A DNA stretch of 54,643 nt from an actinobacterium SCGC AAA278-I18 (GTDB lineage Bacteria; Actinomycetota; Actinomycetes; Nanopelagicales; Nanopelagicaceae), in the NCBI GenBank assembly GCA_000378865.1, contig KB900442.1, forward strand, positions 12,239-66,881, given 5' to 3'. The translations under genes were made by a program, and so were the position numbers. Positions 1 through 54,643 of the stretch are shown in pieces. Position 1 is the first letter of the stretch. Each line of letters starts with the position of its first letter. The notes beneath the pieces were generated by a model. It ran no database searches. It was given only the letters and a program-made list of their open reading frames with translations, and was not told the DNA's origin.

Positions 1-1861
<1,861 letters not shown>

Positions 1862-2008
1862 CTACCCCCAAACTCTCTTATATTCGATCCTGGCCATTAT
1901 TTCGCCAGCTCACCTTCTAATCTTAGTGCTCTTTGCTTTTTAGAAAGACCTAAATAAGGGTTTTGTGGTGGAAATGCGACAGTTTTAACGAACTTTTGTA
2001 GGTAGTTA

Positions 2009-2461
2009 CTAGCCGTAGGTATCTCTAGGCCCTCTTGCCCCTTTTATGGAACGCAAACCCCGCTTCCAGCTTGGCGCATTTGGTCCAAGAAAAACTAACT
2101 CTCCAACTAACGCTCCAGGTGCGGAGTTGGAAATAGTTTTAAGTAAATCATCTTGCATAAGTCTCATTTGTGTTGCCCAAGCAGAGGATGAGGATTGAAT
2201 AGTTAATCTGCCATCTACTAATGAGATTGGTGTGGTGTGCTCTGCAATATCTACGCCAACAATCTGCGCCCAATCACTAAATAAACTTCCTTCCGCCACA
2301 CCTTTACCCCAATTACGGTTTTCAATCACCTCAGACAAAATACTTTCAATTGATTGTGGGTCAGTAATTTTTTCTCTGGTCTCTACTCCTTGATTTGCTC
2401 GTGTTTTACGAAACCCTGATCGGTAAAACTTATATAGCTCCTTTGCTAGATCTCGTGTCAT
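2009..2461 (-). CDS. dciA: DciA-family (DUF721) replicative helicase operator
   Basis: A 150-residue DUF721 protein. Members of this family (DciA) bind DnaB and assist its loading at the origin in bacteria that lack DnaC/DnaI loaders. The sequence has the basic N-terminal segment and a KH-like core (IVGVDIAEHTTPISLVDGRLTIQSSSSAWATQMRLMQ) ending in a basic tail. Its ATG overlaps the recF stop as ATGA (2458-2461), so the two are probably translationally coupled. The position between recF and gyrB is conserved in actinobacteria. Family assignment rests on the pattern and position; the loading role is known for the family and inferred here. Confidence 0.88.
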   Translation of the reverse strand: MTRDLAKELYKFYRSGFRKTRANQGVETREKITDPQSIESILSEVIENRNWGKGVAEGSLFSDWAQIVGVDIAEHTTPISLVDGRLTIQSSSSAWATQMRLMQDDLLKTISNSAPGALVGELVFLGPNAPSWKRGLRSIKGARGPRDTYG

Positions 2462-3546
2462 AACCTACTCACCGCTCCAGCTTTTACTAAATACTTAGCC
2501 CCGGTAAGTGATTTTGGTAAATCATTTTCAACCGCAACTGTAATTAAGGTTTGCTCTGCTGATTGGGCAATCTCAGCAAGGTGCTCCCGACGATCTTCAT
2601 CTAACTCTGAGAAGACATCATCTAAAATTAAAATTGGGGATAAGCCATCATTTTTTAATAATTTATATGTTGCAAGTTTTAATGAGAGTGCAATAGACCA
2701 GGACTCACCGTGGCTAGCGTAACCTTTAACTTGATGCTCTCCTAACATTAAAAGTAGATCATCGCGGTGTGGGCCAGTTAATGTTAACCCGCGTTCTATT
2801 TCAGCACTTCGGTTGCTAATTAATTTATCCATAATCTTTATGCTGTTTTCTCCACTTATTAAAGATGGGTTCTCTACTGTTGATTTATAAATAATTTCAG
2901 CTGGTTTAGTATCTGATATCTGCTTATAAACCTGGTTAAATATTGGTTTTAGCTCTGCTAGTGCGGTAAGGCGCAGCGCGATTAATTGCCCACCAAAATC
3001 AGCCACTTGTTTATCCCATGGGGTGAGCGCATCAGTTGCTGCCCTAGTTTTAAGTAGTGAGTTTCGCTGCTTCACTGCTCGTTCATAATCACTAACCACC
3101 GCTGCCACCCTGGGTGATCTCAAGGTTAAGAGTTGATCGATAAATCGGCGTCGTTCTGCGGGATCTCCTCTAACAATATCTAGATCCTCTGGTGAAAAGT
3201 AGATTGCCTGCACAATTCCAAATATCTCTTTTTGGCTGCGTGCCTGGTTTTGATTTACCTTTGCTCGGTTTGCTTTTTCACTATTGATTTCTAACTCAAC
3301 TAATATCTCTCGCTCTGGGGTTTTAACCTTAGCTCGAATATAAGCTGCGGTATTTCCTAATTTAATTAATGGGGTGTTTCCAGTAACCCGATGGGAGCTT
3401 AGAAATGTTAAATAGAGAATACTTTCTGCGACATTAGTCTTTCCTTCACCATTTTTACCAATAAAAATAGAGATGCCTTTATCAAGTGTTAGATCTAGGT
3501 TTGCATAAGATCGGTAATTAGTTAGAGCTAGGTTGGTGATTAACAC
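2458..3546 (-). CDS. recF: DNA replication and repair protein RecF
   Basis: SMC-like ABC ATPase of the RecFOR recombination mediator, acting on gapped DNA at stalled forks. The 362 residues contain Walker A GKNGEGKT (about 30-37), the ABC-signature region SHGESWSIALSLKLA and Walker B LILDDVFSELD followed by the D-loop. The length is normal for the family. The start is GTG at 3546, 18 bp after the dnaN stop, so it belongs to the dnaN-recF-dciA operon. There is no sign of truncation. Confidence 0.95.
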   Translation of the reverse strand: MLITNLALTNYRSYANLDLTLDKGISIFIGKNGEGKTNVAESILYLTFLSSHRVTGNTPLIKLGNTAAYIRAKVKTPEREILVELEINSEKANRAKVNQNQARSQKEIFGIVQAIYFSPEDLDIVRGDPAERRRFIDQLLTLRSPRVAAVVSDYERAVKQRNSLLKTRAATDALTPWDKQVADFGGQLIALRLTALAELKPIFNQVYKQISDTKPAEIIYKSTVENPSLISGENSIKIMDKLISNRSAEIERGLTLTGPHRDDLLLMLGEHQVKGYASHGESWSIALSLKLATYKLLKNDGLSPILILDDVFSELDEDRREHLAEIAQSAEQTLITVAVENDLPKSLTGAKYLVKAGAVSRL

Positions 3547-3564
3547 TAATTTGAAGTTAAATAA

Positions 3565-4692
3565 TTATGAGGAGTAACGCATAGGCATCAACAGATACTT
3601 ATAATTGGTAATTGGCGCACTACCTGCTTCAGTTTGGCCAGTTAATACCGCTGGTTTGTTAGCACCAGTAAATGTGATGTGTACAAAAGCGGTATTGATT
3701 GCAGTTAACCCGTCGGTTAAAAAGGTTGGATTAAAAGCAATATTTATATCCTCACCCTTGTAGTTAATATCTAGCTTCTCTGTTGCGGTTGCTTCATCCC
3801 CAGTTCCTGCCTCAAGTTGTAATGTGTTATTAGAGAAATTAAGTCGTAGGGGCACGGTTTTATCTGTTACTAACGCAACCCTGCGCACTGAATCAAGAAG
3901 TGGGGCTACCTCAATAATTGCATCCGCAGTTGAATTGTTTGGAAGTAGGTGTCTAAAAGGAGGAAAGGAGCCATCTAAAACCCGGGAGGTCATACTTTTG
4001 CCTTCAGAGATAAACCCAACTAATTTTTCATTGGTAGTTGTTGCGGGTAGTGCAATTGTTACCTGTGATGTTCCGATTAAAGATTTAGCAGCTTCTGCTA
4101 ATGTGCGAGCTCGTAGTAATGATGTGGTTTCAATATTGATATCTGTTGCACTCCAGTTTAACTCCCGTACTGCAAGCCGGTAGCGATCTGTTGCCGCTAG
4201 AGTTATTTGGTTTTTGTTAATTTCAACAAAGACCCCAGTTAATGTTGGGAGTGAATCATCTTTTCCTGCTGCGATAGCAACCTGATTTACCGCGGTTGCA
4301 AAAAGATCACTACTTAGTGATCCAGACGCAGTTGGTAACTCAGGTAGGGTTGGGTATTCAACTAAAGGAAGTGTGGGAAGAGTAAATTTTGCATTTGCTG
4401 CAGTAACTAAAACTCTACTTCCCTCTAAATTAAATGTGATTGGTTTGGCAGGAAGTGCTCTTGAGATTTCAGCTAGCAATCTGCCAGGAACTAAAACTTT
4501 TCCTTTTTGGGATATCTCTGCTTTAAGTTTTGCTTTTGCAGATGTTTCTAAATCTGATCCAGACAAAGTGATCTCATCCGTTACCTCTATAACAATGCCA
4601 AGTAACGCAGTGGTGATTGGCCGGGAGGAAATAGACTTAGAAACCCAGTTGACCGCATCAACTAAGAGATCTCTTTCAACAACAAACTTCAT
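3565..4692 (-). CDS. dnaN: DNA polymerase III sliding clamp (beta subunit)
   Basis: Processivity clamp of the replicative polymerase. At 375 residues it has the three-domain architecture, and the C-terminal PMRYSS resembles the usual MPMR end that forms part of the binding cleft. The start is ATG at 4692, preceded by the purine-rich GGGTGGGT. It lies downstream of dnaA across a 312 bp gap carrying DnaA boxes, and upstream of recF. A 119-residue antisense frame inside it is a shadow. Confidence 0.96.
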   Translation of the reverse strand: MKFVVERDLLVDAVNWVSKSISSRPITTALLGIVIEVTDEITLSGSDLETSAKAKLKAEISQKGKVLVPGRLLAEISRALPAKPITFNLEGSRVLVTAANAKFTLPTLPLVEYPTLPELPTASGSLSSDLFATAVNQVAIAAGKDDSLPTLTGVFVEINKNQITLAATDRYRLAVRELNWSATDINIETTSLLRARTLAEAAKSLIGTSQVTIALPATTTNEKLVGFISEGKSMTSRVLDGSFPPFRHLLPNNSTADAIIEVAPLLDSVRRVALVTDKTVPLRLNFSNNTLQLEAGTGDEATATEKLDINYKGEDINIAFNPTFLTDGLTAINTAFVHITFTGANKPAVLTGQTEAGSAPITNYKYLLMPMRYSS

Positions 4693-4811
4693 CTACCCAC
4701 CCTTTCGCCATAATCTGAAAATCTTAACTACTTAAAGTTTTATTAAACAGTTCGCCAATCCCCACCCTTTATCTCTATATATAATGGTTAGTAGTAACCA
4801 GAGTCTAAAAC

Positions 4812-4952
4812 TGTGGGTATTAAAGAAAACGCAGGTCAGACAGAGGAAAACCTCCCTTTAAAGGGGTGGGAAAGGTGTGGAGAAGTTGTTTAAAACCTTC
4901 AAAATCCAAGATATAAACACCCTTATCCACCCTTATCCACAACTTATCCCCA
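4812..4952. promoter_or_regulatory. DnaA-box cluster A between dnaA and dnaN (oriC candidate)
   Basis: The 312 bp gap between dnaA and dnaN (4693-5004) holds no gene. It contains matches to the DnaA box TTATNCACA: TTATCCACC 4923-4931, TTATCCACA 4933-4941 (perfect), TTATCCCCA 4944-4952, a reverse TGTGGAGAA 4876-4884 and a weaker reverse TGTGGGTAT 4812-4820. The first three are packed about 10 bp apart on one strand, suited to cooperative DnaA binding. AT-rich tracts flank them. In actinobacteria the dnaA-dnaN gap is the usual oriC; this reading is inference from box density. Confidence 0.8.
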
Positions 4953-5004
4953 ACTGGGGGTATTAACCTGCGGAAAACCTTCAATATTTAGTTGTTTAAA
5001 ACTA

Positions 5005-6420
5005 TTACTTTTTAGATTGCTGCTTAATCCGGTTGGTCAGCTCAGTTACCTGGTTATAGATCGAGCGGCGCTCAGCCATCAATTGGCGGATCTTTCGATC
5101 AGCATGCATCACGGTTGTGTGATCCCTACCCCCAAAAGCCTGGCCGATCTTCGGTAAAGACAACTCAGTCATCTCCCGGCAGAGATACATCGCAATCTGT
5201 CGGGCATTTACCAAAACCCGAGATCTAGAGCTACCACAAAGATCATCAACTGAAAGAGAGAAGTAAGAGGCGGTCTGAGCCATAATTGTTGAACCAGTTA
5301 TCTCAGGCCCTCCCTCCTCAGGTATTAAATCTTTTAACACAATCTCTGCCAATGAGAGATCAACACTTTGTCGGTTTAAAGAAGCAAATGCGGTAACCCG
5401 GATTAACGCTCCTTCTAACTCACGAATATTTGTGGAGATCTTGCTAGCAATATATTCCAGAACATCATCAGGGGCGTTTAATTTATCCTGCGCAGCTTTT
5501 TTGCGAAGAATAGCGATTCGAGTTTCCAGCTCTGGTGGTTGAATATCGGTAATTAATCCCCACTCAAACCGGGAGCGCAGGCGATCCTCCAAGGTTGTTA
5601 ACTGTTTTGGCGGCCGATCACTTGAGATAACTATCTGTTTGTTAGCGTTATATAAGGTATTAAAGGTATGGAAGAACTCCTCTTGAGTGCGCTCTTTGTT
5701 CTCCAAAAACTGAATATCATCTACTAATAAAATATCTAAATCACGGTAGCGTTTTTGAAAAACCGAGGCCTTATCATCTCTAATTGAGTTAATAAAATCA
5801 TTAGTAAACTCCTCAGAGGAGACATACCTAACCCGGACCGAGCCATAAAGCTCCTTTACATAAGCCCCAATTGCATGTAAAAGGTGGGTTTTCCCAAGAC
5901 CTGAATCACCATAAATAAATAGTGGGTTATAAGCCTTTGCTGGCGCTTCAGCAACCGCTACTGCAGCTGCGTGCGCAAATCTATTTGAGGCACCAATTAC
6001 AAATGTTTCAAAAATATACCGAGGATTTAATTGGGCACTCTCATTACTGTTTAATGAGGTTGAGTTTCTACCAGTACCACTTTTATTTTCAACAAAAGGC
6101 TCCGGTAAGCTTTGTGGCAACTCAGCAAAATCAACAGATTCACTTTTTATATCAGTAGTTACCGTTACTGCAATATTTACCTTCTCACCCAACTGATTTG
6201 TTAACTCCTCGGTTAGAATTGCACGAAGCCTGGTCTCTAATACATCCTTTGTGAAAAGGTCGGGAGCTGAAAGTAGAAGGTTTGCTCCCTCCTCACCCTC
6301 ACTTGGTAATAAACCAAGTGGTTTAGTCCTACTTAAAAACGCGTTGTATTGCGGGGTTGAGACCGATAAAACAACCTGATCCCAAAGTTTTTGCAGATCT
6401 ACCTGCGCCAGTGTTGCCAT
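5005..6420 (-). CDS. dnaA: Chromosomal replication initiator DnaA
   Basis: AAA+ initiator that binds DnaA boxes and melts oriC. The protein is 471 residues from the chosen start. Domain I opens with [21 protein letters not shown]. Walker [16 protein letters not shown] lies near 172, Walker B is [10 protein letters not shown], and the DNA-binding signature [15 protein letters not shown] lies near 430. I chose ATG 6420, with GGGTGA upstream, over an in-frame GTG at 6477. The extra 19 residues are hydrophobic, match no DnaA N-terminus and are encoded by DnaA-box DNA. The linker is short for an actinobacterium, consistent with streamlining. Confidence 0.97.
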
Positions 6421-6457
6421 CAAAATCACCCATATCCCGGCATAAAGCCCTAATAAG

Positions 6458-6593
6458 TTACCCACAAAGATATCCACAGGCTGTGGTCTAAACCTGTCCT
6501 TTAAACTTCAATTTCTACCCTTTGAGGGGGAATCTCTGTGGATAGAGGGCGAACATAGGGGCTAGCACCTGAGAATGCAAGTGGTTATCCACA
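6458..6593. promoter_or_regulatory. DnaA-box cluster B between dnaA and rpmH
   Basis: The roughly 295 bp between the dnaA and rpmH starts holds TTACCCACA 6458-6466, ATATCCACA 6470-6478, reverse TGTGGATAG 6537-6545 and a perfect TTATCCACA 6585-6593. The first two lie just upstream of the dnaA start, placed for autoregulation of dnaA. The others point to the rpmH side. No gene is visible in this gap. Together with cluster A the boxes flank dnaA. Confidence 0.72.
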
Positions 6594-6715
6594 CCAACTC
6601 AAGCCAGATTGGCCAGATAGGGCGGTTTGACCCATCTTGTCCCCAACCCCTACCCTTACCACCCATACCGCTGTGACCTGTAATCAGGATGTATACCTAC
6701 CTTTAGGAGAGATTT

Positions 6716-6850
6716 ATGAAGCGCACCTTCCAGCCCAATGTTCGTAAACGGGCTAAAAAACATGGTTTCCGTGCCCGCATGGCCACTCGTGGCGGACGGG
6801 GTGTTTTATCTGCCCGTCGCGCTAAAGGCCGAGCCAAAATCTCTGCTTAA
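6716..6850 (+). CDS. rpmH: 50S ribosomal protein L34
   Basis: A 44-residue basic ribosomal protein of the large subunit. The sequence opens [19 protein letters not shown] and continues [19 protein letters not shown], diagnostic of L34. The start is ATG at 6716 with AGGAGAG as ribosome binding site. It is the first gene of the rightward rpmH-rnpA-yidD-yidC-khpB-rsmG-parA-parB series, divergent from dnaA. A longer overlapping frame (6738-6971) is only a shadow. Confidence 0.97.
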
Positions 6851-6865
6851 TAAAAAACAGCTACC

Positions 6866-7459
6866 GTGTTACCTAAATCCAACCGGCTACGGGTCGGATC
6901 AGATTTTAATAAAATCACAAAAACTGGCGCCCGAATCTCAAGTGAGAATCTACTTCTCTATACAGATTTAACCGGCAGTGATCTTCCTAAAATCGGATTC
7001 ATAATTAACCGTTCAGTTGGTGGCTCAGTTGCCAGACACCTAGTAAGTAGAAAGCTTCGCCATAACTTTGCATCCCACCTTTTGGCATTACCAAATAAAA
7101 CTATGTTGGTGGTTAGGGTTTTAAAACAGCAAAAAGATTACACAACAGAGGTTAACCTAGCTATTGAGAAGACGATTATAAAACTTGCCGCAATAGCAAA
7201 AAAAGGCGGATGCATGAAAAAAGTATTTGTATTAGCAATTAAAAGTTATCAAAAATTAATTTCACCTTTTTTCACACCTCGTTGTAAGTACTACCCATCC
7301 TGTTCAACCTATGCCGAGTTAGCGATCGCTGAGTTTGGTATCAAAGGATTTTTTATGAGCAGCTGGCGATTAATTAGATGCAACCCCTTTTCCCATGGCG
7401 GGGTGGATTACCCATCAAAAAATGCGGTGTTAAAGGTTAAAGAGAGGCAATTAATTTAA
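6866..7459 (+). CDS. rnpA: RNase P protein fused in frame to YidD membrane-insertion factor
   Basis: A single 197-codon frame. Residues 1 to about 114 are RnpA, the protein cofactor of RNase P for tRNA 5' maturation. The rest is YidD, a small factor that aids Sec/YidC membrane insertion. RnpA features are the opening PKSNRLRVGSDF and GFIINRSVGGSVARHLVSRKLRH, where the usual RNR signature reads RHL. YidD features are ISPFFTPRCKYYPSCSTYAELAI and RCNPFSHGGVDYP. No stop separates the two. The start is GTG at 6866, 15 bp after rpmH, with no clear Shine-Dalgarno. An internal ATG at 7214 with AAAGGCGG upstream could also start YidD alone. yidC follows with no gap. Confidence 0.85.
   Translation: MLPKSNRLRVGSDFNKITKTGARISSENLLLYTDLTGSDLPKIGFIINRSVGGSVARHLVSRKLRHNFASHLLALPNKTMLVVRVLKQQKDYTTEVNLAIEKTIIKLAAIAKKGGCMKKVFVLAIKSYQKLISPFFTPRCKYYPSCSTYAELAIAEFGIKGFFMSSWRLIRCNPFSHGGVDYPSKNAVLKVKERQLI
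7214..7459 (+). CDS. yidD: YidD part, possible independent start inside the rnpA-yidD frame
   Basis: An 81-residue YidD starts at an internal ATG (7214) in the same frame as rnpA. A Shine-Dalgarno-like AAAGGCGG (7202-7209) lies 4 nt before it. The conserved cysteines (CKYYPSC, RCNPF) are present. In most bacteria yidD is a separate gene overlapping rnpA in another frame. Here either a fusion, an internal start or both are possible, and sequence alone does not decide. The YidD frame ends TAA directly before the yidC ATG. Confidence 0.65.
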   Translation: MKKVFVLAIKSYQKLISPFFTPRCKYYPSCSTYAELAIAEFGIKGFFMSSWRLIRCNPFSHGGVDYPSKNAVLKVKERQLI

Positions 7460-8362
7460 ATGAGCGCCATCCTAAACCCCTTATACACGGCTGTTTCCTG
7501 GGTAATTATTACCTTCCACGATCTCCTAGGCTTTACCAACAACGAGAATCTGCAATGGTCAATCGGAATTATTGCTCTCGTTATATTAATCCGAATTATC
7601 TTAATTCCATTATTTGTTAAACAAATTAAATCTCAACGCGCCTTAACCGCCCTCCAACCACACATGAAGGCGATTCAAAAGAAACATAAAGATGATCGCC
7701 AAAAGCAATCTGAGGAGATGATGAAGCTCTATAAAGAGCATAAAACAAATCCTTTTGCATCATGCTTTCCCATCCTGGCCCAAGCCCCCATCTTCTTCGC
7801 CCTTTTCACAGTACTTAATGGAATTAGCCAAAACAAACCACATGGTTTATTAAAAGGTGAGTACCTACTATCGGCTCAAGAGGCGCACTTCTTTGGCGCC
7901 CCACTTTCTGGCACATTCCTAGGCACCACTGATGGCGGCACTAAATTAATTGCAATCCTGTTAATTATCTTTATGTCAGCTACCACCTTTACCACCCAAC
8001 GACAGTTGATGGTTAAAGGAATGCCAAAGATGGACTCATCAAATAATATGATGTTGCAACAGCAAAAAATTATGCTTTATTTATTCCCAATTATTTTTGC
8101 AGTGACCGGTGTTAACTTTCCAATCGGAGTTTTAATTTACTGGTCAACTACAAACCTTTGGACTTGGGGTCAACAATTTTATGTAATTAAAAGAAATCCA
8201 ACACCAGGATCTCCTGCCTATGAAGAGTTACAAAAGAAAAAAGCTGACAAAGGATTACTTGATGAAAAAAGTAATGATGAGGGCGGAACAACAATTACTG
8301 AAAATCCAACCGATATTGGTGGGCAAAGAAAGCAACCAAAACGGAAAAAAAGAAGGCGTTAG
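7460..8362 (+). CDS. yidC: Membrane protein insertase YidC/Oxa1
   Basis: Polytopic insertase that places membrane proteins in the cytoplasmic membrane alone or with SecYEG. The 300 residues match the short Gram-positive or actinobacterial form, without the large periplasmic domain of proteobacteria. The N-terminal membrane segment, the conserved cytoplasmic coiled region (PLFVKQIKSQRALTALQPHMKAIQKKHK), PFASCFPILAQAPIFFALF, later transmembrane helices and a basic tail ending KRKKRRR are visible. The tail could contact ribosomes. The ATG directly abuts the preceding stop (TAA ATG), implying coupling with YidD. Confidence 0.95.
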   Translation: MSAILNPLYTAVSWVIITFHDLLGFTNNENLQWSIGIIALVILIRIILIPLFVKQIKSQRALTALQPHMKAIQKKHKDDRQKQSEEMMKLYKEHKTNPFASCFPILAQAPIFFALFTVLNGISQNKPHGLLKGEYLLSAQEAHFFGAPLSGTFLGTTDGGTKLIAILLIIFMSATTFTTQRQLMVKGMPKMDSSNNMMLQQQKIMLYLFPIIFAVTGVNFPIGVLIYWSTTNLWTWGQQFYVIKRNPTPGSPAYEELQKKKADKGLLDEKSNDEGGTTITENPTDIGGQRKQPKRKKRRR

Positions 8363-8425
8363 TTAAACCATAACAAAACAGTACAAAAACTATCAAAGCA
8401 TGACAAAACTAATTTGGAGGAGAAA

Positions 8426-8926
8426 ATGAGTGAAGTAAAGAGTGAGCAGGCAATTGAGAAGAAGAGTCTGATCGCCCAACTTGAAGAAGAGGGTGATGTA
8501 GCAGCTGATTACCTAGAGGGGTTACTAGATATTGCCGATCTTGATGGGGATATTGATATTGATGTTGAAAATGACCGAGCTGCCCTAGCAATTGCTGGTG
8601 GAAAGCTTGGCCATCTAGTAGGTGGCAGAGGTGAGGTTTTAGACTCCCTACAGGAGCTAACTAGACTTGCAGTTCAAACCTCACTAGGTGAGCGGAGTCG
8701 GTTAATGCTAGATATTGATAACTTTAGAGCGGATAAAAAAGAGGAGTTAGCCCAATTGGCTAAGGAGACCGCCGAAGAGGTTAAATCAACTGGTGAGGCG
8801 ATAAAGCTTCGCCCCATGAACGCCTTTGAGCGCAAGGTCATCCACGACACCATCCAAGAGATTGGCTTAACCAGTGAATCTGAAGGGGAAGATCCAGATC
8901 GCTGCGTGGTAGTACTCCCGGCCTAA
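8426..8926 (+). CDS. khpB: KH-R3H RNA-binding protein KhpB (Jag)
   Basis: A 166-residue RNA-binding protein with an acidic N-terminal part, a KH domain (GGKLGHLVGGRGEVLDSLQELTRLAV) and a C-terminal R3H domain (LRPMNAFERKVIHDTIQE). KhpB/Jag acts as an RNA chaperone and is linked to cell division and elongation control. ATG 8426 is preceded by GGAGGAG, so an in-frame TTG at 8414, which lies in that site, is rejected. It lies between yidC and rsmG as in most actinobacteria. Confidence 0.93.
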   Translation: MSEVKSEQAIEKKSLIAQLEEEGDVAADYLEGLLDIADLDGDIDIDVENDRAALAIAGGKLGHLVGGRGEVLDSLQELTRLAVQTSLGERSRLMLDIDNFRADKKEELAQLAKETAEEVKSTGEAIKLRPMNAFERKVIHDTIQEIGLTSESEGEDPDRCVVVLPA

Positions 8927-8941
8927 GTTTCACGTGAAACC
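8926..8941. promoter_or_regulatory. parS-like site overlapping the rsmG start
   Basis: AGTTTCACGTGAAACC matches the bacterial parS consensus TGTTTCACGTGAAACA at 14 of 16 positions, with a perfect 14 bp palindrome at 8927-8940. It spans the khpB-rsmG junction and contains the rsmG GTG. It lies about 0.6 kb from parA, inside the usual parS zone near oriC. Binding by the ParB encoded at 10471 is inferred. Confidence 0.85.
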
Positions 8942-9530
8942 AACCCCTGACCTCCTTGCCTACTTTAAAGAGGGGCAGGATCAGATCCAGGCCTATGCCC
9001 AGATCTTAAAAACCAGGGGTATCCAGCGGGGCTTAATCGGTCCAAAAGAGGCGGATCGAATCTGGGACCGGCACATCGCAAACTCGATCCCAATTACTAC
9101 CCTAATTCCAGAAGGGGTGAGGGTGGTTGATATTGGATCAGGGGCTGGGCTTCCTGGAATTGTGATCGCATTAGCAAGGCCTGATTTAAAGGTAACCCTA
9201 GTTGAACCCCTGCAAAGGCGGGTAGATTTTTTAAATGAGGTAGTAACTGAGCTAGATCTTTCAATCGAGGTAGTGCGCGGCCGAGCTGAGGTGGTCAAGA
9301 AGCAGTTCGAAGTTGTAACCGCTAGAGCGGTTGCCCCATTAGAAAAGCTAATTCAAATTAGTTGGCACATGATCCCAAAGGGTGGCTGCCTACTTGCGAT
9401 CAAAGGGGAGTCAGCCGCAGCTGAGTTAGCAGGTAGTAAGTTAAAAAAAGGGTCTACTAGCCAACTCCATGAGATTTTCCTGCCCAATCTGCAGGTGGCA
9501 AGGGTGGTTGAGGTAAGGAAAGGTGCTTAA
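8934..9530 (+). CDS. rsmG: 16S rRNA (guanine527-N7) methyltransferase RsmG
   Basis: SAM-dependent methyltransferase modifying G527 of 16S rRNA. Its 198 residues contain the SAM motif VVDIGSGAGLPGIVIALARP, VTLVEPLQRRVDFL and VVTARAVAPLEKL. The start is GTG at 8934, 7 bp after khpB and inside a parS palindrome, so the nucleotide sequence of the first codons is constrained by ParB binding. No strong Shine-Dalgarno is visible. It is followed by parA as in other actinobacteria. Confidence 0.94.
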   Translation: MKPTPDLLAYFKEGQDQIQAYAQILKTRGIQRGLIGPKEADRIWDRHIANSIPITTLIPEGVRVVDIGSGAGLPGIVIALARPDLKVTLVEPLQRRVDFLNEVVTELDLSIEVVRGRAEVVKKQFEVVTARAVAPLEKLIQISWHMIPKGGCLLAIKGESAAAELAGSKLKKGSTSQLHEIFLPNLQVARVVEVRKGA

Positions 9531-9539
9531 CTTCGCCAC

Positions 9540-10451
9540 ATGAGTGGTGATGATGTTTCACATGAAACAGCGCAGCTTTTAACCAAACCAGTAATTGGGG
9601 TTCGCCGGCTTAAAGAGCCTATGGTCGCCCCCTTCAAAACCCGCATCTTCACTATTGCCAATCAAAAGGGTGGGGTTGGAAAGACCACTACCGCAGTCAA
9701 CCTAGCAGCAGCCCTATCTATGGGGGGCCTTAAGGTTTTAGTAATTGATTTAGATCCGCAAGGAAATGCCTCAACCGCATTTGGAATTGACCGCGTAAAC
9801 ACCGCCGGAATTTATGATGTCTTAATAAATGATCTACCAATGGCAAATGCAGCGGTAAAGGTGGCCAGCTTTCCTCACCTTGAAGCGATTGCTGCTAACT
9901 CTGATTTAGCAGGAGCTGAGATTCAATTGGTGCCAGCAGTTGCTAGAGAGTTTAGATTACAAGCCGCGCTACAAACATTTTTATTAGCCAAACAAAATGC
10001 TGGCCATCGTTTTGATTATGTATTTATTGATTGCCCGCCAAGCCTTGGTTTGTTAACTATTAACGCACTCGCAGCAGCTGATGAGGTATTAGTACCAATT
10101 CAATGTGAGTACTACTCACTTGAGGGATTGTCATTACTACTTGAAACTTTAACTGAGGTGCAGAAAAGATTAAATCCAAAAATAACCTTAACCACAATTG
10201 TATTAACAATGTTTGATAGCAGAACCAGACTTGCAAATGATGTTGCAGATAATGTTAAAAAACATTTTCCAAATGAGTTAATTAATATTCCAATCCCAAG
10301 GGCGGTTAGAGTTTCCGAGGCTCCTTCATACGGACAAACAGTTATGACATATGACGCAGCCTCCCCTGGCGCAATTGCCTATATGGGAGTAGCAAGAGAG
10401 ATTGCTAACCGAGGTGGTGCAGCAATTAATTTGAAAAATGAAACTGCGTAA
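9540..10451 (+). CDS. parA: Chromosome partitioning ATPase ParA (Soj)
   Basis: Deviant-Walker ATPase that moves ParB-parS complexes during chromosome segregation. The 303 residues have an N-terminal tail of about 30 residues, then the Walker A NQKGGVGKTTTAVNLAAAL, LVIDLDPQGNAS and FIDCPPSLGLLTINAL. The start is ATG at 9540, 9 bp after rsmG. The codons for residues 6-10 (VSHET) are part of a parS-like palindrome. parB follows 19 bp downstream. Confidence 0.96.
   Translation: MSGDDVSHETAQLLTKPVIGVRRLKEPMVAPFKTRIFTIANQKGGVGKTTTAVNLAAALSMGGLKVLVIDLDPQGNASTAFGIDRVNTAGIYDVLINDLPMANAAVKVASFPHLEAIAANSDLAGAEIQLVPAVAREFRLQAALQTFLLAKQNAGHRFDYVFIDCPPSLGLLTINALAAADEVLVPIQCEYYSLEGLSLLLETLTEVQKRLNPKITLTTIVLTMFDSRTRLANDVADNVKKHFPNELINIPIPRAVRVSEAPSYGQTVMTYDAASPGAIAYMGVAREIANRGGAAINLKNETA
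9554..9569. promoter_or_regulatory. parS-like site inside the parA 5' coding region
   Basis: TGTTTCACATGAAACA matches the consensus parS at 15 of 16 positions; only the central G is A. It lies within the first ten codons of parA, about 620 bp from the site at rsmG. Two sites this close form a small centromere between khpB and parA. Confidence 0.88.
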
Positions 10452-10470
10452 TATGAAAAAGTTTAATTAA

Positions 10471-11349
10471 ATGAGCATGCGCAAAGGTGGCCTAGGTAGG
10501 GGACTTGATGCATTAATTCCCACATCTATAATCCCATCAGATATTAAAACTCAAGCAGGTCTTTTAGTTGCAGATCGAGATGAGATTGATGTCAATGATA
10601 TCTCGGCTAATCCTAAACAACCTAGAACTGTCTTTGATGAGGATCAATTAACTGAATTAGCATTATCAATCAAAGAGGTAGGACTACTACAACCCCCAGT
10701 TGTTAGAGCAATAGGAAATGGTAAGTATCAATTAATTATGGGTGAGCGGCGCTTTCGTGCTGCAAAACTTGCCGGTCTTAAATCAATACCAGTAATTATT
10801 CGCCAAACTAGCGATGATCAATTACTTCGAGAGGCACTAGTTGAAAATATTCACCGCAGCCAATTAAATCCATTAGAAGAGGGTGCGGCTTATCAACAAT
10901 TATTAAATGATTTTGGCTATACCCATGATGAGTTAGCAAGCAAATTAAGTAAATCTCGGCCGGTGATTACCAACACAATGCGCCTACTTAACCTGCCACC
11001 TGCAGTACAACGCAGAGTTGCGGCCGGAGTTATCTCAGCCGGACATGCACGCGCCCTGTTATCACTCACAGATGAAAGAGAGATTGAAAATTTAGCTAAC
11101 CGAATCGTCTCTGAAGGATTAACAGTTAGAGCGGTGGAGGAGATTGTGGCAAGTGGAACAGCTTCAGTTAAAACAACCGGTGTTAAGAGAGGTAAGTTAA
11201 TTGCGCCAAAATTAGCCCAAATCTCAGCAGATCTATCAGATCGATTAGATACTAGGGTGAGGGTTGAGTTAGGTAGGAAAAAAGGAAAGATAGTGATTGA
11301 GTTTGCCACCGTTGAGGATTTAGAGCGGATAAATAAGTTAATTAAATAA
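10471..11349 (+). CDS. parB: Chromosome partitioning protein ParB (Spo0J)
   Basis: CTP-dependent parS-binding clamp for origin segregation. The protein has 292 residues: a short N-terminal motif (GGLGRGLDALIP), the ParB/Srx core with box II GERRFRAAKLAG and NIHRSQLNPLEEGAAYQQLLNDFGYTHDELASKLSKSRPVITNTMRLLNLP carrying the helix-turn-helix, and a C-terminal dimerisation region. The start is ATG at 10471. Its 3' end is 2 bp from the convergent aminotransferase, leaving no terminator. Confidence 0.96.
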   Translation: MSMRKGGLGRGLDALIPTSIIPSDIKTQAGLLVADRDEIDVNDISANPKQPRTVFDEDQLTELALSIKEVGLLQPPVVRAIGNGKYQLIMGERRFRAAKLAGLKSIPVIIRQTSDDQLLREALVENIHRSQLNPLEEGAAYQQLLNDFGYTHDELASKLSKSRPVITNTMRLLNLPPAVQRRVAAGVISAGHARALLSLTDEREIENLANRIVSEGLTVRAVEEIVASGTASVKTTGVKRGKLIAPKLAQISADLSDRLDTRVRVELGRKKGKIVIEFATVEDLERINKLIK

Positions 11350-11351
11350 AA

Positions 11352-12635
11352 TTAATTAATCTGGCGTTGCTCCATTTCAGTCTTTATTACCCCAGCTAAA
11401 GCTTTAATGCCTTCAGCAATTCGCTCAGGTGTTGGCAGGCAGTAGGAGATTCGCATAGACCAAGAGCCAAAACCATCTGCATAAAAGGCAGTTCCTGGAA
11501 CATAAGCCACCTTGGCAGCGATCGCCTTTGGCACAAGGGCGTTGGTATCAATCTCAGGCGGCAGGGTTATCCAAATATAAAAGCCACCCTCTGGATTTGT
11601 CCAGGTAGCACCCTTTGGGAAATACTTCTCAAGCGCTGCAAGTGCAGCATCTCTGCGCTCCTTATACAACTTAGCAAAACTTGTAATCTGATCTCGCCAT
11701 GGTTGATTAGCTAAGTAACTTGAGATAACTAATTGGGTGAAATTAGATGGACAAAGTATTGAAGACTCAGAGGCGATCACCATTTTATCTTTAAGTGATT
11801 GCGGAACTAATGCCCAGCCAACCCGAAGTCCTGGCGCAATTGTTTTAGAAAAGGTTCCTAAGTAAATTACATTCTCAGAATCACTAGCTCGCATTGCGTT
11901 AGGAGATGGTTTCTCAAAACCTAATAAACCGTATGGATTATCCTCCACCACAAATATATCTTCAGCTCTGCAAATCTCTAAAATCTCAGTACGCCGATCA
12001 GCTGGTAATAAAACACCGGTTGGGTTTTGATAATTTGGAATTAAATATAAAAACTTAATCTTTCTACCAGCAGCCCGGGTGGTTTTAATTGCAGAGCTAA
12101 GAGCAGATGGGATTAGACCATCTTGATCCATCTGCACATGAACTACTTGAGCCTCATACTGTTTAAAAGTGCCAAGGGCGCCAACATAGGAAGGTGCCTC
12201 AACTAAAACCACATCACCTGGGTTAATAAAAATTCGCGAGATTAAATCAAGTGCTTGCTGGGATCCAGTTGTCACAATTACATCATCAGGGTGGGCTTTA
12301 ATACCCTCAAGTGCCATCACATCACAGATCTGTTCCCGCAACTTTGGATGTCCTTGGCCGCTGCCATACTGCAGCGCCTCTTGACCATTTTCAATAATTA
12401 ATTTTTGAGTAACCGATGCCATTACCTCCATAGGAAGTGCTGAAAGATTGGGCATTCCACCAGCTAAGGAAATGATCTCTGGTCTACTTGCAACTACAAA
12501 AAGTGAACGAATCTCACTAGCCTTCATGCCGAGTGCGCGTTGGGCAAATCGCTCTGGCAAATTCTCTGGTTCACCAATATGAACACGGTCAGGGGTAATA
12601 CCCTTAACAATTCTTAAATCTCTACCTGAGTTCAT
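11352..12635 (-). CDS. PLP-dependent class I/II aminotransferase
   Basis: A 427-residue fold-type I aminotransferase of the LysN / 2-aminoadipate group. Visible are SLAGGMPNLSALP, YGSGQGHPKLREQI, TTGSQQALDLISRIF, LIPNYQNPTGVLLP, VVEDNPYGLL and the PLP lysine in YLGTFSKTIAPGLRVGW. Relatives act on aromatic, branched or alpha-aminoadipate substrates, and the substrate here cannot be read from sequence. The start is ATG at 12635. It is convergent with parB. Confidence is high for the family and low for the specific reaction. Confidence 0.9.
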   Translation of the reverse strand: MNSGRDLRIVKGITPDRVHIGEPENLPERFAQRALGMKASEIRSLFVVASRPEIISLAGGMPNLSALPMEVMASVTQKLIIENGQEALQYGSGQGHPKLREQICDVMALEGIKAHPDDVIVTTGSQQALDLISRIFINPGDVVLVEAPSYVGALGTFKQYEAQVVHVQMDQDGLIPSALSSAIKTTRAAGRKIKFLYLIPNYQNPTGVLLPADRRTEILEICRAEDIFVVEDNPYGLLGFEKPSPNAMRASDSENVIYLGTFSKTIAPGLRVGWALVPQSLKDKMVIASESSILCPSNFTQLVISSYLANQPWRDQITSFAKLYKERRDAALAALEKYFPKGATWTNPEGGFYIWITLPPEIDTNALVPKAIAAKVAYVPGTAFYADGFGSWSMRISYCLPTPERIAEGIKALAGVIKTEMEQRQIN

Positions 12636-12671
12636 TAACTAAGTTTGCCACAGATAAGCCGTTAGTTAAAA

Positions 12672-13802
12672 TTAATTGCGTAATCCTGCTCTTCTAAGAT
12701 CAGAAACCCGCAGCGTTCCAGTCTTTGCGTCATCTTCTACCGATAAGTAAAGCCGTTGGATCGCTACAATCATCGCCTCAGCTAATTGATCGCGAAACTC
12801 AGATGAGGCTAATCGCTTAGCATCTTGCGGGTTAGAAAGGTATCCCAAATCAATTCGCACAGTTGGGGCAGTAACTAATCGAAGTAAATCCCAACTCTTA
12901 CCATGGGTGCGACAATTTTGTAGATCGGTCCGAGCACAGATCTCTCGTTGCAAAAGGTTAGCAAATCTTTGCCCAACAACTGAGTGCACACCTTGCGCAT
13001 CTCTACCATAGTAATAGGTAGCAACCCCACTTGCTTTTTCGTTTTTGTAATTATCAACCTTTAATGCAATTACTAAATCAGCATTAACCGAGTTAGCAGT
13101 TTGAATTCTCTCCTTTTCAAGGGGTGAGTTATTAGCACTTCGAGTTAAAACTACATTTACACCAAGGGCTAATAATCTTCCCTCTAACCGTTGAGCAACA
13201 TCAAAAACAACCTCAGATTCAACTACGCCATGATTGCTCTCACCAGGGAATTGACCACCCCAACTTGGGTCAATCACCACAACTTTATTTGCAAGTGCAG
13301 GACTGCGCACCGAATGCTTTGTACTCTCACGAAGTTGAGATGGGGCACCACCTGAAACAGTTTTTATCAATCTCATTAAAGCAATTAAAGTACTTGGCCC
13401 ACACTTGCCATCAACTACTACGCCAACTGATTTCTGAAACTCTTTAACCGCTAGCTCAGTTGCACTTCCATAAACACCATCAACCTTGCCACAATTAAAA
13501 CCCATTTGAATTAGCCGCTCCTGCAAACTAGCAACATCATCACCACGAATTAATTCAGGTGTAGTTAACGATAAAACTCGATCTCCTAACCGCCATCTTG
13601 CCTCTTCTAAAGCGCGTTGGGTAATTTGATTAATTAAACCGGTAGCAGTCAACCCACGCTCTTGTTGAAAAGCTTTTATTCCTTGGGTTAATTTCTCATC
13701 AAATAAATCTGAAGCTACTTGCAGAAAACCTAGCCTAACTAAGGTATTAGCAATTAATGCAACTGTATCGGAGCGATCTCCAATATTTAATTGCTCACCC
13801 AT
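12672..13802 (-). CDS. cwlM: CwlM-like cytoplasmic amidase homologue with degenerate active site
   Basis: A 376-residue protein with two peptidoglycan_binding_1 repeats (about 6-68 and 84-146) and an Amidase_3 domain (about 172-352). There is no signal peptide. Key residues are altered. The first zinc His of DPGHGG is Trp181 (DPSWGG), the second His is Lys248 (ALKVDN), and the catalytic Glu is Asp318 (RIDLGYLSN); only Glu195 is kept. In mycobacteria the homologue next to trxAB, CwlM, is a cytoplasmic PknB substrate that activates MurA. The same order and a C-terminal threonine-containing tail (Thr361, Thr363) suggest the same regulatory job. An active secreted amidase is unlikely. Confidence 0.85.
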   Translation of the reverse strand: MGEQLNIGDRSDTVALIANTLVRLGFLQVASDLFDEKLTQGIKAFQQERGLTATGLINQITQRALEEARWRLGDRVLSLTTPELIRGDDVASLQERLIQMGFNCGKVDGVYGSATELAVKEFQKSVGVVVDGKCGPSTLIALMRLIKTVSGGAPSQLRESTKHSVRSPALANKVVVIDPSWGGQFPGESNHGVVESEVVFDVAQRLEGRLLALGVNVVLTRSANNSPLEKERIQTANSVNADLVIALKVDNYKNEKASGVATYYYGRDAQGVHSVVGQRFANLLQREICARTDLQNCRTHGKSWDLLRLVTAPTVRIDLGYLSNPQDAKRLASSEFRDQLAEAMIVAIQRLYLSVEDDAKTGTLRVSDLRRAGLRN

Positions 13803-13828
13803 ATAGCCCTATCTGGTTATATTAAATA

Positions 13829-14152
13829 TTACTTAATATAACTTTCAAGATCCTTCAATAGCGCAGGTTTTGGCTTAGCCCCAACAATGCTTTTTACTAC
13901 CTGACCGCCTATAAATACATTCATAGTTGGAATTGAGGAGATGCCATACTTCATAGCAATTGCACCCTCTTCATCGGTATTTAATTTAACAATTTTAATC
14001 TTATCGCCATGCTCATTTGAGATCTCTTCCAAGATTGGTCCAACTGCCCGGCATGGACCACACCACTCTGCCCAAAAATCTACCAAAACTGGAGTAGTAC
14101 TTTTTAATACTACCTCTTCAAAATTAGCGGTCGTTACCTTACTGGTTGCCAT
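13829..14152 (-). CDS. trxA: Thioredoxin
   Basis: Small redox protein of 107 residues reducing cytoplasmic disulfides. The active site is WCGPC (Cys31 and Cys34), with the cis-proline segment SSIPTMNVF. The start is ATG at 14152, preceded by AAGGGAGAT, a good ribosome binding site. It is next to its reductase trxB, with which it forms the NADPH-dependent thioredoxin system. Confidence 0.97.
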   Translation of the reverse strand: MATSKVTTANFEEVVLKSTTPVLVDFWAEWCGPCRAVGPILEEISNEHGDKIKIVKLNTDEEGAIAMKYGISSIPTMNVFIGGQVVKSIVGAKPKPALLKDLESYIK

Positions 14153-14202
14153 TTTTATCTCCCTTTATGTTTATAGGCCTTATCTTACTTTTAAAATTTA
14201 AC

Positions 14203-15132
14203 TTAATGACCAGATAAAAACCGTTCAGCATCCAATGCTGCCTGGCAGCCAGAGCCAGCGGCGGTAATCGCCTGCCGATAGGTGTAATCAACTAAGTCAC
14301 CACAGGCAAAAACCCCAGCAATTTTAGTTTTAGTACTTCGCCCTTCAACCTGCACATACCCATCAGAGTTTAACTCCACTTGGCCGGCCACTAACTCACT
14401 TCTTGGTAGATGACCAATTGCTACAAATAAACCAGTGAAATCTTTTACCGATTCCTGCCCACTAACTGTGTTCTTTAATTTAAGACCACTCACCTTTTCT
14501 TCACCCAATACATCTACTACCTCATGGTTAAACAAAAATTCAATCTTTGGATTTGCTGCCGCCCGTTCAATCATAATCTTTGAGGCTCTAAAGGAATCTC
14601 TACGATGAATTAATACCACCTTGCTAGCAAACTTGGTTAGGAAGTTCGCCTCCTCCATTGCTGAGTCACCACCACCAACAACTGCAATTACTTGATCGCG
14701 AAAGAAAAAACCATCACAGGTGGCACACCAAGAGACACCTCTACCAGAAAACCGCTTCTCATTTGGTAAACCAATCTCTTTATAAGCTGATCCCATCGCC
14801 AAAATAACTGCCTTACTTTTTACAGTATTACCAGAACCATCAGATAACTCTTTAATCTCACCAGTTAATTTCATAGAGACAATATCATCGGTAATAATTT
14901 TTGCGCCAAAACGTTCAACCTGCTTGCGCATTGAGTCCATTAACTCAGGTCCCATTACCCCAGTTGCAAACCCTGGAAAATTTTCTACCTCAGTGGTATT
15001 CATTAAGGCACCGCCTGCGGTGACTGCGCCCTCATAAATAATTGGTTTTAATTGAGCACGAGCTGCATAAATAGCAGCGGTATAACCGGCAGGGCCTGAG
15101 CCAACAATTACAAGATCATTAACCTCACTCAT
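14203..15132 (-). CDS. trxB: Thioredoxin-disulfide reductase
   Basis: FAD/NADPH enzyme reducing thioredoxin. It has 309 residues with the FAD site [17 protein letters not shown], the redox pair CATC (Cys136, Cys139), the NADPH site [12 protein letters not shown] and the C-terminal FAD motif [10 protein letters not shown]. The start is ATG at 15132. A TAGGCT hexamer ends 6 nt before it, overlapping the murJ stop, which suggests its own leaderless promoter. Many actinobacteria carry sigM and an anti-sigma gene between murJ and trxB; none is present here. Confidence 0.97.
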
Positions 15133-15138
15133 TATCTA

Positions 15139-15144
15139 AGCCTA
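15139..15144 (-). promoter_or_regulatory. Leaderless -10 of trxB (TAGGCT)
   Basis: TAGGCT lies 6 nt upstream of the trxB ATG, and its first three bases are the murJ TAG stop. The spacing places the transcription start at or next to the ATG. Confidence 0.5.
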
Positions 15145-16734
15145 ATCCCTTCTACCTGTAATTACTTTAATCAATGATGTGACCTCAGTTATCTTTAATA
15201 GCTTTGCAATAATAAGAAAGAAAAAAGCCGACACTACGATAACAGTTATTAGTTGAATTATATTCCCACCAGGTAGGGCATCTCTAAAAAACCACAAAGG
15301 TGCAACCACGAGAGTGAAAATACTTATTAATTTAAGGTAGAAAAAAAGAATTGAGCCAACTGGCAACTTTATTTGGTGCCGAGAGATTAAATAGAAAGAG
15401 ATACCAGTGCCAATAAAGTAATGGAAAGTAAATATGCCAGCCAAACCAACCACTACCCATTTTGGTTCAAGGTAGGAGGCTGCAAAGATTGAAAGAATTA
15501 CTGAAATTAGGTTCATAATAAAATTACCAATAACTTGTGATTTTAGATTTTCAAAAGCATTTAAGCCGCGCAGTAATACTAAATTAATACTTACTGGGAT
15601 AAGACCAATTGCAAAGGCTGAAAGGGTAAGGCCTAAGTAATCAGCATCATCAGTAGAGATTCCAAAGTAGAGGTTATGCGCAATTAATTTACCAAAGGTT
15701 AAAAATAGCAAAGCTGCTGGAACTGTAAAGACGCCAATTAATTTAATTATTGAGGTTAAGGAGTTTGTAATTTCACCATGTTTTTTATCGATAACTAAAT
15801 TAGAAAGTTTAGGTAGCAGCGCAGTAACCACTGATACAGTAATTATAGAGTGTGGCAAAATCAAAATTAAATAAGCATTTGCATATGGAGTAAAACCAAC
15901 ACCAGTTGATATCCCAGCTGCTGCTGATTTAACCGCCGCACTTGTTGCCAGATTTACTGTTACCAAATATGAAAGTTGGGAGATAATTGCATATACAAAA
16001 CTCCAACCAGCAAGTTTAAAAGATGTAAAAATTTGGCTATTGTGCCAATTAAACTGAACTCTTAACCGCACACCACTTTTAACCAAAACTGGAAATAAGA
16101 TCAGAGCTTGCGCCACATAACCTGCAGTAGTTCCAACTCCAAGCCAAAGCAGATCTGAACTGTTAATACTGGCAAGGGTTAACTCATCCTTATTAATTAA
16201 AAGGTAGGAAAACAAGGTAATTACAATTAAATTGTTGATAACTGGTGCCCACATCATTGGACCAAATCTGCCCTTAGCATTAGCAATTTGGCCAAGGAGC
16301 GCGAATAAACCTAAGAAAAATATCTGGGGTAGGCAGTAGCGCATTAAAGTAACTGTGATATCAAACTCTGGCCTGCCGGCAAACTCTGGGGCGTAGATCT
16401 TTACAATTTGCGGAGCAAGTAATACACCAATTACCGTGATTGTAAATAAAAAAGTTAATGTGGCGGTAAATAAGCCAGAGATAAAACCATTGCCACCATC
16501 ACTATCTCTAAGTGATCTAACAATTTGCGGTACAAAAACTGCAGTAAGTGCGCCGCCAATTAGTAAGTTATATAAAATATTTGGCATTGTATTTGCCACG
16601 TTGTAGGTATCACCTAATAACGCGGTACCTAACAATGCAACAAGCAGCAGGTTTCGTATTAGGCCAGTAATGCGTGAGGCGATGGTGCCAACTGCCATAA
16701 CTGATGAGGCACGCATCAATTGATTATCTGACAT
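15142..16734 (-). CDS. murJ: Lipid II flippase MurJ (MviN)
   Basis: Multi-pass membrane protein of 530 residues moving lipid II across the cytoplasmic membrane for peptidoglycan assembly. It opens with ASSVMAVGTIASRITGLIRNLLL, typical of MurJ, followed by about 14 hydrophobic helices. The C-terminal pseudokinase and extracellular domains found in mycobacterial MviN are absent. The start is ATG at 16734, overlapping the preceding stop. It lies in the run of wall and redox genes with cwlM. Confidence 0.94.
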   Translation of the reverse strand: MSDNQLMRASSVMAVGTIASRITGLIRNLLLVALLGTALLGDTYNVANTMPNILYNLLIGGALTAVFVPQIVRSLRDSDGGNGFISGLFTATLTFLFTITVIGVLLAPQIVKIYAPEFAGRPEFDITVTLMRYCLPQIFFLGLFALLGQIANAKGRFGPMMWAPVINNLIVITLFSYLLINKDELTLASINSSDLLWLGVGTTAGYVAQALILFPVLVKSGVRLRVQFNWHNSQIFTSFKLAGWSFVYAIISQLSYLVTVNLATSAAVKSAAAGISTGVGFTPYANAYLILILPHSIITVSVVTALLPKLSNLVIDKKHGEITNSLTSIIKLIGVFTVPAALLFLTFGKLIAHNLYFGISTDDADYLGLTLSAFAIGLIPVSINLVLLRGLNAFENLKSQVIGNFIMNLISVILSIFAASYLEPKWVVVGLAGIFTFHYFIGTGISFYLISRHQIKLPVGSILFFYLKLISIFTLVVAPLWFFRDALPGGNIIQLITVIVVSAFFFLIIAKLLKITEVTSLIKVITGRRD

Positions 16735-17831
16735 TATTTTTTCCGCCTAACCCTACGAAGACTTTGTACTAGAAGTGCTATAAATAAAAGTACCGCAGCA
16801 CCTGAGGTAATCCAGGTGGCAACTGGGCTAATTACTGAAAGTTTTAAAGTTATATTAATTGGGTAACCAACCGGCTTATTATCTAGATTGGTTAATTGCG
16901 CAAGTAGGCGTGACTCCCCCGAGGCTAATACCTCAACCGGCAGCAACACCTGCAACTTTGATTTACCAGCAACCTGGATGGGCTCAATAGGTGCAACTAC
17001 CACCTTACTGTTAATTGCTCTAATACTTAACTTTAATTTAACTGGTGCATCAAAGTTATTTGCTACCGTAATTGGCAACTCTTGGTTTGCAGATGTAACT
17101 GTAAATTTTTTACCAGTGATCTTTAATTTACCCCGCAATTGAGTAATAGATTGATTAAAATCTTTAACTAAGATTTTTACTTGTTTATCATCTAATTTTG
17201 GGCTTAATAACTGAGTAAGACGAAGTTGATAAGGTTGCAACTCCTTTAAATCAACTACAGTTGAAAGTAAATTTAGCTGTTTTTGAGCGTAGGTAATAAT
17301 GTTTAATTCAGCCCTACTTATCTCTTGGCGAGTGTTACTTGGGTTTATTACTGGCCCAGTTACCTTATCTAACACATCCTCTAACATAAGTTTTCCAACT
17401 GCATTTATATAAGTTAATTGATCAGGTGAAACTTCATTAAGCCAATCTATATTTGGATTACCGTAGGTAAGGGCAGAAACATTTTCATATTTGGTAACTC
17501 TAATAAATTGTGTAAGCCAGGCTTTAGCAACTACCTGTCCAGCTGGAGCTACTCCAGTAGCAATCCCATAACCATTACTCATCGCAACAATCTCTGAGAT
17601 TGTGGCTGGATCTACCTGCCAAAACCTTACTGATTTGCTGGTATTAAAAACTAAAATTCCCAACTCACCAGCGGGCAGTAATTTTATTGCTAGCTGGTCA
17701 TCAATAAAAACACCATCAGCTAATCGATGGGTTGGTTCGGTTATCTGAATTATCTGTGCAGCATTTGCACTAACGGAAGGAAAAATAAAAGAGAGTGATA
17801 AAACAAAGAGAGCGGTAAAGAGTTTTCTCAC
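16734..17831 (-). CDS. Secreted, membrane-anchored protein (DUF6049-like position)
   Basis: A 365-residue protein with an N-terminal signal peptide (LFTALFVLSLSFIFPSVSANA), an extracytoplasmic region and one C-terminal transmembrane helix (near 340-358) ending in RRVRRKK. By position between murJ and the NUDIX gene it corresponds to mycobacterial Rv3909, but it is about half that length. The function is unknown; the conserved neighbourhood suggests an envelope role with MurJ. GTG 17831 overlaps the NUDIX stop as GTGA, and its own stop overlaps the murJ start. Confidence 0.7.
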   Translation of the reverse strand: MRKLFTALFVLSLSFIFPSVSANAAQIIQITEPTHRLADGVFIDDQLAIKLLPAGELGILVFNTSKSVRFWQVDPATISEIVAMSNGYGIATGVAPAGQVVAKAWLTQFIRVTKYENVSALTYGNPNIDWLNEVSPDQLTYINAVGKLMLEDVLDKVTGPVINPSNTRQEISRAELNIITYAQKQLNLLSTVVDLKELQPYQLRLTQLLSPKLDDKQVKILVKDFNQSITQLRGKLKITGKKFTVTSANQELPITVANNFDAPVKLKLSIRAINSKVVVAPIEPIQVAGKSKLQVLLPVEVLASGESRLLAQLTNLDNKPVGYPINITLKLSVISPVATWITSGAAVLLFIALLVQSLRRVRRKK

Positions 17832-18421
17832 GGGGCTAGCTGTCCAGATTTTGCAATTAACTTTCGCTCATCGGGGTAGGCTAATTTGCTAACAATCTCA
17901 TCGATTGGAAACCAAGCCACATCATCAACCTCAGTTACCTGAGGTGCTAACTTGCCGCCTACTTCAGTAAATAAAAAGTGGTGGACAGTTTTATGAATTC
18001 GCTTTCCACTTGCCATAAACCAAAAATCAATTACCCCAAGTGATCTAGTTATCTCACTCTTTATCCCAGTCTCCTCCGCCACCTCACGAAGTGCTGCCTG
18101 TTCAGGTGTCTCACCATCTTCAATATGTCCCTTTGGTAGTGACCAAAGTAATCGCTCATGAGAGGCATCCTTTGGATCTAATCTGCCAATTAATAATCCT
18201 TTAGTACCAGTTTTATCAACTACTAAACCACCAGCACTTACCTCATCTACCCGCTTGGCAAATTTAGCTTTTGAGTTATTTTTTCCACCCTGATTACCTT
18301 TGGAATTCTTACGGTTTCCTAAATTATGTTTTTTAGCGGGCCTACCAGAACCATTACTTTGCGCACTCTTTCTAAAGCCGCCCAAATCCTGATTGCCACC
18401 CGCAGTATCTGCTGGGGTCAT
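17828..18421 (-). CDS. NUDIX hydrolase (MutT4-like)
   Basis: A 197-residue protein. Residues 1-58 are basic, low-complexity and Asn/Gly/Lys rich. The NUDIX domain follows with the box at 98-120 (G-HIEDG-ETPEQAALREVAEETGI). The box binds the divalent metal for hydrolysis of nucleoside diphosphates linked to another moiety. It sits at the mycobacterial mutT4 position and is divergent from the CCA-adding enzyme across 70 bp. The substrate is unknown. Confidence 0.88.
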   Translation of the reverse strand: MTPADTAGGNQDLGGFRKSAQSNGSGRPAKKHNLGNRKNSKGNQGGKNNSKAKFAKRVDEVSAGGLVVDKTGTKGLLIGRLDPKDASHERLLWSLPKGHIEDGETPEQAALREVAEETGIKSEITRSLGVIDFWFMASGKRIHKTVHHFLFTEVGGKLAPQVTEVDDVAWFPIDEIVSKLAYPDERKLIAKSGQLAP

Positions 18422-18491
18422 GGCTTAAGGATACCGCCTTAAGCCTTAACCCCCTCAGGCTTAACCCGCTCTGCTCTAACCTAGTACCACC

Positions 18492-19925
18492 GTGAAAACT
18501 CCAAATGATGCAGCCACCCAACTTGCTATCACCACCCTTACTCAACGCGCACCTGTTGCGATTGAGTTAGCTGCTGTATTTAAAGCCGCTGGATTTAAAT
18601 TAGCACTTGTTGGTGGACCAGTGCGAGATGCGATATTAGGAAGATTAGGAAATGATTTAGATTTTACAACAGATGCTCACCCTAAAGATTGTGAAAAAAT
18701 ATTAAAAAAATGGGCAGATGCAGTTTGGGATATTGGCGCAGCCTTTGGCACAGTTGCTGGCAAGAAAGGTGAGATCACAGTTGAGGTAACAACATATCGC
18801 AGTGAGAATTACAAAACCGATTCTCGCAAGCCAGAGGTGGCATTTGGAGAAAATATTGAGGGTGATCTACTGCGAAGAGATTTTACAATTAATGCAATGG
18901 CGGTTGAATTAACCACAGATAAGCCAACATTCATTGATCTATTTAATGGTTTAGCAGATCTAGAAAATAAAGTAATTAAAACTCCTGGTAAGGCTGGGGA
19001 TTCATTTAGCGATGACCCACTTCGAATGATGCGGGCAGCTAGATTTATGAGTCAACTAAATTTCACAATCGATTCGGCGGTTATCACTGCAATTAAAAGT
19101 ATGGCAAGCCGGCTATCAATAATTTCGTTAGAGCGAATTAGAGATGAGTTCACCAAAATTATAATGAGTAACAATCCACGGCTTGGCCTTACCTTACTTG
19201 TTGAGTGTGGGCTAGCTGATATTTTTCTACCTGAGATTCCTAAGTTAAAACTTGAGATAGATGAACACCACCACCATAAAGATGTATATGAACACACACT
19301 TACTGTGTTAGAGCAGGCAATCGCATTAGAACCACAGTTAGGCGCACCTAATTTAACCCTGCGCCTTGCTGCGCTACTTCACGATATTGGCAAACCTAAA
19401 ACAAAGGAGTTAATTTCAGGCGGTGGAGTTTCATTCCACCACCATGAGGTAGTGGGCGCAAAGATGAGTAAGGAGCGGCTTCGTACGCTTCGGTTTGATA
19501 ACCATATTATTAAAGATGTTGCGCAATTAGTTTTCCTACATCTTCGCTTTCACGGTTATGGTTCAGGTGAGTGGACTGATTCAGCGGTGCGCAGGTATGT
19601 CAGAGATGCTGGTGAGCTACTAAATCATCTACATCTACTAACCCGGGCTGACTGCACAACTCGCAATCAGAAAAAGGCGGAAGGGTTAGCAAAAACTTAT
19701 GATCAATTGGAGGAGCGAATTAACCTACTTATGCAACAAGAGGAGTTAAATAAAATCCGACCTGATCTATCAGGGGATGAGATTATGAAGATTTTAAGTA
19801 TTAAACCATCACCAATAGTTGGCAAAGCTTATGACTTCCTACTTGAGTTACGTCTTGAGCACGGCCCACTTGGGCAAGAGAAGGCAAAGGCTGAGCTACT
19901 TAAATGGTGGCAGAAGCAAAATTAG
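18492..19925 (+). CDS. cca: CCA-adding tRNA nucleotidyltransferase
   Basis: Adds or repairs the 3' CCA of tRNAs. The 477 residues show the class II nucleotidyltransferase motif LVGGPVRDAILGRLGNDLDFTTDA, RRDFTINAMAV, DDPLRMMRAARF and a C-terminal HD domain (ALLHDIGKP). The start is GTG at 18492. It is needed at least for the tRNA-Arg in this window, whose CCA is not encoded. The 3' end overlaps the convergent MFS gene by 26 bp. Confidence 0.93.
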   Translation: MKTPNDAATQLAITTLTQRAPVAIELAAVFKAAGFKLALVGGPVRDAILGRLGNDLDFTTDAHPKDCEKILKKWADAVWDIGAAFGTVAGKKGEITVEVTTYRSENYKTDSRKPEVAFGENIEGDLLRRDFTINAMAVELTTDKPTFIDLFNGLADLENKVIKTPGKAGDSFSDDPLRMMRAARFMSQLNFTIDSAVITAIKSMASRLSIISLERIRDEFTKIIMSNNPRLGLTLLVECGLADIFLPEIPKLKLEIDEHHHHKDVYEHTLTVLEQAIALEPQLGAPNLTLRLAALLHDIGKPKTKELISGGGVSFHHHEVVGAKMSKERLRTLRFDNHIIKDVAQLVFLHLRFHGYGSGEWTDSAVRRYVRDAGELLNHLHLLTRADCTTRNQKKAEGLAKTYDQLEERINLLMQQEELNKIRPDLSGDEIMKILSIKPSPIVGKAYDFLLELRLEHGPLGQEKAKAELLKWWQKQN

Positions 19926-21168
19926 CTCTGCGCATTAAAACAGTTGCGGCAAATAGATAAGCTAAGGCAATTATTATTGGTAATACTGCAGTTGCACCAT
20001 TATCTGGCAAAAGTAGGGCTGCACCAATTGCACCAGTAACAATGCCCGCATTTACTGTAACATCATAAAAAGCAAAAACTCTTCCCCGGTACTCATCCTT
20101 TATTTTTGATTGCACTAACGCATCATTTGTCACCTTAACACCTTGGCCACATAAGCCAACAAAGAATGCGCTCGCAATCATCGAGATTTCATTTACGCCT
20201 GCTGCATAAATTAACAATGGTGGAATACAGCAAAACATTAAAAACCGCATCCATTTATGCTGGCCAAACTTTAAAACCCCATATGGTGAGATAAGGGCGC
20301 CTAAACCAATTCCAACTCCAGCAATTGCAAGTGCAACACCAAAACCAGCAAGACCTGCATCAGGGTTTGCTGGATCATTAAATGAATTACGCTCAAGTAA
20401 TAATGCCATTAAGGTAAGTGCGGTAATGCCACCTCTTTGCATACCAACTGCCAAAATACCACGCAGTGCATCTGAGTGAGCGCGCAAAATATTAAACCCC
20501 TCTGCTATCTCTTTAACTCCCTGATTCTCAATCGCACTCTCATGTTCTGCCGGTCCAATCTCAAATTTGCCAAGCCGGTAGCATGAAAGAGCGGCAAGCA
20601 AAAAACCAAAACAAGAGAGAATTATTACAACTGAGTCGGCAAAATCTGCGCCACTACTCTTGCTAACAAAATTTTTAGCTGCAATTCCCAGACCACCACC
20701 AATTACTACCCAAATAGTGCCACCGGTAACTGCTAAAGCATTAGCTGCAATCAACTCCTCCTTCTTAACTAATAAAGGCAGACCAGCAGAAAGACCAGCT
20801 AAAATTAGCCGATTAACTCCAAATGCAAATAAAACAAATAAGGTTAAAATAACACCGGTAGTACCATTATTAATTAACCAAGCAATAATTAGTAGATCAG
20901 CAGCACGCAGGAAATTACAATTTCTGATAATTCTCTGGCGAGAGAAGCGATCTAGAAATGTTCCGATGTATGGTCCAATTAATGAGTAAGGAAGTAATAC
21001 CACTGAAAAAGCCAGAGCCGCAGAGACTGCATTAGGAGAGCGCTCTGGTGAGAATAAAACAAAGCTAGCAAGGGCGGATTGAAATAACCCATCAGTTGCC
21101 TGGCCACTCCAGCGCACAAGCAGGATCTGATTTAACTTAGAACCCTTACCTACCGGCCAAATCCCCAT
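19900..21168 (-). CDS. MFS transporter
   Basis: A 422-residue polytopic major facilitator with about 12 helices. It contains LPYSLIGPYIGTFLDRFSRQRI, which is like the MFS loop motif between helices 2 and 3. The substrate is unknown. I prefer ATG 21168, because TACGCT lies 7 nt upstream. An in-frame GTG at 21222 would add 18 residues and leave only 1 bp to the divergent DUF5318 start. Transporters of this group sit beside the ponA region in related actinobacteria by my recollection, a weak inference. Confidence 0.85.
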   Translation of the reverse strand: MGIWPVGKGSKLNQILLVRWSGQATDGLFQSALASFVLFSPERSPNAVSAALAFSVVLLPYSLIGPYIGTFLDRFSRQRIIRNCNFLRAADLLIIAWLINNGTTGVILTLFVLFAFGVNRLILAGLSAGLPLLVKKEELIAANALAVTGGTIWVVIGGGLGIAAKNFVSKSSGADFADSVVIILSCFGFLLAALSCYRLGKFEIGPAEHESAIENQGVKEIAEGFNILRAHSDALRGILAVGMQRGGITALTLMALLLERNSFNDPANPDAGLAGFGVALAIAGVGIGLGALISPYGVLKFGQHKWMRFLMFCCIPPLLIYAAGVNEISMIASAFFVGLCGQGVKVTNDALVQSKIKDEYRGRVFAFYDVTVNAGIVTGAIGAALLLPDNGATAVLPIIIALAYLFAATVLMRRANFASATI

Positions 21169-21175
21169 AAGGGTA

Positions 21176-21181
21176 AGCGTA
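21176..21181 (-). promoter_or_regulatory. Leaderless -10 of the MFS gene (TACGCT)
   Basis: TACGCT lies 7 nt before ATG 21168 on the minus strand. There is no Shine-Dalgarno, and the site supports the shorter start. Confidence 0.35.
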
Positions 21182-21210
21182 GTTATTAATTTAGGATTAA
21201 CCTTGGATCT

Positions 21211-21216
21211 TATGTT
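21211..21216 (+). promoter_or_regulatory. Leaderless -10 of the DUF5318 gene (TATGTT)
   Basis: TATGTT lies 7 nt before ATG 21224, with no ribosome binding site between. Confidence 0.4.
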
Positions 21217-21223
21217 AGCCACG

Positions 21224-21631
21224 ATGCGCGCTTCAATTGATTACTCACTAAGTAAGCGCCGCACTTTAATTGCACTCTTTCAGGGAGCAGCAAGTGCGAT
21301 GGATGCTTGTGATGCTGATCCATATTTAAGGAGAGCGGCGAAATACCATGGCGAGTTAACCAATCGTTCTTGTCCGGTTTGCAAGAGGTTAAAGATTGTT
21401 GAGCTGCGGTATGCCTTTGGTGATCAACTCGGCCAATACTCAGGTCGGATTAAGAATCGTGATGAGTTAATTCAAATGCAAAGTGAGTATGGTGAGTTTC
21501 GGGTCTATGTTGTTGAAATCTGCACTAATTGTCACTGGAACCACCTAGTGGAATCCTTTTTATTAGGAGATGGCAGATATCGAAAGCCACCACGAAAGGT
21601 TGCCACCTTGGCCGATGGTGATTACCGCTAA
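21224..21631 (+). CDS. DUF5318 family protein
   Basis: A 135-residue protein matching mycobacterial Rv0049 in pattern: DYSLSKRRTL, CDADPYLRRAAKYHG, CPVCKRL, then VVEICTNCHWNHLVESFLLGDG. The two CxxC pairs suggest a zinc ribbon. The function is unknown. It precedes ponA, as in mycobacteria, which hints at an envelope or division link. ATG 21224 was preferred to TTG 21203 and ATG 21212, because homologues start with M-R-x-(x)-DYxL and a TATGTT -10 sits 7 nt upstream. Confidence 0.82.
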   Translation: MRASIDYSLSKRRTLIALFQGAASAMDACDADPYLRRAAKYHGELTNRSCPVCKRLKIVELRYAFGDQLGQYSGRIKNRDELIQMQSEYGEFRVYVVEICTNCHWNHLVESFLLGDGRYRKPPRKVATLADGDYR

Positions 21632-21634
21632 TCT
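21629..21634 (+). promoter_or_regulatory. Leaderless -10 of ponA (TAATCT)
   Basis: TAATCT includes the DUF5318 stop codon (TAA) and ends 6 nt before GTG 21641. Confidence 0.4.
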
Positions 21635-21640
21635 TTGCCA

Positions 21641-23596
21641 GTGAGCAATATTCTGCAAAAATTACCCAGGCTAGGGGTATTAGTAGTTGGTTTTGGCTTT
21701 GTTGCCGGAGTTTTTTTATTTGGTTTTGCCTACTTCACAGTTTCAATTCCAGATCCAAATGCTTATGTAAATAGCCAATCAACAATTATTCAATATGCAG
21801 ATGGCACCGAGATTGGTCGAATCGGTTCTGAAAATAGAACTGTAGTTACCTTAGCTGAGATACCGGTGCAGGTGCGAAATGCGGTAATGGCGGCAGAGGA
21901 TCGTAATTTCTACAACAACCGAGCATTCTCACCAACTGGAATTATTAGAGCAATTTGGAACAACTTAAAAGGTGGTTCACTACAGGGTGGCTCAACTATT
22001 ACCCAGCAATACTCTAAGACCGCTTTTTTAACGCCAGAGAGATCCATCCAGCGAAAAATAAAAGAATTAGTTATTGCAATAAAACTTGAGAATCAATTTA
22101 CCAAAGATGAAATATTTGAAAATTACCTAAACACTATTTACTTTGGTCGCGGTTCATATGGCGTGCAGACCGCATCTCAGGTTTACTTTGGCACTACCGT
22201 TGATCAATTAACCACCGCACAATCTGCAGTGCTGGCCAGTATTTTGCGCAGCCCAGGGCTTTATGATCCAGGGTATAAAAAAGAGAATCTGCCACGGCTT
22301 GAAAAAAGATTTAAGTATGTAATCGATGGCATGGTTGAGGCTAAGTGGTTAGATAAAGAGAGCGCCACCAAGATTAAATTTCCAATCATTAATCCCCGAG
22401 TTACCTCCGGGGCATTAGCTGGGCCAAAAGGGTATGTAATCTCTTGGGTTGAACATGAGTTAAATACACTTGGCTTTACTGATGAACAATTATTAATTGG
22501 TGGTTACATTATTAAAACCACCCTTGTTAAAGATGCCCAGGAAGCAGCGGTTGCTGCCGTAAACAAAGAGGCACCAGTTAAAGCACCAGATAATCTTCAT
22601 ATTGGATTAGTGGCAATTAAACCGGGAACTGGTGAGATCTTGGCGATGTATGGCGGTAAAGATTATTTAAAGTATCAATTTAATGCCGCTACACAAGGAA
22701 TTGCCTCCGCTGGTTCATCATTTAAAGTTTTTGCATTAACCGCCGCACTTGAGGTGGGAATTCCACTTAGTTCAGTTTGGAATGGTGACTCACCAAAGGT
22801 TTATGACGATGGAATTGGCCGGGCGTATGAGGTAAATAATTATGGTGGTGAGACCTGGGGAAATATCTCACTCCTTACCGCAACTGAGCACTCAGTAAAC
22901 ACAATCTTTGTGCCCCTTGGTATTAAAGCAGGGGTTGAGAAGGTAGTAGATGTTGCCAGACGTGCCGGTATTCCAGATTCAGTTCAAATGGTTGCCTCCC
23001 CTTCAGTAAGTCTTGGATCATCTAGTCCACATGTAATTGATTTAGCAAATGCTTATGCCACCTTTGCCGCACAAGGTGTTTATGCCAAACCATTTATTAT
23101 TAATGAGGTTCAAGGACCAAATAAAGGAATTTTGTATCAAGGTCGAATTCAAGCTCAAGAGGTATTTAGAAAAGATGTAATGGCTGATTTAACCTTTGCA
23201 TTAAATAAGGTAACTGTTTCTGGAACTGGTGCGGTTGTTGGCGCCAGAATGAGCAGACCAGCAGCTGGCAAAACTGGAACCTCAAATGACAACGCCTCTG
23301 CTTGGTTTAATGGTTACACCCCAGAGGTTGCTGCCTCTGTTGCTTTTTATCGTGATGATGCAACTCAATCATTAAATGGAATTGGTGGCTTAACCTCAGT
23401 AACTGGCGGTTCCTTTCCAGCAAGAGTTTGGGTTGAGTTTGTTAAGGCCTACTTAGGTAAAGCGCCAGTGCAAGATTTCCCGCCTGCTGCCTTTATTGGT
23501 GGAACTGAGCCAGTTAGCTTTATTAATGCAGTGCCTGAGATGGATCCAGCACTAATCCCACCATCTCCTACGCCAACACCTAAGAAAAAGAAGTAA
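21641..23596 (+). CDS. ponA: Bifunctional class A penicillin-binding protein
   Basis: Peptidoglycan glycosyltransferase and transpeptidase of about 651 residues. It has one N-terminal membrane anchor, a GT51 domain (AAEDRNFYNN, LQGGSTITQQYSKTAFL) and a transpeptidase domain with SxxK in AGSSFKVFAL, a serine-containing SVN and the KTGTSND box. The C-terminus is Pro-rich and ends PTPTPKKKK. GTG 21641 is chosen over TTG 21635 by the 6 nt spacing from TAATCT. It sits between DUF5318 and GT87, matching the mycobacterial ponA1 locus, and is the main bifunctional PBP seen in the window. Confidence 0.94.
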   Translation: MSNILQKLPRLGVLVVGFGFVAGVFLFGFAYFTVSIPDPNAYVNSQSTIIQYADGTEIGRIGSENRTVVTLAEIPVQVRNAVMAAEDRNFYNNRAFSPTGIIRAIWNNLKGGSLQGGSTITQQYSKTAFLTPERSIQRKIKELVIAIKLENQFTKDEIFENYLNTIYFGRGSYGVQTASQVYFGTTVDQLTTAQSAVLASILRSPGLYDPGYKKENLPRLEKRFKYVIDGMVEAKWLDKESATKIKFPIINPRVTSGALAGPKGYVISWVEHELNTLGFTDEQLLIGGYIIKTTLVKDAQEAAVAAVNKEAPVKAPDNLHIGLVAIKPGTGEILAMYGGKDYLKYQFNAATQGIASAGSSFKVFALTAALEVGIPLSSVWNGDSPKVYDDGIGRAYEVNNYGGETWGNISLLTATEHSVNTIFVPLGIKAGVEKVVDVARRAGIPDSVQMVASPSVSLGSSSPHVIDLANAYATFAAQGVYAKPFIINEVQGPNKGILYQGRIQAQEVFRKDVMADLTFALNKVTVSGTGAVVGARMSRPAAGKTGTSNDNASAWFNGYTPEVAASVAFYRDDATQSLNGIGGLTSVTGGSFPARVWVEFVKAYLGKAPVQDFPPAAFIGGTEPVSFINAVPEMDPALIPPSPTPTPKKKK

Positions 23597-23599
23597 CTC

Positions 23600-24781
23600 T
23601 TGCTTACCAAATCGGTAAGTAGATCCTTTGCAGCGGTAGTACTTTTTTGCGCACTTCTCTCATTTTTTAAATTTAATCACTGCCGATTAAATGATTGGCA
23701 ATCCCCTGATAATTACACACACGCTTGTTATAGCGATATCCCAGCCTTATTTACTGAGCGAGGCTTAGATACTCACACCTTTCCATACCTATCTGCGACC
23801 AACTCAATTGAGTATCCACCAGTAATCGGTCTTGGCAATTGGCTAATTAGTTTTATTACTCCAGCAAGTAATTCATTTCGTTGGTTTTTTGATATAAATG
23901 CTTTGCTTTTAGTTGCGCTATTTGTGGTATCTGCTTTTTTAGTAAGAAAAATAAAACCGCAATTTGCTTATCTCTTCCCAGCAGCTCCTGCAGTAATTGC
24001 AAGTTTATTTATTAATTGGGATCTTTGGGCAGTTATTACCGCACTCCTTGCTATTTACTACTTTGATAAGCGTCGGTATGAGGTGAGTGCAATTGCACTT
24101 GGTATCTCAATCTCTACCAAGTTCTTTCCCGTGGTAGTGCTACTGCCAATTGCAGTAATACTTTATAGATCTGGCTTAGTAAAGCAACTGCAAAGGTACA
24201 TAACAACAACATTATTGTTTTGGTTAGCAATTAACCTACCAATTGCAATTACCTATCTTGCTGGCTGGTGGCGGTTTTTTAAATTAAATCTAGAGCGCAG
24301 CGCAGATTTTGGCTCACTCTGGTATGGGCTTAATTTATTAGGAGTTAATACACCTTCATTAAATATCACTTATTTATTACTTACTATTGGCTCCTTTATT
24401 AGCCTTACGGTTTATTTACTTAAATTAAAACAGTTACCAACCTTGGCCCAGTGCGCATTTTTTGCAGTTGTTCTCTTTACAACCTTTAGTAAGGTCTACT
24501 CACCACAGTATGTCTTATGGCTAACCCCACTTGCAGTAATTGCTTTAACAAAAAGCCGTCAACAGATAGCCTTTTGGTTTTGGCAGGCAACCGAGATTAT
24601 TTACCACCATGCTATCTGGCAGTACTTAGCTAGCTACTCGCAAGCAACCTTTGGCCTACCAGCAGGTGGTTACGCCCTTGCCATAGTGCTTCGAATAATC
24701 GGAGTTAGCTACTTTACTTATCTATTAATGCGGGATTTATCGGCTAAATCCACAGCACAAATGAGCGTAATTTCGCGCTGA
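23600..24781 (+). CDS. GT87-like polyprenol-phosphate mannosyltransferase
   Basis: A 393-residue integral membrane protein with around ten hydrophobic helices, placed as Rv0051 between ponA and rpsF. GT87 enzymes use polyprenyl-phosphate-mannose to add alpha-1,2-mannose outside the membrane. Acidic loop residues and the multi-pass topology (SLFINWDLWAVITALLAIYYF, STKFFPVVVLLPIAVI) fit. The TTG start at 23600 lies 4 bp after ponA, with no other start nearby. The substrate is inferred from family and context. Confidence 0.78.
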   Translation: MLTKSVSRSFAAVVLFCALLSFFKFNHCRLNDWQSPDNYTHACYSDIPALFTERGLDTHTFPYLSATNSIEYPPVIGLGNWLISFITPASNSFRWFFDINALLLVALFVVSAFLVRKIKPQFAYLFPAAPAVIASLFINWDLWAVITALLAIYYFDKRRYEVSAIALGISISTKFFPVVVLLPIAVILYRSGLVKQLQRYITTTLLFWLAINLPIAITYLAGWWRFFKLNLERSADFGSLWYGLNLLGVNTPSLNITYLLLTIGSFISLTVYLLKLKQLPTLAQCAFFAVVLFTTFSKVYSPQYVLWLTPLAVIALTKSRQQIAFWFWQATEIIYHHAIWQYLASYSQATFGLPAGGYALAIVLRIIGVSYFTYLLMRDLSAKSTAQMSVISR

Positions 24782-24789
24782 CGGCGGCT

Positions 24790-24835
24790 GCGGCTACCCT
24801 TACTCCAACACCTGCTTCGGAAATTCCGTAGCCGC
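24790..24835 (+). promoter_or_regulatory. Stem-loop leader before rpsF, possible S6:S18 site
   Basis: GCGGCTAC (24790-24797) pairs perfectly with GTAGCCGC (24828-24835) across a 30 nt loop that contains the small inverted repeat CGGAAATTCCG. The rpsF start is 25 nt downstream. In many bacteria an rpsF leader stem with an unpaired CCG binds the S6:S18 complex for autoregulation. A CCG lies at the inner edge of this stem. The structure is seen; the role is inferred. Confidence 0.4.
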
Positions 24836-24860
24836 TTTAGTCCAGAGGTGGTTTGAATAA

Positions 24861-25145
24861 ATGCGTCGTTATGAACTCATGGTCATTTTAGACCCTGATT
24901 TAGAAGAGAAGACAGTTGCACCAAGTCTTGAGACTTATCTAAAGATAATCAAAGATGGCGGTGGCAAGGTCGACAAGTTAGATATCTGGGGTAAGCGCCG
25001 GATGTCCTTTGAAATAAATAAAAAGGGCGAAGGTATTTACGCAGTTATCGATATGCACTCAGAGCCGGCACCAGTTAAAGAGTTGGATCGTCAACTAAAT
25101 TTAAATGAGTCGGTGCTACGTACTAAAGTTGTTCGGCCAGAGTAA
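24861..25145 (+). CDS. rpsF: 30S ribosomal protein S6
   Basis: A 94-residue S6, which pairs with S18 on the small subunit platform. [16 protein letters not shown], then [30 protein letters not shown] and [14 protein letters not shown] are typical. The start is ATG at 24861, with AGAGGTGG upstream at a somewhat long distance. It is first of the rpsF-ssb-rpsR-rplI operon. Confidence 0.97.
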
Positions 25146-25199
25146 ATCCCCAATAAAAATAAATAACAAGCATCCAAAGTAGATAAGGGAAAAAATAAA

Positions 25200-25691
25200 A
25201 TGGCAGCAGGCGATACCAACCTAACCATGATCGGTAACTTAGTTAGTGATCCAGAGTTACGCTTCACCCCAAGTGGTGCAGCGGTAGCAAAGTTCACAGT
25301 GGCTTCAACTCCACGTTACCTAGATAAGACCACAAATGAGTGGAAAGATGGCGATAGCCTCTTTCTGCAATGCCAAATTTGGCGACAAGCAGCTGAGAAT
25401 GTTGCTGAGTCATTAACTAAAGGCATGCGCGTAATTGTTTCTGGCAGATTGAAGCAACGCTCTTATGAAACTAAAGAGGGTGAAAAGCGCACAGTATTTG
25501 AGGTTGAAGTTGATGAGGTCGGACCTTCACTTCGCAATGCAACAGCTAAAGTTACTAAAACTGCCCGCCAAACTGGAACTGGTTACAGTGCACCAGCGGC
25601 GGCAACTGCATCAACTGATGATCCATGGTCTGCTGCCCCTGTTGGTGGTGGCTGGTCAACGACACCAAGTGATGATGCACCACCCTTTTAA
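25200..25691 (+). CDS. ssb: Single-stranded DNA-binding protein
   Basis: OB-fold SSB protecting single-stranded DNA at forks. The 163 residues open [21 protein letters not shown], with the OB core through about 110. A Gly/Ala/Thr-rich linker follows, then the acidic tail SDDAPPF that recruits partner proteins. The start is ATG at 25200 with AAGGGA upstream. It lies between rpsF and rpsR as in most bacteria. Confidence 0.96.
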
Positions 25692-25750
25692 CCAAAACTA
25701 ACCAACCATTCCTGTTTAAATAACAGGGCCCTAACCTAAGGAGCACCACA

Positions 25751-26044
25751 GTGGGAGCAAGAAGTAATAAGACGCTTAGAGAAAAAGCTAAGCAATCAAA
25801 ATCTGCAGCAGCTGCTGCAGCGATGAAGAAGTTTAAAAAGAAGCCATGTTCTTTTTGTCGCGACAAGGTGGCCTATATTGATTACAAAGATATAGCTACC
25901 CTCCGTAAATACATCACCGATCGAGGCAAGATTCGCTCTCGCCGAATTACTGGTGCATGTACCCAACACCAACGAGCAGTTGCCGCTGCGGTTAAAAATA
26001 GCCGTGAGATGGCGCTTCTGCCTTACACCTCAACTGCGCGATAA
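25751..26044 (+). CDS. rpsR: 30S ribosomal protein S18
   Basis: A 97-residue S18 of the zinc-binding type: CSFCRDK plus a later Cys and His (GACTQHQR). It opens with a basic, alanine-rich N-terminal extension of about 30 residues. [13 protein letters not shown] is the conserved core. GTG 25751 follows AAGGAG. It is the third gene of the rpsF operon. Confidence 0.95.
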
Positions 26045-26057
26045 GGAGATAAATAAA

Positions 26058-26507
26058 ATGAAATTAATCCTTACCCGTGAAGTTCCTGGCTTAGGTGGCG
26101 CAGGAGATGTTGTAAATGTTAAAGATGGTTATGGCCGTAACTTTTTACTATCAAGAGGCAATGCTATTTTGTGGACCAAAGGTGGTGAGGGCCAGATTGA
26201 AGGAATTAAGCGCGCTCGCACAACCCGTGAAATCCGCGACTTAGATCATGCCAAAGAGATTAAAACAAAGCTAGAGAAAGCCAATGTAATTGTTAAGGTC
26301 AAGATTGGTTCAACCGGCACAATGTTTGGCTCCGTCACAGACAAAGCAATTGTGGCAGCGATTAAAAGTGCGACTAGTGAAACTGTTGATCGCCATAAGA
26401 TCAAGATGGATAAGCACATTAAAAAGGCTGGTAAGTACACCGTAAAGATTGCACTGGAGTCACAAGTAGTAGCTAATGTGCCAATCAGTGTGGTGGCAGA
26501 TAAGTAA
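26058..26507 (+). CDS. rplI: 50S ribosomal protein L9
   Basis: A 149-residue L9 starting MKLILTREVPGLGGAGDVVNVKDGYGRNFLL, typical of the family. ATG 26058 has AAGGAGAT 8 nt upstream; a longer frame from 25953 overlaps rpsR and is rejected. It ends the rpsF operon, followed by the only clear intrinsic terminator in the window. Confidence 0.96.
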   Translation: MKLILTREVPGLGGAGDVVNVKDGYGRNFLLSRGNAILWTKGGEGQIEGIKRARTTREIRDLDHAKEIKTKLEKANVIVKVKIGSTGTMFGSVTDKAIVAAIKSATSETVDRHKIKMDKHIKKAGKYTVKIALESQVVANVPISVVADK

Positions 26508-26517
26508 TTTAACTATT

Positions 26518-26550
26518 TAAAGGCCCTCCAAAAGATTGGGGGGCTTTTTT
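26518..26550 (+). terminator. Intrinsic terminator after rplI
   Basis: A GC-rich hairpin (GGCCCTCC pairing with GGGGGGC around an AAAAGATT loop, one bulge) is followed by six T residues. Confidence 0.85.
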
Positions 26551-26587
26551 ATTGGCTCACCAAATAGTGAGATAAAGAAATAAATCT

Positions 26588-26682
26588 TTCTCCACAGCTC
26601 CTACACTATTTTTACGCTTGATTTGGCTTAATTAAAATACTTATCCACCAATACCAACTATTTACCCACACCCTTATCCACC
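26588..26682. promoter_or_regulatory. DnaA-box cluster C upstream of dnaB
   Basis: The 327 bp between rplI and dnaB carries the rplI terminator and then TTCTCCACA 26588-26596, TTATCCACC 26641-26649, TTACCCACA 26662-26670 and TTATCCACC 26674-26682, all on the plus strand. The variants are the same as those flanking dnaA. Further on are candidate -10 hexamers TAGGCT (26768-26773) and TAGATT (26802-26807). No gene is visible in the gap. Confidence 0.68.
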
Positions 26683-26834
26683 AATTTTATTAGGTACTAC
26701 ACAGGCTTGATCACAGGCTTTTTGTATGGGTTATCCCAGCAGTAATTACCAGATTATCTTTGGTTCCTAGGCTTAAAGTAATTGATTTTAAATACTTTTA
26801 TTAGATTGTCAGTGGCAGATGGGAGAGTAGTTAT

Positions 26835-28235
26835 ATGAGTATCGCAGAGTTCCCAAATAACGCAGGCCGTGCCCGTAATAGCGCTGCTGAGTTTGAACGC
26901 ACACCACCACAAGATGTAATTGCTGAACAATCTGTTTTAGGTGGAATGCTCTTATCAAAAGATGCAATTAGTGATGTAGTTGAAATTTTACGGGAGCGAG
27001 ATTTTTATCGCCCAGCACATGAATTAATTTATGATGCAATTGTTGATCTCTATGGCAGAGGTGAGCCAGCTGATCCAGTAACGGTTTCAGCAGAGCTTAC
27101 AAAGCGTGGTGATTTGGTAAGAGCAGGTGGTGCGCCATATCTGCATACTTTAATCTCATCTGTACCAACCGCCGCTAATGCTGGTTACTATGCAAAGATA
27201 ATTAGAGAGCGCGCCATTATGCGCCGCCTTGTTGAGGCTGGAACAAAGATTGTACAACTTGGTTACACCGATGAGGGTGAGGTTGATGATGCAGTTGATC
27301 AAGCACAAGCTGAGGTCTTTGCGGTAACTGAAAGAAGAGAGGCAGATGATTACATTCAATTATCTCAGTTACTACCAGCAGCACTTGATGAGATAGAAAA
27401 AATATCTGCTGGCATAGTTGGCCAAGGTGTTAAAACTGGATTTAAAGATTTAGATGCGCTAACAAATGGATTTCATCCTGGAAATATGATTGTGCTTGCT
27501 GCTCGTCCTGCAGTTGGTAAATCAACACTTGGCTTAGATATTGCCAGGTATGCATCAATTCATAAAGGTGAGACCTCAGTTATCTTCTCACTAGAAATGA
27601 GCCGCTCTGAGATCACAATGAGAATGCTCTCAGCAGAGGCACGGGTGCCACTTAATAATATTCGCTCCGGTAATTTAAATGAGGAGGAGTGGTCAAGAAT
27701 GGCTCGGCGGATGGGTGAGATCTCACAAGCTCCAATGTTTATTGATGATTCACCAAATCTTTCTCTAATGGAGATTCGTGCAAAATCTCGCCGGCTTAAG
27801 CAGCGCCATAACTTAAAGTTAATTGTGATCGATTATCTACAGCTTATGACTAGCGGTAAGCGAGTAGAAAATCGCCAACAAGAGGTCTCTGAGTTCTCCC
27901 GCCAATTAAAGTTATTAGCTAAAGAATTAAATGTGCCAGTTGTTGCTATCTCTCAGTTAAATCGTTCCCCTGAACAACGCTCTGATAAGAAACCAATGCT
28001 TTCCGACCTTCGTGAGTCTGGTTCGATTGAGCAGGATGCAGATGTGGTTATCTTGTTACACCGTGAAGATTTATATGACTCCCAAAATAGATCAGGTGAG
28101 GCTGATTTAATTGTGGCAAAACACCGAAATGGTCCAACTAGAACAATTACTGTTTCTGCCCAACTTCACTTTGCCCGCTTTACCGATATGGCTGCAACCT
28201 TCTCAACTAGTGAAAACTTTGTTAAGGATAATTAA
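26835..28235 (+). CDS. dnaB: Replicative DNA helicase DnaB
   Basis: Hexameric helicase unwinding the replication fork. It has 466 residues: an N-terminal domain with PPQDVIAEQSVLGGMLLS, a linker and the RecA-like motor with Walker A AARPAVGKST, VIDYLQLM and the DRESGSIEQDADVV region (here LRESGSIEQDADVV). There is no intein, unlike some mycobacterial dnaB genes. The start is ATG at 26835, with GGGAGAG upstream. Its TAA shares bases with the convergent carbonic anhydrase stop. Confidence 0.96.
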   Translation: MSIAEFPNNAGRARNSAAEFERTPPQDVIAEQSVLGGMLLSKDAISDVVEILRERDFYRPAHELIYDAIVDLYGRGEPADPVTVSAELTKRGDLVRAGGAPYLHTLISSVPTAANAGYYAKIIRERAIMRRLVEAGTKIVQLGYTDEGEVDDAVDQAQAEVFAVTERREADDYIQLSQLLPAALDEIEKISAGIVGQGVKTGFKDLDALTNGFHPGNMIVLAARPAVGKSTLGLDIARYASIHKGETSVIFSLEMSRSEITMRMLSAEARVPLNNIRSGNLNEEEWSRMARRMGEISQAPMFIDDSPNLSLMEIRAKSRRLKQRHNLKLIVIDYLQLMTSGKRVENRQQEVSEFSRQLKLLAKELNVPVVAISQLNRSPEQRSDKKPMLSDLRESGSIEQDADVVILLHREDLYDSQNRSGEADLIVAKHRNGPTRTITVSAQLHFARFTDMAATFSTSENFVKDN

Positions 28236-28723
28236 ATCTTAGTAAGTTTGCCACTTTTCACATCATAGATAGCCCCAACAATTGCAATACCTTTTGGCAG
28301 TAGTGGGAACTGCTCAATTCTTACCAAATCTGATTTTAAAGCCGATATTTGGTCGGTAACTGTTCTAATCTCCATACTTCTAGTATCAATGCCACTTTTT
28401 TCAAATATTGCTGCATGTATCTCTGATTCATCCCCACTCGCCATCTTGCAATCTGTATGAGGCATAACCAGGACTCGGTTAACACCTAACAGATTTGTGG
28501 CAAGGATTAATGTGCGAAGCACATCCTCAGTAACTCTTGCACCGGCGTTTCGAAGGATCTTTGCATCCCCTGCCTTCATACCAATAATTCGAAGTGGATC
28601 AATTCGAGAGTCCATGCAGGTAACAATTGCTAAACCTTTTTTTGCCTCCCCGGTTAAATCTTGGGATTTAAACTCCTTTACAAACTCAGCATTTGCTGCA
28701 AATAAATCATCAAACTGACTCAT
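28232..28723 (-). CDS. Beta-carbonic anhydrase
   Basis: Zinc enzyme interconverting CO2 and bicarbonate, 163 residues. The zinc ligands are Cys36 in CMDSR (with Asp38-Arg40 dyad), His89 and Cys92 in HTDC. GMKAGDAKILRNAGARVTEDVLRTL is the family core. The ATG overlaps the end of the EamA gene by one base, suggesting one transcript. It may supply bicarbonate for carboxylases; this is inferred. Confidence 0.92.
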   Translation of the reverse strand: MSQFDDLFAANAEFVKEFKSQDLTGEAKKGLAIVTCMDSRIDPLRIIGMKAGDAKILRNAGARVTEDVLRTLILATNLLGVNRVLVMPHTDCKMASGDESEIHAAIFEKSGIDTRSMEIRTVTDQISALKSDLVRIEQFPLLPKGIAIVGAIYDVKSGKLTKI

Positions 28724-29640
28724 TACTTAACCACCATAGCTCTTGCTTTATCAGCTAAATAAATACCAAACAGCACAACAGCGCAACCAATTAATTGAAT
28801 TGTACTAAGCGCTTCGTTTAATAGTAACCAGGCAATAACTCCAGCAAAAATTGGCTCAATCATGCCAATCACACTACTTGTTCCAGCAGATAGCTCGCGG
28901 ATGCCGGTAACTGTTAGTAGGTAAGGAATCACGGTGCCAATAATAATAATCCAGAGTATTAAGGCCCAACCAGGTGCGTTGTATTCGGAGAGATTTCCTT
29001 CTAGAGAGTAACTCTCAGTTAGGTACTCAAATGGGAAATTCCACCAAGGCAAAATAATTGCCCAAAAAATTGCAGCAACCCCTATCCCCCAGGTCATAAG
29101 AGAAAGGGGAGAGCGGGTTTGCGATAAGCGATCTGCAGTTAAGAAGTAGTAAGAAAGAGCAAACGCGTCAGCAAAAGCTACTAAAACACCAATTGGATTT
29201 AAAGATGAACTACTCCAAATTTGGGAAACCAGTATTAGCCCGGAGAAGGCACATGCAATTCCAAGCCACATAATTGGTGAGATATGTTTTTTCTTAACAA
29301 ATCTTAAATATAGAGCGATCCAGATCGAAGCGGTAAACTCAATGATTAAGGCAACTGAAACAAAGAGATACTTCATAGCAAAGAAATAAAATGATGTAAC
29401 AGCTGAGACGCCGATTATGCCAAATAGAATTAAATCCTTTAACTCATCCCGTCTAGCCCGCAATTGATCTTTACCTTTAATTAATGCAAAGGTTAAAAGA
29501 ATTAAACCAGCGCCAGTTGAACGAATCTGAGTTAAGCGAAATGCATCCATATCTGCTTCACGCAATACTTTGGCTGCCACACCACCTAATGCAAAGCCCA
29601 TTGCAGCAGATATCATTAAAAATTCAGCGCGATGTTTCAC
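28723..29640 (-). CDS. EamA/DMT family transporter
   Basis: A 305-residue membrane protein with ten hydrophobic helices in two EamA repeats (MSAAMGFALGGVAAK-like opening, later SAGTSSVIGMIEPIFAGVIAWLLLNEAL). Members export amino acids or metabolites; the substrate is unknown. GTG 29640 has TAAAGT 6 nt upstream and no Shine-Dalgarno. Confidence 0.85.
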   Translation of the reverse strand: MKHRAEFLMISAAMGFALGGVAAKVLREADMDAFRLTQIRSTGAGLILLTFALIKGKDQLRARRDELKDLILFGIIGVSAVTSFYFFAMKYLFVSVALIIEFTASIWIALYLRFVKKKHISPIMWLGIACAFSGLILVSQIWSSSSLNPIGVLVAFADAFALSYYFLTADRLSQTRSPLSLMTWGIGVAAIFWAIILPWWNFPFEYLTESYSLEGNLSEYNAPGWALILWIIIIGTVIPYLLTVTGIRELSAGTSSVIGMIEPIFAGVIAWLLLNEALSTIQLIGCAVVLFGIYLADKARAMVVK

Positions 29641-29646
29641 GCCGTT

Positions 29647-29652
29647 ACTTTA
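29647..29652 (-). promoter_or_regulatory. Leaderless -10 of the EamA gene (TAAAGT)
   Basis: TAAAGT lies 6 nt before GTG 29640, in the 27 bp gap after the acyl-CoA dehydrogenase stop. Confidence 0.4.
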
Positions 29653-29667
29653 CATTACGAAATTAGA

Positions 29668-31494
29668 TTAAAAGGCACTTTCAGAGATATTCATTATTTC
29701 ACCAGTTTCAGATTCAACAACCGCTCTTTCAACTGAGATGTGAGGTAGTACTGAGCGGACAAAAAACTTAGCCGAGGCAATCTTTCCATTATAAAACTCA
29801 GTTTCTCGGCCAGCATTAGCTAATTTACTTTGTGCAATATCTGCTTGTCGAAGTAGTAACCAGGCGATAATTAAATCTCCAGTTGCCATTAACAATCTAG
29901 AGGTATTTAAGCCAACCTTATAAATCTCCTTTGGATCCTCCTGTGAGGACATTGCCATACCAACCATATGACCAATCATTGCCTGCACATCCTCTAACGC
30001 TTTTAGTAGTGCCTTCTTTTCATCTGGCAAATTTCCACCAGCACCTGCAAAGTCTGCGATCTCTTTACCAATAATTGTTATTGAACGGCCTCGATCTCTA
30101 ACGATCTTGCGGAAGAAGAAATCCAACCCTTGAATTGCAGTGGTGCCTTCATAAAGAGTGTCGATCTTGGCATCTCTCACATACTGCTCAAGTGGCCAAT
30201 CGGTGGTAAAACCTGAGCCACCAAAGGTTTGCAGGGATTCAGTACCAAGTAGGGTCCAGGATTTCTCACTTCCATAACCTTTAACAATTGGAAGAAGTAA
30301 ATCATTTACTAAATGCAGATCATCAATTTTTTCTTTATCAGCCCCATCAGCTTGAGCAATTGCAAAGGCATCCTGAATTGAGGCGGTATATAAAACTAAA
30401 GCGCGCATTCCTTCTGAGTATGATTTTTGTACCATTAAGGATCTGCGCACATCAGGGTGCTTAATAATCTCAACCCGCGGGCTATTTTTATCCTTTGCCA
30501 CAGTTAAATCTGGGCCCTGCACACGTGTTTTCGCATAGGAAAGTGCTTGTTGGTAGCCGGTACTTAAAGTAGCAATCGCCTTTGTTCCTACCATCATTCT
30601 TGCGTACTCGATAACTTTAAACATCTGTGCAATTCCATCATGCACCTCACCAAGTAAATAACCAACCGCAGGCTCTTTTTCACCTAAATTCATCTCACAT
30701 GTTGTTGAAACATTTAATCCCATTTTATGTTCTAACTTCGTAACATAGACACCATTTCGCTTTCCTAACTTACCTGTATTAAAGTCAAACATAAACTTTG
30801 GAATCATATAAAGATCTAATCCTTTAGTTCCTGCCACACCACCTTCAGGACGAGCCAATACAAAGTGAATAATGTTTTCAGTCAGATCAGAATCTCCTGA
30901 GGTAATAAATCTTTTTGTGCCAGTGATATGCCATGTGCCATCTGCTTGTTTAACCGCTTTAGACCGGCCTGCACCAACATCACTGCCAGCATCAGGTTCA
31001 GTAAGCATCATTGTGGCGCCCCACTGTTTATCAACCATTAACTTTGCAATTTTCTTTTGTTCTGGTGTGCCAAAAACATGTGCCACATGAGCAAAAGCGG
31101 TACCTGAGGCGTAAATATGGATTGCTGGATTTGAGCCTAAAACCATCTCGGCAATTGCCCACCTAACAGATTGCGGAATTGCAGTTCCACCTAATTCAAC
31201 TGGGGCATCAATGCGCCACCACTCATTATCCATAAATGTTTTGTATGATTTTTTAAATGACTCAGGTAAATTGGCATCCCCGGTTGCTGGATCAAACTTA
31301 ACTGCAATTTGATCACCATCGACAAAGGAGGCAGCTAAATCATTCTCTGCCATTCGCTTAACCTCTTCTAGCATTCCCATAACTGTTTGGCGATCTAAAT
31401 CCTTGTAGATTGATTTACCTAAAACCTGCTCGCGCTGCAGTAAATCAAAAAGGCAGAACTCAATATCACGCAGGTTGGCTATGTAATGGCCCAT
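29668..31494 (-). CDS. Acyl-CoA dehydrogenase
   Basis: FAD-dependent beta-oxidation enzyme of 608 residues, the long form with an extra C-terminal domain. MMLTEPDAGSDVGAG and the flavin loops are visible. The catalytic glutamate is in DTLYEGTTAIQGLDFFF, and the N-terminal extension (MGHYIANLRDIEFCLFDLL) is typical of this subgroup. The acyl chain length is unknown. ATG 31494 has TAGGAT 9 nt upstream, overlapped by a perfect palindrome that may be a repressor site. Confidence 0.92.
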   Translation of the reverse strand: MGHYIANLRDIEFCLFDLLQREQVLGKSIYKDLDRQTVMGMLEEVKRMAENDLAASFVDGDQIAVKFDPATGDANLPESFKKSYKTFMDNEWWRIDAPVELGGTAIPQSVRWAIAEMVLGSNPAIHIYASGTAFAHVAHVFGTPEQKKIAKLMVDKQWGATMMLTEPDAGSDVGAGRSKAVKQADGTWHITGTKRFITSGDSDLTENIIHFVLARPEGGVAGTKGLDLYMIPKFMFDFNTGKLGKRNGVYVTKLEHKMGLNVSTTCEMNLGEKEPAVGYLLGEVHDGIAQMFKVIEYARMMVGTKAIATLSTGYQQALSYAKTRVQGPDLTVAKDKNSPRVEIIKHPDVRRSLMVQKSYSEGMRALVLYTASIQDAFAIAQADGADKEKIDDLHLVNDLLLPIVKGYGSEKSWTLLGTESLQTFGGSGFTTDWPLEQYVRDAKIDTLYEGTTAIQGLDFFFRKIVRDRGRSITIIGKEIADFAGAGGNLPDEKKALLKALEDVQAMIGHMVGMAMSSQEDPKEIYKVGLNTSRLLMATGDLIIAWLLLRQADIAQSKLANAGRETEFYNGKIASAKFFVRSVLPHISVERAVVESETGEIMNISESAF

Positions 31495-31503
31495 TGGATA
31501 AGC

Positions 31504-31509
31504 ATCCTA
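31504..31509 (-). promoter_or_regulatory. -10 of the acyl-CoA dehydrogenase gene (TAGGAT)
   Basis: TAGGAT lies 9 nt before ATG 31494. Its first two bases belong to the adjoining 12 bp palindrome. Confidence 0.35.
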
Positions 31510-31519
31510 CTGATCAGTA
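31508..31519. promoter_or_regulatory. Perfect palindrome TACTGATCAGTA, operator candidate
   Basis: A 12 bp perfect inverted repeat in the 91 bp divergent gap between acyl-CoA dehydrogenase and dcd. It touches the -10 of the former. TetR-type regulators of fatty-acid genes often bind such sites; no regulator gene is next to it. Confidence 0.4.
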
Positions 31520-31571
31520 ACATAATCAATACCGGCCAGTAGGTTTTTCATACTATTTAACCACTTCGGGG

Positions 31572-31577
31572 TAGGGT
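31572..31577 (+). promoter_or_regulatory. Leaderless -10 of dcd (TAGGGT)
   Basis: TAGGGT ends 8 nt before GTG 31586. Confidence 0.35.
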
Positions 31578-31585
31578 CAGCGATT

Positions 31586-32164
31586 GTGCTACTAAGTGAT
31601 CGGGATATTAGAGCTGAGGTTGCTGCTGGGCGGGTAAAGGTTGAACCATTTACCGAGGCGATGATCCAACCATCAAGTGTTGATGTGCGGCTAGATCGTT
31701 TTTTTAGAGTCTTTGAAAATCATAAGTACTCTGTAATTGACCCATCAATTGAGCAGCCAGATTTAACCCGTGAGGTGGCGGTAGCACCGGATGAGTTTTT
31801 TATTTTGCACCCAGGTGAGTTTGTTTTAGCTAGTACCTATGAAGTAATTACCTTGCCAGATGATATTGCTGGCAGATTAGAGGGTAAATCTTCATTGGGC
31901 AGATTGGGGTTATTAACCCATTCAACTGCAGGTTTTATTGATCCAGGTTTTTCTGGTCACATCACACTTGAACTTTCAAATGTTGCAAATCTGCCAGTTA
32001 AATTATTTCCAGGTATGAAAATAGGACAGCTTTGTTTAATTAAATTATCATCCCCAGCCGAACATCCATATGGTTCAGCAGTTTATGGGTCAAGATATCA
32101 AGGACAGCGCGGGCCAACCCCATCTAAATCTTGGCTGAATTTTCACAAAAGTAAGATTGAGTAA
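31586..32164 (+). CDS. dcd: dCTP deaminase, probably bifunctional DCD-DUT
   Basis: Nucleotide enzyme of 192 residues. [21 protein letters not shown] and [10 protein letters not shown] follow the mycobacterial bifunctional enzyme, which converts dCTP to dUMP in one step, and the C-terminal [16 protein letters not shown] tail matches. The monofunctional form is less likely but cannot be excluded. The start is GTG at 31586. The stop abuts that of the convergent histidine kinase with no gap. Confidence 0.93.
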
Positions 32165-33631
32165 TTACTCCTGATTTAAAAAGTGCAGGGTAAATATTGA
32201 ACCAATTCCCAACTCAGATTTAACTGAGACGTAACCACCATGAGCACTCATTACCGCATCAACAATTGATAAACCTAAACCGCTACCCTCACCAGCACTT
32301 CTAACTCTGGCAGGATCTGCGCGGTAGAAGCGTTCAAAGATTTTCTCTTGATCAGCTTGTGATAATCCAGGGCCATTATCCGCTACTGAGATTATTGTTT
32401 CATTAATTAATTGCTCAGCGGTGATAGTAATTTGAGTGCCGGATGGAGTATGAGTGCGGGCATTTGCTAATAAGTTAGCTAAAACCTGATGAATCCGCTG
32501 GGAATCACCAAGCACAAAAATCTCATCCATTGGCAGGTTTAAATCAATTGGGTGATCTACCCCCGCCGCCCGAGCTGAAATTGCTACTTCATTTATTAAT
32601 GTATTTAAGTCAATTGGGTCAGATGCAATTTCCCGCGATTGATCAAGTCTGGCAAGTAATAATAAATCCTCTACTAATGTGCTCATTCGAATCGATTCTT
32701 TTTCAATCCGATTAATTAGCTCTTTTGTTTTATCCTTACCGACTATTGCACCTTGTCTATGTAACTCTGCAAAACCACGAATTGCAGTAAGTGGTGTGCG
32801 AAGCTCATGGGATGCATCAGCAACAAATCTGCGAAGTTTATTTTCACTAGCAACCCGAACTGCAAATGACTCCTCAATTTGACCAAGCATCGCGTTCAGT
32901 GAGGTAGTAAGTCGACCAACCTCAGTATCAGGTTTTGCAGCTGGTAGACGAGCAGATAGATCACCGGCAGCAATTGCTTCAGCTGTATCCTCAACTTTTT
33001 CAAGTGGTTTAAGTCCTAATGCAATAATCCATCGCGAGATTAATGCGATTGCTAAAAGTGCTATCAAGCCTAAGATAAAAAATAAAAATCTAAGTTTAGT
33101 TAAAGTTTTATCAACCTCGGCTAATGAGTTAGCAACTACTACACTTCCCATCCCAGTAGGTAGTACTTGGGCAAGTGCTCGCACATCTGGTGTGCCATTA
33201 TCACCATCAATTGTGAATGGTTTATTTTTATACTTTAAGGCCTCAGTAATACTCATCCCGGTTACGGCAAAGACCTGGCCACCTAACTCACCACCAACTT
33301 GACCAATTAATTCACCATTAATATCAAGCAAAGTTACCGATGTAGCGGTTGGTACACCACGCAGTGGCTCTAAAATTTTAAATGGAGATCCATCATCTGC
33401 ATTAACTAAAGGTGCAATACCAGCTCTATCTAATCGAGCTAAGGAGGTGTTAGATATATTAATTAACTGGCTATCCACCTGAGAAATTAAATATGAGCGC
33501 AGAGCCGCATTTGCTGCAAAATCTGAGGCGGTAATTGCAAAGCTTGCTAATAAAACTGAGGCCAAGATAAGTCGGTTACGCAAACTCCAAAGTGAAAGCG
33601 GAGTGCGCACCCGACTTAACGGTGTTCTCAT
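32165..33631 (-). CDS. Sensor histidine kinase (PhoR-like)
   Basis: Membrane sensor of 488 residues. The first transmembrane helix is near 18-40, followed by an extracytoplasmic sensor region of about 130 residues. The second helix is near 180-202. Next come a HAMP domain, HisKA with the phospho-accepting His in VADASHELRTPLTAIRGF, and HATPase (VLANLLANARTHTP, SVADNGPGL, GEGSGLGLSIV). It is downstream of its response regulator by 17 bp. The signal is unknown. Confidence 0.92.
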   Translation of the reverse strand: MRTPLSRVRTPLSLWSLRNRLILASVLLASFAITASDFAANAALRSYLISQVDSQLINISNTSLARLDRAGIAPLVNADDGSPFKILEPLRGVPTATSVTLLDINGELIGQVGGELGGQVFAVTGMSITEALKYKNKPFTIDGDNGTPDVRALAQVLPTGMGSVVVANSLAEVDKTLTKLRFLFFILGLIALLAIALISRWIIALGLKPLEKVEDTAEAIAAGDLSARLPAAKPDTEVGRLTTSLNAMLGQIEESFAVRVASENKLRRFVADASHELRTPLTAIRGFAELHRQGAIVGKDKTKELINRIEKESIRMSTLVEDLLLLARLDQSREIASDPIDLNTLINEVAISARAAGVDHPIDLNLPMDEIFVLGDSQRIHQVLANLLANARTHTPSGTQITITAEQLINETIISVADNGPGLSQADQEKIFERFYRADPARVRSAGEGSGLGLSIVDAVMSAHGGYVSVKSELGIGSIFTLHFLNQE

Positions 33632-33648
33632 CTGCTAATTGTGATCAA

Positions 33649-34392
33649 TTACTTACTTGCTGGCAACCGTAGCCGGTATCCAACACCACGCACTGTGTGT
33701 ATTAATGCTGGTTCATAGATATCAATCTTTTTACGAAGGTAGGAAACATATGTTTCAACAATTCCCATATCTCCTCTAAAGTCATACTGCCAAACATGAT
33801 CTAAGATTTGGGCTTTACTGACAACTCGATCTGCGTTGATCATTAGATAGCGAAGTAGTAAAAACTCAGTAGGGGAAAGGTCAATTAAGTTTGCTGCCCT
33901 ACGAACCTCATGGGTTGCCTCATCTAACTCAAGATCGGCAAATCTAATCTTCTCTTCATCTACTGCTACCGTAGTTGAACCAGTTCTACGAAGTAGTGCG
34001 CGAAGACGAGCTACTAACTCTTCAAGTGAGAATGGTTTAGTAACATAATCATCACCACCAATTGTTAATCCAGCAATTTTGTCCTCAACTGAATCTTTAG
34101 CGGTTAAAAATAAAACTCCAACATCATGTCCCTCACTACGAAGTTGTCGGCATACCTCAAAGCCATTTTGATCTGGCAACATCACATCAAGAATTAATGC
34201 ATGGGGCTTAAACTCTTGCGCAATTTGCAGAGCTTGTGCGCCAGAGGCGGCGGTGCGAACATCAAAGCCAACAAATTTAAGACTGGTAGCGATTAGCTCG
34301 CTAATACTGTTCTCATCATCAACAACGAGAATTCTTTGGGTACTTTGATTTAACTGATCTGCTTTGCTAACTCTTTCTTTAAGAGTATTCAT
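33649..34392 (-). CDS. OmpR/PhoP-type response regulator
   Basis: A 247-residue regulator. The receiver domain has ILVVDDENSISELIATSLKF, the phosphorylated Asp in LILDVMLPD and LTAKDS. The winged-helix DNA-binding domain has HEVRRAANLIDLSPTEFLLLRYLMINADRVVSK and VETYVSYLRKKID. It resembles mycobacterial PhoP more than other regulators I can recall. The start is ATG at 34392 with GAGGTGAT upstream. Its promoter carries a PhoP-box-like direct repeat and a palindrome, suggesting autoregulation. Confidence 0.92.
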   Translation of the reverse strand: MNTLKERVSKADQLNQSTQRILVVDDENSISELIATSLKFVGFDVRTAASGAQALQIAQEFKPHALILDVMLPDQNGFEVCRQLRSEGHDVGVLFLTAKDSVEDKIAGLTIGGDDYVTKPFSLEELVARLRALLRRTGSTTVAVDEEKIRFADLELDEATHEVRRAANLIDLSPTEFLLLRYLMINADRVVSKAQILDHVWQYDFRGDMGIVETYVSYLRKKIDIYEPALIHTVRGVGYRLRLPASK

Positions 34393-34407
34393 TTGGCATC
34401 ACCTCGG

Positions 34408-34425
34408 GATAGATAATTATCTATC
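34408..34425. promoter_or_regulatory. 18 bp palindrome in the response-regulator leader
   Basis: GATAGATAATTATCTATC is a perfect inverted repeat, 15 bp before the regulator start. It contains a candidate -10 (GATAAT on the minus strand). Confidence 0.45.
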
Positions 34426-34428
34426 ATC

Positions 34429-34446
34429 CTGAGAATTAACTGAGAA
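34429..34446 (-). promoter_or_regulatory. PhoP-box-like direct repeat
   Basis: On the minus strand, TTCTCAG-TTAA-TTCTCAG gives two identical 7-mers with a 4 bp spacer, an 11 bp period. This is the architecture described for mycobacterial PhoP (TCACAGC-N4-TCACAGC). It lies near the -35 position of the candidate promoter at 34416-34421. Confidence 0.55.
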
Positions 34447-34457
34447 TCAGGTGAGGG

Positions 34458-36521
34458 TTACCCTGATCTTTTCACGCTCCGCAGCATCACCTGGGCCACA
34501 TCTAGTACCTCAACTGAGTTATCTCTGGCCACCATGCCATCTGAAACCATCACTCGGCAAAATGGGCAACCAACTGCAACCTCCGCAGCCCCAGTCGCAA
34601 TTGCTTCATCAACGCGATTTAAATTAATTCGGCTACCAATCTTTTCCTCCATCCACATTCGCCCGCCCCCTGCGCCACAACAAAATGATCGTTCTTGATT
34701 TCTTGGCATCTCACTTATCTCAATTCCAGTTGATTCAAGTAGTTCGCGAGGTGGTTCATAGATTTGGTTATGCCGGCCTAGGTAACAAGGATCATGGTAG
34801 GTAAGTTTTTTTGCGTCAGCTTTAGCGGGTGCGATTGGTTTTAATCTTCCCTCTTTCACTAATGTATTAAGCAGTTGCGTATGGTGAACCATCTGTAATT
34901 CAAAACCCTGTTGTTTGTAATCACGGCCAATTGTTGTAAAGCAGTGCGGGCAGGTAACTACTACCTTCTTAATACCACGGGTGCCAAAGGTTTCTTGCAA
35001 AGTCTCAATATTTTCTCTAGCAAGTATTTGGTATAAAAACTCATTACCACTTCTACGTGCTGGATCCCCCGAACATGTCTCACGTTTTCCTAAGACACCA
35101 AACTTAACTCCTGACATATACAAAAGTTCGGCTACCGCTTTAGTTGTTTTCTTAGCCCGCTCCTCATACGCGCCAGCACAACCAACCCAAAATAGGTACT
35201 CAACATCCTCTGGAATTACTGAATCAATTACTGTTATTGGAAAATCAACCTCTTTAATCCAAGCATCGCGATCGGCTCGATTAGCACCCCAAGGGTTTCC
35301 TGCTTTTTCTAAATTACGGAAAGTATTTCCAAGCTCAGTTGGAAACTCAGATTCAACTAAAACTTGAAACCGTCTCATATTAACTATGTGATCAACATGT
35401 TCAATATCTACCGGGCACTCCTCAACACAGGCGCCACAGGTTGTGCAGGACCATAAAACATCTAAGGAGATTGCATTCTCATGAGCGTTACCAACAATCT
35501 TTGTTTGAGCACTCTCCGTACCCACCTTGGTAAGTGCGTGATCGCGCATCGCCATAATTAAAAGCTTTGGTGATAGTGGTTTTTCAGTATGCCAGGCTGG
35601 ACATTGAGATTGGCACCTGCCGCACTCAGTGCAGGTAGACATATCAAGTAAGCCCTTCCAGGAGATATCAGCGGCTGTGCCAATGCCAAATACATCATCC
35701 TCTTTAGGGTCTTCAAAATTAATCTCTTTGCCATGAGAGATCATCGCTGGCAGCGGCCCCAAGGCATTCTCCTTATTTGGATTTCGCTTAAAGTAAATAT
35801 TAAAAAATGCTAAAAATCTATGCCAAGCGATTCCCATAGTTAGATTAACTCCAACCACAATAAACCAAAACATTGAGACAACAATTTTGGTGAAGGCAAT
35901 TATTTGGATTAAGTTCTCAATCTGATTAGCTGAGTAATTACTAAAAAATATAACCGCAGGGTATGAGATTGCATAATGCCAACTCCAAGATGCAACATTT
36001 AATAGCGCACCCTCTAACCCACGAAGTGCAATAACACAAAATACAATTGCCAGGATGGTAGCCTCAACATAGTAAGCCTTTTTACTACCTGATCCATAAA
36101 ACCTAGATGCTCTACCTGGCTTAACCAATCTTGTACCCTGCCTAATTCCAATTAAGGTAACAATGCTAACTCCAGTAAGTGCTGCGATAGATTCTGCGAG
36201 AAATTCATAACCAACAAAGTGACCAATTAATGGCAACGACCACTCTGGATTTAGTAATTGTCCGTAGGCGGTAATTAATGTGCCAAGGAGTGCGCCAAAG
36301 CCAATCATCACAAACCAGTGGGCAATACCGGTGGCGGTGAAGTTAAGCATCTTGGTATGAGATAAAACCTCAACCAGCATATTTTTTAAGCGTTTGCCTT
36401 TATTATTGAAACGGGATGAATCACCTTGGCCTGCTGATATTTTTTTAAATAATTGAAAAGCTCTAAAAGAGAATATGCCAACTGCGGTAGCAGTTAAAAG
36501 GTAGGCGATAATTGCGAGCAT
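34458..36521 (-). CDS. Membrane Fe-S oxidoreductase with CCG domains (Rv0338c-like)
   Basis: A 687-residue protein. The N-terminal half has about five transmembrane helices, like a heme b or quinone-interacting anchor. Then come two [4Fe-4S] clusters (CTECGRCQSQC and CTTCGACVEEC), and two cysteine-rich CCG domains (WVGCAGAYEERAKK, CPHCFTTIG, YHDPCYLGRH, CCGAGGGRMW). Such proteins pass electrons between a donor and the quinone pool; the partner is unknown. ATG 36521 has TACCCT 6 nt upstream and no Shine-Dalgarno. An in-frame GTG at 36551 lies inside a DnaA box and is the alternative start. Confidence 0.88.
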   Translation of the reverse strand: MLAIIAYLLTATAVGIFSFRAFQLFKKISAGQGDSSRFNNKGKRLKNMLVEVLSHTKMLNFTATGIAHWFVMIGFGALLGTLITAYGQLLNPEWSLPLIGHFVGYEFLAESIAALTGVSIVTLIGIRQGTRLVKPGRASRFYGSGSKKAYYVEATILAIVFCVIALRGLEGALLNVASWSWHYAISYPAVIFFSNYSANQIENLIQIIAFTKIVVSMFWFIVVGVNLTMGIAWHRFLAFFNIYFKRNPNKENALGPLPAMISHGKEINFEDPKEDDVFGIGTAADISWKGLLDMSTCTECGRCQSQCPAWHTEKPLSPKLLIMAMRDHALTKVGTESAQTKIVGNAHENAISLDVLWSCTTCGACVEECPVDIEHVDHIVNMRRFQVLVESEFPTELGNTFRNLEKAGNPWGANRADRDAWIKEVDFPITVIDSVIPEDVEYLFWVGCAGAYEERAKKTTKAVAELLYMSGVKFGVLGKRETCSGDPARRSGNEFLYQILARENIETLQETFGTRGIKKVVVTCPHCFTTIGRDYKQQGFELQMVHHTQLLNTLVKEGRLKPIAPAKADAKKLTYHDPCYLGRHNQIYEPPRELLESTGIEISEMPRNQERSFCCGAGGGRMWMEEKIGSRINLNRVDEAIATGAAEVAVGCPFCRVMVSDGMVARDNSVEVLDVAQVMLRSVKRSG

Positions 36522-36527
36522 GGCGTA

Positions 36528-36533
36528 AGGGTA
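36528..36533 (-). promoter_or_regulatory. Leaderless -10 of the Fe-S oxidoreductase gene (TACCCT)
   Basis: TACCCT ends 6 nt before ATG 36521. The matching -35 zone would fall in the DnaA boxes upstream. Confidence 0.35.
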
Positions 36534-36543
36534 GGGGTAAGAG

Positions 36544-36575
36544 TTATCCACAATACTTATCCACGGTGTGGAGAA
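36544..36575. promoter_or_regulatory. DnaA-box cluster D upstream of the Fe-S oxidoreductase
   Basis: Three boxes in 32 bp: a perfect TTATCCACA 36544-36552, TTATCCACG 36557-36565 and reverse TGTGGAGAA 36567-36575. The cluster overlaps the GTG alternative start and the likely -35 region. Confidence 0.7.
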
Positions 36576-36589
36576 TTACAGGTGTGTAA

Positions 36590-36859
36590 TTAGTACCAGC
36601 GGGTGGCGAGTGAGAAGCCAATCCCAATAAAGCCAAAGCCAACCAACATATTCCAAGCACCAATACCTGGGATTGGGTATGAGGTGGAGCTGATGTAGAA
36701 GATTACGATCCAAATTAGGCCAATTAGGAAGTTAGCCACCATAACTGGGGCAAGCCACTTTGGACTCTCAAGCTTTGCATCCTCAGCGGCAAACTGCTCA
36801 ACCTCCGGGGTGCTTTTCTTGGCTTTGCGAACCTTCTCGCGCACTTTTGACTTCGGCAT
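36590..36859 (-). CDS. crgA: Cell division protein CrgA
   Basis: An 89-residue protein with a basic cytoplasmic N-terminus and two transmembrane helices (about 35-55 and 68-85), ending SLATRWY. CrgA helps assemble the actinobacterial divisome and sits next to pabA/trpG and pknB as here. ATG 36859 has TAATCT 6 nt upstream. The gap to the divergent pabA is only 27 bp. Confidence 0.9.
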   Translation of the reverse strand: MPKSKVREKVRKAKKSTPEVEQFAAEDAKLESPKWLAPVMVANFLIGLIWIVIFYISSTSYPIPGIGAWNMLVGFGFIGIGFSLATRWY

Positions 36860-36865
36860 GGCAGC

Positions 36866-36871
36866 AGATTA
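36866..36871 (-). promoter_or_regulatory. Leaderless -10 of crgA (TAATCT)
   Basis: TAATCT ends 6 nt before ATG 36859, inside the 27 bp gap to pabA. Confidence 0.45.
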
Positions 36872-36886
36872 CTACACAATTGGCCT

Positions 36887-37525
36887 ATGAGCACCCCGGT
36901 ACGCAAAATCCTGGTAGTTGATAACTATGACTCCTTTGTCTTTAACCTTGTTCAATATCTGCAGCAACTTGGGGCAGAGTGCACAGTAGTTCGCAATGAT
37001 GCGATTAAGGTAAGTGAAGCTGATAAATATGATGGAGTTTTAATCTCACCAGGTCCTGGCACACCAGAGGCGGCAGGGATAAGTGTTGAGTTAGTTAAAT
37101 ATTGCGCAGATAAAAAGATTCCACTGCTAGGAGTATGCCTAGGACATCAAGCAATCGCGGTTGCATATGGTGCAACTGTTTCTAGAGCACCTGAGTTATT
37201 ACATGGTAAGACCTCAATTGTGACACATAAAAATAAATCAGTACTTACCGATATTCCATCCCCGTTTACCGCCACCCGCTACCACTCACTTGCTATTGAA
37301 AAAGAAACATTACCAAGTGAGTTAGAGATAACTGGTCAAACTGATTCTGGAGTTATTATGGCGGTGCAACATAAGAGCTTGCCGATATGCGGTGTGCAGT
37401 TTCATCCAGAGTCTGTTCTTACCGAACATGGTTATCAGATGATTGGCAATTGGCTCCAGATTTGTGGTGATAAGGGCGCTCGCGCTAGATCTGAAGGTTT
37501 ATCACCAGTTGTTATTAAAGCTTAA
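36887..37525 (+). CDS. pabA: Aminodeoxychorismate/anthranilate synthase glutamine amidotransferase
   Basis: Class I glutamine amidotransferase of 212 residues giving ammonia to chorismate for folate or tryptophan synthesis. The nucleophile is in GVCLGHQAI, with His-Glu in VQFHPESVLTEHG. The VVDNYDSFVFNL opening is typical of TrpG/PabA. The synthase partner is not in the window, so folate versus tryptophan use is open. Start ATG 36887. Its TAA overlaps the pknB stop as TTAA. Confidence 0.9.
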   Translation: MSTPVRKILVVDNYDSFVFNLVQYLQQLGAECTVVRNDAIKVSEADKYDGVLISPGPGTPEAAGISVELVKYCADKKIPLLGVCLGHQAIAVAYGATVSRAPELLHGKTSIVTHKNKSVLTDIPSPFTATRYHSLAIEKETLPSELEITGQTDSGVIMAVQHKSLPICGVQFHPESVLTEHGYQMIGNWLQICGDKGARARSEGLSPVVIKA

Positions 37526-39066
37526 TTTTTATTAATTGTAATTGTTACCACGCTACCAATAGTTTTAGTTGCCCCTCCCTCAGGTGCTTGGGCAAGGATC
37601 TCACCAATTGGCTTACTTGGATCTGATGCGGTTATCTCTCTAATTAAAAAGCCAGCTTGAACTAAAACAGTTTTAGCGCCAATCTCATTTAAGCCAACTA
37701 AAGAAGGAACCTGAACACTTCCACTTGCAATCTCAAGTATCACGCCACTACCAGCGGTGATAGTTGTGCCCGCAGCTGGGTTAATACTTAAAACTACGCC
37801 AGGTGCTTGATCTGAATCAGTTGCAATAGTTTGTGATATTAATAAACCTGCAGCAGTTAATTTATACCTTGCCTCCTCTAGTGATAATCCAATAATTCCA
37901 ACTGGAACAGAGGTATTTCCAGGCCCATCTGAAATAGTTAAAGTTACCGAGCTACCACTTGAGGCATCACTTGTAGCAAGTGGTAATTGAGATGCAACTC
38001 GATCAATTGGAATTTTGCCATCGGGTGCGTGTTCAATATTTATATTAAAGTTCTTAAGTAATGCCCTCGCCTCAACCTCAGTTAAGCCAACCACATTTGG
38101 CACCTTCAGTGATGCTGGAGTTGGCGATAAAGAGAGGTAACCAAAAGCAATAAGTAGTACCCCAGCGACGATTGTGCCAAATGTAAGTATTAACTTACTG
38201 CGCGGAATAACCTTTTTAATCTTTGTAGTAACCGCTTCGCCATTAATTACATGTTCAAGATCAGCCAGCATCGCCCCAGCATTTTGATATCTACTATTTG
38301 GATCCTTTGCTAGTACTACCGCCAACATTCGGTCAAGATTTGTATCAAGGCCAGCTTTTATTTGCGAGGCAGGTGTTAAAGGAGAGGAAACATGTTGGTA
38401 GGCGATTGAAACTGGCGTGTCACCTGTAAATGGTGGCTGCCCAGTTAATAACTCATACATCAAACAACCAAGTGAGTAAAGATCACTTCTGCCATCTGCT
38501 AACTCACCAGTTGCTTGCTCTGGTGATAAGTATTGAGCTGTGCCAATTACATTCCAGGTATTTGTCATAGTGGCACCAATATCATCGGTGGCACGGGCAA
38601 TACCAAAATCCATCACCTTAATAGCGCCAGATTCGGTAATCATAATATTTCCAGGCTTTATATCCCGGTGCACAATTCCTTTTTTATGAGAGTAATCAAG
38701 TGCTTCCAAGATTCCCTTAATAATTTCCAGTGATCTAGCAAGAGGTATTTGCTCAGCTAACATTTTTTGCCGAAGTGTTTCACCATCCACTAACTCCATA
38801 ACAATAAATGGTGAGTTGTTCTCCTCCCCAGAGTCATAGACAGCAACAATGCCGGAGTGGTTTAAACCACCAGCGGCTAATGCCTCCTTGCGAAATCTTG
38901 CAACAAACTCTGGATTTCTGGCTAGATCTCTGCGCAAAACTTTAATTGCTACCTGACGATCTAATCTTGTATCTAAACCAATATAAACATCGGCCATACC
39001 ACCAGTACCGATCATCTCACCTACGGTGTAACGACCAGATGCAAGTGAGTTAACTGGGCTATTCAT
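37522..39066 (-). CDS. pknB: Serine/threonine protein kinase PknB with PASTA domains
   Basis: Membrane kinase of 514 residues sensing muropeptides. Kinase domain 1-275: GTGGMADVY, Lys42, HRDIKPGN with Asp135, DFG 153-155 and activation-loop threonines 166, 168 and 170 before GTAQYLSPEQ. One transmembrane helix lies near 291-312. The outer part holds three PASTA repeats (VPNVVGLTEVEARALL, VPVGIIGLSLEEARYKL, VPSLVGLNEIGAKTVL). The stop overlaps pabA; the start overlaps the pstP end by 8 bp. The mycobacterial pknA, pbpA and rodA that usually lie here are missing. Confidence 0.95.
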   Translation of the reverse strand: MNSPVNSLASGRYTVGEMIGTGGMADVYIGLDTRLDRQVAIKVLRRDLARNPEFVARFRKEALAAGGLNHSGIVAVYDSGEENNSPFIVMELVDGETLRQKMLAEQIPLARSLEIIKGILEALDYSHKKGIVHRDIKPGNIMITESGAIKVMDFGIARATDDIGATMTNTWNVIGTAQYLSPEQATGELADGRSDLYSLGCLMYELLTGQPPFTGDTPVSIAYQHVSSPLTPASQIKAGLDTNLDRMLAVVLAKDPNSRYQNAGAMLADLEHVINGEAVTTKIKKVIPRSKLILTFGTIVAGVLLIAFGYLSLSPTPASLKVPNVVGLTEVEARALLKNFNINIEHAPDGKIPIDRVASQLPLATSDASSGSSVTLTISDGPGNTSVPVGIIGLSLEEARYKLTAAGLLISQTIATDSDQAPGVVLSINPAAGTTITAGSGVILEIASGSVQVPSLVGLNEIGAKTVLVQAGFLIREITASDPSKPIGEILAQAPEGGATKTIGSVVTITINKN

Positions 39067-39835
39067 TTGCCGCCCCTAATTTTTTAACAGTAATATTTTT
39101 TTCACCCTCAACAGTCTGCGCCCAAATAATTGTGATGTTATCTGGCGCTCCCTTTACTTTAACCTCAGCAATCAAAGCATTTACTAGATCTTTGCCTTCG
39201 CTTCCTTCAATAATTTTGCCTATCTCATAATCTGATAAAAGATTTGTTAAGCCGTCACTACATATTAAAAATTGATCACCACTCTTAATCTCATAACTAA
39301 CTAATACTGGATCAATGCCGCTATCCCCCATTAATGCTTGGGTTAATAAAGAGCGCTGTGGATGATCAAAGACCTCCTCCTTAGTTAACCTGCCCTGATC
39401 TAACAACTCCTGCATCACAGTGTGATCATTACTTAGCTGCTCTAATTTACTGTCACGATAGCGATAACACCGTGAGTCACCGATATGAAGTAATTCAACA
39501 CTTTTATCTAAAATACATAGCGCAGTTAAGGTAGTGCCCATTCCAGATAATTCAGGTTTTTCTTTTGATATCTGATCGATTTGATTATCAATCTCATGGG
39601 TTATATTTAAAAATAGATCTGTCTTTGATTCTAAATCCACATTATTATCAGAAAGTATTGGTAGCAATCTTGCCAAAGCATTAATCGCAATTGCAGAGGC
39701 CACCTCACCTCCGGCATGACCACCCATTCCATCTGCCACTGCAATTAAATTGGGTGCAGAGATAGCAGAATCCTCATTGCCATCACGCACTAAACCAAGA
39801 TCGGTTTGTGCAAAGGAGTTAAACTGCCAGTTCAT
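39059..39835 (-). CDS. pstP: PP2C-type serine/threonine phosphatase PstP
   Basis: Metal-dependent phosphatase of 258 residues reversing PknB phosphorylation. The motifs are VRDGNEDS, AVADGMGGHAGGEVAS, GDSRCYRYR, CSDGLTNLL and APDNITIIW. ATG 39835 has GGTGAGA upstream, and homologues start here (MNWQFNSFAQTDLGLVRDGNEDS). A longer frame to 39961 overlaps the divergent phosphodiesterase and adds a non-homologous stretch. The fragment 39475-39569 is repeated inverted at the window end. PstP in mycobacteria has a C-terminal membrane anchor, which is absent here. Confidence 0.92.
   Translation of the reverse strand: MNWQFNSFAQTDLGLVRDGNEDSAISAPNLIAVADGMGGHAGGEVASAIAINALARLLPILSDNNVDLESKTDLFLNITHEIDNQIDQISKEKPELSGMGTTLTALCILDKSVELLHIGDSRCYRYRDSKLEQLSNDHTVMQELLDQGRLTKEEVFDHPQRSLLTQALMGDSGIDPVLVSYEIKSGDQFLICSDGLTNLLSDYEIGKIIEGSEGKDLVNALIAEVKVKGAPDNITIIWAQTVEGEKNITVKKLGAANE
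39475..39569. repeat. Arm 1 of a 95 bp inverted repeat (inside pstP)
   Basis: Identical, in reverse complement, to 54549-54643, the last bases of the window. It encodes the central part of PstP around GDSRCYRYR. Confidence 0.97.
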
Positions 39836-39888
39836 AGAGCCAATCTCACCACATAATTGAATTAGATAAGAAAGGATCTTAAAAGTAG

Positions 39889-40575
39889 ATGCTGATCTAT
39901 GCCCATCGTGGCGCAAGCAGTGATTTTGCGGAAGGGTCAAAAGCTGCCTATCAGGGCGCAATTGATCAAGGCGCTGATGGTTTTGAGTGTGATGTGCGGC
40001 TTACAAAAGATCGGCAGATTATTTGCTACCACGACCGCGATACCCAACGTCTTTCTAAGATAAATCTGGAGATTGCAAAGAGTACTTATACTGAATTAAA
40101 GGAGCGAGTAAACCCATATCGATTAGATGAGTTATTAGATCTTGCAATTATAAATAAAAAGGATCTAGTAATTGAGTTTAAGCACCCTGTACCAAGTGGT
40201 GGGCTAGTAGAAAAACTTACCCATAATTTACTTTCTAAAAAATCTGTTGAAATTACCGAAAGCAATATTACCGTTTCACTAATTTCTTTTTCATACCTTG
40301 CTACATTGCGAAACTTAAGGAGTGGATATCAAAGTGCTTACCTTGTCCAAAGTAAAATACTTTCAAAAATAAATCCTGCTCCAATAATTGGTCCAAGTAT
40401 TAAATTAATTAGAGAAAATCCAGAGTTTGTGGCAAGTCAGATCAAAAAAGGCAAGAAAGTATTTGTCTGGACGGTAAATAGTGAAGCAGATTTACAGCTA
40501 TGTGAAAAGTTGGGAGTAAGCGCGGTTATGAGCGATAACCCAGCCCTTGCCCGAAACCTACTCGGCTACTCTTAA
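39889..40575 (+). CDS. Glycerophosphodiester phosphodiesterase
   Basis: A 228-residue GDPD family enzyme splitting glycerophosphodiesters to glycerol-3-phosphate. The motifs are AHRGASSDFAEGS, GFECDVRLTKD and YHDRDTQRLS, with VFVWTVNSEAD at the end. There is no signal peptide, so it is cytoplasmic. ATG 39889 has AGAAAGGA upstream. The next gene, pheA, starts 3 bp after the stop. It may scavenge phospholipid head groups; this is inferred. Confidence 0.9.
   Translation: MLIYAHRGASSDFAEGSKAAYQGAIDQGADGFECDVRLTKDRQIICYHDRDTQRLSKINLEIAKSTYTELKERVNPYRLDELLDLAIINKKDLVIEFKHPVPSGGLVEKLTHNLLSKKSVEITESNITVSLISFSYLATLRNLRSGYQSAYLVQSKILSKINPAPIIGPSIKLIRENPEFVASQIKKGKKVFVWTVNSEADLQLCEKLGVSAVMSDNPALARNLLGYS
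40567..40572 (+). promoter_or_regulatory. Leaderless -10 of pheA (TACTCT)
   Basis: TACTCT ends 6 nt before ATG 40579, at the 3' end of the phosphodiesterase gene. Confidence 0.35.
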
Positions 40576-40578
40576 CCC

Positions 40579-41409
40579 ATGTCAATTAAGTATGCCTACC
40601 TAGGTCCTGCCGGAACCTTTACCGAAGCTGCCCTATTAAAGATTGCAACAAGTGAGGATCAATTAATTGCCTATGCAAATGTGACTGCAGCACTTAATGC
40701 AGTCCGAAGTGGTGATTGCAATAAAGCATTAGTGCCGATTGAAAACTCAGTTGAGGGTGTAGTGGCTAGAACCTTAGATGAGTTAGCTATTGGTGATCCA
40801 CTAGTTATTACGGCTGAGACCACTTTGCCAGTTACTTTTTCATTAATGACACTTGAGACAACTGATAAGAGTGCGATAAAAATTATTGCCACCCACCCAC
40901 ATGCTGAATCACAATGCCGCAGCTATATTGCCAAAAACTTTCCAAATGCTCAGGTTATTGAAACTACCTCAACTGCAGCAGCAGCGAAGGGTCTAAGTAA
41001 GGGTGAGTATGACGGTGCTATTGCTGCCCCAATTGCTGCTAAAAATTATAAGTTAAAGGTGGTTGCAGAAAATATTGGTGATAACACCGCTGCAGTTACT
41101 AGATTTGTGGTGGTAGAAAAGCCAGGAAAGGTTGGCACGCCAACTGGTAATGATCGAACCTCGCTAGCTGTCTTTATTGCGATCGATCACGCCGGCGCCT
41201 TACTTGAGGTTTTAAATGAGTTTGCTAAACATCAGGTGAACCTAACCTTTATTCAAAGCCGGCCTACTGGATTAGAGCTTGGTCATTACCACTTCATTAT
41301 TGATATCCAAGGTCATATTAATGAGCCAGCGGTTAGCGCAGCATTGGCAGGGCTTAAGGTAATTTGTGAGGATATTCGTTTTCTAGGTTCCTATCCGCAA
41401 GCCAAGTAA
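40579..41409 (+). CDS. pheA: Prephenate dehydratase
   Basis: Phenylalanine pathway enzyme of 276 residues. The dehydratase domain starts YLGPAGTFTEAALL and contains IPIENSVEG-like VPIENSVEGVVARTLD and NTAAVTRFVVV with the TRF motif. A C-terminal ACT domain (TSLAVFIAIDHAGALLEVLNEFA, FIQSRPTGLELGHYHFIIDI) gives phenylalanine feedback. There is no chorismate mutase fusion. It lies next to serS as in other actinobacteria. Confidence 0.95.
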   Translation: MSIKYAYLGPAGTFTEAALLKIATSEDQLIAYANVTAALNAVRSGDCNKALVPIENSVEGVVARTLDELAIGDPLVITAETTLPVTFSLMTLETTDKSAIKIIATHPHAESQCRSYIAKNFPNAQVIETTSTAAAAKGLSKGEYDGAIAAPIAAKNYKLKVVAENIGDNTAAVTRFVVVEKPGKVGTPTGNDRTSLAVFIAIDHAGALLEVLNEFAKHQVNLTFIQSRPTGLELGHYHFIIDIQGHINEPAVSAALAGLKVICEDIRFLGSYPQAK

Positions 41410-41413
41410 TCGG

Positions 41414-41419
41414 TAGGCT
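41414..41419 (+). promoter_or_regulatory. Leaderless -10 of serS (TAGGCT)
   Basis: TAGGCT lies 8 nt before ATG 41428. The same hexamer precedes trxB and pepP. Confidence 0.4.
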
Positions 41420-41427
41420 ACTTTCAT

Positions 41428-42690
41428 ATGATTGATTTAAAAGCACTTAGGGAAAACCCAGATCTATTTCGCGCATCTCAAAAGGTGCGTGGTGAGGATG
41501 TTGGTGTTGTAGATAAATTACTCGCTGCCGATGATATTCGACGCGCTGCAATTGTTGAGTTTGAATCCTTAAGAGCTGAGCAAAATACTTTATCTAAAGC
41601 GGTAGGTAGCGCTAAAGGGGAGGAAAAGAACGCACTCCTAGAAAATGCCAAACAACTAGCAACTGCGGTAAAAGAGGCAGATAGTAAGCGGGCGGTTGCA
41701 GAGGATGGAGCAAATAAGATTGCGTTGCTGATTGCAAATTTAATTGACCCAGCTGCCCCTGTGGGAGGGGAAGCAGATTTTAAAGTTATTGAAACTGTTG
41801 GAAAACCGCGCGACTTTAAGGCTGAAGGTTTTGAACCAAAGGATCATGTTGAACTTGGAAAGATTATTAAGGCAATTGATACCGAGCGTGGCGCAAAGGT
41901 TGCGGGTGCTCGCTCTTACTACTTAACTGGTGTTGGTGCACTCCTTGAGTTGGCATTGGTTAATTACGCAATTGCATCTGCAATAAAAGCAGGTTTTATC
42001 CCAATGATTCCACCAGTATTGGTAAAGCCAGCTGCGATGGAGGGAACTGGATTTCTAGGACAAGCTGCTGAGAATGTTTACCACTTAAAAGAGGATGAGC
42101 TTTACTTAGTTGGCACCTCAGAGGTGCCACTTGCTGCGTTTCACATGGATGAGATTTTAGATAATCTGCCAATTAGATACGCCGGCTACTCACCTTGTTT
42201 TAGAAGAGAGGCGGGCAGTTACGGTAAAGATACCCGCGGAATTATTCGAGTGCACCAATTTGAAAAGGTTGAGATGTTTACATTTTGTAAACCAGAGGAT
42301 GCCCAGGCTGAACATAAGAAATTATTGAATTGGGAAAAAGAATTCTTCAACTCACTTGAGATTGCATATCGTGTTATTGATGTTGCAAGTGGAGATTTGG
42401 GAGCAAGTGCGGTTAGAAAATTTGATATTGAAGCTTGGATTCCAACACAGGATGCCTATCGTGAGGTAACAAGCACCTCAAACTGCACACAGTTTCAAGC
42501 CCGCAGATTAAATATTAGATATAAAGATGAAAAGGGAACAAAACCTGTTGCCACATTAAATGGCACATTAGTTGCAGTTCCGCGCACAATTGTGGCAATC
42601 TTAGAAAATCACCAACAAAAAGATGGCAGCGTTAAGGTGCCAAAGGCGTTAATTCCATTTCTTGGGATGGATACCTTGGTTCCAGCGTGA
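41428..42690 (+). CDS. serS: Seryl-tRNA synthetase
   Basis: Class II synthetase of 420 residues. An N-terminal coiled-coil arm (about 30-100) contacts the long variable arm of tRNA-Ser. The core shows motif 2 ([32 protein letters not shown]) and motif 3 ([19 protein letters not shown]). The start is ATG at 41428. Two tRNA-Ser genes lie in the same window. The stop overlaps the next GTG. Confidence 0.97.
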
Positions 42691-43520
42691 GTGTTTTAAA
42701 AACTGTAACTGGTAAGCGGCCAAAATTAATTGGCACTGACCTTGATGGCACAATTGTTGCTCATTACGGCTTTATCTCTGAGCGAACCAAGATTGCATTT
42801 GCTGCCGCTAACGCAGCAGGGGTTCATATCTACTTTGTTACAGGGCGGCCAATTAGATGGATGAAGGAGATCGCTGAAAATTTTAATTTTGGCTTAGGAA
42901 TTTGTGGCAATGGCGCGATGTTATATGACTTTAAAAGTGAAAAAATATTAGAGGAGTGGCTCTTTTCAGCAACTGCTCAATTAGAGACAGTTAAGAGATT
43001 ACGTGAGTTAATTCCCCATGTCACCTTTGCAGTTGAGGTCGATCAACAGTTTTACCGGGAGAAAAAATATGTGCCCAGGTGGGATATTGGAGCAGATAAT
43101 GTGGGAGTTGAAAAGATCGAGGAGTTAATTAGTAAGCCAGCCCTTAAAATGTTAGCAAGGTGCGCGCATGGTGAGTTCACATCTGATCAGATGTTAGCTC
43201 TGGCAAGTAAAGCCTTAGTTGGAATTGCAACAGTTACGCACTCTAATTCAACTGATTCACTACTTGAGATCTCAGCTGATGGTGTTAGTAAAGGTGCAAC
43301 ACTTGCCAAGATGGCATCTCGCCATGGTTTAACCGCCGATGATTGTGTGACATTTGGTGATAATCCAAATGATTTTTCAATGCTCTCCTGGGCAGGTAGA
43401 TCTTGGGCAATGGCAGATGGGCATCCAGATTTAATGCAGCACGCAAAGTTTCAAACAGATGCGCACCAAGAAGATGGTGTGGCAAAGGTGATCGAGCGAT
43501 TGTTAGAACTGCCCGAATAA
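42687..43520 (+). CDS. HAD-superfamily Cof-type phosphatase
   Basis: A 277-residue haloacid dehalogenase family phosphatase. The nucleophile Asp is in [10 protein letters not shown], motif II contains VTGRP and motif IV is [11 protein letters not shown]. The C2-type cap resembles Cof/YidA. The substrate is unknown, possibly sugar phosphates or flavin nucleotides. GTG 42687 overlaps the serS TGA as GTGA. Order serS-HAD is as in mycobacteria. Confidence 0.9.
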
Positions 43521-43568
43521 TTAACGGTTAATTTTGGCACCACCGCTATTGCAGGTAAGTTTGCCCAT

Positions 43569-43654
43569 GGAGGGCTCGCATAGTGGCCGAGTGCACCGGT
43601 CTTGAAAACCGGCAAGGGAAACCTTCGTGGGTTCAAATCCCACGCCCTCCGCCA
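43569..43654 (+). tRNA. tRNA-Ser (TGA)
   Basis: An 86 nt tRNA with acceptor GGAGGGC pairing with GCCCTCC, anticodon stem CCGGT/ACCGG around CTTGAAA (anticodon TGA), a long class II variable arm, T arm GTGGG-TTCAAAT-CCCAC, and an encoded CCA. Confidence 0.95.
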
Positions 43655-43674
43655 GATTTGTTTGTGCCTGATTT

Positions 43675-43732
43675 CATACCAACTAAGCCCGCTTTTAAGT
43701 GGCGGTATGTGGCCTAGTAAGAGCAAACTTAC
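43675..43732 (+). promoter_or_regulatory. Hairpins before the sdh operon
   Basis: CATACC 43675-43680 pairs with GGTATG 43704-43709, and GTAAG 43717-43721 pairs with CTTAC 43728-43732 just 3 nt before the ATG. There is no Shine-Dalgarno. The second hairpin could control translation; this is inferred. Confidence 0.3.
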
Positions 43733-43735
43733 CCA

Positions 43736-44563
43736 ATGGCATTAATCGATTCTCGCAAAGTTGTAACTGGAGTATTTACAAAAGAACGTCCTGAGATCGC
43801 AGAACGCACACTTCGCACCGATCGTTGGTGGCTGCAACCAGCTTTAACCTTTGGAGTTTTAATCTCATTTGTTATTTATGCAACCTTTAGAGCATTTGAA
43901 AAGAAGTATTACTTTGCCGAACCATTAATCTCACCTTTTTACTCACCATGTTTATCAACTGCCTGTGTTGAGGGCTCTACTCACTTTGGCACACCAATTG
44001 GTTCAATCACCATATTCGGCTTGTTGATATCACCTGCACTATTTATTTTGATTTTCCCACTAGGTTTTCGAATGACCTGTTACTACTACCGTAAGTCTTA
44101 CTATCGTGCTTTTTGGATGTCACCACCAGCATGTGCGGTGGCAGAGCCCCATAAGAAGTACACAGGTGAGACTAGAGCGCCACTGATATTGCAAAATGGC
44201 CATCGTTGGTTTTTCTACGCTGGCTTAGTTTTAAATGTAATTTTGACCTATGACGCAATAATTGCATTTAAAAATGCAGATGGTCAGTGGGGACATATGA
44301 GTGTTGGCACATTAGTGCTATTACTAAATGCTTCCTTCCTTTGGCTCTACTCCGCCTCCTGCCACACCTGCCGCCACACAATTGGAGGACGGCTTAAGAA
44401 TTTTTCAAAGCATCCGCTTAGATATAAAGCTTGGACAGTTGTTTCAAGACTTAATCACTACCATCCAAATTTTGCCTGGGTCTCACTCTTTGGTGTTGCA
44501 TTTACTGACCTTTATATCCGCCTGGTCGCAAGTGGGGCCATTACTAATTTCTACTTCTTCTAA
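43736..44563 (+). CDS. sdhC: Succinate dehydrogenase membrane anchor subunit
   Basis: A 275-residue membrane protein with about five transmembrane helices. The histidine-rich RWFFYAGLVLNVILTYDAI and SCHTCRHTIGG segments suggest heme b and quinone sites. It resembles the single-subunit anchor of mycobacterial Sdh1 (Rv0249c). It anchors the SdhA and SdhB encoded next. The start is ATG at 43736 with a hairpin in front and no ribosome binding site. The stop is 12 bp before sdhA. Confidence 0.85.
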   Translation: MALIDSRKVVTGVFTKERPEIAERTLRTDRWWLQPALTFGVLISFVIYATFRAFEKKYYFAEPLISPFYSPCLSTACVEGSTHFGTPIGSITIFGLLISPALFILIFPLGFRMTCYYYRKSYYRAFWMSPPACAVAEPHKKYTGETRAPLILQNGHRWFFYAGLVLNVILTYDAIIAFKNADGQWGHMSVGTLVLLLNASFLWLYSASCHTCRHTIGGRLKNFSKHPLRYKAWTVVSRLNHYHPNFAWVSLFGVAFTDLYIRLVASGAITNFYFF

Positions 44564-44575
44564 GGGTTATTAAAT

Positions 44576-46471
44576 ATGAGTGAAAAAATTCAGATGGAGC
44601 GACACAACTACGACATCGTGGTAATTGGCGCAGGTGGGGCTGGCCTTCGCGCAGCGGTTGAAGCGCGAGTGGCAGGGCTTCGAGTTGCGATTATTTGTAA
44701 ATCATTATTTGGTAAAGCACACACCGTTATGGCTGAGGGTGGTGTGGCAGCCTCTATGGGAAATGTTAACGAGAATGATAATTGGCAGGTTCATTTTAGA
44801 GACACGATGCGGGGCGGAAAGTTTTTAAATCATTATCGAATGGCAGAGTTACATGCCAAGGAGGCACCTGATCGAGTTTGGGAGCTTGAGGTATGGGGAG
44901 CACTCTTTGATAGAACAGGTGAAGGAAAAATTTCACAGCGCAACTTTGGTGGACATGAGTATCCACGTCTTGCCCATGTTGGCGATCGCACCGGACTTGA
45001 GTTAATTAGAACAATGCAACAACGCATTATTGCCTTGCAGCAACAAGATGCTAAGGATCATGGGGATGCAGAGAGTTTTATTAAGGTATTTGCTGAGGTC
45101 ACAGTTACTGAGGTTTTAAAAGAGAGTGGCAAGGTGGCGGGTGTTTATGGATACCGACGAGAAAATGGTGTTGAGGTTTTATTTGAAGCGCCAGCTGTTA
45201 TTTTGGCAACGGGTGGGGTTGGTAAGACATTTAAAATTACCTCTAACTCTTGGGAGGGCACTGGAGATGGACACGCGCTCGCCTTAAAAGCAGGGGGTAA
45301 CTTAGTTGATATGGAGTTCTTACAATTTCACCCAACTGGAATGGTTTGGCCACCATCAGTACGTGGAATTTTAGTAACAGAATCAGTACGTGGTGAGGGT
45401 GGAGTTCTTACGAACAATAAGGGTGAACGCTTTATGTTTAAATATATTCCAGATGTATTTAAAGATAAGTATGCCGATAATGAGGCAGAGGCAGATCGTT
45501 GGTATTTAGATCAAGATAATAATCGCAGGCCTCCTGAGTTACTGCCAAGAGATGAGGTAGCTCGGGCAATTAACTCTGAGGTTAAGGCAGGACGTGGAAG
45601 TGAGCATGGTGGCGTATTTCTTGATGTTTCAAAACGTTTGACTGCAGAGGTAATTAAAAAACGTCTGCCATCGATGTGGCATCAATTTTATGAGTTAGCT
45701 GGTGTTGATATTACAAAGGAGGCAATGGAGGTTGGGCCAACCTGTCACTATGTAATGGGTGGGGTTGAGGTTGATCCTGACACTGCTGCAGCTGTTGGTG
45801 TTCCTGGTTTATTTGCAGCAGGTGAGGTTGCAGGCGGTATGCATGGTTCAAATAGATTAGGTGGTAACTCATTATCTGATTTATTAGTTTTTGGTAGACG
45901 TGCAGGGGCTGGAGCGGCTTCTTACGTTAAACAATCACAACCTGTGAAGGTGTCTGAGAGTGCAATTAAAAATGCAACTGAGCGAATTGCATCTCCATTT
46001 AAACGAACTGGAGGTGAAAATCCATACTCACTTCACCAAGAGTTGCAAGAGATTACCCATAACCTAGTTGGCATTATCCGTACAAAAACTGAGTTAGCTG
46101 ATGCAATAAATAAGATTGCAGATATTAGAAAACGAATTGAAAATGTCACAGTAAGTGGAGATCGCCTATTTAACCCAGGCTTTCACCTCTCATTTGATCT
46201 AGATAATATGTTGTTAGTTGCCGAGAGCACTGCAAAATCTGCCATTGTTCGCGAGGAGTCTCGCGGCGGCCACACCAGAGATGATTTTCCTGTGATGGAT
46301 ACTAAGTGGCGGCAGATAAATAACATCTCATCATTTAATGGCAAAGAGGTAGTTGTTAAACAACAAGGGCTCCCGCCAATGCCTAATGAGTTATTTGAGC
46401 TCTTTGATATTCATGAGCTTGAAAAATATATGAGTAAAGAGGAGACAGCAAGGGGCGGTGTTAAATTGTGA
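44576..46471 (+). CDS. sdhA: Succinate dehydrogenase flavoprotein subunit
   Basis: Catalytic FAD subunit of 631 residues oxidising succinate to fumarate. The FAD motif VVIGAGGAGLRAAVEAR comes first, then the HTVMAEGGVAAS region that usually carries the flavin-linked His, FLQFHPTGMV, and the active-site arginine segment GEVAGGMHGSNRLGGNSLSD. The start is ATG at 44576 with AAGGG upstream. Its last bases overlap the sdhB GTG. Confidence 0.95.
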   Translation: MSEKIQMERHNYDIVVIGAGGAGLRAAVEARVAGLRVAIICKSLFGKAHTVMAEGGVAASMGNVNENDNWQVHFRDTMRGGKFLNHYRMAELHAKEAPDRVWELEVWGALFDRTGEGKISQRNFGGHEYPRLAHVGDRTGLELIRTMQQRIIALQQQDAKDHGDAESFIKVFAEVTVTEVLKESGKVAGVYGYRRENGVEVLFEAPAVILATGGVGKTFKITSNSWEGTGDGHALALKAGGNLVDMEFLQFHPTGMVWPPSVRGILVTESVRGEGGVLTNNKGERFMFKYIPDVFKDKYADNEAEADRWYLDQDNNRRPPELLPRDEVARAINSEVKAGRGSEHGGVFLDVSKRLTAEVIKKRLPSMWHQFYELAGVDITKEAMEVGPTCHYVMGGVEVDPDTAAAVGVPGLFAAGEVAGGMHGSNRLGGNSLSDLLVFGRRAGAGAASYVKQSQPVKVSESAIKNATERIASPFKRTGGENPYSLHQELQEITHNLVGIIRTKTELADAINKIADIRKRIENVTVSGDRLFNPGFHLSFDLDNMLLVAESTAKSAIVREESRGGHTRDDFPVMDTKWRQINNISSFNGKEVVVKQQGLPPMPNELFELFDIHELEKYMSKEETARGGVKL

Positions 46472-47229
46472 GTAAGAAAATTAATTTACGTATCTGGCGC
46501 GGTGATGTAAATAGCGGCAAGTTAGAGGATGTTGTAGTTGAGGCTAATGAGGGTGAAGTGGTCCTTGATGTAATCCATCGAGTACAAGCAACTCAAATGG
46601 GTGACTTGGCTGTTAGATGGAATTGTAAAGCTGGTAAGTGTGGTTCATGTTCAATGGAGATAAATGGTAAGCCACGTCTTGCCTGCATGACCCAGGTAGC
46701 AAACTTTAACGAGGACGAGACCATCACTATTACACCCCTTCGTGCTTTCCCAGTAATTAAAGATTTAGTGACTGATGTTTCATTTAATTACAAGAAAGCG
46801 ATGGAGATTGAAGCATTCTCACCTCCTGCTGATTTAAAGCCGGGGCAGGCTCGGATGCAACAGATTGATGTTGAGCGGTCACAAGAGTTTAGAAAATGTA
46901 TTGAGTGTTTCCTATGCCAAGACACCTGCCATGTAATTAGAGATCATGAAGAGAATAAGAAATCATTTGCTGGCCCTAGATTTTTTATCCGTATCGCAGA
47001 GCTTGATATGCACCCGCTGGATATGCTTAAAAATCGTAAGAAGAAGGCGCAGGAGGAGCATGGACTTGGAATGTGTAACATCACAAAGTGTTGTACAGAG
47101 GTTTGCCCTGAGCATATAAAGATTACTGACAACGCCATCATCCCAATGAAGGAGCGGGTAGTAGATGTTAAATACGACCCAGTTAGATGGCTTGGATCTA
47201 AGATCCGAAAGCGCGAAGGTATTGTTTAA
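46468..47229 (+). CDS. sdhB: Succinate dehydrogenase iron-sulfur subunit
   Basis: A 253-residue electron carrier linking FAD to the quinone. [2Fe-2S] ligands lie in CKAGKCGSC plus a later Cys (RLACMTQ). The clusters of the C-terminal half are in CIECFLCQDTC and CCTEVCPEH, close to the Sdh1-type of mycobacteria. GTG 46468 overlaps the sdhA end. A small zinc-ribbon gene follows after 44 bp. Confidence 0.94.
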   Translation: MSKKINLRIWRGDVNSGKLEDVVVEANEGEVVLDVIHRVQATQMGDLAVRWNCKAGKCGSCSMEINGKPRLACMTQVANFNEDETITITPLRAFPVIKDLVTDVSFNYKKAMEIEAFSPPADLKPGQARMQQIDVERSQEFRKCIECFLCQDTCHVIRDHEENKKSFAGPRFFIRIAELDMHPLDMLKNRKKKAQEEHGLGMCNITKCCTEVCPEHIKITDNAIIPMKERVVDVKYDPVRWLGSKIRKREGIV

Positions 47230-47273
47230 TACAATTTACCTTCAATACTTTATTTCTTTAGTTGGGTAGGTTA

Positions 47274-47429
47274 ATGGCTGCAAACAATCAGATGCCCTGT
47301 GATTTTTGTGGGGCGCCATATGATCCAGTTTCGACTAGATGGTTATGTCCAAATTGTCATATGAAGACAAATTGTTGCGATGGCGCACCTTGTGAGATAG
47401 TTGAAGTTAAAGCAGTTACAAAGAGTTAA
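47274..47429 (+). CDS. 51-residue zinc-ribbon protein downstream of sdhB
   Basis: A short gene: MAANNQMPCDFCGAPYDPV, then LCPNCHMKTNCC and CEIVEV. Seven cysteines (9, 12, 25, 28, 34, 35 and 40) include two CxxC pairs, expected to bind zinc or a metal cluster. ATG 47274 is preceded by GGGTAGG. The stop is directly followed by the convergent pepP stop. Its place after sdhB suggests a role in the complex, perhaps assembly, but I know no described function. Confidence 0.78.
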   Translation: MAANNQMPCDFCGAPYDPVSTRWLCPNCHMKTNCCDGAPCEIVEVKAVTKS

Positions 47430-48884
47430 TTACTTAAGCAGCTTTGCCATATAAGCCTCAACCTCATCTGGGTGACGTGGTAAGGCATTACTTAATATTT
47501 TGGCTCCTGATTGTGTAACCAAGATGTCATCTTCAATTCGCACCCCCACGCCTCGATACTCTTCCGGAAATAATGTGTCATCAGGTTGAATATAAAAACC
47601 AGGCTCAACAGTTAATATCATTCCAGCCTCTAATACAGCCTCGGCATACTGCTCTTTTCTAGCATGGGAACAATCATGCACATCAATACCTAGGTGATGG
47701 CCAGAGCCATGAAACTGCCATCTTCTGTGCAAACCATTCTCTGGTTTTAAAGACTCCTCCGGTGTCATTGGCAGCACACCCAGTTCAGCTGCGCCCTTTG
47801 CAATCTCGACCATGCAAGCGTTATGGAAATCTTTAAACTTTGCACCTGGTTTAACAGCAGCAATTCCTGCCTGTTGGGCTTTATAAACAATCATATATAT
47901 CTTGCGCTGGGCCTGCGTAAACTTTCCATTTACTGGAAATGTTCTAGTGATATCAGCGGTGTAATGGGATTCAACCTCAACACCGGCATCAATTAAAATC
48001 AAATCACCAGGTAAAACATCGCCATCATTTTTAATCCAATGCAAAATACAAGCATGGGCGCCAGATGCAACAATGCTTGGATACCCATTGTCATTTCCTT
48101 CTAACCTTGCTCGGCCGTAAAAAGCGGCCTCAATTACCCGCTCACCCCTTGGCACAGATGTTGCAGCTGGAAAAACTCGGACCATATCGGCAAAACCACG
48201 AACTGAGGCATCTATAGCTTTTTGCATCTCATCAATCTCATACTGATCTTTAACTGCGCGCATTATTGAGATAAAGTTTAAAAACTCTTTCTCTGCTTCT
48301 TCGTTTTCGGAAATTAATCTATCTATGACGCTATCTTGACCACGAACTAAAAGTGTTTCTTTACTATCAGTCAAAAACTCTTCAATCGATTCAATCTGGC
48401 GCACCTTTAATTGATACTTGGTTTCAGTCTCCTCCAATGTCATGCGACGGCCGATCCAAAACTCACCATGGCGAGCATTTTTATAAAACTCATCACTATC
48501 TCTTGGTGATCTTGGATGGATAAATAACAAAGCGTCATGGGATGAACCATTTGGTTCCATTACAAAGAGTGAATCAGGAACACAATCAGAAGCAACTATG
48601 CCAGTAAACCAGCTATAGGCAGAGTGAGCACGGTATGGAAAATCTGAGTCATTACTTCTCACTTTTAAAGATCCGCAAGGAAAAATTAATCTTTTACCAA
48701 CATATTGTTTAGACAATTTCTCTCTACGTATTTTTGTATAAGGAATTGATGGATGAGAAGTTATTCCAGTAAGGGGAGAAGGCGCCCAACCTTGCATCAT
48801 AAAATCTGTCATTACCTCAGCAATTGGAATATCGTGTGTTCTCACTTCAAGCGCCTTTTCATTGTTGTTAGATCCAGAATTCAT
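47430..48884 (-). CDS. pepP: Xaa-Pro aminopeptidase (aminopeptidase P)
   Basis: Metallopeptidase of 484 residues that removes N-terminal residues before proline. An AMP_N domain (about 40-180) is followed by the M24 pita-bread fold. The metal ligands are Asp in LILIDAGVEVESHYTADITRTF, His in HGSGHHLGIDVHD, Glu in TVEPGFYI and Glu in GVRIEDDILVT. ATG 48884 has TAGGCT 6 nt upstream and no Shine-Dalgarno. It may recycle peptides for nutrition. Confidence 0.94.
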   Translation of the reverse strand: MNSGSNNNEKALEVRTHDIPIAEVMTDFMMQGWAPSPLTGITSHPSIPYTKIRREKLSKQYVGKRLIFPCGSLKVRSNDSDFPYRAHSAYSWFTGIVASDCVPDSLFVMEPNGSSHDALLFIHPRSPRDSDEFYKNARHGEFWIGRRMTLEETETKYQLKVRQIESIEEFLTDSKETLLVRGQDSVIDRLISENEEAEKEFLNFISIMRAVKDQYEIDEMQKAIDASVRGFADMVRVFPAATSVPRGERVIEAAFYGRARLEGNDNGYPSIVASGAHACILHWIKNDGDVLPGDLILIDAGVEVESHYTADITRTFPVNGKFTQAQRKIYMIVYKAQQAGIAAVKPGAKFKDFHNACMVEIAKGAAELGVLPMTPEESLKPENGLHRRWQFHGSGHHLGIDVHDCSHARKEQYAEAVLEAGMILTVEPGFYIQPDDTLFPEEYRGVGVRIEDDILVTQSGAKILSNALPRHPDEVEAYMAKLLK

Positions 48885-48890
48885 TTAGTA

Positions 48891-48896
48891 AGCCTA
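48891..48896 (-). promoter_or_regulatory. Leaderless -10 of pepP (TAGGCT)
   Basis: TAGGCT ends 6 nt before ATG 48884, as at trxB. Confidence 0.45.
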
Positions 48897-48949
48897 TCTA
48901 GTAGGGCTAAATTGGCTAGCCCTGCAATGGGAGGTAATCTTTACACGTT

Positions 48950-49042
48950 GGAGACGTCGCATAGCCCGGTCTAGTGCGCCTCACTGCTAATGAGGTTAAC
49001 CCCTAAAGGGTTTCGGAGGTTCAAATCCTCTCGTCTCCGCCA
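48950..49042 (+). tRNA. tRNA-Ser (GCT)
   Basis: A 93 nt tRNA. Acceptor GGAGACG pairs with CGTCTCC. The anticodon stem CCTCA/TGAGG encloses CTGCTAA (anticodon GCT), and the class II variable arm is long. CCA is encoded. Confidence 0.95.
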
Positions 49043-49075
49043 AAATAAAAAAGTAATAAATGAATTGGGGGGAAG

Positions 49076-50383
49076 TTGCCTACCTTTAAAATTGCAATTG
49101 TTGGTGCTGGCCCGGCTGGTTACTTTACCGCCCAAGCATTTCAAAATGCTCAAACTGAAGAGCTAACCTTTGCCATCGACATGATCGAACGCCTTCCTAC
49201 CCCATGGGGGTTGGTAAGAAGTGGCGTTGCTCCTGATCATCCAAAGATAAAAACTGTTTCAAAGGTTTTTGAAAAGATCGCTAAAGTGCCAAACTTTAGA
49301 TTATTTGCCAATGTTGAGTTGGGTAAAGATGTATCCCTTAAAGATTTGCGGGATCAATATGACGCAGTAGTTTTATCAACCGGTGCTTCAAAGGGGCGCA
49401 AATTAGGGATTCCAGGAGAGGAGTTAGCAAACTCATTATCGGCTGCAGATTTTGTGCCTTGGTATAACGCCCATCCAGATTATGTAAATACTGAGGTTGA
49501 TTTATCTTGTGATACCGCGGTCGTAATTGGTGCCGGAAATGTTGCAATGGATGTGGCAAGAATATTAGCGATTGATCCAACCGAACTGGATCCAACTGAT
49601 GTGGCAGAACATGCGCTCGTAAAATTAAAACAAAGCAATATTCGCACAGTGATTATTTGTGGTCGGCGAGGACCAGAACATGCAGCTTTTACGGCGCCTG
49701 AGCTACGAGATCTACCAAAACTAGAAAATACCGATGTTTATATTGATGTAAAGCAGGTTAAGGATGCCACCGAAAGAGCAAATATAGGGGGTGAGATAGA
49801 GAAAGATTTAAAACATAATCTAGAGGCAATGAAATTAATCGCCGAGCACGCCAAAAAAGGAGTTAACAGAAAATTAGAGATTAAATTCTTATCAACACCT
49901 ATTGAAATCAAAGGTAATAAAAAAGTTGAAGAGGTTGAATTTACGATCAATAAGATTGAGGCTGGAAAGGTTCTTCCCACTAAAGATACATTTACAATTA
50001 AAACTAGATTAGTTATTACTGCAATTGGTTATGACGCAGTTGAGTACCCAGGAATCACAATTGAAAATGGTCGGATCAACAATATAGCCGGACACATTGA
50101 ACACAATGTTTACACAACAGGTTGGGCAAAGCGGGGGCCAACTGGTGTAATAGGAACTAATAAGAGCGACTCAAGTGATGTTGTGGATTTAATAATCGAA
50201 AACTTGAAAGAGCCAAAGGTTTCTGAAGGGATCACTACGTTATTAAAATCTGGACATGAAGTAATTGATCAGCTTGCGTGGGAAAAAATTAATGCATCTG
50301 AAGTTATTTCTGGTGAAATTGCAGGAAAACCTCGCGTAAAAGAGGTGGATTGGAAGCGGCTAATAAGTTTGGGTAGGTCTTAA
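49076..50383 (+). CDS. fprA: Ferredoxin/adrenodoxin-type NADP reductase FprA
   Basis: FAD- and NADPH-binding flavoprotein of 435 residues exchanging electrons between NADPH and ferredoxin. The FAD site is IVGAGPAGYFTAQAF, the NADP site is VIGAGNVAMDVAR, and GWAKRGPTGVIGTNKSDS is typical. TTG 49076 is the only plausible start; a G-run (GGGGGG) sits just upstream. It lies between tRNA-Ser and tRNA-Arg genes. Confidence 0.92.
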   Translation: MPTFKIAIVGAGPAGYFTAQAFQNAQTEELTFAIDMIERLPTPWGLVRSGVAPDHPKIKTVSKVFEKIAKVPNFRLFANVELGKDVSLKDLRDQYDAVVLSTGASKGRKLGIPGEELANSLSAADFVPWYNAHPDYVNTEVDLSCDTAVVIGAGNVAMDVARILAIDPTELDPTDVAEHALVKLKQSNIRTVIICGRRGPEHAAFTAPELRDLPKLENTDVYIDVKQVKDATERANIGGEIEKDLKHNLEAMKLIAEHAKKGVNRKLEIKFLSTPIEIKGNKKVEEVEFTINKIEAGKVLPTKDTFTIKTRLVITAIGYDAVEYPGITIENGRINNIAGHIEHNVYTTGWAKRGPTGVIGTNKSDSSDVVDLIIENLKEPKVSEGITTLLKSGHEVIDQLAWEKINASEVISGEIAGKPRVKEVDWKRLISLGRS

Positions 50384-50416
50384 TAAATCGCTAGACTTCC
50401 CATCGCTTACTACTTT

Positions 50417-50489
50417 GCGCCCGTAGCTCAACGGATAGAGCATCTGACTACGGATCAGAAGGTTCGGGGTTCGAATCCCTGCGGGCGCA
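50417..50489 (+). tRNA. tRNA-Arg (ACG)
   Basis: A 73 nt tRNA: GCGCCCG/CGGGCGC acceptor, TCTGA/TCAGA anticodon stem around CTACGGA (anticodon ACG) and T loop TTCGAAT. CCA is not encoded, unlike both tRNA-Ser genes here, so it depends on the CCA enzyme at 18492. Confidence 0.95.
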
Positions 50490-50497
50490 CTATTGCT

Positions 50498-51367
50498 TTA
50501 GCTGAATTTATCAAAAAGTTTTCTTGACAAGTCTGCGGTAATATTTATGAATTTTCCAATGAAAGCCAATATGCAATTCTTACTATTTAAAGGCAACTTT
50601 GTGTGCCCGCTACGATTTCTAATAGCATGAATTGGTATTGCACGTCCCCGTATTGAGCCTAATTTACCACCGTACTCCCAGTATGGTGCCTTTAAAAAAT
50701 AATTATTCATTTTCCAGATAATTGAAAAGATTGACTGATCTCTTCTATGTTCAATAAAATATGGTTCTTGATCGCCTAACTCAATTTCGTCAGGATTATT
50801 CCATAAATTTGAATTAGGGTTTGAAAGGTTCACCCACTCGGTTGCAATCTGCCTTGATTTATTATTGTTTTTCCAAATACTCCAAGTAGCTTGTACTTGA
50901 CCAGAGTCCATTTCGGATTGTGTTAAATTAAATAAATCTATCAATCTTTTTTTAGTGTATGTTTTTTCTGGGTAGTTTAGCTGTTCAGCAATACCACCAT
51001 GTTGCATTGCTAATTTAAACAATTTTCTTAACTCTTTTTTGGTGACACAATTATTTGGTAATTCACAACCAGCATCTGCATAAAAAATTAAGTCAAAAAT
51101 TCCAAAAGTGCCCTCGAGCGCTGCTTTAATTACCCAAGCTTTTGTGCCCAAATAAAAATAGGGCAGCATTTCACGAGAGTCTAATACTTCAGCGGTATCT
51201 CGCCAACTTTCATCAATTTCTCTAAAATTTATATCATTCAAGTAAACAACATTATTGAACATTTTTAAATCAGAAGCTTGATTAGCAAGTCTAAAAGCTG
51301 CATCTCTAAAATCTGAACTACCATCAGCAAAAGTAAAAAAACCAATTCTTAAATAATCCTTTTTCAT
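50498..51367 (-). CDS. Putative glycosyltransferase-like protein
   Basis: A 289-residue protein with no signal peptide. It resembles GT-A-type nucleotide-sugar transferases found in surface-polysaccharide clusters: DLIFYADAGCEL has an acidic metal-binding-like motif, and later EHRRDQSIFSIIWKM. I am not sure of the family. Base composition looks more AT-rich than the neighbouring core genes, and it ends 9 bp from tRNA-Arg, a typical insertion point. ATG 51367 has TACAAT 7 nt upstream; an in-frame ATG at 51388 adds seven residues. No integrase is visible. Confidence 0.6.
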   Translation of the reverse strand: MKKDYLRIGFFTFADGSSDFRDAAFRLANQASDLKMFNNVVYLNDINFREIDESWRDTAEVLDSREMLPYFYLGTKAWVIKAALEGTFGIFDLIFYADAGCELPNNCVTKKELRKLFKLAMQHGGIAEQLNYPEKTYTKKRLIDLFNLTQSEMDSGQVQATWSIWKNNNKSRQIATEWVNLSNPNSNLWNNPDEIELGDQEPYFIEHRRDQSIFSIIWKMNNYFLKAPYWEYGGKLGSIRGRAIPIHAIRNRSGHTKLPLNSKNCILAFIGKFINITADLSRKLFDKFS

Positions 51368-51374
51368 GGAAATA

Positions 51375-51380
51375 ATTGTA
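51375..51380 (-). promoter_or_regulatory. Leaderless -10 of the glycosyltransferase-like gene (TACAAT)
   Basis: TACAAT ends 7 nt before ATG 51367 and decides that start. Confidence 0.4.
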
Positions 51381-51434
51381 TCAATCATTATTCTGGATCT
51401 TTAATTGCTCATTAAAAATGGCAAATTAATGCGG

Positions 51435-51440
51435 TATAAT
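51435..51440 (+). promoter_or_regulatory. Consensus -10 (TATAAT) of the GNAT/racemase cassette
   Basis: A perfect TATAAT ends 6 nt before ATG 51447, which begins a 9-codon leader ORF rather than the GNAT frame. Confidence 0.6.
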
Positions 51441-51446
51441 ATAAGC

Positions 51447-51476
51447 ATGTATCCAACAATTAATTTTTCAAGTTGA
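51447..51476 (+). CDS. Leaderless 9-residue leader ORF
   Basis: MYPTINFSS followed by TGA. The stop overlaps the TTG of the next gene as TTGA. This allows termination-reinitiation coupling or, alternatively, marks a start frameshift in the GNAT gene. Confidence 0.4.
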   Translation: MYPTINFSS

Positions 51477-52186
51477 GCCATATTCGATTGAATATAATTA
51501 ATTTGCTTTCATTTTCAGAACAGCAAATAGGCCGCAAGATTTTTGATGACGTATGGAAAATCAAGAATGGAACCGAAATAACTCCTAACTTACTTCAGGC
51601 AATGGCATATAGCGGTTCTTATCTTTCTGGTGCGTTTATTGGAAGTAAGTGTGTTGGCGCAGCGTTTGCATTCCCAGCAACAACTGGCGGGCTACATTTA
51701 CACTCTCATATGACCGCTGTTTTAGATGAGTATCGTAATCAAGGTATTGGGTATGAACTAAAAATGGATCAATGGAATTGGGCAAAGAAAAATAATTACA
51801 GGGAAATAACCTGGACCTTTGACCCACTAGTTGCACGGAACGCAAAGTTAAATCTAGTCAAACTAGGTGTCGATATTTCTAGCTATCATCCAAATTTTTA
51901 TGGAGATATGCCAGATATGCTAAATGCCGGAGATGAATCTGATCGAGTTATGGCAAGTTGGAAGGTTGGTGGCGAACAACCAGTTGCAAAGAGTGTAATC
52001 ACGAATCCAGATAAGTCAGATACCTTAATTAAAATTCCAGAGGATATTGTGGCGATAAGGAGTAAGAACATCTCTGAAAATCTTAAGTGGCGACACAAGG
52101 TAAGGGATGAATTTATGCAAGTTATCGAAAAGGGCGGCAAAGTAGTTGGTTTTTCAGCAAATAATGAATATGTTGTAAGGATATGA
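51473..52186 (+). CDS. GNAT-family N-acyltransferase
   Basis: A 237-residue GNAT protein: SGAFIGSKCVGAAFAFPAT, LHLHSHMTAVLDEYRNQGIGYELKMDQWNWA (the acyl-CoA loop is in RNQGIGYELK) and ITWTFDPLVARNAKLNLVKLG. TTG 51473 starts in a leader-ORF overlap. The ATGA overlap with the next gene indicates an operon with a racemase-like enolase. In Geobacillus a GNAT succinyltransferase next to N-succinylamino acid racemase succinylates amino acids; a similar role is inferred. Confidence 0.8.
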   Translation: MSHIRLNIINLLSFSEQQIGRKIFDDVWKIKNGTEITPNLLQAMAYSGSYLSGAFIGSKCVGAAFAFPATTGGLHLHSHMTAVLDEYRNQGIGYELKMDQWNWAKKNNYREITWTFDPLVARNAKLNLVKLGVDISSYHPNFYGDMPDMLNAGDESDRVMASWKVGGEQPVAKSVITNPDKSDTLIKIPEDIVAIRSKNISENLKWRHKVRDEFMQVIEKGGKVVGFSANNEYVVRI

Positions 52187-53286
52187 AACTAAAAGAGATT
52201 GAACTTCGCATAATTCATTTGCCACTAATTAGGCCATTTAGGACCTCGTTCGGAACTCAAACCTCTCGCGAGGTTTTAATGGTTAAGGTTACAAACGAGA
52301 ATGGCACCTCTGGTTGGGCAGAGTGTGTTGCAATGTCTGAGCCGCTTTATTCACCCGAGTATGTATCCGGCTGCTTTGATTTAATGAAGAGATTTTTAAT
52401 ACCAGCACTTAAAAGTAAGCAGGACATAGCCGCTGAAGATTTGCCAACTATCTTAAAACCATTTCTAGGTGGACAGATGGCAAAAGCTGCACTTGAAACT
52501 GCAATTTTAGATGCACAACTTCGTGATCAAAAAATGTCACTTGCTGCATACCTTGGCGCTTCAAAAAGTAAGGTTGAGTGTGGTGTTTCAGTTGGTATTG
52601 CAAATAATTTAGAGGCATTAGGTGAAGAGGTTAAATCATATGTTGACGCTGGATACCGCCGGATAAAACTAAAGATTGAACCTGGGTGGGATATTGATGC
52701 GGTTAAATACATTAGAAATTTATATCCAGATGTTCCACTACAAGTTGATGCTAACCAAGCTTATTCAAGAGCTGACGGAAAACACCTAGCAAAGTTAGAT
52801 GAGTTTAATTTATTGCTAATTGAGCAGCCACTAGATGAACATGACATTTTAGGACACGCACTCCTATCTAAAGAAGTAAAGACTCCTATCTGTCTTGATG
52901 AATCAATTATTTCTTTGCAAGCTGCAGAGGATGCTTTAGCTCTAAAGGCAACCACAATTATCAATATCAAACCAGGCAGAGTTGGTGGATATATTGAATC
53001 GGTAAAGATTCACGATCTTTGCCTTAAAAATAAGATTCCAGTTTGGTGTGGTGGAATGCTTGAGACTGGAATTGGTAGAGCTGCAAATCTTGCCTTAGCA
53101 GCACTTCCTGGATTTACATTACCTGGTGACACATCAGCATCTGCTCGCTACTTTAAGCAAGACATAACAACACCATTTGTAATGGAAGATGGTTACTTAA
53201 ATGTGCCAAATACTCCTGGTATTGGAGTTGAACCAGATATGGATTTTCTAGGAGAGATGACTACCCATAAAGAGATTTTTAAATAA
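52183..53286 (+). CDS. Enolase-superfamily OSBS / N-succinylamino acid racemase-like enzyme
   Basis: A 367-residue enzyme of the MenC/NSAR group. Catalytic KxK Lys162/Lys164 (RRIKLKIEPGW), metal ligands Asp189 (QVDANQAYS), Glu214 (LIEQP) and Asp239 (CLDES), and Lys263 (NIKPGRVGG). These numbers are almost the same as in the Amycolatopsis NSAR. OSBS (menaquinone) and NSAR activities coexist in this family and cannot be separated by sequence. The GNAT partner favours a racemase role on N-succinylamino acids. ATG 52183 overlaps the GNAT stop. Confidence 0.87.
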   Translation: MKLKEIELRIIHLPLIRPFRTSFGTQTSREVLMVKVTNENGTSGWAECVAMSEPLYSPEYVSGCFDLMKRFLIPALKSKQDIAAEDLPTILKPFLGGQMAKAALETAILDAQLRDQKMSLAAYLGASKSKVECGVSVGIANNLEALGEEVKSYVDAGYRRIKLKIEPGWDIDAVKYIRNLYPDVPLQVDANQAYSRADGKHLAKLDEFNLLLIEQPLDEHDILGHALLSKEVKTPICLDESIISLQAAEDALALKATTIINIKPGRVGGYIESVKIHDLCLKNKIPVWCGGMLETGIGRAANLALAALPGFTLPGDTSASARYFKQDITTPFVMEDGYLNVPNTPGIGVEPDMDFLGEMTTHKEIFK

Positions 53287-54510
53287 TTGAGTCTAAATAA
53301 TGTAGATAAGTTGCCACGCAAGGCAAGGATTATGTTAGTCGGTATTGCCTTATCTGCATTAGGAAATGGTTTAGTACTTCCCTACACATTTATTTACTTC
53401 CATAATGTGCGGGGCTTTCCAACTGCAGTTGCTGGACTTATCGCAAGTTATGGAGCACTGGCTTCCCTTGCGATATCTCCACTGGTTGGAAGTTTGATTG
53501 ATAAGTGGGGTCCTAAGCCAGTACTGCTTGCATCTTTAATTGTTAGTTCAATTGGCTACTGTGGCTTAAGTTTAGTAAAGACAATTCCAATGGCTTTTTT
53601 TGTAACAACTATTTGTGCAATTGGTCAATCTGCAATGTGGCCAAGCCAGAACGCGATCTCAACCGAGTTAACACCTGAACCACTGCGTGAGCGAATCTAT
53701 GGAGCTCAATTTGCAATGTTAAATCTTGGGATTGGGATTGGCGGCCTAGTTTCATCCCTTGTGGTCACATTAGATAACGCCAGAACCTTTGAACTTTTAT
53801 TTATTGGCGATGGTCTTTCATACTTAGTTTATTTAGTTACCGTACTTACTCTGGGTGATGTTGGCAGAAGAACCCATAGTGAACGCATAGCAAATGCAAA
53901 GTTAGAGGGTGGCTGGAAAGATGTGTTGGCTGATAAGACCTTTGTTAAGTTCTGGATTGTTGCAATGCTTGCTGTCTTATTTAGTTATAGCCAACTTGAG
54001 GTTGGCTTTACGGCATTTTCAACCTCAGTCGCTGGATTACAACCTAGGGATTTAGCTTGGGCTTATGCGGTTAATACATTTGCAATTGCTGCCTTTCAGC
54101 TTTATATAAATAAGAAGTTAATATTAACAAAGCGCAAAACCGGTATCTCAATCGCCGTATTAATCTGGGCAGTTGCTTGGATTTGTTTGGCAGCAAGTGG
54201 TGTATTTAAATCAAATGCTCTAATCCTTGTTATTGGTTGCCAATTTATATTTGCGTTTGGCGAAATGATTTGGTCACCAATCCTGCCGTCAATTGTTAAT
54301 CAATTAGCACCAGAACACCTGCGGGGAAGATATAACGCAGCGGGCACAAATGCTTGGCAAATTTCATTAATAATTGGTCCAACTCTTGCCGGCATATTAT
54401 TAGGAGTTGGTGCTCATTGGCTCTGGCTTACTGGACTTATTACTGGATTATTGATTTTAAGTGTTATTGCTAGCAAATTAAAGCTACCTGATAGGCCAAT
54501 TACAAAATAA
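53287..54510 (+). CDS. MFS transporter of the GNAT/racemase cassette
   Basis: A 407-residue polytopic protein of about 12 helices with LIDKWGPKPVLLA near the helix 2-3 loop and NQLAPEHLRGRYNAAGTNAW between helices. The TTG start lies immediately after the racemase stop, which implies one operon. It could move amino acids, their acyl derivatives or related drugs; no substrate can be read. No desuccinylase is seen in the window. Confidence 0.82.
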   Translation: MSLNNVDKLPRKARIMLVGIALSALGNGLVLPYTFIYFHNVRGFPTAVAGLIASYGALASLAISPLVGSLIDKWGPKPVLLASLIVSSIGYCGLSLVKTIPMAFFVTTICAIGQSAMWPSQNAISTELTPEPLRERIYGAQFAMLNLGIGIGGLVSSLVVTLDNARTFELLFIGDGLSYLVYLVTVLTLGDVGRRTHSERIANAKLEGGWKDVLADKTFVKFWIVAMLAVLFSYSQLEVGFTAFSTSVAGLQPRDLAWAYAVNTFAIAAFQLYINKKLILTKRKTGISIAVLIWAVAWICLAASGVFKSNALILVIGCQFIFAFGEMIWSPILPSIVNQLAPEHLRGRYNAAGTNAWQISLIIGPTLAGILLGVGAHWLWLTGLITGLLILSVIASKLKLPDRPITK

Positions 54511-54514
54511 GGAT

Positions 54515-54520
54515 TAGAAT
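54515..54520 (+). promoter_or_regulatory. Leaderless -10 of a gene cut by the window end (TAGAAT)
   Basis: TAGAAT ends 6 nt before ATG 54527, the usual leaderless spacing here. Confidence 0.35.
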
Positions 54521-54526
54521 CACGAC

Positions 54527-54592
54527 ATGAACCAGCTTAATAATTTTAATCAAAAGAAAAACCTGAATTATCTGGAATGGGCACTACCTTAA
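54527..54592 (+). CDS. Broken gene start joined to a pstP fragment
   Basis: ATG 54527 opens MNQLNNFN and then runs at 54549 into the inverted pstP copy, stopping at 54590-54592. It probably represents the real start of the next gene, cut by a chimeric junction, and not a true 21-residue protein. Confidence 0.3.
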   Translation: MNQLNNFNQKKNLNYLEWALP

Positions 54593-54643
54593 CTGCGCTA
54601 TGTATTTTAGATAAAAGTGTTGAATTACTTCATATCGGTGACT
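54549..54643. repeat. Arm 2 of the 95 bp inverted repeat (window end)
   Basis: All 95 bases equal the reverse complement of 39475-39569 in pstP. The copy runs up to the last base, so its true extent is unknown. Confidence 0.97.

Follow-up and report, generated by a model that had tools for sequence, protein, structure and literature searches.

The closest described counterpart of the locus analysed here is the DnaA-binding region upstream of the replicative helicase gene dnaB in mycobacteria. In Mycobacterium tuberculosis, IDAP-seq placed the strongest DnaA binding at oriC, at rpmH-dnaA, upstream of dnaB (Rv0057 region), at Rv0010c-Rv0011c and at Rv3843c-RVnc0040, and ChIP-seq in M. smegmatis found DnaA at the homologues of the same five loci; mycobacterial binding upstream of dnaB is thus documented both in vitro and in vivo (PMC7738170). 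Moreover, in M. tuberculosis carrying the DnaA I282T substitution, binding upstream of dnaB is weaker and dnaB is underexpressed (PMC7738170). Caulobacter crescentus, as cited in the same study, has DnaA-dependent dnaB transcription and resembles the present locus in that DnaA is tied to the DNA upstream of dnaB; this is a likeness to a distant phylum, drawn from that citation, and the Caulobacter link is probably either independent or very old. The Escherichia coli sites datA, DARS1 and DARS2 each gather a few DnaA boxes at a distance from oriC and depend on IHF (datA, DARS2) or Fis (DARS2) sites or flanking DNA (PMC4585315). Our literature search, which did not extend to older Streptomyces work on box clusters, found no account of DnaA boxes before dnaB across actinobacteria.

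We analysed a window of 54,643 nucleotides from the actinobacterium SCGC AAA278-I18 (host G+C, 41%; genomes of the genus, ~1.2 Mb). Taken with the gene order, these values suggest a streamlined actinobacterium of the freshwater type. The gene order at the locus is rpsF, ssb, rpsR, rplI, dnaB, with dnaA and dnaN lying ~20 kb off, a distance already given in the first-pass annotation and consistent with the gene coordinates (Table 1). The AT-rich rplI-dnaB gap (26508-26834; 327 bp; 35% G+C) is the longest of the 17 intergenic gaps exceeding 40 bp in the gene list of the window, followed by the dnaA-dnaN (312 bp) and dnaA-rpmH (259 bp) gaps, which bears out its earlier description as unusually long; no Rfam family was found within it. 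All four same-strand DnaA boxes reported before dnaB were recovered exactly where the first-pass annotation had placed them, every one on the forward strand. The three box variants likewise recur around dnaA, as had been claimed, with TTCTCCACA at 4876 (reverse strand), TTATCCACC at 4923 and TTACCCACA at 6458. As a separate observation, a single reading frame at 6866-7459 matches both rnpA (ribonuclease P protein) and YidD, as though two small genes had fused.

Table 1. Coordinates of genes and sequence elements in the window
Feature	Position	Strand	Basis and remarks
dnaA	5005-6477	-	Pfam and NCBIfam
rplI, ribosomal protein L9, upstream neighbour of dnaB	26058-26507	+	Pfam PF03948, PF01281; ATG read from sequence
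Terminator-like hairpin with T-run, 3' of rplI	26523-26550	+	Read from sequence; shape kept, letters differ in relatives
Conserved element AAATARTGAGAT, just 5' of box 1	26562-26573	+	10/12 positions invariant in 12 genus members
DnaA box 1, TTCTCCACA	26588-26596	+	Strict match; 7/9 positions invariant in genus
Conserved TTTACGCTT motif	26611-26619	+	CGCT invariant in genus; possible -35 of upstream promoter
DnaA box 2, TTATCCACC	26641-26649	+	Strict match; 8/9 positions invariant in genus
DnaA box 3, TTACCCACA	26662-26670	+	Strict match; 9/9 positions invariant in genus
DnaA box 4, TTATCCACC	26674-26682	+	Strict match; less conserved, 4/9 positions invariant in genus
CACAG half-site pair	26698-26716	+	CACAG and CACA conserved in genus
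Conserved block GATTATCTTT..CCTAG	26752-26770	+	11/19 positions invariant in genus
Candidate dnaB promoter, TTGTCAGTG-N8-GAGAGT	26806-26828	+	Ends six bases before ATG; 18/23 positions invariant in genus
dnaB, replicative DNA helicase	26835-28235	+	Pfam PF03796, PF00772; NCBIfam TIGR00665
Three DnaA boxes, 3' side of crgA (crgA 36590-36859, -, Pfam)	36544-36575		TTCTCCACA facing two inverted TTATCCACN

Within the window, 12 of the 15 strict boxes fall at dnaA/oriC, dnaB and crgA, and boxes occur at the counterparts of four of the five mycobacterial DnaA loci (the dnaA-dnaN gap, the dnaA-rpmH gap, dnaB and the crgA side). As in mycobacteria (PMC7738170), the dnaB region belongs to an actinobacterium, lies upstream of dnaB and within tens of kilobases of oriC, and is one of a few strong loci alongside oriC, rpmH-dnaA and a crgA-side site. 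The box cluster occupies non-coding DNA directly upstream of dnaB, and relatives, other actinomycete families among them, have kept it there. The two regions are likened by place rather than by box-by-box alignment, and binding was measured in mycobacteria, whereas here it is predicted from sequence.

The number of boxes in the gap is far above expectation: across 20,000 dinucleotide shuffles, the gap contained 0.05 strict boxes on average and never as many as three. A density no higher than chance, which the first-pass annotation had named as grounds for rejecting its reading, is contradicted by these shuffles. Genome-wide, single near-matches to TTATCCACA are at the chance level (259, against 262 for a reversed control), as would be expected if an AT-rich gap merely happened to contain box-like words; the shuffles, together with the conservation and phasing described below, refute that reading, to which we assign practically no probability. 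With single near-matches at the chance level, clustering rather than box number is the signal, and isolated boxes mean little. The genome-wide count suggested in the first-pass annotation was accordingly uninformative for single matches and discriminating for close pairs, which are restricted to a few loci. Such pairs occur in this genome at five places, against two control places, and these places represent four loci: the dnaA-dnaN gap (oriC), the dnaB gap, the 3' side of crgA and, on another contig, the beginning of a ygjP-like gene.

Three complete genomes of the genus contain close pairs at 12 places, against none in the control, and, with loci assigned by position plus gene look-ups, they display the same locus set with single losses. 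In G001 every one of the four loci has its pair, and G014 lacks the crgA pair. G005 has two places near dnaA and, with box 4 lost and a T as the last base of box 2, no dnaB pair under the pattern used. At the ygjP-like metallopeptidase gene (L063:1667-1728; G000:C1:29666-29727), two TTATCCACC boxes overlap the gene start; they hold fixed positions (-18 and +2) in each of the 22 genus members read, a few of which carry last-base variants, and lie ~217-223 kb from oriC in the three complete genomes.

Conservation of the dnaB cluster extends well beyond the genus. In an alignment of the gap from 12 genus members, 28 of the 36 positions within boxes are invariant, compared with 17 of the 183 positions outside all named elements, the non-box elements in this count having been named after inspection of the alignment. 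Boxes before dnaB number 48 on the forward strand and none on the reverse strand in the genus (shuffle mean, 2.2), 29 and two in other genera of the family (shuffle mean, 1.4), and 39 and eight in other actinomycete families (shuffle mean, 2.0); enrichment and strand bias are therefore present at the genus, family and class levels. Three genus members (G011, G016 and G018) have each kept just one strict box before dnaB, which weighs against the regulatory reading given below. The absence of conservation, which the first-pass annotation had named as fatal to its reading, was thus not encountered.

Spacing between the boxes follows the helical repeat of DNA. In nearly all genus members with these boxes, box 1 and box 2 are 53 bp apart and box 2 and box 3 are 21 bp apart, while other genera have spacings of 11, 12, 22, 32, 33, 43 and 64 bp, again near multiples of a helical turn (10.6 bp); boxes spaced in this way stay on one face of the helix. 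With each genus represented by a single genome, the vector length R at a period of 10.6 is 0.91 for 21 spacings in the family, and for 20 spacings in other families the best R is 0.81. None of 20,000 random spacing sets was equally phased, either in the family or in other families, and 0 to 1 of 20,000 was as phased with repeated spacings reduced to one each; analytic p-values were set aside, since the approximation behind them breaks down here. The genomes share ancestry, and with it the spacings lose part of their independence, so that these figures overstate the case. Still, selection on a single-faced complex would be expected to let spacings change while preserving their phase, as seen here.

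The analysis documents the boxes with their clustered, conserved, strand-biased and phased arrangement, along with a promoter-like motif and the pafBC genes; from these, and from the DnaA binding upstream of dnaB shown in mycobacteria, we infer that DnaA binds in this organism, which way it acts, the dnaB promoter and a PafBC input. We consider it likely that the rplI-dnaB gap is the regulatory region of dnaB, in which a phased DnaA complex adjusts dnaB transcription, probably upwards, from a promoter at the ATG that also receives PafBC input. DnaA would occupy boxes 1-4 in one direction and on one helix face, forming an ordered complex ~150-250 bp 5' of the dnaB start; this complex would tune dnaB transcription, probably up, with helicase supply tracking the level or activity of DnaA. 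Transcription would begin from TTGTCAGTG-N8-GAGAGT, at the dnaB ATG or close to it. The element is probably of the type on which PafBC, an activator responding to DNA damage, operates, so that dnaB would receive both replication-initiation and DNA-damage inputs. Across genera, we looked for constant helical phasing of the boxes relative to the promoter motif and saw none, the last box lying 45 to 156 bp away; this variable, unphased distance indicates no fixed contact with RNA polymerase, and we do not propose a rigid one.

The direction of the effect could be the reverse, with DnaA repressing dnaB: a promoter TTTACG-N16-TAAAAT (26611-26638) would start transcription near box 2, and DnaA on boxes 2-4 would block it, in the manner of dnaA autoregulation. 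This promoter-like match does lie directly before box 2, and the CGCT in its first hexamer is conserved. However, the generic sigma-70 scan that gave this match was uninformative, its matches being at the chance level (two found against 1.3 expected), the letters of its -10 are not conserved in relatives, and in M. tuberculosis reduced DnaA binding accompanies reduced dnaB expression (PMC7738170), all of which make repression improbable.

The promoter-like element favored here and the further conserved motifs found between rplI and dnaB are additions to the first-pass annotation, which described none of them. RecA-NDp promoters, which are activated by PafBC, have the consensus TTGTCRGTG-N8-TAnnnT. 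The dnaB motif matches this consensus in its first part, its spacing and the A and T of the -10, and differs in the genus at the first T of the -10, where the GGGAGG stretch could instead be a ribosome-binding site. The distance from motif to ATG is fixed in most of the family, even where the GGGAGG stretch is absent, and in other families a similar TGTCRG motif is found 50-105 bases 5' of the chosen dnaB start. Furthermore, the genome encodes tandem WYL proteins constituting a PafB-PafC pair, the first of which matches the PafBC structure 6sj9 (E 6e-32). Within the genus, TTGTCAGTG-N8-nAnnnT also precedes a DUF3263 gene (L111, L110), again six bases from the ATG, and a PD-(D/E)XK nuclease gene (L114, L113); the DUF3263 gene has a weak NCBIfam match to NapA. 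Together with dnaB, these two genes may form a small PafBC regulon in the genus.

In M. tuberculosis, induction of dnaB by mitomycin C is partly PafBC-dependent (PMC8151990). Given the motif geometry, the same motif at other genes, the PafB-PafC pair and this induction, TTGTCAGTG-N8-GAGAGT is probably a RecA-NDp-type dnaB promoter with a weak -10. It shares with the RecA-NDp promoters activated by PafBC (PMC6789036, PMC8223512) the TTGTCAGTG-N8-nAnnnT arrangement, here at the dnaB start, and the accompanying PafB-PafC pair, and departs from them in the first base of the -10. A literature search from which subscription papers were mostly absent found nothing linking PafBC, RecA-NDp and dnaB.

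The remaining conserved elements of the gap are less readily interpreted. The hairpin 3' of rplI, which a simple terminator scan did not list, keeps its shape despite letter changes, and this suggests that dnaB is probably its own transcription unit, set apart from the ribosomal operon. The TGAGAT of the AAATARTGAGAT element persists across most of the family's other genera, and the element is inverted in one (G031); we recognized no known motif in it. The CACAG pair may, as a conjecture, represent weak DnaA sites, and the GATTATCTTT..CCTAG block is a possible second promoter or regulator site. Separately, CGAACATnnGTTCGA-type palindromes resembling actinobacterial LexA boxes precede dnaB in several other families (L038, L045, L055, L061, L062); none was seen before dnaB in this genus.

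A different role for the boxes would be mainly to titrate DnaA, or to act on its nucleotide state near oriC in the manner of datA/DARS, with the position before dnaB incidental. Several good boxes no more than 21 kb from oriC, in a region copied early after initiation, would suit such a site, as would an ordered, phased complex whose geometry relative to the promoter is not fixed; as a few-box cluster away from oriC, the locus also resembles E. coli datA/DARS (PMC4585315). A pure titration site, however, would not need to keep its place before dnaB across families, as this one does. In contrast to datA/DARS, the boxes are unidirectional and stand upstream of a replication gene, and no IHF, Fis or other partner-protein sites were identified (no actinobacterial IHF-like site model was applied); moreover, other clusters exist at oriC and crgA, and our results contain no sign of a DnaA-nucleotide switch. 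We therefore regard this role as rather unlikely, and titration of DnaA may be a by-product of the dnaB boxes. Of the two functions offered in the first-pass annotation, the link between DnaA and dnaB transcription gains from the conserved position, orientation and phase and from mycobacterial binding, whereas the datA/DARS-like function found nothing specific in its favor.

Even less probable, and in our view very much so, is a second origin or helicase-loading site at the cluster. The AT-rich gap, the phased boxes and the adjacent helicase gene would be compatible with one; on the other hand, the dnaA-dnaN gap has boxes of its own, no unwinding element was identified, and the strand-corrected composition step is best placed at 4.5-5.5 kb (dnaA/dnaN) and not at 26.5 kb, although this fit is weak, since not many genes lie to the left and the sign is atypical.

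Beyond dnaB, the crgA-side boxes adjoin a palindrome, AATTACAC..TGTAATT, and the site is recognizable downstream of crgA in nearly all members of the genus and family and in several other actinomycete families. Rv0011c of M. tuberculosis is crgA. The recurrence of this arrangement downstream of crgA in many families suggests that these sites are sequence-level counterparts of the 'cryptic' DnaA site at Rv0010c-Rv0011c in M. tuberculosis (PMC7738170).

DnaA binding before dnaB is already known in mycobacteria and, as cited in PMC7738170, in Caulobacter; what is new here is comparative, namely the phase-locked spacing, the strand bias, the persistence across families and the conserved crgA-side site. 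Little is known in actinobacteria about control by DnaA beyond oriC, and the conserved cluster before dnaB suggests a link between helicase production and the initiator DnaA. A bolder reading, which we hold as speculative and doubtful, is that the dnaB and crgA boxes belong to an ancient group of ordered DnaA complexes in actinobacteria, which would be more than operators, for example nearby switches of DnaA activity (stand-ins for datA/DARS) coupling helicase supply to initiation and, via PafBC, to DNA damage. The comparisons also suggest that the dnaB and crgA DnaA sites of mycobacteria are old features common to tiny, streamlined relatives. The proposed architecture of phase-locked boxes and a PafBC-type promoter is concrete and testable, and with it helicase supply, replication initiation and the DNA-damage response could be studied as one circuit.
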